In this document: in pieces, positions 1-39,062 of the stretch
How the letters are laid out: every line of letters starts with the position of its first letter
Position numbering within the stretch: position 1 is the stretch's first letter
DNA from: Erysipelotrichaceae bacterium
Lineage (GTDB): Bacteria > Bacillota_I > Bacilli_A > Erysipelotrichales > Erysipelotrichaceae
Length of the DNA stretch: 39,062 nt
Assembly: GCA_022767445.1 (NCBI GenBank)
Contig: JALENJ010000041.1
Coordinates: 1 to 39,062, forward strand
Direction of reading: 5' to 3'
Notes under the pieces: model-generated
Told to the model about the DNA's origin: nothing
What the model saw: the letters and a program-made list of their open reading frames with translations, nothing else
Databases searched by the model: none
Translations under genes and position numbers: made by a program

Positions 1-9
1 ACCGCCCGA

Positions 10-42
10 CCTATCCGACACAATGGCCAAGTGTCGGATAGG
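10..42. repeat. 12-bp perfect hairpin at window edge
   Basis: Arms CCTATCCGACAC (10-21) and GTGTCGGATAGG (31-42) are perfectly complementary around a 9-nt loop. A T-run follows at 52-57, but about 10 nt after the stem, so it may be the terminator of a gene lying left of the window or a small dispersed palindrome. With no upstream gene visible this cannot be settled. Confidence 0.5.
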
Positions 43-122
43 AACGGCAAAATTTTTTGCACTTCTATTGCTTCTTTATCACACATAAGCAAAGAGTCAG
101 GGTTTTAAGTTTATCAAATATT

Positions 123-163
123 CTATAACATGTACTTGCAACAGATACAAGTACATGTTATAG
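123..163. promoter_or_regulatory. 16-bp dyad, probable Rrf2 operator
   Basis: Arms CTATAACATGTACTTG (123-138) and CAAGTACATGTTATAG (148-163) match perfectly around a 9-nt spacer. The dyad ends 22 nt before the start of the Rrf2-type regulator. Rrf2 proteins commonly bind dyads in their own promoters, so autoregulation of the three-gene operon is the obvious reading. It could also fold as an RNA hairpin, but no T-run follows. Confidence 0.7.
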
Positions 164-185
164 TTAACCGGCAAAGGAGAAAGCC

Positions 186-605
186 ATGGATACAAAATAT
201 GCGATTGCTCTACACATATTGGCTTATATCGCTGAGAGTGAGGATGAAGTAACTTCAGAGATGCTGGCGATAAGTGTTGGAACAAATGCGAGTCATATAC
301 GTAAGATTATTACATTATTAAAGGATGCCAATATCCTAGAGAGTCAACAAGGTAAGATTGGCATCAAGTTAAAGGTGAAACCTGAGGATTTATCTTTAGA
401 TAAGGTGTACAACGCTGTATATCCAAAGAAAGAACTATTACACATACACGATACTGGAAATCCAGAGTGTCCTGTAGGAGCACATATCCAACAGGTACTA
501 ATACCATTCTTTGAGGATTCACAGAATCGACTAATACAAGGTTTACAAGGGAAAACATTACAAGCACTGATACAGGATTTATATCAAAGTGCAAAGGAGA
601 AATAA
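186..605 (+). CDS. Rrf2-family transcriptional regulator (YwnA-like)
   Basis: This 139-aa protein has the N-terminal winged helix-turn-helix of Rrf2 regulators: MDTKYAIALHILAYIA, then a recognition-helix region with NASHIRKIITLLKDANIL at about residues 34-51. The ATG at 186 follows AAAGGAGA at 173-180. Only one cysteine, C95 in a NPECPVG segment, lies in the C-terminal half, so the three-cysteine Fe-S site of IscR/NsrR is absent; a thiol switch or ligand response like YwnA/CymR relatives is more likely. The gene ends one base before the next start, and a 16-bp dyad lies directly upstream. Inference: it represses its own redox operon. The inducer cannot be read from sequence. Confidence 0.85.
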   Translation: MDTKYAIALHILAYIAESEDEVTSEMLAISVGTNASHIRKIITLLKDANILESQQGKIGIKLKVKPEDLSLDKVYNAVYPKKELLHIHDTGNPECPVGAHIQQVLIPFFEDSQNRLIQGLQGKTLQALIQDLYQSAKEK

Positions 606-606
606 G

Positions 607-1605
607 ATGAAAGCTGCTTTAATCAAACAATACAACAAAGATATTACCGTTACATTAGAGGATGTTACCAAACCATCCATATCCGATAATGACGTATTAA
701 TCAAAGTTACAGCTGCAGGTGTAAATCCTGTAGATAATATGATTTCAAAAGGGGAAGTAAAACTGATCGTTCCGTATAAACTTCCACAGATTGCAGGTAA
801 CGAAGTTGTCGGTATCATTGAGGAAGTCGGAAAGAATGTAGTGAATTACAAGATTGGTGATCGTGTATTCTCCAGACTACCTTTAAACCGCATCGGTGCA
901 TTTGCACAATATGTAGCGGTTGATGCCGAGGCAATCGCCAAAGTACCTACATATCTAACAGATGTAGAGGCTGCAGCGATTCCATTAACTTCACTTACGA
1001 TTATGCAGTCTTTAGACTTGATGCATATCGAAAGTGGTAAGACCATCTTTATCTCTGGGGGAACAGGTGGTGTTGGTGGAATGGCCATTCCAATCGCCAA
1101 GGCGAAAGGACTCACTGTCATCACAAATGGTAGTGCATCCAACAAGGATAGAGTACTTGCTTTAGGGGCCGATCAATTCATTGACTACAAGAGCCAGGAC
1201 TATGTCGATATTCTATCTGATGTAGATTATGTATTAGATACACTCGGTGGAAAAGAGACAGAGAAGCAGATGAAGATATTAAAGAAGGGTGGCAGTCTTG
1301 TTTCACTAAGAGCAATGCCTAACGGAAGCTTCGCTAAGAGAATGCATTTACCTTACTATAAGCAATTACTATTTACGCTTGCCGGTCACTCTTTTGATGC
1401 AATGGCAAAGCGTTATGGCGTTCATTATGACTTTATCTTTGTAGAGTCCAATGGTAAACAACTACAGGAAGTCGCAGATATCTTTGAGAAGTTAGAGATT
1501 AAGCCTTCCATTGATACTGTATATCCTTTTGAAGAAGTGAATGATGCCCTACAAAAAGTAGCGAATGGACATTCAAAAGGAAAGACAGTACTAACATTTA
1601 AATAG
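607..1605 (+). CDS. Zinc-free MDR/quinone-oxidoreductase-like dehydrogenase
   Basis: A 332-aa medium-chain reductase. It has an N-terminal GroES-like domain (AAGVNPVDNMISKG, then PQIAGNEVVGIIEEVG) and a Rossmann domain with the SGGTGGVGGMAIPIAK nucleotide-binding loop. The structural and catalytic zinc ligands of alcohol dehydrogenases are not evident, which fits NADPH:quinone reductase or enoyl-reductase-like enzymes. I start it at ATG 607 because AAAGGAGA (594-601) is correctly spaced for it; an in-frame ATG at 589 has no ribosome site. The start lies one base after the Rrf2 stop, so translation is coupled. Next to a nitroreductase-like gene it probably reduces quinones, diamide-type or other electrophilic compounds. 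The substrate is unknown. Confidence 0.85.
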   Translation: MKAALIKQYNKDITVTLEDVTKPSISDNDVLIKVTAAGVNPVDNMISKGEVKLIVPYKLPQIAGNEVVGIIEEVGKNVVNYKIGDRVFSRLPLNRIGAFAQYVAVDAEAIAKVPTYLTDVEAAAIPLTSLTIMQSLDLMHIESGKTIFISGGTGGVGGMAIPIAKAKGLTVITNGSASNKDRVLALGADQFIDYKSQDYVDILSDVDYVLDTLGGKETEKQMKILKKGGSLVSLRAMPNGSFAKRMHLPYYKQLLFTLAGHSFDAMAKRYGVHYDFIFVESNGKQLQEVADIFEKLEIKPSIDTVYPFEEVNDALQKVANGHSKGKTVLTFK

Positions 1606-1615
1606 AGGAGAATAT

Positions 1616-2473
1616 ATGGAATTTCAGAATATAAACGCATTACCAATTGATATAAAAGAGGCGATTCGAACACGTAAGAGTGTACGTAGCTACGAAGCAA
1701 AATCACTCAGTGAAGCAGACAAACAAGATCTAATGGATTTCTACGCAACCACACAGAATCCATTTGGTGTAAAAGTAAATGTACAATACATCAGTAAGGA
1801 AAACAGTGCAGATAACATTCAGTTAGGTACTTATGGGACAATCAAAGGTGCAAAGGATTTCCTAGCAATCACAGTTAAAGATGAACCATACGCTATGGTC
1901 GCATCAGGCTATCAGTTTGAAGAACTTGTACTGTATGCGACCAGTAAAGGACTAGGTACAGTTTGGTTAGCAGCTACATTTAGTCGTAAGGATTTTGAAA
2001 AGGCGATGCACATTGAAAAAGATGATCTTTTCCCTTGTATCTCACCAGTTGGATATCCAACTGATAAAAAATCAATTTTAGAGAGAATCACACGTGTATC
2101 CCTTGGTTCAACCCAACGTAAGGCCTGGGAAAAGATCTTCTTTGAAAAAGATTTCAATCATCCAATGACACAAGATTTAACATACCAAGAAGAACTAGAA
2201 TCGTTTAGATTAGCACCAAGTTCAACCAATGGACAACCATGGGCAGTGGTAAAAGATGGCAATACTTTCCACTTCTTTAATGACTACAAAAACAGCCTTG
2301 GTGAAGATGTGATCAAAATCAAGAATCTTGACTTGGGCATTGGCTTATGTCACTTTCACCAAACGGCATTAGCCAATCATAAATCAGGTAAATTTGTAAG
2401 TGAAAACATCAACTTTGAAGTACCTGAAAACATGCATTACATCATATCTTATCAGTTTGAAACTAGTTGTTAA
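1616..2473 (+). CDS. Nitroreductase-like flavoprotein (TM1586 type)
   Basis: This 285-aa protein opens with the nitroreductase signature EAIRTRKSVRSYE (about residues 14-26). Later segments are typical of the TM1586 subgroup, including ATSKGLGTVWLAATFSRKDF and the second-half FRLAPSSTNGQPW motif that contributes to the FMN site. The family binds FMN and reduces nitro compounds or quinones with NAD(P)H. The ATG at 1616 follows GAGGAG at 1606-1611, ten bases after the dehydrogenase stop, so it is the third gene of the Rrf2 operon. The last codons run into a hairpin that probably ends the operon. Physiological substrate unknown. Confidence 0.85.
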   Translation: MEFQNINALPIDIKEAIRTRKSVRSYEAKSLSEADKQDLMDFYATTQNPFGVKVNVQYISKENSADNIQLGTYGTIKGAKDFLAITVKDEPYAMVASGYQFEELVLYATSKGLGTVWLAATFSRKDFEKAMHIEKDDLFPCISPVGYPTDKKSILERITRVSLGSTQRKAWEKIFFEKDFNHPMTQDLTYQEELESFRLAPSSTNGQPWAVVKDGNTFHFFNDYKNSLGEDVIKIKNLDLGIGLCHFHQTALANHKSGKFVSENINFEVPENMHYIISYQFETSC

Positions 2474-2488
2474 ATACAACTAGTTTTC
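2460..2488 (+). terminator. Weak hairpin terminator after nitroreductase gene
   Basis: Arms AAACTAGTTGT (2460-2470) and ACAACTAGTTT (2476-2486) form an 11-bp stem with a 5-nt loop that includes the stop codon. Only a short T-rich tail follows, so termination may be incomplete. Confidence 0.5.
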
Positions 2489-2552
2489 AAATTCACTTGA
2501 TGTTCACATTGTGTTATTTTTGTGTGAAATACGTGGATACTAGGCTCTAAAT

Positions 2553-2582
2553 TTGACGTTATATGTTTTTTTCGTGTATCAT
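2553..2582 (+). promoter_or_regulatory. Promoter placing transcription start at the lysozyme ATG
   Basis: TTGACG (2553-2558), an 18-bp spacer and TATCAT (2577-2582). Transcription would begin at about 2588-2590, which is the ATG of the next gene. No Shine-Dalgarno sequence precedes that ATG, so the mRNA may be leaderless. Confidence 0.5.
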
Positions 2583-2588
2583 TTTTAT

Positions 2589-3659
2589 ATGAAACACGTA
2601 TTAAGAAAAAGAGTAAAAAGAATATTAGCCGGTACACTTGCGACATGCATAATAGCGGGTGTAGCGATTGGATATATATCTGCAAAGCAGAACTACATCA
2701 ATAAACAGATGTTATTAACACAAAGCAAGCTCTACGATTCACTCAAGTTAAGTATGACTGGTGTAGATACTGCAGAGTATGGCAGCTCATTTGATTTACA
2801 TACTTTAGTGGCTGAACATACAGGTAATCTTAAGATTGATGGCGATATCAATGAGAATGCGATTGGTGCATACGCCATCAAGTTAACGCTATTTGGCAAA
2901 GAGAGTAAATTTGGTATCACAGATTCAAAAACCTTTACAACAAATGTAAAGGTCGTAGATACACAACCAGCAGTTATCACACTAGCACAGGATACTGTGG
3001 AGTTAAGAGCTGGTGCTTCCTATGATCCATATAGTAATGTGGCTTCCGTAGTTGATCCTGTTGATGGCTCTCTAACAGCTTCAGCTGAAAATGGAGCTGG
3101 TCTGTATACAGTAGCTGTTGATGGTGATACATCGAAGGCTGGTACATATACTGCAACTGTGACAGCCACAGATAAAAATGGCAATGTATCTACTGCTTCT
3201 TACACAATCCGTGTTACAAGAAATGTAGTCGCATCCATTGGTCCAGTTGATACTTCAGGTAACTATGAGTATATCTATGCATATCTAACAGGTACACTTG
3301 GACTATCCAGAGCTGCAGCGACTGGTGTATTAGCGAATATGTATCAAGAATCTAAGTTCGATCCTACTGCAGGTTCATCTTACTATGGGCTTTGCCAATG
3401 GGGTGGTGGTCGTCTGACAAACTTGATGAACTATTGTGCAAACAATGGACTAGACTATACATCTGTTGATGGACAGCTAGCTTTCATGACATATGAACTA
3501 AATGGATCATACAGCAGTACATTATCAGGCCTACAAAGTGTAGCCAATACTGCTGAGGGTGCAGCGGAAGCAGCTACTATCTTCGTATCGAGATACGAGG
3601 GAGCATCCCATACAGTAGGACGTGCTGAGCGAGCAACAGCCTACTTCTTAGCAAACTAA
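2589..3659 (+). CDS. Secreted phage-tail-lysozyme-domain protein
   Basis: A 356-aa exported protein. A basic N-terminus (MKHVLRKRVKRIL) precedes one hydrophobic segment (about 12-30), an uncleaved anchor or signal. The middle (about 130-215) is a bacterial Ig-like/HYR-type region containing DKNGNVSTASYTIRV. The C-terminal 130 residues match phage tail lysozyme domains: YIYAYLTGTLGLSRAAATGV, NMYQESKFDPTA with the likely catalytic Glu, then GLCQWGGGR. Such domains cleave peptidoglycan glycan strands and occur in cell-wall remodelling or conjugation proteins. ATG 2589 is chosen because it puts the basic residues at the N-terminus; an in-frame TTG at 2553 overlaps the promoter. It is a single-gene unit with its own terminator. 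Confidence 0.8.
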   Translation: MKHVLRKRVKRILAGTLATCIIAGVAIGYISAKQNYINKQMLLTQSKLYDSLKLSMTGVDTAEYGSSFDLHTLVAEHTGNLKIDGDINENAIGAYAIKLTLFGKESKFGITDSKTFTTNVKVVDTQPAVITLAQDTVELRAGASYDPYSNVASVVDPVDGSLTASAENGAGLYTVAVDGDTSKAGTYTATVTATDKNGNVSTASYTIRVTRNVVASIGPVDTSGNYEYIYAYLTGTLGLSRAAATGVLANMYQESKFDPTAGSSYYGLCQWGGGRLTNLMNYCANNGLDYTSVDGQLAFMTYELNGSYSSTLSGLQSVANTAEGAAEAATIFVSRYEGASHTVGRAERATAYFLAN

Positions 3660-3666
3660 TATATTC

Positions 3667-3710
3667 AAAAAGAACCTTCGAGTTGATTTACAACAAAGAG
3701 GTTCTTTTTT
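3667..3710 (+). terminator. Terminator of lysozyme gene (abuts IS end)
   Basis: AAAAAGAACCT (3667-3677) pairs with AGGTTCTTTTT (3699-3709), ending in T6. The right arm runs into the conserved ISL3 terminal sequence, so the IS end may form part of the terminator. Confidence 0.75.
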
Positions 3711-3765
3711 AGGAAATTTAAAACAACTTAGGTGAGAAAAGGTAGAAATCATAGATGAAGTAAAG
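3705..3765. repeat. ISL3-type terminal sequence, copy 1
   Basis: Starts TTTTTTAGGAAATTTAAAAC and ends with TCATAGATGAAG. It is about 85% identical to 4309-4368. It holds the stop codon end of the transposase remnant, so it is the IS end just beyond the transposase gene. Confidence 0.75.
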
Positions 3766-3994
3766 CGAAACGAACCCCATTTTTGAAACCTTTGGTAATC
3801 CTCTTTACTTTGTTTTTAAACTTAGTTGCTGAGAATGAAGTGGGTTTGTTTAGCACAAACATTGCACGATTTCTAAATCTATCAAAGTTTTGATATCCGT
3901 TAGCTAGATTCAATATAATCTTGATATATTTGTTTCTACCTTCTATAGGTCCATTCGTAACTCTAGCCTCTATCTTTCTTCTTTTCCCAGATGA
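3749..3994 (-). pseudogene. ISL3-family transposase C-terminal remnant
   Basis: On the minus strand about 80 codons remain open, running from an in-frame stop at 3995-3997 to a natural TGA at 3749-3751. The product contains NGPIEGRNKYIKIILNLANG, then YQNFDRFRNRAMF, the typical C-terminal segment of ISL3 transposases around the last catalytic Glu (in NGPIEG). Everything N-terminal is missing. It is a decayed insertion sequence marking the left border of the RiPP-like island. Confidence 0.85.
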
Positions 3995-4139
3995 TTAAAC
4001 GTTAAAAACGAGTACTAATAAATGAAAATTTTTTCATAATAAAGTAAAATTCACAATAATAAATGATATAAATGTAAGAAATAATGTTTAATTGTAAATT
4101 AGCAAGTATTAAAATATAAGCAAGAAGGAGGAAACTAAC
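3995..4139. other. AT-rich leader region of the precursor peptide gene
   Basis: Very AT-rich, with a small palindrome ATGAAAA-TT-TTTTCAT at 4022-4037 and a possible -10 TATAAA at 4067-4072. No well-spaced -35 partner is visible. It must hold the promoter of the small gene that follows, but I cannot fix it. Confidence 0.35.
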
Positions 4140-4277
4140 ATGAGCAATTTAAATACCTCTCAAGATGAAGTAATTGAAGTGTTAGATACTTCAGATTTAG
4201 AAAATCTTGAGGCAACTAGTAAACCTGCTGGTTGTAGTTGTGGTGGTGCTGGTGCTAGTGTTAGTGTGGGAGTCTAA
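4140..4277 (+). CDS. RiPP-like precursor peptide, 45 aa
   Basis: A 45-codon gene with near-perfect AAGGAGG (4125-4131), 8 nt before the ATG, and a strong terminator 9 nt after its stop. Residues 8-25 are acidic and leader-like (EVIEVLDTSDLENLEA). The tail, about residues 28-45, is small and polar with two cysteines, C32 and C34, in GCSCGGAGAS followed by VSVGV. A leader/core split, a C-x-C pair and a run of Ala/Ser/Val acceptors resemble thioether-type (sactipeptide or ranthipeptide) precursors. A decayed radical-SAM gene and an ABC exporter follow. No homologue is recognised by name; a thiazole-type core cannot be excluded, but no cyclodehydratase is present. Confidence 0.75.
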   Translation: MSNLNTSQDEVIEVLDTSDLENLEATSKPAGCSCGGAGASVSVGV

Positions 4278-4285
4278 AAATCAGT

Positions 4286-4314
4286 AAAAAAGTAGGCACT
4301 ATGCCTACTTTTTT
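4286..4314 (+). terminator. Strong terminator after precursor gene
   Basis: A 13-bp perfect stem, AAAAAAGTAGGCA (4286-4298) with TGCCTACTTTTTT (4302-4314), and a 3-nt loop. It would cap the precursor as a short abundant mRNA, a frequent arrangement between RiPP precursor and maturase genes. Confidence 0.9.
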
Positions 4315-4368
4315 AGGTAATTTAAAAAACTTGGGGATAGAAAAGCTAGGAATCATAGATGAAGTTGT
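4309..4368. repeat. ISL3-type terminal sequence, copy 2
   Basis: Same orientation and about 85% identity to 3705-3765, including the final TCATAGATGAAG with the minus-strand TGA. Reading further into the element meets stops at once, so only the terminal 60 bp survive. The two IS ends bracket the precursor peptide gene. Confidence 0.75.
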
Positions 4369-4420
4369 GCATCAGACTACACACTTAGTTTGCTTTGTTA
4401 TATGAAAAATTAACTAAAGG

Positions 4421-4449
4421 TTTACTATATGAATAAATGTATTTATGCT
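4421..4449 (+). promoter_or_regulatory. Candidate promoter of the maturase/exporter unit
   Basis: TTTACT (4421-4426), a 17-bp spacer and TATGCT (4444-4449), just before AAAGGGGAGG (4452-4461) and the ATG of the maturase remnant at 4471. It may now drive the ABC exporter. Confidence 0.45.
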
Positions 4450-4470
4450 GCAAAGGGGAGGTTAGTAAAT

Positions 4471-4845
4471 ATGATTTATTATGATAATCTTTTCGATATA
4501 TAAAAAGTTAATGACTATTATATATTGTGTTTGATTAAAACAATTTTAAAAGAGATGGAATATTTAATGAATAAAATGTGGCTGAAAACAAATTGTTAAG
4601 TATTGGAAAGTCTAATTTAAGAGATTTTCTCGTATGGAATAAATTATTTTCTATACCAGAGAAGAACTGAATAATAAAAAATTGAAAAATATATAGTGTT
4701 TTACGATAGATAAGATTTACTAGTTGCATATGTGTATCTGACGCAACGATGTAATTTGAACTGCTATTATTGGTATAATCAAAAATTTTTAAATAATAAT
4801 AAAGCAGAATTAACAACTGACGAATGAAAATAAGAAATATAGAAG
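4471..4845 (+). pseudogene. Decayed radical-SAM peptide maturase, N-terminal third
   Basis: AAAGGGGAGG and an ATG at 4471 open a reading frame that stops after 10 codons but continues recognisably: MIYYDNLFDI, stop, KVNDYYILC. A middle piece is open in another frame (NKLLSIGKSNLRDFLVWNKL, 4587-4665). The original frame returns with VAYVYLTQRCNLNCYYWYNQ, ending in FLNNNKAELTTDE. This is the CxxxCxxC region of radical-SAM/SPASM maturases; codons 4750-4752 and 4762-4764 are Cys, but the third position, 4771-4773, is TGG (Trp) instead of Cys. The motif lies about 94 codons from the start, as expected for sactisynthase-type enzymes with an N-terminal precursor-binding domain. The remaining barrel and SPASM domain are deleted. 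The gene is non-functional. Confidence 0.8.
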
Positions 4846-4875
4846 AAAACAAAAAAATTATGGAGGTGAGTTTTT

Positions 4876-6468
4876 ATGAAATTGAAAAATGTGCTTCGGT
4901 TAATTAAGGATAACGGTAGATACGTTGGTATTATTACAATTCTTGTAATTATTCAAGCGTTATTAGCATTCGTATTACCAATTACAGTATCAAGGGCTAT
5001 TGACGGTGATTTAGAAATTAAAAAATATTTAATTATTTTTGTGATTATTGTTATTACATTGCTGATTAACCTCTTGATTATTCAGATTAAAAAAAGTGCG
5101 ATTATAAAATATAAGCAGAATATTAACATGGAGATTTTTAATGAATTGGCAATGGTAAAATACGAGAAATACAATGAGAAGGGTGCGGCTTATTATATCG
5201 AGCGAATCGGAACGGCGGTATATCAATTCGCGGATTTTATCCTTACAACAATCCCAAGTTATATTAAAACACTTTTAACGATTATTTTATGTTTAGTATT
5301 AATTGGTAAAGACAGTTTAATGCTAATTGGAATACTAGTACTATTATTAATCATTCAGTATAACGGATATAAGGTTTTAAACATTCAGCTTTCGAAAAAA
5401 AGTAAGATACTTCAAGATGTATGCGCTGCACGCTTTGCAGATAATATTTCTATTTTTAATAATGTCGAATTTGTTAAACAATATGGAAGCTCAAACAAAA
5501 TTCAAAGCCTACTAAATCAAAATGTATATGATATTCACCGCGTAACAACGGATATCAATACATATGCAGGGAATTTCTACTATGTATTAAATAGTATCAT
5601 TACAAATCTTCAGTATGTTATGTATTTGATATTAGCAATCCTTCTTGCAAATAAAAGTATAGATATGTCTATGTTTCTATTCGATATCATGATTATTGTT
5701 ATTTGTTTTGAGGCATTTAATGATTTGATGACATTAAATGTAAACATGAAGGATGTGAATGCCTCTTTTGAATTCTTGACAAATGATATCGAAAATAATT
5801 TGGAGAGAATGGGTGGTAATGATATTGATCACATTAGAAGCATTGATTTTAAAGGTACTACAATTCAATATAAAAAGAATATCCTAATACAAAATATAAA
5901 CATGACGATTAATCAAGGAGATATTCTATTTATTTCTGGAGAAACCGGAACTGGCAAGTCTAGCTTCGTAAAATCATTAATAGGTTTTGTGGATGCGGAT
6001 AATATTTTTTTCAATGGTATTGAGCAAAATGAGATTCTCTTATCTTCATTGCGAAAGAGAGTGGCATATATATCGCAAATGAATTCCATTTTTAATGGGA
6101 CGGTAAAAGATAATATTGAACTAAATACTAATGCAAATCAAGAGTACGAAAAAATGTCATTTTTTGGTAAATTTATTGATAAGGGAAACCTGAAACTTAC
6201 TTCAGATGGAACAAATCTATCGGGTGGTGATAAACAGAAAATTGTATTAGGAAGATTAATTTCTAATTGCAAAGATGTAGATGTTATTATCTTGGATGAA
6301 GTAACGAGCTCAATGGACGCTGATACAGAAACAAAAGCTTTTGATGAAATTCTGCCACTGTTAAAAAATAAAATAGTACTGATCATTTCGCATAACAAAA
6401 ATCTTCAACGTTATGCAAATAGAATTGTAGAATTAAAAGATAAGACTATGATTGACATTTCAAAATAG
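4876..6468 (+). CDS. ABC exporter, fused membrane and ATPase domains
   Basis: A 530-aa half-transporter of the ABC exporter (MsbA/LanT-like) type. Residues 1-300 hold about six hydrophobic helices. The ATPase has Walker A GETGTGKSS (355-363), a Q-loop (AYISQM), signature LSGGDKQK (448-455), Walker B VIILDE (470-475) and an H-loop (IISHN). There is no N-terminal C39 peptidase domain, so it would export a mature peptide or act in self-protection rather than cleave a double-Gly leader. The start ATG 4876 follows GGAGG at 4862-4866. It is the only long intact gene of the RiPP-like island and is very AT-rich. The substrate is inferred from context only. Confidence 0.85.
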   Translation: MKLKNVLRLIKDNGRYVGIITILVIIQALLAFVLPITVSRAIDGDLEIKKYLIIFVIIVITLLINLLIIQIKKSAIIKYKQNINMEIFNELAMVKYEKYNEKGAAYYIERIGTAVYQFADFILTTIPSYIKTLLTIILCLVLIGKDSLMLIGILVLLLIIQYNGYKVLNIQLSKKSKILQDVCAARFADNISIFNNVEFVKQYGSSNKIQSLLNQNVYDIHRVTTDINTYAGNFYYVLNSIITNLQYVMYLILAILLANKSIDMSMFLFDIMIIVICFEAFNDLMTLNVNMKDVNASFEFLTNDIENNLERMGGNDIDHIRSIDFKGTTIQYKKNILIQNINMTINQGDILFISGETGTGKSSFVKSLIGFVDADNIFFNGIEQNEILLSSLRKRVAYISQMNSIFNGTVKDNIELNTNANQEYEKMSFFGKFIDKGNLKLTSDGTNLSGGDKQKIVLGRLISNCKDVDVIILDEVTSSMDADTETKAFDEILPLLKNKIVLIISHNKNLQRYANRIVELKDKTMIDISK

Positions 6469-6768
6469 ATCGAAGTAGTTATGTTTCAACTTAAATGCAA
6501 CAGTATATTGTATATGGCGAGTTTACAAAGGAAATGAAAAGAGATCCTGGTTACGATTGGATACAGTGAGTAGAAAGTAGGCATATATAGTATTACAAGG
6601 AGTAAGCTAAAATCATTATTCATATCGATTTATTTCTTGTTAAAGCAAATTGAGTATTGAGATTGTTTAGCGTATGGATCACTATAAGCGTGGTATTCGA
6701 GGAGATCCAATGCAACTACATCTTTTGTTCTTAATCAGAATTCATAAAGATAATCATTAAATGAGTTG
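6469..6768. other. Degenerate gap without a recognisable gene
   Basis: About 300 bp between the exporter and the next hairpin. All six frames are broken by stops. Short stretches such as EFTKEMKRDPGYDWIQ (plus frame) look like decayed coding sequence, but I cannot assign a family. No clear promoter or RNA structure was seen. Confidence 0.4.
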
Positions 6769-6802
6769 AGTAGACCTCTAAGTTGAATCTTAGAGGTCTA
6801 CT
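6769..6802. terminator. 14-bp hairpin, terminator-like without T-run
   Basis: AGTAGACCTCTAAG (6769-6782) and CTTAGAGGTCTACT (6789-6802) pair perfectly around TTGAAT. No U-tract follows on either strand, so it may be a degenerate terminator or a processing/protective hairpin. Confidence 0.5.
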
Positions 6803-6836
6803 TCGTTATGTGGGTATCCATTTTCATAGTGCAAAA

Positions 6837-6845
6837 TGCTATAAT
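6837..6845 (+). promoter_or_regulatory. Extended -10 promoter of phosphoesterase gene
   Basis: TGCTATAAT at 6837-6845 is a perfect extended -10. A weak TATCCA or TTTTCA lies upstream as a poor -35. Transcription should start near 6852, just before AAAGGAG at 6857-6863. Confidence 0.65.
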
Positions 6846-6869
6846 CTAGAAGTGTGAAAGGAGTAGTGC

Positions 6870-8795
6870 ATGAAGAAACTTTTACAATCATTCGCTGCGA
6901 TTGTACTGACGTTAACATCATCTTTATCAACGAAAGTATTCGCGGAAGAAAGTACACAGGATAACACTGGTGTACGTATTTTATTTACACATGATTTACA
7001 TGATCATATTGATCCATATAAGATAACAAATACAGAAACCAATCAAACGGAAGTCATTGGTGGATATGCGGCTTTGGCTGGGACAATTAACAGCTATCGT
7101 ACAGAGAATACAGTACTTGTGGATGCTGGGGATTTTTCCATGGGCACTTTATATAATTCATTGTTTGAGGACTATGCTCCAGATTTATCTTTATTAGCGA
7201 TGATGGGGTATGATGCGACAACGTTTGGCAATCATGAGTTTGACTATGGAATTGATTCTATAACGAAGATGTTGCAGAGTGCATCCCAAGCTCCAACGAT
7301 TCTTTCTGGTAATTTAGTCTTTGGTGATGACGAACAATCACAAGCATTCCAACAGGCATGGAGTGACAAGGGCGGTACTGACACTAAGATCATTGAACGT
7401 GGTGGATATAAGATTGGTATCTTTGCAGTGATGGGGAAAGATAGTATTGATTACATCGCAACTCCTGGTAATAATCACTTCAGCGATCAGATTGAAAGTG
7501 CCAAGGCAAGTGTTAAGAAGTTAAAGTCTGAGGGAGCACAGATTATCTTGTGCTTATCGCACAGTGGCACAAATGAGAATCCGAAACAATCGGAGGATGA
7601 AATATTAGCACAGAAGGTAGATGGTATTGATGTAATCATCAGTGGACATACACACACTGTTTTACAAGAACCTATTTATCACAATCATACATGGATTGTT
7701 TCGGCTGGCAGTTTTGGTAAGTATCTTGGAATGTTGGATATCAATCCTGAAACAAAGGAGAAGATTGATTATCAATTGATTCCAATTACAGCAGATAGTC
7801 CTGTGGATAGTAATATACAAGCACAGATTCAGGAGTATAAGGGATATGTAAACCAATATTTAGCACAATCTGAATATTCCATGGATCAAGTGATTGCACA
7901 TAGTAATTTTGCGATTCAGGATATTAATGAGGATTATACTTCCTTTAATGATAATGCGATTGGTGATTTGGTTGCGGATGCGTATGTATACGCAAGTAGA
8001 TTATCGACGAAGGATACAAGCTTTACGATTGGCTTGACGGCGAAGGGTATTATTCGCTCTGGGTTACCTCAGGGTGATATAACGTTGAGCGATATCTATG
8101 ATGTCAGCAGTTTAGGCAAGGATAGTGATGGTTTACTAGGATATCCTTTGATTCGAGTGTATTTGAAGGGCTCTGACCTGATGAAGGTAGCGGAGCTAGA
8201 CCGTAGCATCGGTAAGAGTATGATGGTGGATGGTCAACTGTATTTCAGTGATATGCAGTATCAGTACTCTGATTATCGTTTCTTCTTAAATCATGTCATT
8301 TCCACGGAAATACGAACAAATGCCGGTTTCTATATTCCACTGGATGAGGATAAGCTATATCCAGTGATTACCAATCTATATATAGCGAATATGTTGCCGA
8401 CGATTGGCAAGCGTACGATGAATCAATTAGAGATTCATACATATGACGCTTCAGGACACTTGATTGATAACTTCAATGACATGATACTCTACAATGCGGA
8501 TGGTACAGAGTTAAAAGAGTGGCAGGCAGTAACACGCTATATTTCTGATATGGATAGAGTAAATGGTATTCCAGAGATATCCAGTGAATACCAAGTAGCT
8601 AGACACCAAAAGATTGCCGATACAAAGTTTAGTTTCATTCGTTTCTTTAAAAATACATCTGCTTTTGGGTATCGTGTATATGTTTTCGGATTCATCGCTA
8701 TCGTTGTACTATTTGCGATTATCCGTTTAATTATCTTCTTTATCGCAAAGAGATATATGAAAAAAACAGGCAATCAAGCTGATGAATCGGAATAA
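6870..8795 (+). CDS. Surface 5'-nucleotidase/UDP-sugar-hydrolase-like phosphoesterase
   Basis: A 641-aa exported metallophosphoesterase. A signal peptide (MKKLLQSFAAIVLTLTSSLS..VFA) leads into the binuclear-metal motifs HDLHDH (D42, H44), DAGDFSMG, GNHEFDYG and SGHTH. A 5_nucleotid_C-type domain (about 345-560) contains NDNAIGDLVADAYVYA and TIGLTAKGIIRSGLPQGDI. A single C-terminal helix (YVFGFIAIVVLFAIIRLIIF) followed by KRYMKK anchors it in the membrane with the catalytic domain outside. The family hydrolyses nucleotides or nucleotide sugars to scavenge nucleosides and phosphate. It has its own extended -10 promoter and no operon partner. The exact substrate is not readable. Confidence 0.85.
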   Translation: MKKLLQSFAAIVLTLTSSLSTKVFAEESTQDNTGVRILFTHDLHDHIDPYKITNTETNQTEVIGGYAALAGTINSYRTENTVLVDAGDFSMGTLYNSLFEDYAPDLSLLAMMGYDATTFGNHEFDYGIDSITKMLQSASQAPTILSGNLVFGDDEQSQAFQQAWSDKGGTDTKIIERGGYKIGIFAVMGKDSIDYIATPGNNHFSDQIESAKASVKKLKSEGAQIILCLSHSGTNENPKQSEDEILAQKVDGIDVIISGHTHTVLQEPIYHNHTWIVSAGSFGKYLGMLDINPETKEKIDYQLIPITADSPVDSNIQAQIQEYKGYVNQYLAQSEYSMDQVIAHSNFAIQDINEDYTSFNDNAIGDLVADAYVYASRLSTKDTSFTIGLTAKGIIRSGLPQGDITLSDIYDVSSLGKDSDGLLGYPLIRVYLKGSDLMKVAELDRSIGKSMMVDGQLYFSDMQYQYSDYRFFLNHVISTEIRTNAGFYIPLDEDKLYPVITNLYIANMLPTIGKRTMNQLEIHTYDASGHLIDNFNDMILYNADGTELKEWQAVTRYISDMDRVNGIPEISSEYQVARHQKIADTKFSFIRFFKNTSAFGYRVYVFGFIAIVVLFAIIRLIIFFIAKRYMKKTGNQADESE

Positions 8796-8798
8796 CGT

Positions 8799-8826
8799 TT
8801 GAGAAATACTAGCATCGTGCTATACT
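8799..8826 (+). promoter_or_regulatory. Strong promoter of telA
   Basis: TTGAGA (8799-8804), a 16-bp spacer ending TGC, and TATACT (8821-8826). It combines a good -35 with an extended -10. GAAGGG (8841-8846) is the ribosome site for the ATG at 8855. Confidence 0.8.
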
Positions 8827-8854
8827 AAAAAAGACAACAAAGAAGGGACATTCT

Positions 8855-10072
8855 ATGAGCGAAAATAACAATCAAACACAGGCACAAGCACAGGCTGAAC
8901 CAGAGATCACTTTAACTTTAACGCCTGATGAATTACAGGAAGAAAATCAGAGACAATTAGCTGAATTAGAGGCGAAAAAAGCAGAGGAAGACGCAAAAAA
9001 TACAGCTGTTGATCCAATTGAAGCTACACAATTCAGCGAAGCTGAACAGAAGACAATTGATAACTTCTCACAGAAGATTGACATCATGGATTCAAACACT
9101 GTATTACAGTATGGATCTGCCGCCCAAAAGAAGGTTACAGACTTCTCCAATACAGCACTACAAAACGTACGTACAAAGGACTTAGGTGAAATTGGTAATA
9201 TCCTAACGGAGTTAGTTGTAAATCTAAAGAATCCTACTGATGCGGAAGAGAAGAAGGGTTTCTTTGCAAACTTATTTGATAAAGGTAAGAGTAAAGTTGA
9301 TGAATTTAGAGTGCGCTATGATAAAGCAGAATCTAGCGTAGATAAGATTGCTGGTGTTCTTGAAGATCATCAGATTCAATTGTTGAAGGATATTGCTTTA
9401 CTGGATGAGTTATATGAACGTAACCAAACAAATATCAAAGAACTTACAATGTATATTCTTGCTGGACGTAAGAAACTCAAGGAAGTACGTGCAAATGAAT
9501 TGCCAGTATTGATTGAGGCTGCCAAGAAATCAGGCTTACCAGAGGATGCACAGAAGGCAAATGATTTGGAACAGGCTTGTGTACGTTTTGAAAAGAAGTT
9601 ATATGACCTTGAATTAACAAGACAAGTATCCATTCAGATGGCACCACAAATTCGTTTGGTACAAAACAACGATACTTTGATGACAGAGAAGATTCAAAGT
9701 ACATTGGTGAATACAATTCCACTTTGGAAGAATCAGATTGTGCTTTCCTTGGGTATTACGCATTCTAAGCAAGCTTTACAAGCTGAACGTGAAGTTACAA
9801 ACATGACAAATGAGTTGTTGAAGAAGAATGCGGAAACACTCCATCAAGCTACGGTTGAAACAGCGAAGGAAAGCGAACGTGGAATTGTGGATATCGAAAC
9901 TCTACAACATACAAACGAGCAGTTAATTTCTACCTTGGATGAAGTGTTAAATATCCAAAAAGAAGGTCACGATAAACGTGAGGCTGCTCAGCTTGAACTA
10001 CGTCGAATTGAAAACCAGCTCACCAACAAGTTATTGGAGATCAATTCTGAAAGAGACGTAACTAAGAAATAA
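8855..10072 (+). CDS. telA: TelA-family toxic anion resistance protein
   Basis: 405 aa, almost entirely helical, matching the TelA family (tellurite/toxic-anion resistance, also YceH-like). Typical segments are QYGSAAQKKVTDFSNTALQN, GFFANLFDKGKSKVDEF, IALLDELYERNQTNIKELTM and the long C-terminal coiled coil (about 320-400). The N-terminal 50 residues are Gln/Glu-rich and low complexity. TelA members are cytoplasmic, often next to stress or cell-envelope genes; a role in tellurite, lantibiotic and nisin tolerance has been reported for some. Here it is a single-gene unit with strong promoter and terminator. Confidence 0.9.
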   Translation: MSENNNQTQAQAQAEPEITLTLTPDELQEENQRQLAELEAKKAEEDAKNTAVDPIEATQFSEAEQKTIDNFSQKIDIMDSNTVLQYGSAAQKKVTDFSNTALQNVRTKDLGEIGNILTELVVNLKNPTDAEEKKGFFANLFDKGKSKVDEFRVRYDKAESSVDKIAGVLEDHQIQLLKDIALLDELYERNQTNIKELTMYILAGRKKLKEVRANELPVLIEAAKKSGLPEDAQKANDLEQACVRFEKKLYDLELTRQVSIQMAPQIRLVQNNDTLMTEKIQSTLVNTIPLWKNQIVLSLGITHSKQALQAEREVTNMTNELLKKNAETLHQATVETAKESERGIVDIETLQHTNEQLISTLDEVLNIQKEGHDKREAAQLELRRIENQLTNKLLEINSERDVTKK

Positions 10073-10093
10073 TGCGCATTTTTAGGGCTTTTC

Positions 10094-10120
10094 AAGAGGT
10101 GTCAAATGACACCTCTTTTT
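10094..10120 (+). terminator. Terminator of telA
   Basis: AAGAGGTGTC (10094-10103) with GACACCTCTT (10108-10117) around a short AAAT loop, followed by T5. Confidence 0.85.
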
Positions 10121-10219
10121 ACAACTTGGAAACTTTAGAAAATCATAAGAATTAGAACGTTGACTTAATAAACAAGGATTTGGATAATGAGATTGGATAT
10201 ATATTAAATGGAGGGGAAT

Positions 10220-10525
10220 ATGGCATACGCAAAATTATATTTGTTATCTGCGAATGAGAAAAAGAAGTATATTAAGCAACTGACAGAGGATTTAACTGTC
10301 TATCGTGCCCGAGTTGGTATTTCTCAAGAAGAGCTATGTGGTATTCTTGGTATCTCAAGACAAACATACAGTGCAATTGAAACTGGAAGACGCTTAATGA
10401 GTTGGCATACATTCCTTACACTTCTTTTGTATTTTAACTATAATCAGAAATCTCGACGCATGTTACAGGATAGTCAGATCATTTCTGGTAAACTTGCGGA
10501 TTTATTAGACTATACAGATCGATAA
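10220..10525 (+). CDS. Small XRE-type HTH regulator
   Basis: A 101-aa protein with a Cro/C1-type helix-turn-helix at about residues 25-65: VGISQEELCGILGISRQTYS, then AIETGRRLMSWHTFLTLLLY. The tail (KLADLLDYTDR) is acidic. I start it at ATG 10220 because GGAGGGG (10210-10216) is ideally placed; an in-frame ATG at 10208 overlaps that site. It precedes a zinc-ribbon membrane protein that has its own extended -10, so the pair is not necessarily an operon. The target is unknown; small stand-alone XRE proteins often regulate adjacent genes. Confidence 0.8.
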   Translation: MAYAKLYLLSANEKKKYIKQLTEDLTVYRARVGISQEELCGILGISRQTYSAIETGRRLMSWHTFLTLLLYFNYNQKSRRMLQDSQIISGKLADLLDYTDR

Positions 10526-10538
10526 CTCTTGTCATGCA

Positions 10539-10547
10539 TGGTATAAT
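10539..10547 (+). promoter_or_regulatory. Extended -10 promoter of zinc-ribbon protein gene
   Basis: TGGTATAAT at 10539-10547, with no convincing -35. GGAGG before the ATG at 10568 is the ribosome site. Confidence 0.6.
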
Positions 10548-10567
10548 GCCAAAGTTGGAGGTAGTAA

Positions 10568-11218
10568 ATGATTTGTAAGAATTGTGGCAAAGAAATATCA
10601 AAGATGAGTAAGTACTGCGGATATTGCGGTGCGAAAGTCAACGAAAATCCAACTTTTGAAGAAGTAAATATCCATGCGACCGAGTTATCAACTGATAAAT
10701 ATTTGAGTAAAAAAGATTATTCGGGATTGCTGGGGCTACTTCGCAATCCTTTTCAGGTTCAGAAGATTTCTTTCGTGGCAGCTTTGATTATCGTTGTTGG
10801 TTTTGTGGTAATCAATATGATATTGGTACGCTCTACGATTGATGGTGTGTTGATATCATTGTTATTCTGCGCTGGTTTATATACATTCAGTTATCTGAAT
10901 TCTCATGTGGGTCTATCACCATCTGAACTTACAATTCAGGTAGGAAGCTTGTTGTTTGTGCCATCATTACTGTTGTTGGTAGCTGCTGTATTCATTCGTA
11001 TTGGAGTGATTACGATATTGTGGTTATGGCCAATCCTCACGTCGATGATCGTGTGTCTTGGTTCGATTATCACGCAATCGAATAAAATTAATAGATACAT
11101 TATCGTTGCGGTGATATCCTTATTGTATGCGGTGTTAATTACTGTGATATTGAATAATGACTTTGTGGTCATATTCTCCAGTATATTAGATACATTGCAG
11201 ATCAATACGGTATGGTAA
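10568..11218 (+). CDS. Zinc-ribbon membrane protein
   Basis: A 216-aa protein beginning with a zinc ribbon of two CxxC pairs, CKNCGKEI at about 3-10 and CGYCGAKV at about 17-24. A polar linker follows, then five or six hydrophobic helices from about residue 75 to the end (SFVAALIIVVGFVVINMILV, GVLISLLFCAGLYTF and so on). Such zinc-ribbon/multi-TM proteins are common in Firmicutes without a known biochemical role. It stops 3 bases before the GH25 gene, so the two are probably cotranscribed. No more precise function can be supported. Confidence 0.75.
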   Translation: MICKNCGKEISKMSKYCGYCGAKVNENPTFEEVNIHATELSTDKYLSKKDYSGLLGLLRNPFQVQKISFVAALIIVVGFVVINMILVRSTIDGVLISLLFCAGLYTFSYLNSHVGLSPSELTIQVGSLLFVPSLLLLVAAVFIRIGVITILWLWPILTSMIVCLGSIITQSNKINRYIIVAVISLLYAVLITVILNNDFVVIFSSILDTLQINTVW

Positions 11219-11221
11219 TCA

Positions 11222-12064
11222 ATGAGAAGAAACTTTAGATATAGAAAAAGAAAACAAAATAGAAGACTGTGGATGCTAGCGATAGTAATCTGTGGTCTTT
11301 TATTGATTATCCGCAATCGTATCGAAACATCAAGAAATGAATACCTTTTACAACAAGAGGAACAGCTTATAGAGACTGATCCAAACATGCATACATATAC
11401 ATGGGATCACTTAACTTGGAACAATGGAGTTCCTTACTACGAGGATGATACATACACATCCGTGATGGGAATTGATGTATCCTCCTATCAAAAGGATATT
11501 GATTGGCAAGCAGTCAAGGCAAGTGGTGTAAAGTTTGCGATTATCCAAGTCGGATATCGTGGATATGAATCTGGTATCTTGGTGGAAGATGCCTATTTTA
11601 GAAGAAATATCCAGGGAGCTATCGACAATGGAATTGATGTAGGTGTCTACTTCTTCTCACAAGCAGTTAACCCACAAGAAGCCAGGGATGAGGCAGACTT
11701 CGTACTGGAAAGAATTAAGGGATATGATCTTCAATTACCTGTCGTATTTGACTTAGAAGAGGTAAGTAACGTCGCAGATCGTGTGGAAAACGGCACACAA
11801 GAGGAACATACCCAAGCCGCAGTCACATTCCTAAATCATATAAAAAATGCTGGATATCCAGCAATGATCTATAGTAGTTCCCAACTATTCCCGAGATTAT
11901 TTAATCTCAATTATTTACATGATTATGAATTCTGGGTTGCGGAGTATGGCAATTATCCAAACTTTGCCTATAACTTCAACATCTGGCAGTTTACGGCTAT
12001 TGGTACAGTGGATGGCATATCAACAAGTGTTGATATGAACATCATGTTTGTAAAGAAAGACTAA
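11222..12064 (+). CDS. Membrane-anchored GH25 lysozyme (muramidase)
   Basis: 280 aa. A very basic cytoplasmic start (RRNFRYRKRKQNRRLW) and one membrane helix (about 17-32) anchor a GH25 domain outside the cell. Diagnostic GH25 motifs are MGIDVSSYQKDIDW with the active-site Asp, IIQVGYRGYESG, GVYFFSQAVNPQEARDEADF and LPVVFDLEEV with the catalytic Glu. The domain ends with FNIWQFTAIGTVDGISTSVD. GH25 enzymes cleave the beta-1,4 bond after N-acetylmuramate; here it probably remodels the cell's own wall. It lies 3 bases after the zinc-ribbon gene and overlaps yigZ convergently by 4 bp. Confidence 0.9.
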   Translation: MRRNFRYRKRKQNRRLWMLAIVICGLLLIIRNRIETSRNEYLLQQEEQLIETDPNMHTYTWDHLTWNNGVPYYEDDTYTSVMGIDVSSYQKDIDWQAVKASGVKFAIIQVGYRGYESGILVEDAYFRRNIQGAIDNGIDVGVYFFSQAVNPQEARDEADFVLERIKGYDLQLPVVFDLEEVSNVADRVENGTQEEHTQAAVTFLNHIKNAGYPAMIYSSSQLFPRLFNLNYLHDYEFWVAEYGNYPNFAYNFNIWQFTAIGTVDGISTSVDMNIMFVKKD

Positions 12065-12672
12065 TCAGTGACAGGTACTTCATGTATGGTGGTACCTGTT
12101 TTCTTTAGCTCTAGATTACCCTTGGTTAAATCCATGAGAGTGGATTCTAAGTCAACACTCTCATAGGCAAAATCACAATGTGCTTGATCATCATATGTAA
12201 AAGTAAAATCGGATGTATATGTACGTATCCAGTTTTCTACACCACCAACATATTCATATGGATAGCTTGCATGCCAAGTATCAATGATGACATCATCAAC
12301 TTTATATGCCTCCTTTAAAGCGGCACTCGTACATCCACCATAGGCACGGATTAATCCACCAGCACCAAGTTTAATTCCACCAAAGTAACGCACAACACAA
12401 CATACAGTATTGGATAGTCCTGCTTGTCGTATTGCCTCTAGGATGGGGATACCAGCAGTACCTGCTGGCTCATGATTGTCGTTGGATTTTTGGTATGCAT
12501 CGTTTTTTCCAACGATATACGCTGTACATACATGCGTTGCGTCTTGAAACTCCTGACGGATGTAGTCGATATAATCTTTGGCTTCCTCAGGTGTAGTAGC
12601 GTATGTGACACAGGTAATAAACCTAGATTTTTGGATGACCGTCTCTTTGCGATACTCATTTTTTAAGTGCAT
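12061..12672 (-). CDS. yigZ: YigZ/IMPACT-family protein
   Basis: 203 aa, the usual family length. The N-terminal UPF0029/IMPACT domain carries EPAGTAGIPILEAI and VVRYFGGIKLGAGGLIRAYG, both diagnostic. The C-terminal half is the shorter DUF1949-type domain. IMPACT relatives act in stress-linked translation control in eukaryotes; the bacterial role is unclear. ATG 12672 is chosen because AAAGGAA precedes it; the frame stays open further upstream only as antisense to mutL. Its TAG overlaps the GH25 stop by 4 bp. It shares a short divergent promoter region with mutL. Confidence 0.9.
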   Translation of the reverse strand: MHLKNEYRKETVIQKSRFITCVTYATTPEEAKDYIDYIRQEFQDATHVCTAYIVGKNDAYQKSNDNHEPAGTAGIPILEAIRQAGLSNTVCCVVRYFGGIKLGAGGLIRAYGGCTSAALKEAYKVDDVIIDTWHASYPYEYVGGVENWIRTYTSDFTFTYDDQAHCDFAYESVDLESTLMDLTKGNLELKKTGTTIHEVPVTD

Positions 12673-12691
12673 ACAATTCCTTTCATACACC

Positions 12692-12704
12692 AGTATAGTA
12701 TAAT
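12692..12704. promoter_or_regulatory. Divergent -10 elements for yigZ and mutL
   Basis: TATAAT at 12699-12704 faces mutL, and TATACT (complement of 12692-12697) faces yigZ. The intergenic space is only 49 bp, so each promoter's -35 must lie over or beside the other gene's leader. Confidence 0.5.
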
Positions 12705-12721
12705 ATACATAGGTAAAAATT

Positions 12722-14536
12722 ATGGGAAAAATTAAGCAATTAGATACATTAACAGCGAATATGATTGCGGCTGGAGAAGTTGTTGAAAGACCAATGGGAG
12801 TCGTAAAGGAACTTGTAGAAAACGCAATCGATGCAGGAAGTACACGAATTGAAGTTAACATCACTGAAGGTGGTATTCAACGATTAAGTGTCATAGATAA
12901 CGGTTGTGGTATGGATAGCCAAGATGCACAGCTATGCTTTGGTAGACACGCAACATCCAAGATACAATCACAAAACGATCTATGGTCAATTCATACACTG
13001 GGCTTCCGTGGAGAAGCATTACCATCCATTTCATCCGTATCTAGAATGGTATTGAATACCAGTGATGGAAAGGATGCCACAAGAGTAGTGATTGCCTATG
13101 GAAAGATAGAAAGTGTGACACCATATCCATGCAATCAAGGAACAGAGATATCCGTAGAAGGATTGTTCTATCATACGCCTGCTCGTTTAAAACACATGCG
13201 TTCTGCAGCGTATGAGGCATCCTTAATACAAGACGTCGTTAGTAAGTTTGCACTATCACATCCAGAGATTGCCTTTATACTACGTAGCGACGATCGAGAG
13301 TCCTTCCGCACTAGCGGACAGGGAAACCTGTTAGAAGTTGTATATCAGGTATTTGGTAGAATGGCAGCTGAGTATGCCGTACCAGTAAACTTTCAAGACT
13401 ACGATTATACAGTTAAGGGCTTTATCATCAAACCAAATATCACACGTGCAAGTCGCACAGGAATGAATATCTTCCTCAACGGTAGAATGGTACGTACATA
13501 TAAGCTATATAAATCTGTACAGGATGGATATGAAGATTTTATCGTCAAAGGTAGATATCCTATCTGTGTATTAGATATCACAATGGATCCACATCTATTA
13601 GATGTAAATGTACACCCATCCAAGTGGGAAGTACGTTTATCCAAAGAGATACAGCTAGAAACACTTATACAAAACAAGATAGCAAATATTTTAAGAACAA
13701 CGATCTTAGCTCCTGAGGCAGAAGTCCGTGAAGCAAGACAAGAGTACTATCAACCACTATCGTTTGATACAGATAGATTGATACAAGAAGCTGAAATCCG
13801 TAAGGAACAACAACGTCAACAGATTGAATCTCAACCACATCCACAACAACCTGTTCAAGAAACCATTACACTTGAAAAAGAGATAGAAGAAACACAGCAA
13901 GAATTACAACGTATCTCAATACAATTTGAGGAAACATACCCAGAGTACAAGCCTCAACAACAGGTATTTCCACCGATGGAAGTCATCGGCCAACTTCATG
14001 AAAAGTTCATCCTGTGTGCAGCGGAGAAGGGACTCGTTATCATTGATCAACACGCAGCCCAAGAGCGTGTACACTATGAAGAATATAAAGCAAAACTAAA
14101 TCAAGATCCTGCGATGATGGATTGCTTAGTACCAATTACCATTCATGCAGGTAGTGACTTAGTTAGTAGAGTCGATGAGATTAACGCTGCAGTTGTAGAT
14201 GTACACGTTGTATTTGAACCGTTTGGCAAAGATACATTGGTTGTACATAGTGTACCTGTATGGATGCAGGATCTTGATGAAACACAGTTTTTAAACGATG
14301 TCATCGATCTTTTCAAGAACGATAGAGATATTAAGTATGCACGCATGGAAAAGAAAAAGATCGCTACCATGGCATGCCATCATTCCATCCGTTTTAATCG
14401 TAGCTTAACAATGGATGAAATGAAGGAGGTTGTACGTCAATTATCTCTTTGCCAGAATCCATATCACTGTCCACATGGCAGACCAACGTTTATCACTCTT
14501 GATGAAAAGACACTGGTGAAGGAATTCTTGCGATGA
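12722..14536 (+). CDS. mutL: DNA mismatch repair protein MutL (endonuclease type)
   Basis: 604 aa. The GHKL ATPase occupies about 1-330: AAGEVVERPMGVVKELVENA with catalytic E30 and Mg-binding N34, DNGCGM and GFRGEALPSI. A Gln-rich linker (about 355-405) precedes the dimerisation domain. That domain has the intact nicking motif DQHAAQERVHYE (DQHAx2Ex4E), CHHSIRF and CPHGRPTF, so it is a MutH-independent endonuclease MutL. MutS is not adjacent; mutL starts its own unit with miaA. The ribosome site (AGGT) before ATG 12722 is weak, and the leader is short. Confidence 0.97.
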   Translation: MGKIKQLDTLTANMIAAGEVVERPMGVVKELVENAIDAGSTRIEVNITEGGIQRLSVIDNGCGMDSQDAQLCFGRHATSKIQSQNDLWSIHTLGFRGEALPSISSVSRMVLNTSDGKDATRVVIAYGKIESVTPYPCNQGTEISVEGLFYHTPARLKHMRSAAYEASLIQDVVSKFALSHPEIAFILRSDDRESFRTSGQGNLLEVVYQVFGRMAAEYAVPVNFQDYDYTVKGFIIKPNITRASRTGMNIFLNGRMVRTYKLYKSVQDGYEDFIVKGRYPICVLDITMDPHLLDVNVHPSKWEVRLSKEIQLETLIQNKIANILRTTILAPEAEVREARQEYYQPLSFDTDRLIQEAEIRKEQQRQQIESQPHPQQPVQETITLEKEIEETQQELQRISIQFEETYPEYKPQQQVFPPMEVIGQLHEKFILCAAEKGLVIIDQHAAQERVHYEEYKAKLNQDPAMMDCLVPITIHAGSDLVSRVDEINAAVVDVHVVFEPFGKDTLVVHSVPVWMQDLDETQFLNDVIDLFKNDRDIKYARMEKKKIATMACHHSIRFNRSLTMDEMKEVVRQLSLCQNPYHCPHGRPTFITLDEKTLVKEFLR

Positions 14537-15435
14537 AGAAGGTAATCGTTGTTGTTGGTCCAACCGCCGTTGGAAAGAGTGATTTTGCGATAGAACTTGC
14601 TAAACGATTAGATGGTGAAATTATCAGCGGTGATTCGATACAGGTCTATCAAGGCTTAGACATTGGCTCTGGTAAAGTAACGAAACAAGAGATGGCTGAA
14701 GTTAAACACCATCTAATCGATATCTATACAACAGATATGAAGTACAGTGTCGCTGACTTTCAAATAAAGGCGAGAGAAATCATTGATCACAGTGATAAGC
14801 CTATGATTATTTGTGGTGGTACTGGTCTATACATTAAAGCATGTCTTTATGACTATGTATTTAGTGATCAAGATGGTGCAGGTATTGATACTTCACTTGA
14901 AAAGTATACGAATGAAGAGTTATACGCACAGTTGTTGGAGATTGATCCAAAGCAGGCAGAGAAGATTCATCCTAACAATCGTCAGCGTATGTTAAGAACG
15001 TTAACGATTGCTAGTCGTAATTCCATCGTGCAAAGTGAGGTAATCGCCTCTCAGGATCATCAGATGATTTATGATGCATGTATTGTTGGTTGTACGATGG
15101 AAAGAAGTGCATTGTACAAGCGTATTAATGCTAGAGTAGAAAAGATGTTCGAGGATGGATTACAACATGAAGTCGAACAACTTTTAGGTAAGGGTGTTCA
15201 TTTTGATGATGCATGTATGAAGGGGATAGGTTATCGTGAGTGGAAGTCTTTCTTTGATGGGGAGCAAACAGTACAACAAGTCAAAGAAGAGATACAGAAA
15301 CACTCACGACAATTCGCAAAGAGACAATATACCTGGTTCAATCATCAGATGGATGTCGAGTGGTTTGAGAATCAAAACCCACTCGAAAGAGAACAGATGC
15401 TTGAAAAGCTAGTAACTTGGTATCAGGGAAATTAG
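14533..15435 (+). CDS. miaA: tRNA dimethylallyltransferase
   Basis: 300 aa, normal length. P-loop GPTAVGKS (9-16), GEIISGDSIQVYQGLDIGSG (the substrate-binding DSxQxY motif) and GGTGLYIKA are diagnostic of MiaA. The enzyme transfers dimethylallyl to N6 of A37 in tRNAs reading UNN codons. Its ATG overlaps the mutL stop (ATGA), so the two are cotranslated, a conserved order in many bacteria. The last 60 residues keep RQFAKRQYTWFN, the conserved C-terminal tRNA-contact motif. Confidence 0.97.
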   Translation: MKKVIVVVGPTAVGKSDFAIELAKRLDGEIISGDSIQVYQGLDIGSGKVTKQEMAEVKHHLIDIYTTDMKYSVADFQIKAREIIDHSDKPMIICGGTGLYIKACLYDYVFSDQDGAGIDTSLEKYTNEELYAQLLEIDPKQAEKIHPNNRQRMLRTLTIASRNSIVQSEVIASQDHQMIYDACIVGCTMERSALYKRINARVEKMFEDGLQHEVEQLLGKGVHFDDACMKGIGYREWKSFFDGEQTVQQVKEEIQKHSRQFAKRQYTWFNHQMDVEWFENQNPLEREQMLEKLVTWYQGN

Positions 15436-15437
15436 AT

Positions 15438-15468
15438 AATTTGACATTCGGTCAAATTGGAATATTAT
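15438..15468 (+). promoter_or_regulatory. Promoter with dyad over -35 (BI-1 gene)
   Basis: TTGACA (15441-15446), a 16-bp spacer and TATTAT (15463-15468). An 8-bp perfect dyad, AATTTGAC (15438-15445) and GTCAAATT (15451-15458), covers the -35, which is the position of a repressor operator. Confidence 0.65.
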
Positions 15469-15492
15469 AGTACTATCCAGGAGGAAAAAGTT

Positions 15493-16224
15493 ATGAGTGA
15501 ATTTAACAATCAGAATGTCTATGAATCAATGAATGATGGAAATTCATTGAAAGCATATATGACAAAAGTATTTACAAATATGGGAATTGGCGTAGGTATT
15601 ACTGCCTTGGTAGCGTATTTGTGTTACCGTTCTATATTTTCTTATGGTATCATTGCCCAGATCTTCTTCTTAGGAAGTTCCGCAATGATTGCCCAACTAT
15701 TATTGTTTGTTGCACAGATAGGTTTGGTAATTTGGTTAAATCGTGCGATTAACTCGTTATCACCTGTTGCTTGTAGAGCTTTATTTTTTGTATATGCGGC
15801 TCTAACGGGTGTTACATTTGGTGTTATACCGGTTGCGTACAACATTGGTGTTGTATTCCAAGCATTTGCGTTTGCGGCTGTATTATTTATCAGCTGTGCT
15901 ATTATTGGACGTGTTACCAATGTTGATCTATCGAAGTATCAAGGTATCTTATTTGGTGCATTAATTTCACTAGTTGTAGTGACTGTAGTATCAATCTTTG
16001 TACCAGCACTACGTAGCAATCTATTGATTGGTTATATCGGATTATTTATCTTCATGGCATATACTGCATTTGATGTACAACGTATTAGTCATTTCTACTA
16101 CATGGCAAATGATGGTGATGCATTACATGAGAATCTAGCGATTTACGGTTCTTTACAACTCTATCTAGATTTCGTAAATATGTTCCTATATCTACTCAGA
16201 ATCTTAGGTAGAAGAAGAAATTAA
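15493..16224 (+). CDS. Bax-inhibitor-1 family membrane protein
   Basis: 243 aa with about seven hydrophobic segments from residue 27 onward. Family-typical features are an early MTKVFTNMGIGVGITALVAY, central AALTGVTFGVIPVAYNIGVV, and the C-terminal YTAFDVQRI with an acidic residue in the membrane, then NLAIYGSLQLYLDFVNMFLY. BI-1/YbhL/YetJ proteins are pH-sensitive calcium-leak channels or protease modulators. ATG 15493 follows AGGAGG (15479-15484). It is a single-gene unit ending in a hairpin. Confidence 0.9.
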   Translation: MSEFNNQNVYESMNDGNSLKAYMTKVFTNMGIGVGITALVAYLCYRSIFSYGIIAQIFFLGSSAMIAQLLLFVAQIGLVIWLNRAINSLSPVACRALFFVYAALTGVTFGVIPVAYNIGVVFQAFAFAAVLFISCAIIGRVTNVDLSKYQGILFGALISLVVVTVVSIFVPALRSNLLIGYIGLFIFMAYTAFDVQRISHFYYMANDGDALHENLAIYGSLQLYLDFVNMFLYLLRILGRRRN

Positions 16225-16243
16225 CAGCAATATAGTGTAAGAT

Positions 16244-16272
16244 AATGGCAGGTTCTATAACCTGCCATTTTA
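16244..16272 (+). terminator. Terminator after BI-1 gene
   Basis: An 11-bp stem, AATGGCAGGTT (16244-16254) with AACCTGCCATT (16259-16269), and a short T-run. The next ribosome site (AAAGGA) begins only a few bases later with no promoter between, so some readthrough into the next gene is likely. Confidence 0.7.
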
Positions 16273-16287
16273 AGAAAGGAGTTTAGC

Positions 16288-16992
16288 ATGAAAGTTGTAG
16301 AAGTACACTTTACAGATATCCATCAGAAATATCTAACGATAGAAGTTGATGAGTTAACCGAAGAGTTGAAGAATAAAATCGATGTACATGACGATGATTG
16401 TTATGCATTATGTTCATCGTATTGTGCAGATGATGGTATGTTGATGTTTAACGTATTGTCCATTGGAAACTCATGGGAAACATGCTTGCGTGGAATGGAC
16501 AATCCGGAAATGCTTGGCTTCTTTTCGATGGAGCAGGTATTTGATTGTGAAACTAGAATTGCCAAAGAAACTGTGGACATGGTCAAAAAGAATGCGACTT
16601 GGTTAGAGAAGGTAGAACATAACATCGATGAAGATATTCGACGTTTACGTCAGGATGAAAGACTCGATGATTTACGTGATCCTGTCTATCCAGATCGTGT
16701 AGTAGCTGGTGTCATGCATGAAGGTTCAATCTATGAATTACAAATCAATTTAACAGGTATTCAAGGACCGTTTGTAGTTGGTGAATTGGATGATGAACCT
16801 GATATGGAAATTGGTTTACACTTCGCTGATAAAGTATGGGCGATTCCATACTTTGCGGATGGAATCCATCGCTTGATTATTCTATTTGGTGGTCCATCAC
16901 TGAGCAAAGAGGAAAGCGAAGTGCTCGAACAGATTGTCGCAGAAACAGAGAAGTTGGGATTTGATTTCACAGGAATATCAATGAAGAGTTAG
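16288..16992 (+). CDS. Uncharacterised acidic cytoplasmic protein
   Basis: 234 aa, strongly acidic, with no signal peptide or membrane helix. I recognise no named domain. Visible features: a beta-rich start (KVVEVHFTDIHQKYLTIEVD), a central helix rich in charge (VEHNIDEDIRRLRQDERLDD, about 110-129) and a C-terminal alpha/beta half with FADGIHRLIILFGG. AAAGGA precedes ATG 16288. Its TAG forms part of the ribosome-binding region of the CpXC gene 9 bases downstream, so the two are surely cotranslated and probably act together. Function unknown. Confidence 0.7.
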   Translation: MKVVEVHFTDIHQKYLTIEVDELTEELKNKIDVHDDDCYALCSSYCADDGMLMFNVLSIGNSWETCLRGMDNPEMLGFFSMEQVFDCETRIAKETVDMVKKNATWLEKVEHNIDEDIRRLRQDERLDDLRDPVYPDRVVAGVMHEGSIYELQINLTGIQGPFVVGELDDEPDMEIGLHFADKVWAIPYFADGIHRLIILFGGPSLSKEESEVLEQIVAETEKLGFDFTGISMKS

Positions 16993-17000
16993 GAGAAGAT

Positions 17001-17645
17001 ATGAGTCAAAGTCAAGAAGTGAAGTATACTTGCCCATATTGTGGTAAAGAGTTTGATACAACAATCTATACAGCAATTAACGCTGATACGGATGTAGATT
17101 TAAAAGATCGTTGTATAAGTGGAGATATATTCCATCATGTATGTCCGCATTGTCATCATGAGTTTATGATTCAACCACCACTTGTATATTCAGATCCATC
17201 ACGCAAGTTCTTGTTGTGGGTGAGTGAACATGATTCCGCAAGTGCAATCAAACAACTAGCAGCACCACTTGCTAAACAAGGTTATCGTTTACGTCGTTGT
17301 GGTACAATACAAGAATTTGTTGAGAAACTACAAATCTTTGAAGATGGTGTAGATGACATCATGGTAGAACTTGCAAAATACGACAGTTTTATTGAATACA
17401 TTGACAACAAAAAAGGAAAACCAGAAGAAGTTACTTCTGTTGAGTATCAACACACAGATAATGATGTTATGAAAATCAATGTTCGTGCAGATGATAAAGG
17501 TATGTCTTTCTTGATTCCTATCAGTGTTTTACAAGAAGAGATGAAGGTTGATGCGGATCGCTTTGCGATTGATGAAACGGACTTTCCTCGCATCAATAGT
17601 GATTGGATGATTAGTCTATATACACCTGTTGCAGGTGAAGCATAA
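17001..17645 (+). CDS. CpXC-domain protein
   Basis: 214 aa. Residues 8-60 carry two zinc-type knuckles, YTCPYCGKEF and HHVCPHCHHEF, separated by about 35 residues, followed by PPLVYSDPSRKFLLWV. This is the layout of the CpXC domain, found in uncharacterised bacterial proteins and presumed to bind zinc. The C-terminal half is charged and has no membrane segment. It starts 9 bases after the preceding unknown gene and ends in a strong terminator, making a two-gene unit. Role unknown. Confidence 0.8.
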   Translation: MSQSQEVKYTCPYCGKEFDTTIYTAINADTDVDLKDRCISGDIFHHVCPHCHHEFMIQPPLVYSDPSRKFLLWVSEHDSASAIKQLAAPLAKQGYRLRRCGTIQEFVEKLQIFEDGVDDIMVELAKYDSFIEYIDNKKGKPEEVTSVEYQHTDNDVMKINVRADDKGMSFLIPISVLQEEMKVDADRFAIDETDFPRINSDWMISLYTPVAGEA

Positions 17646-17659
17646 TCGATAAAGATATG

Positions 17660-17693
17660 AATGCATGTTTACCCTAAACATGCATTATTTTTG
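17660..17693 (+). terminator. Terminator of CpXC gene
   Basis: A 12-bp perfect stem, AATGCATGTTTA (17660-17671) with TAAACATGCATT (17675-17686), loop CCC, followed by ATTTTT. Confidence 0.85.
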
Positions 17694-17857
17694 AAAAGTT
17701 TTCATTATCGCTTAATAATTTCTTAAAACATTATACTAAATTGTAAAAATTAACTTTTATTTCATGCATGATAATTTATAATAAATACTGTTGGGTATGT
17801 TATGGCATTGGTTTATACCATGCATGCTAAAATAATTGAAAGAGGCGAAAACGATAA

Positions 17858-18298
17858 ATGAATAAGAAGAGCCGTGATTTTGTAATTGCAGCAAATGCTT
17901 TTAATCATAGTATTCAAGAGATTAAAAGTGCAGAGATTAAATCTACAAAACTAAAAGGGGCAGAGACAATGTTGTTGTTGTATCTTAGCTTCCATCCAGA
18001 GGGATTAACAAATACTGAATTGGTTGAGTATAGCAAGATGGATAAGGCGGCTGTTTCAAGGTCACTTGCAGAACTTCAAAAAGGTAAGTTCATTCGTTTT
18101 GAATATCGTGAAGGTAGGAGCAGATATGGTGCACGTGCACATTTAACTGCTGCAGGTACTGATGTAACAAATCGTATCTTAGAACGTCTAAACAAGGTGT
18201 TGACGAAGTCAACAAGTCATCTACCAACAGAAGAAAGAAAAGCATTCCTTGCGAATCTAACTGTTGTGGCTGAAGCAATGCTAGATATTGTAGGTTAA
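17858..18298 (+). CDS. MarR-family transcriptional regulator
   Basis: 146 aa with the MarR winged helix: LTNTELVEYSKMDKAAVSRS is the helix-turn-helix, then LAELQKGKFIRFEYREGRSR forms the wing, and a C-terminal dimerisation helix pair ends the protein. AAAGAGG precedes ATG 17858. The upstream 170 bp are AT-rich with a possible -10 TATAAT at 17777-17782. A small terminator-like hairpin separates it from the membrane-protein gene that follows, which may be its target. MarR proteins usually sense phenolics, oxidants or antibiotics; the ligand is unknown here. Confidence 0.85.
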   Translation: MNKKSRDFVIAANAFNHSIQEIKSAEIKSTKLKGAETMLLLYLSFHPEGLTNTELVEYSKMDKAAVSRSLAELQKGKFIRFEYREGRSRYGARAHLTAAGTDVTNRILERLNKVLTKSTSHLPTEERKAFLANLTVVAEAMLDIVG

Positions 18299-18307
18299 TT
18301 ATGATAT

Positions 18308-18332
18308 AAAGATAGAGTTATCTATCTTTTTT
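18308..18332 (+). terminator. Short terminator between marR and membrane gene
   Basis: AAAGATAGA (18308-18316) with TCTATCTTT (18321-18329), then T-run. The next ribosome site GGAGG is at 18336-18340 with no visible promoter, so it may attenuate rather than fully stop transcription. Confidence 0.65.
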
Positions 18333-18348
18333 ATTGGAGGTATATGTT

Positions 18349-19296
18349 ATGGCTTTGAATTATATGTCAGGTGTAGCGAAGAAGCTAGACTTAAATGTTG
18401 ATACTACGATTTCGGCTGCGTATGGAAATAAAGGTGGTTATTCTTTATCAGTTATGACTTTTGATGGTTATTCAATGATCGTTACTTTATCAGTATGTGA
18501 TAATAACCAACAGAAACCAGTGGATACTAACTTACGTCAGATTCTAAAGGATATTAAGGGTATCACTAAGATAACAACAAAGGATTATTTGGTGACGATT
18601 CGATTTAAACCTGCATTCTGGGCAATGAATCGCTTTAAGTTTGCGATCAATGGAATTCCACAGGTCGTTGAAGCTTTAAAGATGAATGGTTATATCAACT
18701 GTGCAGAGGATACATTAGAAACAAGTGATATTACGATGGTAGTTCTACAGGGTAAGATTCACTTTTATACACAGGAAAGAGCACAACAGGAATTGGCTAT
18801 AGTTGATGAGGAAGTCAATAACGTTGCGACTGCTCGTGAGAATTACATCTTGGGTACCCTGTTTGCGATTGTCGGTACGATTCTTGGTGTAATTGCGATT
18901 GTCATCATCGGAAGACTTGGCTACATTGCGATTCTTGGTGGTGTATTCATGGGCTTTGCGTCTTTAGTAGCTTATAAAATGGGTTCTGGCAAACTCAGTA
19001 AGGTTGGTGTGGCAATCTGTATCGCACTGATGATTGTTGGTGTCTATTTAGCGAATCGTATTGATTTTGCGTTATCGTTAACACAGATCTTCCATAATAA
19101 TGGATATTCATCTGTACGTATGATGGATTCTTTCTCTGTATTACCACAGATGATATCCGAAGGATATATTGAATCCTATGTTTATTATGGCCAGCTTGCG
19201 ATTCAGTATCTCGCAGCTTTAGGTGGTGCAATCGTTCCTATTAGAATGTTGTTGGGTGAAGAGAAATCAAAGAGCACTTCTAAGATTCTTGGATAG
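18349..19296 (+). CDS. Uncharacterised membrane protein
   Basis: 315 aa. The first 165 residues are soluble and beta-rich with no recognised domain. From about residue 168 there are four or five hydrophobic helices (YILGTLFAIVGTILGVIAIV, GYIAILGGVFMGFASLVAY, VGVAICIALMIVGVYLANRI, and a last one near 290). ATG 18349 is chosen because GGAGG (18336-18340) fits it; an in-frame TTG at 18334 overlaps that site. The gene lies 50 bp after marR in the same orientation, suggesting MarR-linked expression. No function can be assigned. Confidence 0.7.
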   Translation: MALNYMSGVAKKLDLNVDTTISAAYGNKGGYSLSVMTFDGYSMIVTLSVCDNNQQKPVDTNLRQILKDIKGITKITTKDYLVTIRFKPAFWAMNRFKFAINGIPQVVEALKMNGYINCAEDTLETSDITMVVLQGKIHFYTQERAQQELAIVDEEVNNVATARENYILGTLFAIVGTILGVIAIVIIGRLGYIAILGGVFMGFASLVAYKMGSGKLSKVGVAICIALMIVGVYLANRIDFALSLTQIFHNNGYSSVRMMDSFSVLPQMISEGYIESYVYYGQLAIQYLAALGGAIVPIRMLLGEEKSKSTSKILG

Positions 19297-19440
19297 AAAT
19301 CACACAATTTAACATCTTTTTACCATAATTGTGCGACATTTATTTTGTACTATAAATGTGCAGATAAAATAATATCTGCCCCTGAAAGATTGCTCCCCCT
19401 TAGCAAGATTTTAGAGAAAATTCTATCCCCTTATTAAATA
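19297..19440. other. Hairpin-rich, C-tract spacer between convergent genes
   Basis: Contains CACAATT..AATTGTG arms, GCAGATA/TATCTGC around AAATAA, TTGCT/AGCAA around CCCCCTT, and three C-runs (CCCC, CCCCC, CCCC). No promoter or T-run was found that would make it an RNA gene. Confidence 0.3.
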
Positions 19441-19479
19441 AAAAAGAGAGAAGACCCTGCGGAGGTCTTTTCTCTTTTT
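19441..19479. terminator. Bidirectional terminator
   Basis: AAAAAGAGAGAAGACC (19441-19456) pairs with GGTCTTTTCTCTTTTT (19464-19479) with one wobble. A-run and T-run ends serve both the membrane-protein gene (+) and trkA/ktrA (-), whose stop codon lies in the right arm. Confidence 0.85.
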
Positions 19480-20131
19480 ATCCTAAAATGTGGAAAGCGT
19501 TACGAATATCTCTATCACGTCCTATAACAAGTAATGATTCATCTGCAGTGAGGATGTGAGAAGCACCTGGTGTGACAGAAACTTCATCATTCTTCTTAAT
19601 TGCGATGATGTTGATGCTGTAGTGCTTACGTACATCGGCTTGTCCGATTGTCTTGCCTAACCATTCCTGTGGTACGGCAATCTCGAATACAGCGAAGTCT
19701 TTGCCAATCTGAATGTAATCAAAGATGTTTTCGCTGCTATAGCGCATCGCTGTAAGATTACCCATCAACTTCTCAGGATATACGACAGCGTCTGCCCCAT
19801 TTCTAAGTAGGAACTTCTCTTGTGTATCACGTGCTGCACGGGATACAACTTTCTTAGCACCTAATTCTTTGAGGTATGATGTAATCTCGAGGGATGCTAG
19901 GAAGTTATCACCAACCGCAACGATACATACATCAAAATTTTTAATACCAAGTGTCTTAAGGAATTCTTGGTTTGTCGCATCACCTACTTCAGCGTTTGTG
20001 ACGTATGGTAGTACTTCTCTGACTTTATCTTCATCTGTATCAATACCGAGTACTTGGATGTTTAATTCATTTAGTTTACGAGCGATATGGCGTCCAAATC
20101 TACCCATACCAACGATTAGTATTTGTTTCAT
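19478..20131 (-). CDS. ktrA: Potassium uptake regulatory subunit (KtrA/TrkA)
   Basis: 217 aa. The N-terminal RCK_N Rossmann domain starts KQILIVGMGRFGRHIARKL and keeps the acidic residue at the end of strand 2 (VLGIDTDEDKV), with GDATNQEFLKTLGI. The RCK_C domain (about 135-217) includes PQEWLGKTIGQADVRKHYSI. KtrA forms a cytoplasmic ring that gates KtrB in response to ATP/ADP and c-di-AMP in Firmicutes. It follows the channel gene by 11 bp in one operon. TrkA-type naming would be equally correct, but a single RCK_N/RCK_C pair fits KtrA/KtrC. Confidence 0.92.
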   Translation of the reverse strand: MKQILIVGMGRFGRHIARKLNELNIQVLGIDTDEDKVREVLPYVTNAEVGDATNQEFLKTLGIKNFDVCIVAVGDNFLASLEITSYLKELGAKKVVSRAARDTQEKFLLRNGADAVVYPEKLMGNLTAMRYSSENIFDYIQIGKDFAVFEIAVPQEWLGKTIGQADVRKHYSINIIAIKKNDEVSVTPGASHILTADESLLVIGRDRDIRNAFHILG

Positions 20132-20142
20132 ATTTTCTCCTA

Positions 20143-21477
20143 TTAGCCTACGGCTACATTTTCTTCAATCTTTTTACCTAAGTTTAGTTTCTTGAATGGG
20201 AACATACCATAGATCAGTGTTAATCCACCAACTCTACCTGCAAACATCAAGATAATTAAGATGATACGTGAGATGGAACATAGATCTCTTGTGATACCTA
20301 AGGTTAAACCTACGGTCGCAATTGCGCTAGCTGTCTCATACATTGCAGTCAGAATTGGAATGTTTTCTAGTACACTCAATATCATTGCGGAGCCGATACA
20401 TAATCCAATATACAACATGAAGATTGTGGCTGCGTTGCGTACGATATTTTCTGGGATTGTTCTGCCGAATCCTTCGGAACGTTTACTGTTTTCGAAGATG
20501 GCGATGGATGTTTTAAACATAACGAAGAAGGTTGTGACCTTCATACCACCACCAGTGGAACCTGGGGCAGCACCTATTAACATCAAGATAATTTGTAGTA
20601 GGATACTGGATTCTGACATCTTGGTTAAATCCACGGTGTTAAATCCTGCCGTACGTGGAGTCACGGACTGGAATAGGGAAGCTAGGATTCTTGTGCCTAG
20701 TGGCATACCTGCAAAGTCTACAATGAAGAAGTAGATTGCTGGGAAGATAATTAGTATCGCTGTCATCGATAAGATTATTTTGGATTGTAAGTGGTAGCGG
20801 TGAAAATTCAATTTATTTTCTTTGATATCTGCCCATGTGGAGAAGCTTAATCCTCCAATGACAATTAACAACATAATTGAGATATTGATGAGTGGATTAG
20901 AAACATAACTCATCAAGGATGAATATTGTTCACGTACACCCATTAAGTCAAATCCTGCATTACAGAATGCGGAGATGGAATGGAAGATACTGTACCAGAT
21001 TCCCTTTACCAAACCAAAGTCTGGGATAAACTTGAATGACATCAGTATCGCAAAGAAACCTTCAACCGCAAATGTAATCTTAAATATGAAGTGTGTTAGT
21101 CGAACAATACCACCTACAGCAGAGATGGAGATTGAGTTGGCAAGTGTTGATCTTGCGAAGTAACCAATTTTTCTGCCGGTGATTAGGGCAATGGATGTAA
21201 TCACCGTAACGATACCTAAGCCACCAATCTGTATCAAGATGATAATGACGAGCTGACCAAAGAAACTCCAATAGGTTGCGGTATCATGTACGACAAGTCC
21301 GGTTACACATACCGAAGATGTCGATGTGAATAGAGCATCTAGGAAGGATGTCCACTGTCCACTTTGACTCGCAAGTGGAGTCATTAATAATAGGGCACCA
21401 AACAATATGATTCCAGCAAACCCGAGTGTAATCAGGTGATAGTATTTGAGTTTTAATTTGTTACGTAGAAAATTCAT
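20143..21477 (-). CDS. ktrB: Potassium channel subunit (KtrB/TrkH family)
   Basis: 444 aa, four repeated M1-P-M2 units. The four selectivity-filter segments are TSSVCVTGL, ISAFCNAGFDL, TPRTAGFNT and AIATVGLTLG, each with the key Gly. The third M2 shows the flexible gate region (LIGAAPGSTGGGMKV). The size and single filter Gly per repeat fit KtrB, which takes up K+ with Na+ coupling together with KtrA. It is first in the operon. The promoter lies in a 125-bp divergent region shared with the phosphatase gene. Confidence 0.93.
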   Translation of the reverse strand: MNFLRNKLKLKYYHLITLGFAGIILFGALLLMTPLASQSGQWTSFLDALFTSTSSVCVTGLVVHDTATYWSFFGQLVIIILIQIGGLGIVTVITSIALITGRKIGYFARSTLANSISISAVGGIVRLTHFIFKITFAVEGFFAILMSFKFIPDFGLVKGIWYSIFHSISAFCNAGFDLMGVREQYSSLMSYVSNPLINISIMLLIVIGGLSFSTWADIKENKLNFHRYHLQSKIILSMTAILIIFPAIYFFIVDFAGMPLGTRILASLFQSVTPRTAGFNTVDLTKMSESSILLQIILMLIGAAPGSTGGGMKVTTFFVMFKTSIAIFENSKRSEGFGRTIPENIVRNAATIFMLYIGLCIGSAMILSVLENIPILTAMYETASAIATVGLTLGITRDLCSISRIILIILMFAGRVGGLTLIYGMFPFKKLNLGKKIEENVAVG

Positions 21478-21492
21478 AAATTCCTCTCAAAA

Positions 21493-21521
21493 TTAGTATA
21501 CACGCTAATGTGATATACTAA
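21493..21521. promoter_or_regulatory. Divergent promoters sharing an inverted repeat
   Basis: TTAGTATA (21493-21500) and TATACTAA (21514-21521) are perfect inverted arms. The right arm supplies TGATATACT (extended -10, 21511-21519) for the plus-strand phosphatase gene; the left arm supplies TATACT on the minus strand for ktrB. A second palindrome, AGACTA-TTA-TAGTCT, lies at 21532-21546. Confidence 0.55.
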
Positions 21522-21602
21522 CATAGCGACTAGACTATTATAGTCTTCTGTGGGAAATAAACCAACCTAATTTCGGGAATTCATATAAGGAGAAAGCGTA
21601 CT

Positions 21603-22835
21603 ATGGAAGTGAAATTCTACTTTGTCAGACATGGAAAGACATTATTCAATCAGATGGGCCGTATGCAAGGTTGGTGTGATAGTCCTCTATTGCAAGAGGG
21701 AATCAATCAAGCAAAGAATGTAGCTTCTGCTTTACGTGATGTGCCTTTTACAAAGGCATACAGTTCCTCCTCACAACGTGCATGGGATACTGCTAAGTTA
21801 ATCTGCCGATACCATGATATTCCACTTATACTCACCAAGGGATTGAAGGAATACTCCTTTGGACAATTGGATGGGGCATATAAGGATGAAGTCATCAATT
21901 CACCATTCATGGATGATTGGTCCGCACTTGGTGGTGAAACAAATGAATCATTTGCCCAAAGAGTAAAGAACACCATGCAGGATATCATTCGTGAATCCCA
22001 TGACCAAGACACAATCCTATTAGTAGGTCATGGGGCATACGCAGTTCGTATATTATCCATTCTCTTTGGCATGGATTTAGATGAGTATGTACTAAGACGG
22101 CAAAGAGAAGGACGCATGTTGATGCCAAATACAGGTATTATTACTTTCCACTACAAAGATGGGGAATACTACTTGGATCATGAGCCAATGGATGTAAATG
22201 AATATCGTAGAGAATTTCATCCAAAGACATTGGATGTCTACTTCATGCGACATGGACAGACAGTATTTAATGTACAAGAACGTATTCAAGGTAGATGTGA
22301 TAGTCCACTAACACAAAAGGGCATTGAGGATGCGATAGAAGCTGCGAAGAACTTCAAGGATATTCCACTTTCTACCATCTATGTATCAACCTCAGAAAGA
22401 GCTCGTGATACAGCGGATATCTTCCGACAATATCACCCAGGAAATATCGTATATACAGATAAAATCTGTGAAGTAAATTATGGCAGACACGAAGGACTGC
22501 GCTTTGACGAAGTCGAAGATACATTCCAACGTTATTACAGCACTCATTATGGGGATGTTGGTGGTGAGGAATATGCGGATGTTGCCGAGAGAATCCATGA
22601 GATATTCTATGAAGTGTATGATAGCCATCAAGATGGAGATACAGTTATGTTTGTATCACATGGTGATTTCTATTTAGTGATACTGGAAGAATTATTCCAT
22701 GATAAGAAGGCAGAAATCTTTACCAGAGCACAACAGATGGGTGTTAACCCTGTACCAAATTGTGGGGTCGCTCACTTTCAAATGTCGAGCGATGGATACA
22801 AATTAATCCATGAAATGCAAATTGTAGAAAAGTAA
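21603..22835 (+). CDS. Tandem histidine-phosphatase (two PGM-like domains)
   Basis: 410 aa, about twice the usual length. Two complete phosphoglycerate-mutase-like histidine phosphatase domains are fused. The first has RHG at 9-11 (FVRHGKTLFNQMGRMQGWCD), arginine in SSSQRAWDTA and second His in LLVGHG (H143). The second has RHG at 216-218 (FMRHGQTVFN), STSERARDTA and MFVSHGDF. Both active sites look intact. Relatives dephosphorylate small metabolites such as sugar phosphates, alpha-ribazole phosphate or phosphoserine; I cannot choose. AAGGAGA precedes ATG 21603; single-gene unit. Confidence 0.88.
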   Translation: MEVKFYFVRHGKTLFNQMGRMQGWCDSPLLQEGINQAKNVASALRDVPFTKAYSSSSQRAWDTAKLICRYHDIPLILTKGLKEYSFGQLDGAYKDEVINSPFMDDWSALGGETNESFAQRVKNTMQDIIRESHDQDTILLVGHGAYAVRILSILFGMDLDEYVLRRQREGRMLMPNTGIITFHYKDGEYYLDHEPMDVNEYRREFHPKTLDVYFMRHGQTVFNVQERIQGRCDSPLTQKGIEDAIEAAKNFKDIPLSTIYVSTSERARDTADIFRQYHPGNIVYTDKICEVNYGRHEGLRFDEVEDTFQRYYSTHYGDVGGEEYADVAERIHEIFYEVYDSHQDGDTVMFVSHGDFYLVILEELFHDKKAEIFTRAQQMGVNPVPNCGVAHFQMSSDGYKLIHEMQIVEK

Positions 22836-22837
22836 TG

Positions 22838-22862
22838 TCCACTGAATACTCAGTGGATTTTT
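22838..22862 (+). terminator. Terminator of tandem phosphatase gene
   Basis: TCCACTGA (22838-22845) with TCAGTGGA (22850-22857), loop ATAC, followed by T5. Confidence 0.8.
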
Positions 22863-22943
22863 ATTAGGCATACAAAAAATATGTTATAAAAGCCCTTACA
22901 TTTCTGTGCAGAATATATATAACAATAGAAATGGTGTAAAACA

Positions 22944-25557
22944 ATGAGAAAGATAATAAAGATATTAGATAACAAATTAGAGAATCACATCTTACCATTC
23001 TTCTGGCAACATGGAGAAGATGAGAAGACCTTACGTGAATACATGAAGATCATCGACGAAAGTAACTGTCATGCGGTATGTATTGAGGCTAGACCACATC
23101 CTGACTTCTGTGGTGATAAATGGTGGTAGGATATGGATATCATTTTAGATGAAGCTAGAAAACGTGATATGAAAGTCTGGATACTCGATGACTCTCACTT
23201 TCCAAGCGGATATGCGAACGGTGCACTCAAGAATAAACCAAACACACTACGTAGACAAAGTATCTATACAAAGAAGATCCCTGTACATGCAGGTAAGAAG
23301 GTTTCGGTAGATATACGCAAGATATGCAAGAAACTTCCAACCTCAATGATGTGGGAGATTGTTAAACGGCAGATGAATAAAGGGGCAGATATCTTCGATG
23401 ATGATACCGTACTAGATGTATCCGTACATGTAAAAGGTGAAGACAAACCTATCTCCATCCCATATCATTTGCAAGGAAATAAACTATCCGTACAGATACC
23501 CGCTAATGCGGATATGTTGTATATCACAATCCTAACAAGAAATGCAGGTATCCATCGTGATTATATGAATATGATGGATGAAGAATCATGCAAGGTGTTA
23601 ATCGATACTGTATATGAAGCACATTATGCTCATTGCAAAGATGACTTTGACAAGACAATCCAAGGATTCTTTTCCGATGAACCAGAGCTAGGTAATGACT
23701 TTGATATACCATGGAGTAGAGACTTACAACAAGAAATGGAAGCTACCTTTGGTGATGATTGGAAGTTATATATGCCTATGTTGTTTGATAATCATTGTGA
23801 TGATAAACAAGTCGCTTATACAAGAGTCAAGTTTATGGATTCAGTTACCAAACTTGTAAAGAAATGTTTCTCTGAACAAATAGGCAACTGGTGCCAACAA
23901 CATGGCGTTTCCTATATTGGACATGTTATTGAAGATAACAACCAACATTGTCGAACAGGCTCAAGCTTAGGGCATTACTTTAGAGGACTTGCCGGACAAC
24001 ACATGGCAGGTATCGATGATTTCGATGGATAAGTAATTCCATTTAAGGAAGATGCACCAGCGGAGGATATCTTTAAGTGGATAGTGGTAGAGATGGAGAG
24101 TTCTACCATTACTGTTTAGGCGCATCTTTAGCTGCAATCGATCCAAAGAAAGAAGGCAGATGTATGTGTGAAATCTTTGGAAACTACGGTTGGTCAGAAG
24201 GCCCACGCCTAGAAAAATATCTTGCAGATCACTTTATGGTACAGGGCATCAATCACTTTGTACCACATGCATTCTTACCAAAAGCCTACCCAGATCCTGA
24301 TTGTTTTCCACACTTCTATGCTGGTGGACACAATCCACAATACAAAGCTTTTAGCCAAGTCATCTTATACATGAATCGTATCTGTAATCTGATCTTTGAT
24401 GGTAAAGCTGTATGTCATACAGCAGTGCTCTATCAAGCAGAACAAGAATGGATGGGTGAGTGTATGTTGAATCAAAAGATTCTACGTACACTCATGGAGA
24501 ATCAGATTACAGCACACATCATCCCGGAAGACGTATTTGATGATAACAACGAGTATCATACAAAATATGAAGAAGGAATACTCGTTGTAAACAACAACTA
24601 TTACAAAGAAATATATCATCCTCAAAATATATAACAGAAACACTCGCAAAGAATATCATCGAAATGACTAACCATGGTATTCATGTATATTTTGTGGATG
24701 GATATCCACAAGCAATTATTGGTGATGATGTACAAGGGTTATTAGAACAGGTCACAAGTAATTGTGAATGCATATCATTATCACATGTATCAAAACATGC
24801 ATGCAAGGATATTGTATTAGAAGCACACAACCATGGTATACGTGTATTCCATTACAAAGCTGATGAAGAAATATTATACTTCGTAAATGAAAGCAGAGAT
24901 TCATTCCAATCACAAGTGATGATTGATGGTGAAATGGATCTTGTTGGATATGATGCTTGGAATAACAAATTGATCACTGTGCCATACCATAAAGAAGGTG
25001 GTAAGATGATCTTTACATTATCGTTAAATTCTTGTCAGAGTATCATCTTGATTTGAAATGATGACTTATCTTTACAAGGTGAAACAATTCCAACTTCAGT
25101 CTTGAATGAAATCAATTTAACGGATAGTACAAAAATGTGGAAAGTCTCTTCCTGTAAAGCAATTGATTATCCAAGATTTACACAGGAAGAGATTACAAAT
25201 AACCTACAACCATTCAGTGATAAACATAAGACTTTCTCTGGACATATTGCCTATACAACAGATGTGGATATCCCAACAGAGTGGATTGAGGCTGTCAATC
25301 GAGGAAAGAAAGTCTATGTGAATATCGAAAATGCTGGAGAGGATGTAGAACTATTCTGGAATGGACAAAGTCTAGGTATACAGGTTCTAGCTCCGTTTAG
25401 CTTTGATGTAACAAGGTACTTATCTAAAGTTAAAAATAGTTTATATATAGAGGTAGCGTCGAGTCTTGAACGTGAGCGCAAGGTAAATAAGAAATCACAC
25501 GAGAAGACAGGAATTACAGGTAATGTGGTTGTTCAATTGATGTCTGAACCGATGTAA
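22944..25557 (+). pseudogene. Glycoside hydrolase pseudogene (GH106-like)
   Basis: One long glycoside-hydrolase gene broken by four lesions. An amber codon lies at 23127-23129 (KWW, stop, DMDIILDEA, no frame change). A frameshift at about 24030-24077 joins AGIDDFDG to DGEFYHYCLG. A second frameshift lies at about 24610-24634, after which SKYITETLAKNIIEMTNHG continues. A TGA lies at 25054-25056 in frame. The pieces together give about 860 codons: HILPFFWQHGEDEKTLREYM and VWILDDSHFPSGYANG near the start, EIFGNYGWSEGPRLEKYLAD and NHFVPHAFLPKAYPDPDC in the middle, and a beta-sandwich tail. This resembles the uncharacterised GH106-like hydrolases of gut Firmicutes that attack rhamnose- or uronate-containing glycans. 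The lesions look recent because the rest is well conserved. No good ribosome site is visible. Confidence 0.88.
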
Positions 25558-25601
25558 ATAGTTATACAGAACAAAAAAATAAAAAAAGTTGATAATCTTT
25601 G

Positions 25602-25630
25602 TTGACATGTTGGTTAGTGTTTGCTAACAT
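25602..25630 (+). promoter_or_regulatory. Strong promoter of the sRNA gene
   Basis: TTGACA (25602-25607), exact 17-bp spacer, TAACAT (25625-25630). Expected start near 25637. The -10 and spacer are covered by a palindromic operator. Confidence 0.75.
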
Positions 25631-25649
25631 ACAGTTAGCACAGGCTAAC
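25613..25649. promoter_or_regulatory. Twin palindromic operators, 21 bp apart
   Basis: Two copies of GTTAG-N6-CTAAC, at 25613-25628 and 25634-25649, start exactly 21 bp apart (two helical turns). The inner halves also form TGCTAAC-N5-GTTAGCA (25622-25640). The first copy overlies the -10 and the second the start site, a repressor geometry. The half-site is loosely reminiscent of DtxR/MntR-type metal sites, but the regulator is not known. Confidence 0.65.
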
Positions 25650-25863
25650 TGATGTCTCACTCTTTCCATCACACACTCCTTTATGCATCAGTACCCTGCG
25701 TGTTCCGGAGTCCAAATACTAGTCATGGGCAGACTGGTATACTCTAATTGACATAAATCCGGAAGTTTCATGCATATCCGTGTCCTCCTCAAATTACACA
25801 GGTATATGCGAAATAATAAAGAATATTGTAAGGACGGGGCATCCAAGCAATATTCTTTTTTTT
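25637..25863 (+). ncRNA. Candidate trans-acting small RNA, about 227 nt
   Basis: A transcript from the promoter at 25602 to the terminator at 25863 with no plausible ORF. Stem 1: ACTGATG (25648-25654) with CATCAGT (25686-25692), enclosing a pyrimidine-rich 31-nt loop with CTCCTTT (25676-25682). Stem 2: TTCCGG/CCGGAA (25703-25708, 25759-25764) enclosing ATACTAGTC/GACTGGTAT (25716-25724, 25732-25740). Stem 3: GCATAT-CC-GTGT with ACAC-GG-ATATGC (25772-25809), whose loop is CCTCCTCAAATT (25784-25795). CTCCTTT and CCTCCT complement the AAAGGAG and AGGAGG ribosome sites common in this window, so it probably represses translation of target mRNAs. Not matched by me to a named RNA family. Confidence 0.6.
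25818..25863 (+). terminator. Terminator of the sRNA gene
   Basis: AAAGAATATTG (25818-25828) with CAATATTCTTT (25848-25858), then T-run to 25863. An inner GGA/TCC extends the hairpin. Confidence 0.85.
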
Positions 25864-25880
25864 ATGTTTAGGTATAAGAA

Positions 25881-25905
25881 AACCACAAAGGTTTACTTTG
25901 TGGTT
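25881..25905 (-). terminator. Terminator of the 67-aa gene
   Basis: AACCACAAAG (25881-25890) with CTTTGTGGTT (25896-25905); on the minus strand it is followed by TTCTT. Confidence 0.75.
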
Positions 25906-25913
25906 GGAGGGAA

Positions 25914-26117
25914 CTATTTGTGATTTAATTTAGATACTTGTGCTGATTGTTTTAGTCTTGCTTTGGCTTGTTCTACGCTTTCATTATCTTTTGTAAAGAA
26001 TTTGTTGATAAAGAAATCGGAGACTTTGTTGTATGTGTTGATAGCTGTTTTCTCTGTTTTGTTGTAAGTATCTATAACCATTTCGGCAATATTTTCGTTT
26101 GTTTCGATTAATGACAT
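25914..26117 (-). CDS. Small conserved hypothetical protein, 67 aa
   Basis: A 67-aa cytoplasmic helical protein with SLIETNENIAEMVIDTYNKT, VSDFFINKFFTKDNE and a final EQAKARLKQSAQ amphipathic helix. Similar tiny proteins with a K-T-E-K-x-V-x-x-x-Y repeat and TKxGExVEEAKxRL ending recur in Firmicutes, but no function is known to me. AAGGAGG on the minus strand (complement 26126-26132) is optimally placed for ATG 26117. It has its own terminator and a promoter sharing a 14-bp inverted repeat with thiT. Confidence 0.75.
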   Translation of the reverse strand: MSLIETNENIAEMVIDTYNKTEKTAINTYNKVSDFFINKFFTKDNESVEQAKARLKQSAQVSKLNHK

Positions 26118-26173
26118 GTTTTATGTCCTCCTTGTTTATGGCTTTAGTATAGGTGAGTATCGGAGGTGTTTGA

Positions 26174-26250
26174 ACAACACAATCATAGAAATGTGTTGAT
26201 TTGTTATTTTATATTTATGTATGCATGGTTACGTGGTATGATTGTGTTGT
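26174..26250. promoter_or_regulatory. Inverted 14-bp element shared by two divergent promoters
   Basis: ACAACACAATCATA (26174-26187) and TATGATTGTGTTGT (26237-26250) are perfect inverted copies 49 bp apart. On the plus strand TGGTATGAT (26234-26242) is an extended -10 for the TPP-riboswitch transcript. On the minus strand the other copy gives TATGAT for the 67-aa gene. Confidence 0.6.
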
Positions 26251-26321
26251 GAACAGGGGTGCATATTTGCTGAGAAAAACCCTTATCACCTGATCTAGGT
26301 AAAGCTAGCGTAGGGAGTTCA
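26250..26321 (+). promoter_or_regulatory. TPP riboswitch (THI element)
   Basis: Conserved thi-box order: P1 TGAAC (26250-26254), GGGGTGC, the pyrimidine-sensor loop GCTGAGA (26269-26275), ACCCTTATCACCTGAT, GCTAGCGTAGGGA and P1' GTTCA (26317-26321). It binds thiamine pyrophosphate and controls the thiamine transporter gene directly downstream. Confidence 0.93.
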
Positions 26322-26358
26322 GTCTTTTTAATTCCTTACGCCTTCAAAATGGAGGTGT
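26308..26358 (+). promoter_or_regulatory. Riboswitch expression platform (translation type)
   Basis: GCGTAGGGA (26308-26316) can pair with TTCCTTACGC (26332-26341). The overlapping alternative ACGCCTTC (26338-26345) pairs with GGAGGTGT (26351-26358), hiding the thiT ribosome site. There is no T-run, so control should act on translation. Confidence 0.6.
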
Positions 26359-26366
26359 ATTTTTTT

Positions 26367-27071
26367 ATGAAGAATGGTCAGATTCAAAAGATTGCGTATA
26401 TGGCAATCTATATGGCACTGTATGTTGTGCTAAAGATGGTAGGTAACTTAATACCTATCCTACAGATGCCAAATGGAGGTTCTATTGAGTTGGAGTTAAT
26501 TCCTTTGATGATTGCCTCGTATCACCTTGGTTGGAAGTATGGAGCACTGTGTGGTTTAGCTTCCTTTGTACTAACAATCGCATTAGGATTTCCGGTGTAT
26601 TTTGTTCATCCAATACAGATTGTTTTGGACTATGTACTACCTATCTGTAGTGTAGGAATGGTTTCTTTGTTTAAACCATTTATCCATGCAAGTAAGTCTG
26701 TCGTTGTTGGTGTATTAACTGTGATTGGATTATGTGCTGGATATGCAGTGTATGTATCCTATGGCAAGAATATACAATCGATTCTCATTGCGATTGGACT
26801 AGTTGTTGTACTTGTGTTACTTGGAATTTTCTTAACAAGTACAAAAGAACACTTTGGTATTGTTGTAGTGATGGTAATTAAGTATCTATCCACTGTATTA
26901 TCAGGTGCTTACTTTTGGGCGGATGGAGTCGCTGCAGGAAGTCTTCCGGCTTGGACTTTCTCTTTGACATATAATTTATGGTATAACTTGGTAACGATGA
27001 TGATATGTCTAGTCGTTGTACCTATTCTAATGAGTCGTATTCATATGGCAGGTATTCGGGTATTGCATTAG
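26367..27071 (+). CDS. thiT: Thiamine ECF transporter S-component
   Basis: 234 aa, hydrophobic throughout. The thiamine-binding family motif region reads GGSIELELIPLMIASYHLGW then KYGALCGLASFVLTIALG, and HPIQIVLDYVLP; the C-terminus keeps YFWADGVAAG and SLTYNLWYNL. Together with a shared EcfAA'T module (not in this window) it imports thiamine. It is about 40 residues longer than usual ThiT because of an extra hydrophobic stretch at about 120-160. ATG 26367 is chosen because GGAGG (26351-26355) fits it; an in-frame ATG at 26349 overlaps that site. TPP-riboswitch controlled. Confidence 0.92.
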   Translation: MKNGQIQKIAYMAIYMALYVVLKMVGNLIPILQMPNGGSIELELIPLMIASYHLGWKYGALCGLASFVLTIALGFPVYFVHPIQIVLDYVLPICSVGMVSLFKPFIHASKSVVVGVLTVIGLCAGYAVYVSYGKNIQSILIAIGLVVVLVLLGIFLTSTKEHFGIVVVMVIKYLSTVLSGAYFWADGVAAGSLPAWTFSLTYNLWYNLVTMMICLVVVPILMSRIHMAGIRVLH

Positions 27072-27086
27072 GGCAATACCTTTTTT
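27059..27086 (+). terminator. Terminator of thiT
   Basis: GGTATTGC (27059-27066) with GCAATACC (27073-27080) and T6. The stem begins inside the last codons of thiT. Confidence 0.85.
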
Positions 27087-27098
27087 AAACTGTTTTTG

Positions 27099-27104
27099 TA
27101 TAAT
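27099..27104 (+). promoter_or_regulatory. -10 of the HAD/oxidoreductase pair
   Basis: TATAAT preceded by TTG. The -35 region falls in the thiT terminator and is weak. GGAGG before ATG 27123 is the ribosome site. Confidence 0.5.
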
Positions 27105-27122
27105 AGACATGGAGGAATACAT

Positions 27123-27962
27123 ATGGGGAAGTATATATTTTTGGATATAGATGGAACACTCTACAGTCCAGTGATTAACGCAACACCAGATAGTGCATTA
27201 CAAGCAATACATCAAGCTAGAGCCAATGGACATAAGGTCTTTTTATGTACAGGCAGAAGTTTAGCAGAAATCGTAACGTATCTAGATTATGACATTGATG
27301 GCTATATTCTTGCGGCTGGTGCGAAGGTCTATGCGGATAAGAAGTGCATCTATGATGAACCCATTAGCAAACCTGCTTTAGCATCCCTCAAAGATATGTT
27401 AAATGGGATGAATCTTGGTTATACACTAGAAGGTAATGCAGGTGCCTATGGCAATCCAATTGGATATGAGTTCCAATTGAACTACTTCTCACATATGCAT
27501 GCAGGTAGGGATGAAAAGATAGAGAATGCAATGTTGAATTGTTCCTACCCAGAAAGTGAAGCGCATGAGGATGATGCAATCTACAAGATATGTGTCTATA
27601 GTCATGATGGTAGTGAATATCCACTTGTGGAAGAAAAGCTTGGCAAAGAGTATTTGATGACATATGTTGTATCAGATCCTGAAGCACATTTTTATGTGGC
27701 TGAGATTACCAATGTGGCCATTAATAAAGCCACAGGTATTCAAAAAGTATTAGAACATTACCATGCATGCAAGGATGATGCGATTGGGATTGGGGATAGT
27801 GATAATGATATTCCGATGTTGAAGTATTGTGGTACTTCTATCGCAATGGGGAACGGTTCCCAATCTGTAAAGGATATTGCGGATGATATCACAACAGATA
27901 TTTTGGATGATGGTATCATGAATGCATTTAAGAAATATCAGTTGATAGGTGATGAGCTATGA
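27123..27962 (+). CDS. Cof-type HAD phosphatase
   Basis: 279 aa. HAD motif I FLDIDGTLYSP (nucleophile Asp near residue 8), motif II FLCTGRSLAEIV, motif III Lys in NKATGIQKVLEHY, and motif IV GDSDNDIPMLKYC. The C2-type cap between motifs II and III marks the Cof/IIB subfamily, which dephosphorylates sugar phosphates, FMN or pyridoxal phosphate. ATG 27123 follows GGAGG with correct spacing. Its stop overlaps the next ATG (ATGA), so it is cotranslated with the oxidoreductase, hinting at shared sugar metabolism. Substrate unknown. Confidence 0.9.
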   Translation: MGKYIFLDIDGTLYSPVINATPDSALQAIHQARANGHKVFLCTGRSLAEIVTYLDYDIDGYILAAGAKVYADKKCIYDEPISKPALASLKDMLNGMNLGYTLEGNAGAYGNPIGYEFQLNYFSHMHAGRDEKIENAMLNCSYPESEAHEDDAIYKICVYSHDGSEYPLVEEKLGKEYLMTYVVSDPEAHFYVAEITNVAINKATGIQKVLEHYHACKDDAIGIGDSDNDIPMLKYCGTSIAMGNGSQSVKDIADDITTDILDDGIMNAFKKYQLIGDEL

Positions 27963-28930
27963 AGATTGGGATTGTAGGAAATGGAAAGATTGTTCCAGTT
28001 GCGATAGAAGCGATGATACAAGGAAATATCACAATCAGTTCATTGTGGTGTCGTAATAAGGAAAAGGGAAAACCCATAGTCGAGAAGTATCACATACCAC
28101 ATCAGTATGATGATTATGATCAGTTCTTACAAGATGATTCTTATGATACTGTGTATATCGCACTTGTAAATACATTACATTATGCATATGCCAAACAAGC
28201 ATTATTAGCACATAAACATGTCATTGTAGAAAAGCCATTTACGATTCACTCCAAGGAAGCGAAAGAATTAAAAGAACTAGCGAATCAAAATGGATGTATG
28301 TTGTTTGAAGCGATTATCTCACGTTATAGTCCTAACTATGAACGACTCAAACAAGTAATACATAAAGTCGGAAATATCAAACTGATACAGGCGAATTATA
28401 GTCAGTATTCAAGTCGTTATGATGCGTTTAAAGATGGCATCGTTACACCCACATTCGATCCAGAATATTATGGTGGTGCTCTATATGATCTGAATGTATA
28501 CAATGTTCATTTTGTGGTGGGATTATTTGGGATTCCATCTAACGTACACTACTTTGGTAATGATGCGCCGAATGGTGTGGATACTTCTGGTGTATTGGTA
28601 CTGGAGTATGATGGCTTTAAAGCAGTATGTACTGGAGCTAAGGATTCTTCTTCTCCATCTTTTATTACCATTCAAGGAGAAGATGGAACAATCCGTTATC
28701 CAAATCGCCCAGGGTATATCTATCAGGGTTCTTTTACAGAACAGAAATCACAAGATGGTGTATCGATTGATGTGGTAGATGGTAGTCATCCTATGATGGA
28801 TGAGTTTCTATGTATACAAGATGTTATTGTTAACCATGACTATGAACGTATGAATGCATGGTTAACACAATCGATTGAAGTGATATCTGTTTTGGAAACT
28901 GCATATCAACTTTACTCTTGTGCTGCCTAA
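27959..28930 (+). CDS. Gfo/Idh/MocA-family oxidoreductase
   Basis: 323 aa. N-terminal Rossmann fold begins MKIGIVGNGKI; the family motif HVIVEKPF (EKP Lys) is intact at about residue 92-97. The C-terminal alpha/beta domain carries the substrate site around YYGGALYDLNVYNVHFV, in which the usual GG-D-GxH pattern appears as GGALYDLNVYNVHF. Such enzymes oxidise or reduce sugars, inositols or related compounds with NAD(P). Its ATG overlaps the HAD stop by 4 bp. A strong terminator follows at 28991. Confidence 0.9.
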   Translation: MKIGIVGNGKIVPVAIEAMIQGNITISSLWCRNKEKGKPIVEKYHIPHQYDDYDQFLQDDSYDTVYIALVNTLHYAYAKQALLAHKHVIVEKPFTIHSKEAKELKELANQNGCMLFEAIISRYSPNYERLKQVIHKVGNIKLIQANYSQYSSRYDAFKDGIVTPTFDPEYYGGALYDLNVYNVHFVVGLFGIPSNVHYFGNDAPNGVDTSGVLVLEYDGFKAVCTGAKDSSSPSFITIQGEDGTIRYPNRPGYIYQGSFTEQKSQDGVSIDVVDGSHPMMDEFLCIQDVIVNHDYERMNAWLTQSIEVISVLETAYQLYSCAA

Positions 28931-28990
28931 TAGACTATTTATTGGTGATGTTCAACTTGTCATTGTAATTTAGAAATTATATTTAGTTTA

Positions 28991-29021
28991 ATAAAAGAGA
29001 AGTAATTGACTTCTCTTTTAT
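28991..29021. terminator. Terminator after oxidoreductase gene
   Basis: ATAAAAGAGAAGT (28991-29003) with ACTTCTCTTTTAT (29009-29021), a 13-bp perfect stem with loop AATTG. Confidence 0.85.
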
Positions 29022-29024
29022 CGT

Positions 29025-29150
29025 TTATGAAATATATAACATGATTGGGATTAAACCAATTCCCACAAATCGTGGATAGTTTGTTACTGCGGAAGTGACT
29101 ATCCCACTGATTATCTGTGCTATGTTTCCATCCAGATATTACATATTCAG
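29025..29150 (-). pseudogene. Membrane-protein C-terminal remnant, copy A
   Basis: On the minus strand an open stretch reads YLDGNIAQIISGIVTSAVTN then YPRFVGIGLIPIMLYIS and a stop at 29025-29027. Upstream the frame is closed at once. It looks like the last helix or two of a lost permease-like protein. A diverged second copy lies at 30607-30700. The rest of this gap (29150-29372) is AT-rich with no gene or clear promoter visible to me. Confidence 0.5.
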
Positions 29151-29372
29151 CTGTTAGATTAAGATTTTATTTTAAATAGATTGTATCTCTACTAATTATA
29201 CTGCTCTATATATCAAAATTCAATTCTTTATTTTTTTGTAGAAGAGTGTACTATTAAATCGCAGAAAGAATATTATTATGAAAAACGATTCTATCATTAG
29301 CCCTTATGATTCTAGTTAAAGATTCTTTACTTCAATTTTTTATCTATAGAATGAAGAGGTGCCAAATAGGCT

Positions 29373-29873
29373 ATGCAATCTAATAAATCTAAGCTGTTTA
29401 ATCTACGGCTAATAATGATTATTTTTTCTTTCTTATTTTGTTGTGCTGGCTGTAATCTTATCAAACATCCAGAATATCAATCATTTACTAATGTAGAATT
29501 TGTACCTGATTTCAGTTTAAAGGCTGATGAGCACTACTATTCCAGATTGAAAACAGATGAAAATATATTGCTTTTTTGGTCTGCTTCTTGTCTGCATTGT
29601 GAGAATGTAATCGCATATATTATGCAAGATGAAAATTCAATTCTAAGAAACTCACTATTCACTGTTTCTATTGATCCGGATATAGAAGATGTAATAGAAA
29701 ATTCTAAAAAATTCCCTATTTATCTCGATTATAAATTTGAGATTTTTAAATCAATGGAGTTTGAATATATTCCTGTTGTATTAATTGTTGATAGGAATGG
29801 TAAAATTATTGGATCGGCACAAGGCGAGAAGAATTGTATATCATTATTGGATAGTTATAAATTATATCACTAA
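29373..29873 (+). CDS. TlpA/thioredoxin-like lipoprotein
   Basis: 166 aa. A basic start and hydrophobic helix (about 11-23) end in CCAGC, a lipobox-like site with C27 as probable lipidated residue. The thioredoxin fold follows: NILLFWSASCLHCENVIAYI holds the redox pair C73-x-x-C76, FTVSIDPDIEDVIENSKKF is the middle, and EYIPVVLIVDRNGKIIGSAQ has the cis-proline and TlpA-type beta-hairpin. It should sit outside the membrane and make or reduce disulfides. It is 29 bp ahead of a secreted four-cysteine peptide, the obvious client. The start ATG 29373 has only a loosely placed GAGGTG. Confidence 0.82.
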   Translation: MQSNKSKLFNLRLIMIIFSFLFCCAGCNLIKHPEYQSFTNVEFVPDFSLKADEHYYSRLKTDENILLFWSASCLHCENVIAYIMQDENSILRNSLFTVSIDPDIEDVIENSKKFPIYLDYKFEIFKSMEFEYIPVVLIVDRNGKIIGSAQGEKNCISLLDSYKLYH

Positions 29874-29902
29874 TCTTTTTACATTAATTTATGGAGGAAA
29901 TA

Positions 29903-30307
29903 ATGAAAAAATTACTTACTATATTGTTAATTTCTTTTATGGTATTATGTGCCGTAAATACAAATGTTTATGCTGAAACTTTTACGGAAATCTCAGACTT
30001 AAATGAATATGAAGTATACGTTGATGCAAATTATGATGAGTACAGAAAAAATAACTATGAACTGCTTAGAGATCGTGGACGCTGCACGGATCGGTTTTCT
30101 TGGGAATGGTGCGTTGCTCATGGATATTCAAATAACCGTCCGGTAGGTAGCTCTGTAAGATTAACCAAGAGAGAGCTGGATTGTGTTATAAAGACTTATG
30201 GTTCTTTAGCTGAAGGAGTAATAGCTGGCGCTCTAACTCCAGCTGGAATCGGAATTTACTATGCTGCTGCTCAAGCAGCGTATAGATTTTGGACGTGCTT
30301 ATATTAG
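29903..30307 (+). CDS. Secreted four-cysteine peptide, putative bacteriocin
   Basis: 134 aa. A clear signal peptide (KKLLTILLISFMVLC..NVYA) would be cut after A24. The mature part has an acidic N-terminal half, cysteines C61 and C70 in CTDRFSWEWC, C94 and C132, and a hydrophobic Gly/Ala-rich tail (GSLAEGVIAGALTPAGIGIY then YAAAQAAYRFWTCLY). Four cysteines allow two disulfides. The hydrophobic tail is like membrane-active bacteriocins, and the gene sits between a thioredoxin-like lipoprotein and a tiny two-helix protein. No known bacteriocin family is recognised. GGAGG at 29894-29898 selects ATG 29903 over an in-frame ATG at 29891. Confidence 0.75.
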   Translation: MKKLLTILLISFMVLCAVNTNVYAETFTEISDLNEYEVYVDANYDEYRKNNYELLRDRGRCTDRFSWEWCVAHGYSNNRPVGSSVRLTKRELDCVIKTYGSLAEGVIAGALTPAGIGIYYAAAQAAYRFWTCLY

Positions 30308-30310
30308 GTT

Positions 30311-30484
30311 ATGAAAACAAATTATCTAGCCGGCAAAATTTTTATAGTAATATTAATCATTACAACCATTTTACTAGTCATGGATGTAATAGATTACAAT
30401 ACTGATTTTTTGATTACATCAGTATCTACTATTTTTGTCATATTTCTTCATATATGGCTTAATCGATTAACAAAAAAACAATAG
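30311..30484 (+). CDS. 57-aa two-helix membrane protein, putative immunity
   Basis: 57 aa, missed by length filters. Two hydrophobic helices (IFIVILIITTILLV at about 10-23 and FLITSVSTIFVIFLHIWL at about 33-50) with a short acidic turn (MDVIDYNTD) and a basic tail (NRLTKKQ). It starts 3 bases after the peptide stop, so it is translationally coupled and has no separate ribosome site. Tiny two-TM proteins directly after bacteriocin genes are often immunity proteins. The role is inferred from position only. Confidence 0.7.
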   Translation: MKTNYLAGKIFIVILIITTILLVMDVIDYNTDFLITSVSTIFVIFLHIWLNRLTKKQ

Positions 30485-30544
30485 TTATACTGTCATTCCA
30501 TCATAATTTTAAGATTATTACAGCTTAGTTTTTTAGATATATAC

Positions 30545-30576
30545 AGGGAGGTATGACAACAAGTACCTCCTTTTAA
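30545..30576 (+). terminator. Terminator of the peptide cassette
   Basis: GGAGGTA (30547-30553) with TACCTCC (30564-30570), extended by a wobble, then TTTT. Confidence 0.7.
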
Positions 30577-30606
30577 TTTTACACAACTACTGTTTTTGCA
30601 ATACTT

Positions 30607-30700
30607 TAAATTGATACTACTTGTCGTGATTTTATGAAAATAAATAGCACGGTCGATATTAAACCGATTCCTATAAATCATGGTCCACAGGTAGTCAGAT
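30607..30700 (-). pseudogene. Membrane-protein C-terminal remnant, copy B
   Basis: Minus strand: after a stop, FIGIGLISTVLFIFIKSRQV then VSI and a stop. It parallels FVGIGLIPIMLYI of copy A, and about 33 bp are roughly 70% identical at DNA level. The two copies bracket the peptide cassette. Between this and the cre box at 30761 I see nothing else. Confidence 0.45.
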
Positions 30701-30760
30701 TTTTCCTAGTTACGTTAGCGGTTTTTATATATTTCATCATTTTTAATGACTATTTTTAAA

Positions 30761-30774
30761 TGTGAGCGTTTACA
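30761..30774. promoter_or_regulatory. CcpA cre box
   Basis: TGTGAGCGTTTACA matches the cre consensus TGWNANCGNTNWCA at every position. It is centred about 40 bp upstream of the pflB -35, where CcpA more often activates than blocks. Confidence 0.8.
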
Positions 30775-30808
30775 TTAATGAATAATTGTTAATCTATTAA
30801 CATTATGC

Positions 30809-30837
30809 TTGATGGTGAAATTTAACGGTTGTATAAT
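30809..30837 (+). promoter_or_regulatory. pflB promoter
   Basis: TTGATG (30809-30814), 17-bp spacer, TATAAT (30832-30837). Expected start near 30844, giving a leader of about 207 nt. Confidence 0.8.
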
Positions 30838-30840
30838 TTC

Positions 30841-30982
30841 AGTTAGTTAAGTGAAACTAACTTTTTTGTAAAGTACTTAAAATACTTGGGATGAAGGGTG
30901 TTTCTTCAAGTTAATTCTTCAGAATTTGTTTATAAAAAATAGTATGTCCCCTATCGATAAGAATCGAAAATAACAAATTCTG
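30841..30982 (+). promoter_or_regulatory. Structured pflB 5' leader
   Basis: AGTTAGTT (30841-30848) with AACTAACT (30855-30862), followed by T6, sits right at the transcription start. Further down CAGAATTTGTT (30920-30930) and AACAAATTCTG (30972-30982) form an 11-bp long-range stem that encloses TCGAT/ATCGA. Neither is explained by a known riboswitch class that I recognise. Confidence 0.5.
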
Positions 30983-31050
30983 ATAACATGAATAGACGAG
31001 AAAAACGCTTTCATATAAAATGATAAAGTCTTTAAAACGGAGGAACGAAG

Positions 31051-33303
31051 ATGGTAGAAAACGAAAAGTGGCATGGCTTCCAGGGAAGAAACTGGAAGGA
31101 AGAATGCAATGTTCGCGACTTCATCCAAAACAACTACAAACCTTATGATGGTGATGAGAGTTTTTTGGCTGATGCGACAGAAGCGACAGACAAATTATGG
31201 GGTAAGTTACAGGAATTACAGAAGGCTGAACGTGAAAACGGTGGTGTTTTAGATGAAGAAGCTGATGTTGTTTCAGGTTTAACAGCCTATGGGCCTGGCT
31301 ATATTGATGAGTCTTTAAAGGATTTAGAAAAAGTTGTTGGTCTACAGACAGATAAGCCTTTAAAGAGAGCGTTCATGCCTTATGGCGGTATCCGTATGGC
31401 AGAGGAAGCTTTATCTACATATGGCTTTAAACCAAATGAAGAGTTACACAAGATTTTTACTGAGTATCACAAGACACATAATCAAGCAGTATTTGATGCT
31501 TATACACCTGAGATGAGAACTGCTAGAAGCAGTCACGTTATCACAGGTTTACCAGATACTTATGGACGTGGACGTATTGTTGGCGACTATCGCCGTGTAG
31601 CGCTATATGGTATCGATCAGTTAATCGCTTGGAAGGAAGAGGATAAACTCAACTGTGGCGATGGAACAATGACTGATGATATCATTCGTCAACGTGAAGA
31701 GTTATCTGAACAGATTCGTGCTTTAGAAGGTATGAAGAAGATGGCAGAGGTATATGGTTATGATATTTCTAAACCTGCATCCAATGCCAAGGAAGCTGTA
31801 CAGTGGTTATACTTCGGTTACCTAGCAGCGATCAAGACACAGAATGGTGCAGCGATGTCTGTTGGACGTATCTCCACATTCCTTGATATTTACATCGAAA
31901 GAGATTTAGAAGCTGGAACATTAACTGAAAGTGAAGCACAGGAGTTAATTGACCATATCGTTATGAAGTTCCGTATGGTTAAGTTTGCTCGTATTCCTTC
32001 TTATAATGAGCTATTCTCTGGTGACCCAGTATGGGCAACACTTGAGGTTGCTGGTATGGGCATGGATGGACGTTCAATGGTCACAAAGAATGACTTCCGT
32101 TTCCTGCATACATTAGAGAACATGGGTCCATCTCCTGAACCTAACTTAACAGTTCTATATTCTTCTCGTTTACCTGAAAACTTCCGTAAGTATGCGGCTA
32201 AGATTTCCGTATCTACAAGTTCAATTCAGTATGAGAATGATGATGTAATGCGTCCTGAATGGGGTGATGACTATAGCATTTGCTGCTGCGTATCCGCAAC
32301 ACAAACAGGTAAGGAAATGCAGTTCTTCGGAGCTCGTGCTAACTTAGCTAAGACATTGCTATATGCAATCAATGGTGGTGTGGATGAAAAGAACCACAAA
32401 CAAGTAGGTCCTGCATATCGTCCTATTACTTCTGAATACTTGGACTATAAGGAAGTAGAAGAGAAGTATGTACAGATGCTTGATTGGTTAGCTGGTCTAT
32501 ATGTAAACATCTTGAACCTCATCCAATACATGCATGACAAGTATTACTATGAAGCTGCTGAGATGGCTTTAATCGATACAGATGTAAGAAGAACATTCGC
32601 AACTGGTATTGCTGGATTCAGCCATGTTATTGACTCACTATCCGCTATCAAGTATGCAAAGGTTAAGACTGTTCGTGATGAGAATGGATTAGTTGTAGAT
32701 TACATCACTGAGGGAGACTTCCCTAAGTATGGTAATGATGATGACCGTGCAGATGAAATCGCTGTATGGTTGCTGAAGACATTCATCACATTGATCAAGA
32801 AACATCACACATACCGTAACTCCGAAGCTACAACTTCAATTTTGACAATCACATCAAATGTTGTTTACGGTAAGTTCACAGGTAATATGCCAGATGGACG
32901 TCGTGCTTGGACTCCATTAGCACCTGGTGCTAACCCATCTTATGGAGCTGAACAAAATGGTTTACTTGCTTCATTGAACTCTCTAACAAAGCTTCCATAT
33001 CACTGGGCATTGGATGGTATCTCTAATACACAGACAATGGATCCAAATGCTTTAGGTCATAGTGAAGAAGAACGTTCAAACAATCTTGTAAACGTATTGG
33101 ACGGATACTTTGATCAAGGTGCACACCACCTCAACGTTAACGTCTTTGGTAAAGAGAAGCTCGTTGATGCGATGGAACACCCTGAAAAGCCGGAGTATGC
33201 TAACTTCACAATCCGTGTATCTGGATATGCTGTTAAGTTCATCTCTCTAACAAGAGAACAACAGTTGGATGTTATCGCAAGAACATTCCACGATCATATG
33301 TGA
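31051..33303 (+). CDS. pflB: Pyruvate formate-lyase
   Basis: 750 aa, full length. Converts pyruvate and CoA to formate and acetyl-CoA through a glycyl radical. Active-site cysteines lie in [11 protein letters not shown]412-C413, preceded by an extra C411 where many homologues have Ala. The glycyl-radical loop RVSGYAV places the radical on G725. Substrate-region motifs [16 protein letters not shown] and [17 protein letters not shown] are intact. GGAGG precedes ATG 31051. It is followed, after a terminator, by its activase pflA. A cre box and long leader suggest carbon-dependent control. Oxygen-sensitive chemistry implies an anaerobic or fermentative life. Confidence 0.97.
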
Positions 33304-33307
33304 TCGT
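33290..33307. repeat. Palindrome over pflB stop codon
   Basis: ACGATCA (33290-33296) and TGATCGT (33301-33307) flank TATG at the end of pflB. It may be an mRNA-end hairpin ahead of the real terminator. Confidence 0.4.
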
Positions 33308-33336
33308 TCTTGTGTAAAACACGTCTATCGTTTGAT

Positions 33337-33370
33337 AAAATGACTCTGTGTGATACAGAGTCATTTTCTT
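33337..33370 (+). terminator. Terminator between pflB and pflA
   Basis: AAAATGACTCTGT (33337-33349) with ACAGAGTCATTTT (33355-33367), loop GTGAT, then CTT. The pflA ribosome site follows within 20 bp without an obvious promoter, so partial readthrough would give high pflB and low pflA. Confidence 0.8.
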
Positions 33371-33398
33371 CAAAGTGATGAAATAAAGGGGTGAGAAT

Positions 33399-34127
33399 AT
33401 GAAAGGACGCATACATTCATTTGAGACTTTTGGTGCAGTAGATGGACCAGGAGTACGCTTTATCATATTCCTAAAAGGATGTAATATGCGTTGTAAGTTC
33501 TGCCACAATCCAGACACATGGTTGATGGAAGGTGGAGAACTCTATACAGCACAAGAAGTTTTACAAAAAGCCATGCGGTATAAAAACTATTGGCAAAATG
33601 GTGGAGGAATTACCGTATCTGGGGGAGAAGCACTCTTGCAGATTGATTTCTTAACAGAGTTATTTGAACTAGCCCACAAACAAGGAATACACTGCACACT
33701 CGATACTGCAGGAAATCCATTTACCTATGAGGAACCATTCTTCTCAAAGTTTGAAAGACTCATGAGGGTAACAGACTTAGTCCTATTGGATTTAAAAGAA
33801 ATCGATGATAAAGTACACCGCTATCTAACAGGTGTAAGTAACGAAAACATCCTACAGTTAGCCAAGTATCTATCAGATCATCATATTCCAATGTGGATAC
33901 GTCACGTTCTAGTTCCTGGTATTACTGCGAATGAGAAAGATCTCGAGAATCTTAGAAAATTCATCGATACTTTAGAATCGGTGGAAAAGGTTGAAGTATT
34001 GCCGTATCATGTATTGGGGATACCAAAATACGAAAAGATGGGAATTGCATATCCATTAATGGATACACCCCAACCAACCAAAGAACAGATTGAAACAGCA
34101 GAAAGAATACTAGGAGTGAAGAAATGA
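33399..34127 (+). CDS. pflA: Pyruvate formate-lyase activating enzyme
   Basis: 242 aa radical-SAM enzyme. The Fe-S motif is C28-NMR-C32-KF-C35 (KGCNMRCKFCHNPDTW), with the SAM-binding ISGGEA-like VSGGEALLQ and the family start IHSFETFGAVDGPGVRFIIF. It abstracts hydrogen from the PflB glycine. The start ATG 33399 follows GGGGTGAG. Its end overlaps the phosphatase start by 4 bp. Confidence 0.97.
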   Translation: MKGRIHSFETFGAVDGPGVRFIIFLKGCNMRCKFCHNPDTWLMEGGELYTAQEVLQKAMRYKNYWQNGGGITVSGGEALLQIDFLTELFELAHKQGIHCTLDTAGNPFTYEEPFFSKFERLMRVTDLVLLDLKEIDDKVHRYLTGVSNENILQLAKYLSDHHIPMWIRHVLVPGITANEKDLENLRKFIDTLESVEKVEVLPYHVLGIPKYEKMGIAYPLMDTPQPTKEQIETAERILGVKK

Positions 34128-34891
34128 GCGATATCATTGGTATTGAAAAGAAGAGAAATTTCCGAGATTTAGGTGGATATCAAACAACCGATGGCAAAAC
34201 AGTGAAGAAGGGATACTTCTTCCGTAGTAGTCGACTATCAGACTTTAGTCAGAAAGAACTTGATATCGTAGAAAACCTACATATCAAAAAGATATATGAC
34301 CTACGATCCCTTGCGGAAGCGAAGGACGCACCAGATCCAGCATTAGATGGTGCGGAATACATCCATATATCAGCTATTACAAAACCAGATGGAACAGAGA
34401 TTGATTTCTCACCATCCGCAATGGAAGATAAAGTTGTGTATTCCAAAGAGAATAACCATGAATTCACATCGAAGGTATATGGCAATCTACCATTTTCTCC
34501 AGCATACAAAAAGATGTTCAAAGATATTGTAGAAAACAACACACCAATCATGTTTCATTGTAGTGCAGGAAAAGATCGTACAGGTATCGCTGCGATGTTA
34601 ATCCTATTAGCACTGGGTGTAGATGAAGAAACAATCATGTATGATTACATGTTGACCAATGAATACCGCAAGGAATACATTGATAACTTCAAGAAGACAT
34701 TCCCACTCAAGGAAATGGATCCAGAACTCGCTGGTATGTTGTTGGCATTTGAAGGAGTATCCTATACAAATGGAGAATATTCACTCAACAAGATAAAAGA
34801 AAAGTACACATCTTACGATGCATACTTCCAAGAAGAATTTGGTTTAGACCAACATGCATTACAAAAGTTGAAAGACTACTATACAGAGTAA
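34124..34891 (+). CDS. Tyrosine-protein phosphatase (IphP-like)
   Basis: 255 aa. The N-terminal family signature RNFRDLGGYQTTDGKTVKKG leads to FFRSSRLSDFS, and the catalytic loop HCSAGKDRTG has nucleophile C146 and R152. This is the Y_phosphatase3/IphP family, which acts on phosphotyrosine, phosphoserine or phosphoinositide-like substrates. No signal peptide, so cytoplasmic. ATGA overlap with pflA and GGAG upstream show it is the third gene of the pfl unit; a functional link to PFL is not established. Confidence 0.9.
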   Translation: MSDIIGIEKKRNFRDLGGYQTTDGKTVKKGYFFRSSRLSDFSQKELDIVENLHIKKIYDLRSLAEAKDAPDPALDGAEYIHISAITKPDGTEIDFSPSAMEDKVVYSKENNHEFTSKVYGNLPFSPAYKKMFKDIVENNTPIMFHCSAGKDRTGIAAMLILLALGVDEETIMYDYMLTNEYRKEYIDNFKKTFPLKEMDPELAGMLLAFEGVSYTNGEYSLNKIKEKYTSYDAYFQEEFGLDQHALQKLKDYYTE

Positions 34892-34915
34892 GGGGGGGTA
34901 TATCCCTTACTTTTT
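34888..34915. terminator. Terminator between phosphatase and VanZ-RDD genes
   Basis: GTAAGGG (34888-34894) with CCCTTAC (34904-34910), then T5. It overlaps the stop codons of both convergent genes. Confidence 0.75.
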
Positions 34916-36010
34916 ATCTACAACCACGTTATGAATACCAGATAGCTTATCGTGGAAAAAGATATGGCTGCGAAGATTTCCAAGGAAATTAACAATCAAT
35001 AACAAACCGATTCCACTTGTAAGAATAAAGGCACCCATCTGAATGATTAAATCATCCGTAAAATAATTTGCAATACTGTTAATCCATGGGTTTAAACCCA
35101 TTGTGACACCATAGAATAAATAAGTACGTAGGATAAGTCTACCAAGTGGAAGATTTCCATGATCATCGGATAATCGAATACGTACAAGCTTCTTACCAAC
35201 TGTATATCCATGTGCAATCGCAGGTAACACAATGAAATACAAAGACACTGCGATAAAAGTACTCAATGATTCAGGAATCGCTTTTACAGACATGATATTT
35301 AAAACTAAAGTTAGGAAAGATATCATAATCCAATCCACAGCTAACGCCGCAAGTCTGCGCAGAGTACCTACGTTAGTAGGAAGAACAGTCTGACTATCAA
35401 TCTGCTGAAGTGTTGGGATAAAGGCGGTAATAAGAGGTGTTATTAGATACCCAAGTATACCACCAATTGTATTAAACAACAAATCATCTACAGAGAATAA
35501 ACGATACGGAGCGTTATAGATCCAGAATAAACCAGTTAACTGACTCAATTCAAAGAACAATGTCAATAAGAAACTAAAGAATACCGTCTGCTTGAAGTTG
35601 CGATTAAATAGATAACGCATAAAGATACCAAACGGAATCGTCAATATGATATTAAAGGCTAACTGCAAGAAAGCGCGCTCTCTAAATAAATGTAGATACG
35701 TAGCAGGATTGGAAGGAATCACTTGCGTTTCACGAATGATATCCTGAATGGATGAGAACAATGTCAAATCATATGTTTGACGATTCGTACCATACAACGA
35801 AATGATATCCCTAGTATTCGGTAGAGGTAATATGACTTCAAAATACGCACACATCAAATACAATATAAACGCATAGAAAGCAAATATTCTTAACTTATTA
35901 ACAAAGCCAAACTTACGATATTGATAAATATAAACAGGCAACACAAACAAAGCAGCGATAAATGGAAACGCAATCAAAGCCGACCTGATAGGTAATAAAT
36001 ATATACTCAT
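34907..36010 (-). CDS. VanZ-RDD fusion membrane protein
   Basis: 367 aa, polytopic. The first half is VanZ-like: YLMCAYFEVILPLPNTRDI, FLQLAFNIILTIPFGIFMRY, then FELSQLTGLFWIYNAPYRLF and SVDDLLFNTIGGILGY. The second half is an RDD domain starting LRRLAALAVDWIMISFLTLV with the Arg and Asp for which the family is named, followed by GYTVGKKLVRIRL. VanZ-like proteins are tied to teicoplanin or lipopeptide tolerance; RDD proteins include Na+/H+ antiporters. The transport role is unknown. AAGGAG precedes ATG 36010. Convergent with the pfl unit, overlapping its terminator. Confidence 0.88.
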   Translation of the reverse strand: MSIYLLPIRSALIAFPFIAALFVLPVYIYQYRKFGFVNKLRIFAFYAFILYLMCAYFEVILPLPNTRDIISLYGTNRQTYDLTLFSSIQDIIRETQVIPSNPATYLHLFRERAFLQLAFNIILTIPFGIFMRYLFNRNFKQTVFFSFLLTLFFELSQLTGLFWIYNAPYRLFSVDDLLFNTIGGILGYLITPLITAFIPTLQQIDSQTVLPTNVGTLRRLAALAVDWIMISFLTLVLNIMSVKAIPESLSTFIAVSLYFIVLPAIAHGYTVGKKLVRIRLSDDHGNLPLGRLILRTYLFYGVTMGLNPWINSIANYFTDDLIIQMGAFILTSGIGLLLIVNFLGNLRSHIFFHDKLSGIHNVVVDKK

Positions 36011-36036
36011 AGAACTCCTTTTAAAAAATATCTGTA

Positions 36037-36990
36037 TTAATTTACCATAGATTGAATGAAAGGATAGTCATCAAACTCCGTCCCTTTAGGAATAAACTTT
36101 CTGATCAATTTGTTTGCAACTTCATTGCTACCACGTTCACAACTTGTATATGGATGACAAAAATATAATTCCGTTCTCTTCTGTGTTCCATCTGTACAGG
36201 ATCGTTCTATCTTATCCACATAGGAAAACTCTGTCCCATTGTCACAGGTGATCGTTCTGAAGAGTATATTGAATTTCCCCTGTAATCGTTTTTCAAGATT
36301 GTTTAATGCTTGTACGACCGCTTCGGCACAATGATGTTTTAACTTGACAATGATTTCTTTCCTGGTCTTTCTTTCCGTCATAACAAGCATACTGCTGTGG
36401 GATGTATTCTTTCCTTTGACGGTATCCATCTCCCAATGACCGAATTCATCTCTGGTCAAGATGTATTCCGGACGTTTCTCAATACTTGTTCCTACGATCC
36501 GTTTTGCTCCCTTGTTCTTCTTTACCTTCTTATATTTCCGCTTTCTTTTCCCCTTGACAATCAAGTCTTTGTTAGTGACTCTATCAAATACACCGGCATC
36601 GATGTAGTTATACAAAGTGGTTACACAGATTGATTCTCGGAATTTCAGATTCTTACGTTTGATCTCTCCCAATACAACTGCAGGACTGTACTTGTCATCT
36701 GCAATCTTGTTTTCAATATATCGGGCAAGACGTGGATCCCTAGATATTTTCTTGGCAACTCCCTTTGACCGCATCTTTGTTTCATGACGTTGTTGTGCCA
36801 GATCAGAACTGTATGTTCTTTTATGAGAATTGCCAACCTTTTTATAATATTTACCATGCTTTATTTCACGATATATCGTGGATATATGCACTTTTAAGAC
36901 CTTTGCTATATCCTCGATTGGTACTTTCTTCTCATATAAAGTTTCCAATTTGACCCTATCGGTCTGTGTCAATTGTTTAAAGCAGCGCAT
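36037..36990 (-). CDS. IS30-family transposase, 3'-truncated
   Basis: 317 aa. N-terminal HTH (LTQTDRVKLETLYEKKVPIE, DIAKVLKVHISTIYREIKHG), then the DDE core: FGHWEMDTVKG (first Asp), TITCDNGTEFSYVD (second Asp) and CERGSNEVANKLIRKFIPKG (Glu). The protein ends at FIQSMVN, just where family members continue with the W-N-x-x-P-R-K segment and about 30 more residues, so the 3' end is missing and activity is doubtful. ATG 36990 has GGAG upstream; TTG at 37005 is in frame but precedes that site. Confidence 0.85.
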   Translation of the reverse strand: MRCFKQLTQTDRVKLETLYEKKVPIEDIAKVLKVHISTIYREIKHGKYYKKVGNSHKRTYSSDLAQQRHETKMRSKGVAKKISRDPRLARYIENKIADDKYSPAVVLGEIKRKNLKFRESICVTTLYNYIDAGVFDRVTNKDLIVKGKRKRKYKKVKKNKGAKRIVGTSIEKRPEYILTRDEFGHWEMDTVKGKNTSHSSMLVMTERKTRKEIIVKLKHHCAEAVVQALNNLEKRLQGKFNILFRTITCDNGTEFSYVDKIERSCTDGTQKRTELYFCHPYTSCERGSNEVANKLIRKFIPKGTEFDDYPFIQSMVN

Positions 36991-37005
36991 GATAATCAAC
37001 TCCAA

Positions 37006-37135
37006 AATCTTATATGTACATTGTATAATCGTACAGTTGCCATATTCAATAGTGGTGTTTATGTCAATCTCATTATTCCCTTTTCTTGGTGGTTGACTGC
37101 AAATCAGGAAGAATTGATCCGGATCTCATAATTAA
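37006..37135. other. Upstream flank of the IS30 gene
   Basis: Contains the presumed left IS end but no inverted-repeat partner, since the right end is lost beside the VanZ gene. TGTACATTGTATAATCGTAC at 37017-37036 includes a TATAAT-like box. I cannot fix the IS boundary. Confidence 0.3.
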
Positions 37136-37169
37136 AAAGACGATAGTTTATAAAATTTTTATCGTCTTT
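37136..37169. terminator. Bidirectional terminator
   Basis: AAAGACGATA (37136-37145) with TATCGTCTTT (37160-37169). A- and T-rich flanks suit both strands. Between here and 37319 only broken minus-strand sequence (NLNSIIQLWDVDYKNMWV then stop) remains, unassigned. Confidence 0.65.
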
Positions 37170-37319
37170 AATATTATTTTATAACCAACCATCAGACCCA
37201 CATATTTTTATAATCAACATCCCAAAGCTGAATAATACTGTTTAAATTGATTGGTGTTGGCTACCTTTTTGAACAATACTTTTCCATGTGTGGGCTAAAT
37301 AGCCTATTAGATATTATTT

Positions 37320-38480
37320 TTAATTTCCACTAATTTCTATATTCAATCCTTTTTGTGTTCCTAAAATGTCTTTTAATCTTTGTAATTCGTATTTCTTATC
37401 TTTTCTATCTATATCAAAATCAAACTTATCAAAGAAATCATATAACTTAGGATTCATACTTATCGTAATGGATTTATTTTTCTCTAATTCTATCACACTT
37501 GTAATATATTTATTTTTCTTTGGCTCCGTCGTGTATTCATACTTATATTCTTTTTCATCATTTTTTCTTTTTTCTCTTAAAATAGTAAATATTGGTTCAT
37601 AGTATAACCATATTAAATCTAGTTTACTAATATCAAACTCTTTGCCCTCAATAATATCTGGGTCTTTGAGATGGCACTTCACTCTGTTATTATACGGATA
37701 TACAGCACTAACAATTCCATTTAATGGTCTAGAACCACTAATCCATTTTATAGACCTTACTTGGTTCTTCGCATAATTAAACATCCTATTATCAATTCTA
37801 GTCCTACCTTTAGCTTCAAAAACAGAGTACCCATCATCATCAACGTTAAAAGCTATTAAATCTGGTTGTTTGTTTGTATTAATTTGTATACTCATGTATT
37901 TTCTAGCTATACCTAAATGTACTAAATAATCAAAGCCAAATATTTTATCACAAATTAATTTTGTAATAAACATTCCCACATAATACATCAAATATACTCG
38001 CTCTGTTGCGTCTAAATAGTTCATCTTATCTGAAAAAATTAAATATCCATCACTATCTACATCTAAAGCAGTATTTAATAAATTTACTTTATATGTAATT
38101 TCTTCGGTTCTCTTTTTCATTGCACTCTTAGATAAATAAAACAGTGGCATTCCACAAGTAATTACTGAATAATATATATCTCTTCCTTTGAATTCAAACG
38201 GAATATCCTCTCTTGTGGACGCAAATTCATTCATTTCCCCAAAATACCTAACCACGTCTCCAGAATCGAAATCTGAGTATTTAATTAAAATTTTGTAATT
38301 TCTTGATTCGCAAAACAAAGTATATCCCTCCCTTTTTTGTAAATTCGCAAAAATTATAAAATAAATAGGTTTAATTGACCAACCGTGGACTTGTAACTCA
38401 TTCACATGTATCAAATCATATTGATGTAATCTGATGTCATACCAAATTTTCTTTTCCAAAAATTTAAATTCTAAAAACAC
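37320..38480 (-). CDS. Unknown protein with PD-(D/E)XK nuclease signature
   Basis: 386 aa, very AT-rich codon use. No named family recognised. Residues 205-226 read QPDLIAF, then DDDGYSVFEAKGRT: P206-D207 with E222-A223-K224 after a beta-hairpin is the PD-(D/E)XK nuclease active-site pattern, and an acidic/helical EITYKVNLLNTALDVDSDG lies upstream. After the core, FNYAKNQVRSIKWI fits the helix that follows the motif. The N-terminal 200 and C-terminal 110 residues are unassigned, the latter lysine-rich. GTG 38480 is the only start before an upstream stop and has no clear ribosome site. Beside an IS30 relic, a stand-alone defence or restriction-like role is possible but unproven. Confidence 0.65.
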   Translation of the reverse strand: MFLEFKFLEKKIWYDIRLHQYDLIHVNELQVHGWSIKPIYFIIFANLQKREGYTLFCESRNYKILIKYSDFDSGDVVRYFGEMNEFASTREDIPFEFKGRDIYYSVITCGMPLFYLSKSAMKKRTEEITYKVNLLNTALDVDSDGYLIFSDKMNYLDATERVYLMYYVGMFITKLICDKIFGFDYLVHLGIARKYMSIQINTNKQPDLIAFNVDDDGYSVFEAKGRTRIDNRMFNYAKNQVRSIKWISGSRPLNGIVSAVYPYNNRVKCHLKDPDIIEGKEFDISKLDLIWLYYEPIFTILREKRKNDEKEYKYEYTTEPKKNKYITSVIELEKNKSITISMNPKLYDFFDKFDFDIDRKDKKYELQRLKDILGTQKGLNIEISGN

Positions 38481-38688
38481 ATATCACACTCGTCTTGTTT
38501 ATTTCTAACTGTTATTTCATGTAGCAAGAAATAAGGGCTATGCAAAATAGCTTTTCCTTCAGCGATTTTACACAGCCTCTTCTTTTTGATCCTTCTTAAT
38601 TCATTCTGAGATAAACTTTACAAATATTCACAAGCTTTTCCCATCAGTATTCATAATACCGTTATAAGTGCATTTTTATCTATTCTGA

Positions 38689-38952
38689 TTATTTATCACT
38701 AATAGAAATTTTCGTCCATTTTGTTGGATACTCATCTATGTAATCATACTTTTCTTTATCCGGTGAAACGAGTGCTTTATAATATAAAACATCATCCTTT
38801 TCATAAAATACAAGTACAACACTTGTTCCACCCATACCAATAACAGTTTCTGTATGATATTGGATTTTATCAGTAGATGAATCCTCTGCAACAGTTGATT
38901 TACAACCTGTTAACAAAGTACAACAAAGAACTAATGCAATTACTTTTTTCAT
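38689..38952 (-). CDS. Small lipoprotein, 87 aa
   Basis: A lipoprotein signal (KKVIALVLCCTLLTGC) with lipobox LLTGC gives a mature surface-anchored protein of about 70 residues: TETVIGMGGTSVVLVFYEKD followed by DEYPTKWTKISISD. No domain recognised. Its ATG overlaps the stop of the preceding gene by one base (TAATG), which decides the start and shows translational coupling. Function unknown; it may serve or regulate the neighbouring product. Confidence 0.75.
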   Translation of the reverse strand: MKKVIALVLCCTLLTGCKSTVAEDSSTDKIQYHTETVIGMGGTSVVLVFYEKDDVLYYKALVSPDKEKYDYIDEYPTKWTKISISDK

Positions 38953-39062
38953 TATTGCCACCATTCCGTTGCAACATCATAGGTATAATTATATGAATAT
39001 CTTTTAATAACATCTACACTGCAATCTGTATTCAATTGTCTGAGTTCAGCAGTACCATAAAC
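38952..39062 (-). CDS. Partial CDS, C-terminal 36 residues, runs off window
   Basis: An open minus-strand frame enters from the right edge and ends at TAA 38952-38954 with TDCSVDVIKRYSYNYTYDVA then TEWWQ. It was too short to be listed as a full ORF but is supported by the TAATG coupling with the lipoprotein gene. No family can be recognised from this piece. Confidence 0.6.
   Translation of the reverse strand, partial: VYGTAELRQLNTDCSVDVIKRYSYNYTYDVATEWWQ

Follow-up and report, generated by a model that had tools for sequence, protein, structure and literature searches.

An AT-rich insertion of 3.2 kb lies between the genes for a lysozyme-domain protein and a 5′-nucleotidase in the window, the term used here for the whole stretch of 39,062 nucleotides that was analyzed (Table 1). 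The GC content of the insertion is 0.289 compared with 0.370 in the rest. In the closest relative compared (G014), whose 5′-nucleotidase is 69% identical to that of the window, the flanking genes are only 87 bp apart and the insertion is absent. The insertion is foreign and was probably acquired horizontally. It holds a small peptide gene, a broken frame of a radical-SAM enzyme and an intact ABC exporter gene, all on the same strand, together with the debris of an ISL3-family transposase. Two 58-nt element ends in direct orientation, the first at 3704–3761, enclose the peptide gene, and the radical-SAM remnant and the exporter gene are found outside the second end. Part of this element-end or insertion sequence is also present on two other contigs of the same genome (C37 and C51).

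Table 1. Features of the insertion and their positions in the window
Feature	Position	Strand	Remarks
AT-rich insertion	3660–6869	.	Between the genes for the lysozyme-domain protein and the 5′-nucleotidase
ISL3-family transposase remnant (C-terminal part) and element end	3704–4010	−	PF01610, E 3e-6
Ribosome-binding site AAGGAGG	4125–4131	+	8 nt before the ATG; read from the sequence
45-aa RiPP-like precursor gene	4140–4277	+	Acidic leader, approximately residues 1–30; core GCSCGGAGASVSVGV
Intrinsic terminator, hairpin and T run	4285–4315	+	Fold computed
58-nt element end, second copy	4308–4365	+	83% identical to 3704–3761; directly after the peptide terminator
Decayed radical-SAM maturase gene	4471–4830	+	Stops, frame changes, C-terminal part deleted; start and extent outside 4717–4824 putative
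ABC half-transporter, intact, 530 aa	4876–6468	+	Six predicted TM segments, Walker A, signature, Walker B

The peptide gene has 45 codons, which translate as MSNLNTSQDEVIEVLDTSDLENLEATSKPAGCSCGGAGASVSVGV, and is present as a single copy in its own genome. The hairpin downstream of the stop codon, with a T run at its end, folds with −16.7 kcal/mol (z-score −4.6). A scan of the window for a strong ribosome site, a frame of 25–75 codons and a terminator recovered this one gene, and the same combination of signals was seen in none of 40 first-order Markov random windows. GC by codon position in the frame is 0.53/0.49/0.16. Codon usage is not decisive: the frame scores +9 bits (−3.3 for synonymous choice alone) and one antisense frame scores +13, so that the two are not separated. 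The 45-residue frame is a real gene, and the original prediction of a small gene with a near-ideal ribosome site and a strong terminator is borne out. It is highly improbable that ribosome site, open frame and terminator have come together by chance in mobile-element debris; the lack of a homologue in any collection searched and the indecisive codon usage would fit such a coincidence, but the random windows, the z-score of the terminator and the GC content by codon position all oppose it. The predicted division into an acidic, leader-like half and a Gly/Ala/Ser/Val tail is also evident. Residues 1–30 carry a net charge of −6.5, and the last 15 residues, GCSCGGAGASVSVGV, contain both Cys residues of the peptide and end in the hydrophobic tail.

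Searches of 272 genomes of the family, 395 genomes sampled from the class and 43 genomes of a neighboring family, sets that overlap, turned up no credible homologue of the peptide. Plasmids, phages and viral contigs gave none either, the viral contigs having been searched with a 54-codon frame in place of the 45-aa peptide, and there was no match to the peptide in Pfam, NCBIfam, PHROGs or the PDB. Since the class was sampled and not searched exhaustively, the absence of homologues is provisional. The best matches of the precursor searches in the family, the class and the neighboring family (E 0.03–0.5) are chance alignments, many of them inside larger frames, and a precursor-like match at locus L027 (VIQVSDLSD...GGCPCGG) was rejected as an out-of-frame reading of another gene. 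The check proposed earlier, a search for intact homologues beside radical-SAM genes, thus returned nothing from these genomes, plasmids, phages and viral contigs.

Radical-SAM genes that resemble the remnant at this locus (L047, L048 and the WgkB-like gene of L072) belong to unrelated clusters, none with a related precursor. Two of these clusters can be described in their own right. The one at L047 comes from a different genome of the class (G378): a gene for a 107-aa Cys-rich peptide (1878–2201) stands directly before the radical-SAM gene (955–1875); the peptide is a candidate multi-thioether RiPP. The cluster at L072 (4105–9881, genome G141) is tryglysin/Wgk-like and comes from outside the streptococci; its radical-SAM gene is WgkB-like (NF050035, E 1.2e-94) and is accompanied by genes for a PqqD-like protein, an M3-like peptidase, an ABC transporter and an HTH regulator.

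The broken radical-SAM frame came to light when the 600 bases that separate the peptide gene from the next large gene were read in all six frames. Its best-preserved piece, at 4717–4824, encodes 36 residues, LLVAYVYLTQRCNLNCYYWYNQKFLNNNKAELTTDE (LTQRCNLNCYYW). All 15 NCBIfam matches of this piece are to radical-SAM families and cover the CxxxCxxC region. The best is to PqqE, with an E-value no better than 0.0026, and others are to geopeptide, nif11-like, PapB and YhhB RiPP maturases. The reversed and two scrambled versions of the piece gave no radical-SAM match in NCBIfam, and a Pfam search with the 36 residues did not recognize them. The position of the third cluster Cys is occupied by Trp (4771–4773), and the frame is broken before and after the piece. 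The remainder of an enzyme of the usual size is absent, as the exporter gene already begins at 4876. A start of the original maturase at 4471, with a ribosome site of its own, is plausible. In the cluster, a functional SPASM/twitch maturase was not found, only this broken N-terminal part devoid of the third cluster Cys. To judge from these defects, the maturase gene in this genome is a pseudogene, which would leave the peptide an orphan at present.

The exporter has no C39 peptidase among its listed Pfam matches. No relatives of it were recovered from the family (E<1e-40) or from the order (E<1e-35). A contig search of other genomes based on the exporter gave three loci with 24%–26% identity; the one inspected, L032, was rejected as a related cluster because it has no radical-SAM cluster. 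A plasmid ABC transporter with 31% identity was likewise rejected as part of a related cassette, there being no radical-SAM gene beside it.

The peptide might still be modified in trans, in a live system, by a radical-SAM enzyme or one of another class encoded elsewhere. The precursor and exporter genes are intact, and with the genome 97% complete in 74 contigs, the gene for such an enzyme may be missing from the assembly. This is nevertheless very unlikely, as no second copy of the motif of the remnant was found in the genome and its sole SPASM match, a 106-aa fragment on contig C1, falls below the cut-off; no match exceeds the cut-off, and the 97%-complete genome yielded no intact SPASM maturase. 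The fragment matches ryptide-class radical-SAM/SPASM maturases over their C-terminal 100 residues (NF040899, E 1.8e-23). Its frame (C1:3148–3351 of G000; 1492–1812 in locus L085) has a good ribosome site, lies downstream of htpG and is followed by a frame for an MFS-like transporter; judged by its match, it would give this genome a second broken RiPP maturase. It was also considered as the missing half of the gene at 4471–4830 and rejected. The ryptide maturase model, its best match, is not matched by the N-terminal remnant, so that the fragment is more likely a separate relic.

Other features were noted elsewhere in the window. At 29373–30484, a gene for a thioredoxin-like lipoprotein (29373–29873) is followed by one for a secreted protein of 138 aa that contains Cys and has a hydrophobic C terminus (SLAEGVIAGALTPAGIGIYYAAAQAAYRFWTCLY) and then by one for a 57-aa membrane peptide (30311–30484), a possible set of bacteriocin, redox helper and immunity protein. 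Four consecutive frames at 23133–25557 resemble a single broken glycoside hydrolase gene, with Glyco_hydro_2_N in the last piece. A TPP riboswitch (RF00059, 72.7 bits) at 26245–26333 precedes a membrane protein gene (26349–27071) that probably encodes a thiamine transporter.

The arrangement within the insertion suggests that a radical-SAM RiPP cassette, probably with the frame at 4140–4277 as its precursor gene, was gained by horizontal transfer and then disrupted by insertion elements and deleted in part. Evidence for this comes from the strong signals of the peptide gene, from the 15 radical-SAM matches of the remnant between it and the exporter gene, from the intact state of the exporter gene on the same strand, from the location of all three within one AT-rich insertion that the closest relative lacks, and from the precursor-like anatomy of the peptide, an acidic leader and a Cys-containing, Gly-rich C terminus. 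Against it stand the lack of any homologous precursor or intact cluster in the genomes searched, the best NCBIfam E-value of 0.0026 for the remnant, which Pfam did not recognize, and the failure of codon usage to separate the peptide frame from one antisense frame. The transposase remnant and the repeated element ends account for the decay of the cassette, and since both ends follow terminators, they fit a later insertion of the elements. The second end separates the peptide gene from the radical-SAM remnant, so the two may also have arrived separately. The peptide gene would then belong to a different cassette and encode an unmodified small peptide, such as an export-dependent signal or a small bacteriocin, lying between element ends beside accidental neighbors. 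The element ends on both sides of the gene (3704–3761 and 4308–4365), the lack of a matching RiPP precursor model and the intact state of the peptide frame while the radical-SAM gene has decayed are all consistent with such an origin. It is judged unlikely, as the flank of the peptide gene, the remnant and the exporter gene are AT-rich alike and share one insertion, the directly oriented ends after terminators look like later arrivals, and a leader with a CSC core would be unusual for an unmodified peptide.

A single decayed cassette would have worked as follows. Precursor, radical-SAM maturase and ABC exporter would have been gained together by horizontal transfer. In this scheme the peptide would be the substrate of the maturase: its acidic leader would have drawn in the enzyme, which would have introduced cross-links, perhaps thioethers, into the Gly-rich core CSCGGAGASVSVGV. 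A protease would then have taken off the leader, and the half-transporter would have exported the product, probably a bacteriocin or a signal. Insertion elements would later have struck the cassette, with partial deletion. In its present state it would retain precursor and exporter beside a maturase pseudogene, and the peptide, if made, would stay unmodified unless an unseen enzyme serves it. The original prediction had called the peptide an orphan and paired it with radical-SAM enzymes. The first holds as far as homologues are concerned but had overlooked the radical-SAM frame and the ABC exporter gene adjoining the peptide gene. The pairing gains from that same frame and exporter, located in one insertion downstream of a peptide with leader and core, but the enzyme is broken. 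Assignment to the RiPP class is therefore more likely than from the peptide sequence alone, and the claim of a working system at this locus is removed.

Among known radical-SAM RiPPs, the peptide can be compared with streptosactin of the streptococcal GGG subfamily (GggA/GggB), through its published description. Both have a short, Gly-rich core of approximately 14 residues with two Cys, and a radical-SAM gene, here a remnant, beside the precursor. Streptosactin is linked between Cys25 and Ser28 and between Cys31 and Gly34 (PMC8172795); possible acceptors with the same spacing, three positions after each Cys, exist here (C32–G35 and C34–A37). By analogy, a modified core could have small, streptosactin-like rings, although the CSC spacing would make them overlap. 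The present locus differs in its ABC exporter and broken maturase and in that no Rgg/SHP regulator or protease gene was seen, and no homology was detected with NCBIfam and Pfam at permissive thresholds. The streptococcal CGG, VSA and CGx subfamilies of radical-SAM RiPPs are uncharacterized in function (PMC13361665). The hairpin sactipeptides subtilosin A, thurincin H and thuricin CD similarly place Cys close to the N terminus of the core with possible acceptors further on, and a maturase (here the remnant) and an ABC exporter nearby, but the core of the present peptide, with its two Cys, is far shorter and no family model matches it. As in the SCIFF peptides and ranthipeptides (Tte1186, PapB type), a small precursor adjoins a radical-SAM gene, and the remnant weakly matches PapB. 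SCIFF peptides contain approximately six Cys within their last 45 residues (PMC8172795), whereas the present peptide has two, which sets it apart from them.

The suggestion of a new RiPP family is not supported, as it depends on a single orphan sequence. Such a family would be defined by several independent homologues that adjoin a common type of enzyme, and none were found in the genomes, plasmids, phages and viral contigs searched. That an undescribed radical-SAM RiPP family with a CSCGG-Ala/Ser/Val core has intact clusters in unsampled low-GC bacteria, the peptide being its first known member, is unlikely. The locus is at present a lead, not a new family. What had been a lone small frame becomes a readable case of the decay of a RiPP cassette, in which the enzyme is lost but not the precursor or the exporter. 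Should intact relatives be found, the short CSC core would add to the radical-SAM RiPPs a compact scaffold, similar to streptosactin in size.

Follow-up and report, generated by a model that had tools for sequence, protein, structure and literature searches.

A probable relic of a radical-SAM peptide maturase between a precursor-like ORF and an ABC exporter in an Erysipelotrichaceae bacterium

Introduction

What was once encoded between a short precursor-like open reading frame and an ABC exporter, and what became of it? The question is raised by the window, the whole stretch of DNA analysed here (contig C66, 39,062 bases long, one of the 74 contigs of a 1.91 Mb genome), in which the ~560 bases ahead of the exporter carry no intact gene on the plus strand. 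Radical-SAM enzymes are recognised by a CxxxCxxC motif, the three cysteines of which bind the SAM cluster, and the original prediction, made from the letters of the sequence, placed a dead peptide maturase of this kind in the gap, with the third cysteine changed to tryptophan.

Here we report an analysis of this locus and its counterparts in other genomes. We put at about 0.86 the probability that a peptide-maturation locus, consisting of a precursor, a radical-SAM maturase and an ABC exporter, was acquired and has decayed in this lineage. The case is one of ordinary gene decay: the bacterium probably once acquired a peptide-making pathway, which it has now lost.

According to PMC8326336, many radical-SAM peptide maturases have an RRE, generally N-terminal, that contacts the leader, together with a C-terminal SPASM or twitch domain that contains one or two Fe-S clusters. 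Following this architecture, the intact ancestral enzyme would have held the leader with its N-terminal part and, by means of its 4Fe-4S cluster and S-adenosylmethionine, modified the core peptide; export of the product would have fallen to the ABC protein.

Results

Cluster motif and its reading frame

The features of the locus are collected in Table 1.

Table 1. Features in and around the putative maturase relic (window coordinates)
Feature	Position	Strand	Basis
IS end, first copy	3704..3761	+	sequence comparison
ISL3-type transposase, C-terminal relic	3749..3964	-	PF01610, E 8.8e-6
Precursor-like ORF, 45 aa, intact	4140..4277	+	ORF list and translation
Hairpin, 14 pairs, T-rich arm, terminator or attenuator	4285..4315	unassigned	folding
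IS end, second copy, 83-86% identical to first	4308..4365	+	sequence comparison
Putative radical-SAM maturase, 5' relic	4429..4827	+	motif, stop counts by frame
LTQRCNLNCYYWYNQ, CxxxCxxC cluster site with Trp (TGG 4771-4773) at third Cys	4738..4782	+	translation, NCBIfam, shuffles
Junction, remaining barrel and SPASM codons missing	4828..4875	+	sequence reading
Exporter ribosome-binding site GGAGGTGAG	~4862	+	sequence reading
ABC half-transporter, 530 aa, intact	4876..6468	+	ORF, Pfam, NCBIfam

The cluster site reads LTQRCNLNCYYW at 4738-4773, with the codon of the first cysteine at 4750. Two of the three cysteines are kept (CNLNCYYW) and TGG, a tryptophan codon, occupies the third position, the pattern of a relic. 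LTQRCNLNCYYWYNQ lies in the plus-strand frame of 4429 and within a 31-codon open run (4732-4827), and so the reading through of stops on which the prediction had relied is needed upstream of the motif but not for the motif itself. An in-frame ATG at 4429 moves the relic start upstream of the earlier 4471 and makes the first cysteine codon 108 (codon 94 if counted from 4471); in the peptide-maturase models its position, read from alignment ends, is ~106 (StsB), 94 (geopeptide) and 88 (nif11), and codon 108 is within the range of peptide maturases. The motif and its Cys-to-Trp change are real in the letters, at the distance from the start that had been expected.

Might an AT-rich spacer simply have spelled out a radical-SAM-like motif? 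When 4278-4875 was dinucleotide-shuffled 5000 times, the looser pattern [ST]..CN..C arose 18 times, which leaves some room for chance, and the bare C...C..[CW] 96 times, but LT.RCNL.C did not arise once. The motif frame is also poor in stops: its 133 codons contain 7, whereas the other two frames have 17 and 16 and shuffled sequences 14.7 +/- 3.5. Since 14 NCBIfam models align at this same site in addition, we do not take the motif for an accident.

Homology to radical-SAM enzymes

These 14 models, all of radical-SAM type, matched a 49-aa piece of the relic (X at its one stop) at E <= 1, the best at 0.0056 and all far under their curated cut-offs; the 31-aa ORF alone matched 13 models at the same threshold. 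No single match is strong (best E 0.0042, with the 31-aa ORF), which counts against our explanation, as does the lack of any Pfam match for the relic pieces; the maturase piece matched no PDB sequence either. Weak singly, the NCBIfam matches are jointly consistent with a radical-SAM protein. The alignment extends beyond the motif on both sides, over residues 10-49 with the StsB model and over 33 residues at 33% identity with the closest relative fetched (L031; G337:C16 near 10816), so that a match confined to the motif, the outcome that was to refute the prediction, is not what was found.

On plasmids, tblastn with the 49-aa piece returned 14 records, weak (E 4 to 10) and all within residues 19-49 at the motif; two of the 14 carry a named feature there, pqqE and a radical SAM protein. 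In 148 of 395 genomes of the class there was some match at E <= 0.5, though many of these are obviously accidental. Nine of 30 such loci were inspected by eye, and a plausible radical-SAM CxxxCxxC was seen in seven (L030, L031, L032, L035, L038, L045, L046) but not in L040 or L053. Against fetched relatives the 49-aa piece scored 34.3 bits, compared with 28.9 for the best of 200 letter shuffles, a control that favours the real piece because the targets (L030-L058) had been retrieved with that same piece.

A chance origin of the motif would sit well with the short alignment and the missing Pfam match. It would have to explain as well why the alignments with models reach 40 residues, why the real piece outscores its shuffles, and why the site is flanked by a precursor-like ORF and an exporter, and we consider it very unlikely. 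Motif, stops and homology on both sides of the motif agree on a dead radical-SAM gene, as had been proposed.

Around CxxxCxxC the relic resembles the NCBIfam models of the StsB, PapB, geopeptide, nif11 and CbpB maturases, and in StsB, geopeptide and nif11 the motif stands roughly as far from the start. Unlike all five, it has tryptophan for the third cysteine, stops and probable frameshifts, only the first part of the barrel, and no SPASM domain. Of the ~107 codons that precede the first cysteine, the pieces tried match nothing. Because the ~90 residues before the motif gave no detectable homology to Pfam or to the fetched relatives, we can do no more than infer a leader-binding N-terminal domain.

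Two of the loci seen in these searches are themselves irregular. L031 encodes a SPASM maturase-like protein whose sequence is divided between two frames (308 and 159 codons). A radical-SAM/SPASM gene in a congener (L071; G012:C1 near 1502316) reads in one frame for its N-terminal half (152 codons) and in another for its C-terminal half (247 codons), adjoins an ABC-ATPase-like ORF, and is probably another broken maturase.

Extent of decay

The 5' piece (~4429-4824) is interrupted by six internal stops in the motif frame (4501, 4597, 4618, 4672, 4675 and 4711), and a seventh, at 4825, ends the open run. A gene-like open stretch in another plus-strand frame (~4575-4667) is what small insertions or deletions would be expected to leave, and such frameshifts in the 5' piece are probable. 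No continuous frame passes through the barrel, as the open run stops at 4825 and the exporter begins at 4876. The SPASM cysteine cluster is absent at the relic, the sole TIGR04085 match in the genome being on contig C1. The matched models of SPASM-type peptide maturases have lengths of 330 to 466 residues, and the relic retains at most ~132 codons; the remainder of the barrel, and with it the SPASM domain, has therefore been lost.

The prediction had singled out the Cys-to-Trp change as the key lesion. This emphasis does not hold: the greater part of the gene has disappeared, and what is left carries stops and probable shifts; the substitution is one lesion among many and undatable relative to the others. 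The likeliest course of events is that the lineage acquired the three-gene locus, that a deletion removed most of the maturase coding sequence, and that the remaining 5' part drifted, gathering stops, probable frameshifts and the Cys-to-Trp change, while precursor and exporter stayed open; the order of these lesions is conjectural.

The gap might instead hold a real short gene or a regulatory RNA, in which case the motif would be incidental. The longest ORF between the precursor-like ORF and the exporter is indeed a 105-aa minus-strand frame at 4535-4852, but it starts at TTG, runs opposite the motif frame and has no Pfam or NCBIfam match, and Rfam matched nothing in 3500-7000. We regard this reading as barely credible.

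Precursor-like ORF and exporter

The flanking genes are better preserved than the putative maturase between them. The precursor-like ORF lies just 3' of an AAGGAGG ribosome-binding site and encodes an acidic leader and a C-terminus of small residues with two cysteines; it belongs to no Pfam or NCBIfam family. The hairpin that follows (-16.7 kcal/mol, z -5.07) is terminator-like on the minus strand. The exporter is an ABC ATPase domain (PF00005, E 1.3e-19; GETGTGKS, LSGGDKQK, VIILDE and ISHN are seen in its translation) fused to a membrane region for which the match is weak (PF00664, E 0.074). It matches NCBIfam exporter models over its whole length, for instance NF045998 over residues 5-510, below the cut-off of that model, and no leader-peptidase domain was matched in it with Pfam.

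The order and sizes of precursor-like ORF, relic and exporter fit a RiPP locus, with a precursor outside the known families. The place of the relic between the other two likewise fits the proposal that an ancestor had a complete peptide-maturation locus; it counts against our explanation, however, that the precursor-like ORF can be placed in no family, position and composition being what suggest its link to the maturase.

With both flanking ORFs open and the maturase far gone, one may ask whether peptide and exporter were kept or reused after the death of the enzyme, an unmodified or otherwise modified peptide being exported and the genes remaining under selection. The good ribosome-binding site of the precursor-like ORF and the strong hairpin 3' of it would agree with this. 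A 45-codon ORF easily survives by chance, however, the exporter has no matched leader-peptidase domain, and the relatives searched gave no orthologs on which selection could be measured; we think such reuse unlikely, and decay of the locus the better account.

Downstream of the exporter, ~400 bases (6469-6869) contain no intact gene and perhaps represent further decayed coding sequence; a 20-residue piece from this stretch had no Pfam match.

Search for an intact locus and origin

The prediction had expected sister strains to carry the working enzyme. So far this has gained no support from relatives outside the species: an orthologous locus turned up in none of 69 congeners, nor in the genomes sampled from the order and class, nor in plasmids, phages and viral contigs. 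With the exporter as query, the searches of 70 genomes of the genus (E <= 1e-40) and 395 of the class (E <= 1e-30) returned the window's own genome only, and that of 315 genomes of the order (E <= 1e-28) returned four others (L085-L088) at 24-26% identity; the three sets overlap, and each contains the genome itself. In two of the four (L085 and L086), no maturase was seen among frames of at least 100 codons in a few kb each. A genome contig collection yielded three distant exporter loci (24-26%), viral contigs none, and phages 161 records, every one of which fell below 60% identity and short of 80% query coverage. Of 15 plasmid records the best was examined: CP026601.1 (Clostridiaceae bacterium 14S0207) encodes an ABC half-transporter 30% identical to the exporter over a 519-position alignment, but has no maturase among the 13 annotated features or the ORFs of the surrounding 17 kb.

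The precursor-like peptide was found in its own genome only among 272 genomes of the family, and in no plasmid or phage. Two other genomes among the 395 of the class gave matches at E ~0.09, which were rejected as chance from translations read by eye: one is a 37-codon frame with a stop in phage-like surroundings and the other lies inside an oxidoreductase-like gene. The literature searched, including the accessible parts of PMC8326336 and PMC13361665, contains no description of the locus, a result of little weight given that partial coverage.

GC content is 0.25-0.29 over 4001-6500, as against 0.34-0.42 in the remainder of the first 12 kb, and the end of the ISL3-type relic recurs between the precursor-like ORF and the maturase relic. 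Because the block is AT-rich and carries ISL3-type debris, our best reading is that horizontal gain of the precursor-maturase-exporter locus, followed by decay, would be the simplest explanation. Base composition and absence from relatives are what point to a horizontal origin; loss from all the relatives searched is the alternative. The locus adds a further trace of the turnover of modified-peptide loci, and, the precursor-like sequence lying outside Pfam and NCBIfam families, an intact relative, if found, could reveal a maturase with an unassigned substrate.

The two IS end copies flank the precursor-like ORF on both sides, and similar stretches occur close to contig ends on C37 and C51.

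Other radical-SAM genes and a second remnant

PF04055 matched ten places in the genome, eight of them over the cut-off and none on C1 or at the relic. The best of these we take to be MiaB, which modifies tRNA; another is presumably NrdG, the ribonucleotide reductase activase; and a third, in the window itself (33462-33941, after a 750-aa ORF), is assumed to be a pyruvate-formate-lyase activase. There was no sign in the genome of a second SPASM maturase that might act in trans, as TIGR04085 matches only a gene tail on C1, below its cut-off.

That tail is a stand-alone 106-aa ORF (C1:3139-3459; G000, L064) behind the ribosome-binding site AGAGGAGG, overlapped by a transporter-like ORF; the upstream ORF, which we presume to be HtpG, ends at 2893. 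It matches residues 362-460 of the 464 of NF040899 (ryptide maturase) at E 1.8e-23; the score stays far below the curated cut-off, as a fragment would be expected to do, and nothing at the locus corresponds to the first three quarters of the model. In the 70 genomes of the genus, NF040899 matched 19 at E <= 1e-4; besides the genome itself these are 18 in which the match is confined to model residues 72-292, a region that ordinary radical-SAM proteins would match too, and the tail occurs in none of them. Because the 49-aa piece from the window had no match to NF040899 at E <= 1, the tail does not supply the missing part of the window relic, and the two probably derive from different genes. The C1 tail is thus, like the window relic, a maturase remnant in the same genome, and suggests that losses of this kind have struck more than one pathway in the lineage; it preserves the end of its gene, whereas the window relic preserves the start.

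Follow-up and report, generated by a model that had tools for sequence, protein, structure and literature searches.

What does the intergenic segment at positions 25602-25863 (plus strand) specify within the window, the 39,062-nt stretch of Erysipelotrichaceae DNA analyzed here, and what might its product do? The sequence-only reading of this DNA had proposed a new small RNA (sRNA) with a consensus promoter, three stem-loops and a terminator in a 227-nt unit, no open reading frame (ORF), and two loops complementary to Shine-Dalgarno (SD) sequences. All of these claims were borne out, and comparison with related genomes confirmed the segment as a predicted free-standing RNA gene with its own promoter and terminator and a transcript of ~227 nt that forms three stem-loops. 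To that reading our analysis adds metal-type operators, a bias of the candidate targets towards iron and iron-sulfur (Fe-S) proteins, and coverage of the start codon by the first loop. We consider it probable that the product is a trans-acting small RNA that is repressed by a metal, most likely iron, and that serves in iron sparing.

The gene begins with a sigma-A type promoter (TTGACA-17-(TG)TAACAT, 25602-25630, plus strand), in which TTGACA (25602-25607) is separated by a 17-nt spacer from TAACAT (25625-25630), the latter preceded by TG, giving 10/12 matches. As 6 promoters of this kind were found versus 8.4 expected by shuffling, a single one is not above chance; the credibility of this promoter rests on its conservation, with -35 and -10 elements that are recognizable in congeners, and not on its sequence match alone. 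The transcript (25637-25863, plus strand) was delimited by the -10 element at its start and by the T-run at its end. When folded, RNA 25637-25865 has an energy of -59.6 kcal/mol (z = -3.27), and 0/200 shuffled sequences were equally stable. SL1 (25638-25701, plus strand), which is supported by the fold, the homologs and arm-swap covariation, has an open loop of 29 nt (25656-25684) that contains CUCUUUCCAUCACACACUCCUUU. Within this loop, CUCUUUCC (25660-25667) and ACUCCUUU (25675-25682) are complementary to an SD plus start codon; the complement of the loop reads AAAGGAGTGTGTG-ATG-GAAAGAG and thus spans the start codon too. SL2 (25703-25763, plus strand, boundaries approximate) is a variable hairpin with GGGCA (25727-25731) in its apical loop, and SL3 (25772-25809, plus strand; loop sequence CCUCCUCAAAUU) carries the predicted seed, GUCCUCCU, at the 5' side of its loop (25782-25789). 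The intrinsic terminator (25819-25863, plus strand) consists of the stem AAGAATATTG/CAATATTCTT followed by 8 T residues (25856-25863), and has GGGCA (25837-25841) in its loop. A simple terminator scan did not detect it because the stem contains an internal loop; the homologs do show the hairpin plus T-run. GGGCA is retained in the SL2 and terminator hairpin loops of most species, and a protein site or a kissing partner are guesses as to its role. Rfam 15 scans of the region, at both permissive and gathering scores, returned no family for the sRNA; the only element matched, both in the window and at one homolog locus, was the neighboring TPP riboswitch.

The same layout is present, amid differing neighbors, in 17 congeneric species (Solobacterium-like Erysipelotrichaceae MAGs), which corresponds to a recognized copy in 17/70 genomes of the genus by the methods used. 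A DNA search of 60 relatives gave matches restricted to the promoter and SL1, and reading of the loci revealed the full layout in five congeners. A pattern scan of named genomes and two-loop pattern searches raised the total to 13 species, and a promoter-SL1 sequence model (R1) added four loci (L134, L136, L137 and L141). These four, of which L134 is more diverged, also possess the SL3 and terminator modules, which are absent from the R1 model. The carriers are uncultured, Solobacterium-like Erysipelotrichaceae of rumen and gut origin. Two matches from a contig search (L073 and L074) were dismissed as chance. Diverged, operator-driven units with CTCCTT and TTCTCCT stretches were also seen beside a CsoR-like gene in two genomes (L147 in G007 and L152 in G068), and these may be fast-evolving versions of the sRNA.

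Covariation of the stems, a check suggested by the earlier reading, was evident in the homologs. The SL1, SL3 and terminator stems were compared in eight representative species, where they differ in sequence and yet still pair. RNAalifold, applied to a plain MAFFT alignment of the homologs, found no structure, as the divergence of the stems defeats the alignment; an alignment-free arm-swap test took its place. Native arm pairs have energies of -17.0, -12.1 and -15.1 kcal/mol for SL1, SL3 and the terminator, respectively, versus -8.7, -7.4 and -6.9 kcal/mol for swapped arms, such that joining a 5' arm to the 3' arm of another species costs ~5-8 kcal/mol on average. For each hairpin 1/20,000 arm-swap permutations equaled the native pairing (p ~1e-4 each). 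The loops are constant: GUCCUCCU in the SL3 loop is invariant in 13 aligned homologs, and the SL1 loop core CUCUUUCC-N-CACUCCUUU is nearly invariant. Judging from these comparisons, the structure of the sRNA is under selection. Loops that hardly vary on stems that evolve rapidly make this RNA a clean natural experiment in which features an SD-targeting sRNA has to keep.

The loops are complementary to SD sequences, and AGGAG or GGAGG cores are frequent 5' of the window's genes. The iron hypothesis was recorded before any target search was made. Candidate targets were defined in 12 sRNA-carrying genomes as starts with the SD GAGGAGGAC, a perfect complement of the SL3 loop, located 1-9 nt before ATG; the survey comprised SD patterns plus selected stretches, and translations of the target starts were annotated by means of Pfam and NCBIfam, longer stretches being used to check cysteine motifs. 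Iron or Fe-S proteins account for 17/38 of these starts, a count drawn from related and hence non-independent species and from assignments made with knowledge of the set. They include rubrerythrin (three species), SufU-like (two) and hydrogenase/NuoG-like (two) proteins, a large Fe-S flavoprotein (two species) and three aldo/keto reductases with C-terminal cluster motifs, as well as an RnfB-like protein, a PreA-like oxidoreductase, IlvD, an iron alcohol dehydrogenase and a FadH/OYE-type Fe-S flavoenzyme. A control SD, GAGGAGGT, in the same genomes preceded such proteins in 4/52 cases as classified by sequence reading plus spot checks, without a full Pfam scan (Fisher p = 5e-5). GAGGAGGAC starts in 12 sister-family genomes, where the sRNA was not found by non-exhaustive DNA and model searches, yielded 3/38 as read by eye (p = 2e-4). 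With one count per family, the comparisons become 10/31 vs 4/48 (p = 0.008) and vs 3/34 (p = 0.02). Thus the exposed SL3 loop appears to carry a seed that matches sites of translation initiation on iron-protein mRNAs. Two leaders in the window's own genome are predicted to pair with SL3, that of rubrerythrin over 12 nt (-24.3 kcal/mol) and that of the RnfB-like protein over 10 nt (-19.3 kcal/mol). No target was common to all species among the 12 sRNA-carrying genomes.

Could the RNA instead be a metal-controlled mimic of the 16S anti-SD that represses a wide range of SD-rich mRNAs whatever their function, its iron bias being incidental? The streptococcal csRNAs and the Listeria LhrC RNAs provide a model for such a molecule. 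Both loops resemble the 16S anti-SD tail, the complement of SL1 is simply an SD plus AUG, and starts with AAGGAGTG, few of which were examined, precede genes of mixed functions with no clear theme. We nevertheless regard this explanation as unlikely, since iron and Fe-S proteins are enriched for the exact SL3 match and not for another SD, nor in the sister family, and since iron genes and other metal genes have the operator dyads of the sRNA as well. As to SL1 itself, a search of five genomes for one conserved target of its whole loop (GGAGTGTGATGGAAAGA, <=3 mismatches) was abandoned, as it returned mostly the sRNA's own complement and chance sites. A fair match in the window's own genome is a CsoR-family repressor gene (L065; G000:C30:9303, minus strand), whose start can pair with the SL1 loop across SD and AUG (-25.7 kcal/mol).

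The control of the sRNA was examined through its promoter, which in the homologs overlaps with one or two GTTAG-N6-CTAAC dyads whose half-sites have the DtxR/IdeR geometry. In the window, dyad 1 (GTTAGTGTTTGCTAAC, 25613-25628) lies in the -35/-10 spacer and overlaps the -10 element, and dyad 2 (GTTAGCACAGGCTAAC, 25634-25649) extends over the start site and the SL1 5' strand. Most homologs have dyad 1, a few of them in weakened form, and only some have dyad 2. Inspection for a Fur box (a TGATAAT-N-ATTATCA palindrome) over the promoter found the GTTAG-N6-CTAAC dyads instead. The site for one IdeR/DtxR dimer is TTAGGNNNNCCTAA, with the half-site consensus TTAGG-N4-CCTAA (PMC8464063). The spacing and the TTAG/CTAA arms of the sRNA dyad agree with it, and the inner G/C pair is usually replaced, giving TTAG(T/C)N4(A/G)CTAA versus the canonical TTAGGN4CCTAA. 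In the same genome the dyad pattern recurs upstream of a ZnuA-type metal-binding protein gene, nrdI and an ABC exporter gene, with the Fur/PerR-like and rubrerythrin genes nearby, and a close version of it lies on the TTGACA promoter of feoA. A promoter-plus-dyads model located such sites in other genera at feoA (in two), nrdI and CydCD-like ABC genes. Because of the dyad geometry, the dyads at metal genes and the presence in the genome of one detected DtxR-family protein, which NCBIfam classifies as MntR-like, the repressor of the sRNA probably belongs to the DtxR/MntR family.

The dyad is non-canonical and a TTAG-N6-CTAA dyad was not found near the mntR-like gene, so manganese or another regulator is possible. 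In the manganese version, an MntR-type repressor would make the sRNA responsive to manganese and not to iron, as for RsaC of S. aureus, with a different physiological output. The MntR-like character of the sole DtxR-family protein found and the dyads preceding a ZnuA/MntA-type transporter gene and nrdI favor this view, but feoA bears dyads in this genome and in two other genera, and the candidate targets are iron and not manganese proteins; we therefore judge it improbable.

A third explanation, that the RNA serves the downstream gene as its 5' leader, attenuator or riboswitch and does not act in trans, takes its appeal from a structured RNA that ends in a terminator and sits upstream of genes. 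However, the genes 3' of the sRNA vary with the species (thiT with a TPP riboswitch, a 6-phospho-beta-glucosidase gene, lipoprotein genes and others), and in the window a gene on the opposite strand intervenes. Since the neighbors differ among species, the sRNA is not the leader of one gene family, and the leader or riboswitch reading, to which we attach very little probability, was rejected.

Coding potential was also assessed. The ORFs over the sRNA are mechanical only (31 aa on the plus strand at 25652; 36 aa at 25562-25672 and 52 aa at 25688-25846 on the minus strand). No plus-strand ATG position is conserved among 17 homologs, and the minus-strand frame that starts AAAGGAGTGTGTGATGGAAAGAG meets a stop within ~6-16 codons in several homologs and has lost its start in L006. 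A conserved small ORF, which the earlier reading had named among the findings that would speak against it, was sought in the homologs and not found. It is thus scarcely credible that the segment encodes a small protein or represents an antisense promoter region: the minus strand does read SD-ATG-GAAAGAG in many homologs, but its short-lived frame, the unconserved plus-strand ATGs and the covarying stems led us to reject this reading.

The iron-sparing interpretation can be cast as a working model. When the metal is plentiful, a DtxR/MntR-type regulator would occupy the GTTAG-N6-CTAAC dyads over the -35/-10 region and the start site and keep the gene off, and when it is scarce the ~227-nt RNA would be produced. 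The SL3 loop GUGUCCUCCUC would then pair with the GAGGAGGAC(AC) SD sites of iron and Fe-S mRNAs and block ribosome binding, a translational repression that we infer from target complementarity; induction on metal loss, the identity of the repressor and the fate of the bound mRNAs are likewise presumed. Candidate mRNAs are those for rubrerythrin and the RnfB-like protein in this genome and, in relatives, those for SufU-like, hydrogenase/NuoG-like, IlvD, Fe-alcohol dehydrogenase and Fe-S aldo/keto reductase proteins. The SL1 loop, matching an SD plus AUG, may provide a second contact, with specificity residing in SL3. The proteins turned off would be dispensable iron proteins. Rubrerythrin, the RnfB-like protein, SufU-like proteins and hydrogenase are testable targets for iron rationing in gut anaerobes.

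RyhB, FsrA, IsrR and MrsI are iron-sparing RNAs that have little or no sequence in common (PMC9410917, PMC9294342, PMC11188477); the sRNA resembles them in its proposed function, and homology to them was not detected. The closest in layout is IsrR of Staphylococcus (PMC9410917), whose promoter is regulated by metal through two operator boxes, as is predicted here; like the present RNA it has three stem-loops followed by a terminator, several single-stranded C-rich regions (two of them in loops) and genus-wide conservation. IsrR differs in having Fur boxes in place of DtxR-like TTAG-N6-CTAA dyads and in its H1 and H2 stems, which are conserved with little covariation (PMC9410917), whereas here the stems diverge and the loops are constant. 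Its targets, predicted and tested, are mRNAs of Fe-S enzymes (PMC9410917), and those of the present RNA are predicted from sequence. The closest in control is MrsI of Mycobacterium, which has an IdeR (DtxR-family) site near its start and, as is proposed for the present RNA, is iron-sparing, with an apical-loop seed and iron-protein targets such as bfrA (PMC11188477); however, MrsI is actinobacterial, ~100 nt long and has one 7-nt seed loop, whereas the Firmicute RNA is longer and has two anti-SD loops. FsrA of Bacillus subtilis and RyhB are also iron-sparing, and RyhB analogs control similar transcripts, but both are under Fur (PMC9294342), and the Rfam scan of our sRNA showed no homology to them. 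RsaC of S. aureus is under a DtxR-family repressor, MntR, as the present RNA probably is, but it is cut from the mntABC 3' UTR and functions when manganese is scarce (PMC9294342), whereas the present RNA has its own promoter and terminator. A 2022 review (PMC9294342) names no sRNA that is controlled by DtxR itself; a suggested case is MrsI with IdeR. Our literature searches found no sRNA of the iron-sparing kind described for this gut lineage. The locus would add an apparently independent instance of iron sparing by RNA, and it points to a switch of the DtxR rather than the Fur type.

In a second genus (g53; L139, L140, L142 and L143), a double GTTAG-N6-CTAAC operator is followed by a different structured noncoding unit, which in the four species has CU-rich stretches (GUCUCCUCAUCUUU and CUUUCCUUUUA) and CU-rich loops (GUCUCCUCAUCUUU and GUCUUUCCUUUUAA). 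This unit is likely an analogue of the sRNA and possibly a remote homolog. A broader and rather doubtful conjecture is that DtxR-type-controlled, SD-mimicking iron-sparing RNAs replace Fur-controlled ones in Erysipelotrichales, with the same double operator driving at least two RNAs of unrelated appearance in two genera and the repeated GGGCA loops binding a protein partner.

The sRNA unit is located between a decayed glycosidase-like gene and a small opposite-strand gene. The former (22944-25557, plus strand) has an in-frame TAG and TGA as well as frame changes, and its last piece resembles a glycosyl hydrolase family 2 sugar-binding domain at a score just under the curated cut-off. The latter (25914-26117, minus strand) encodes a 67-aa protein with no Pfam match; its leader, AAGGAGGACAT, is also complementary to the SL3 loop, and a terminator-like hairpin (25881-25905) is convergent with the sRNA. 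Further downstream (26245-27068, plus strand), a TPP riboswitch (Rfam RF00059, 72.7 bits) precedes the gene of a Thia_YuaJ-family thiamine transporter, and the closest relative, L120, has an identical TPP riboswitch sequence 3' of its sRNA.
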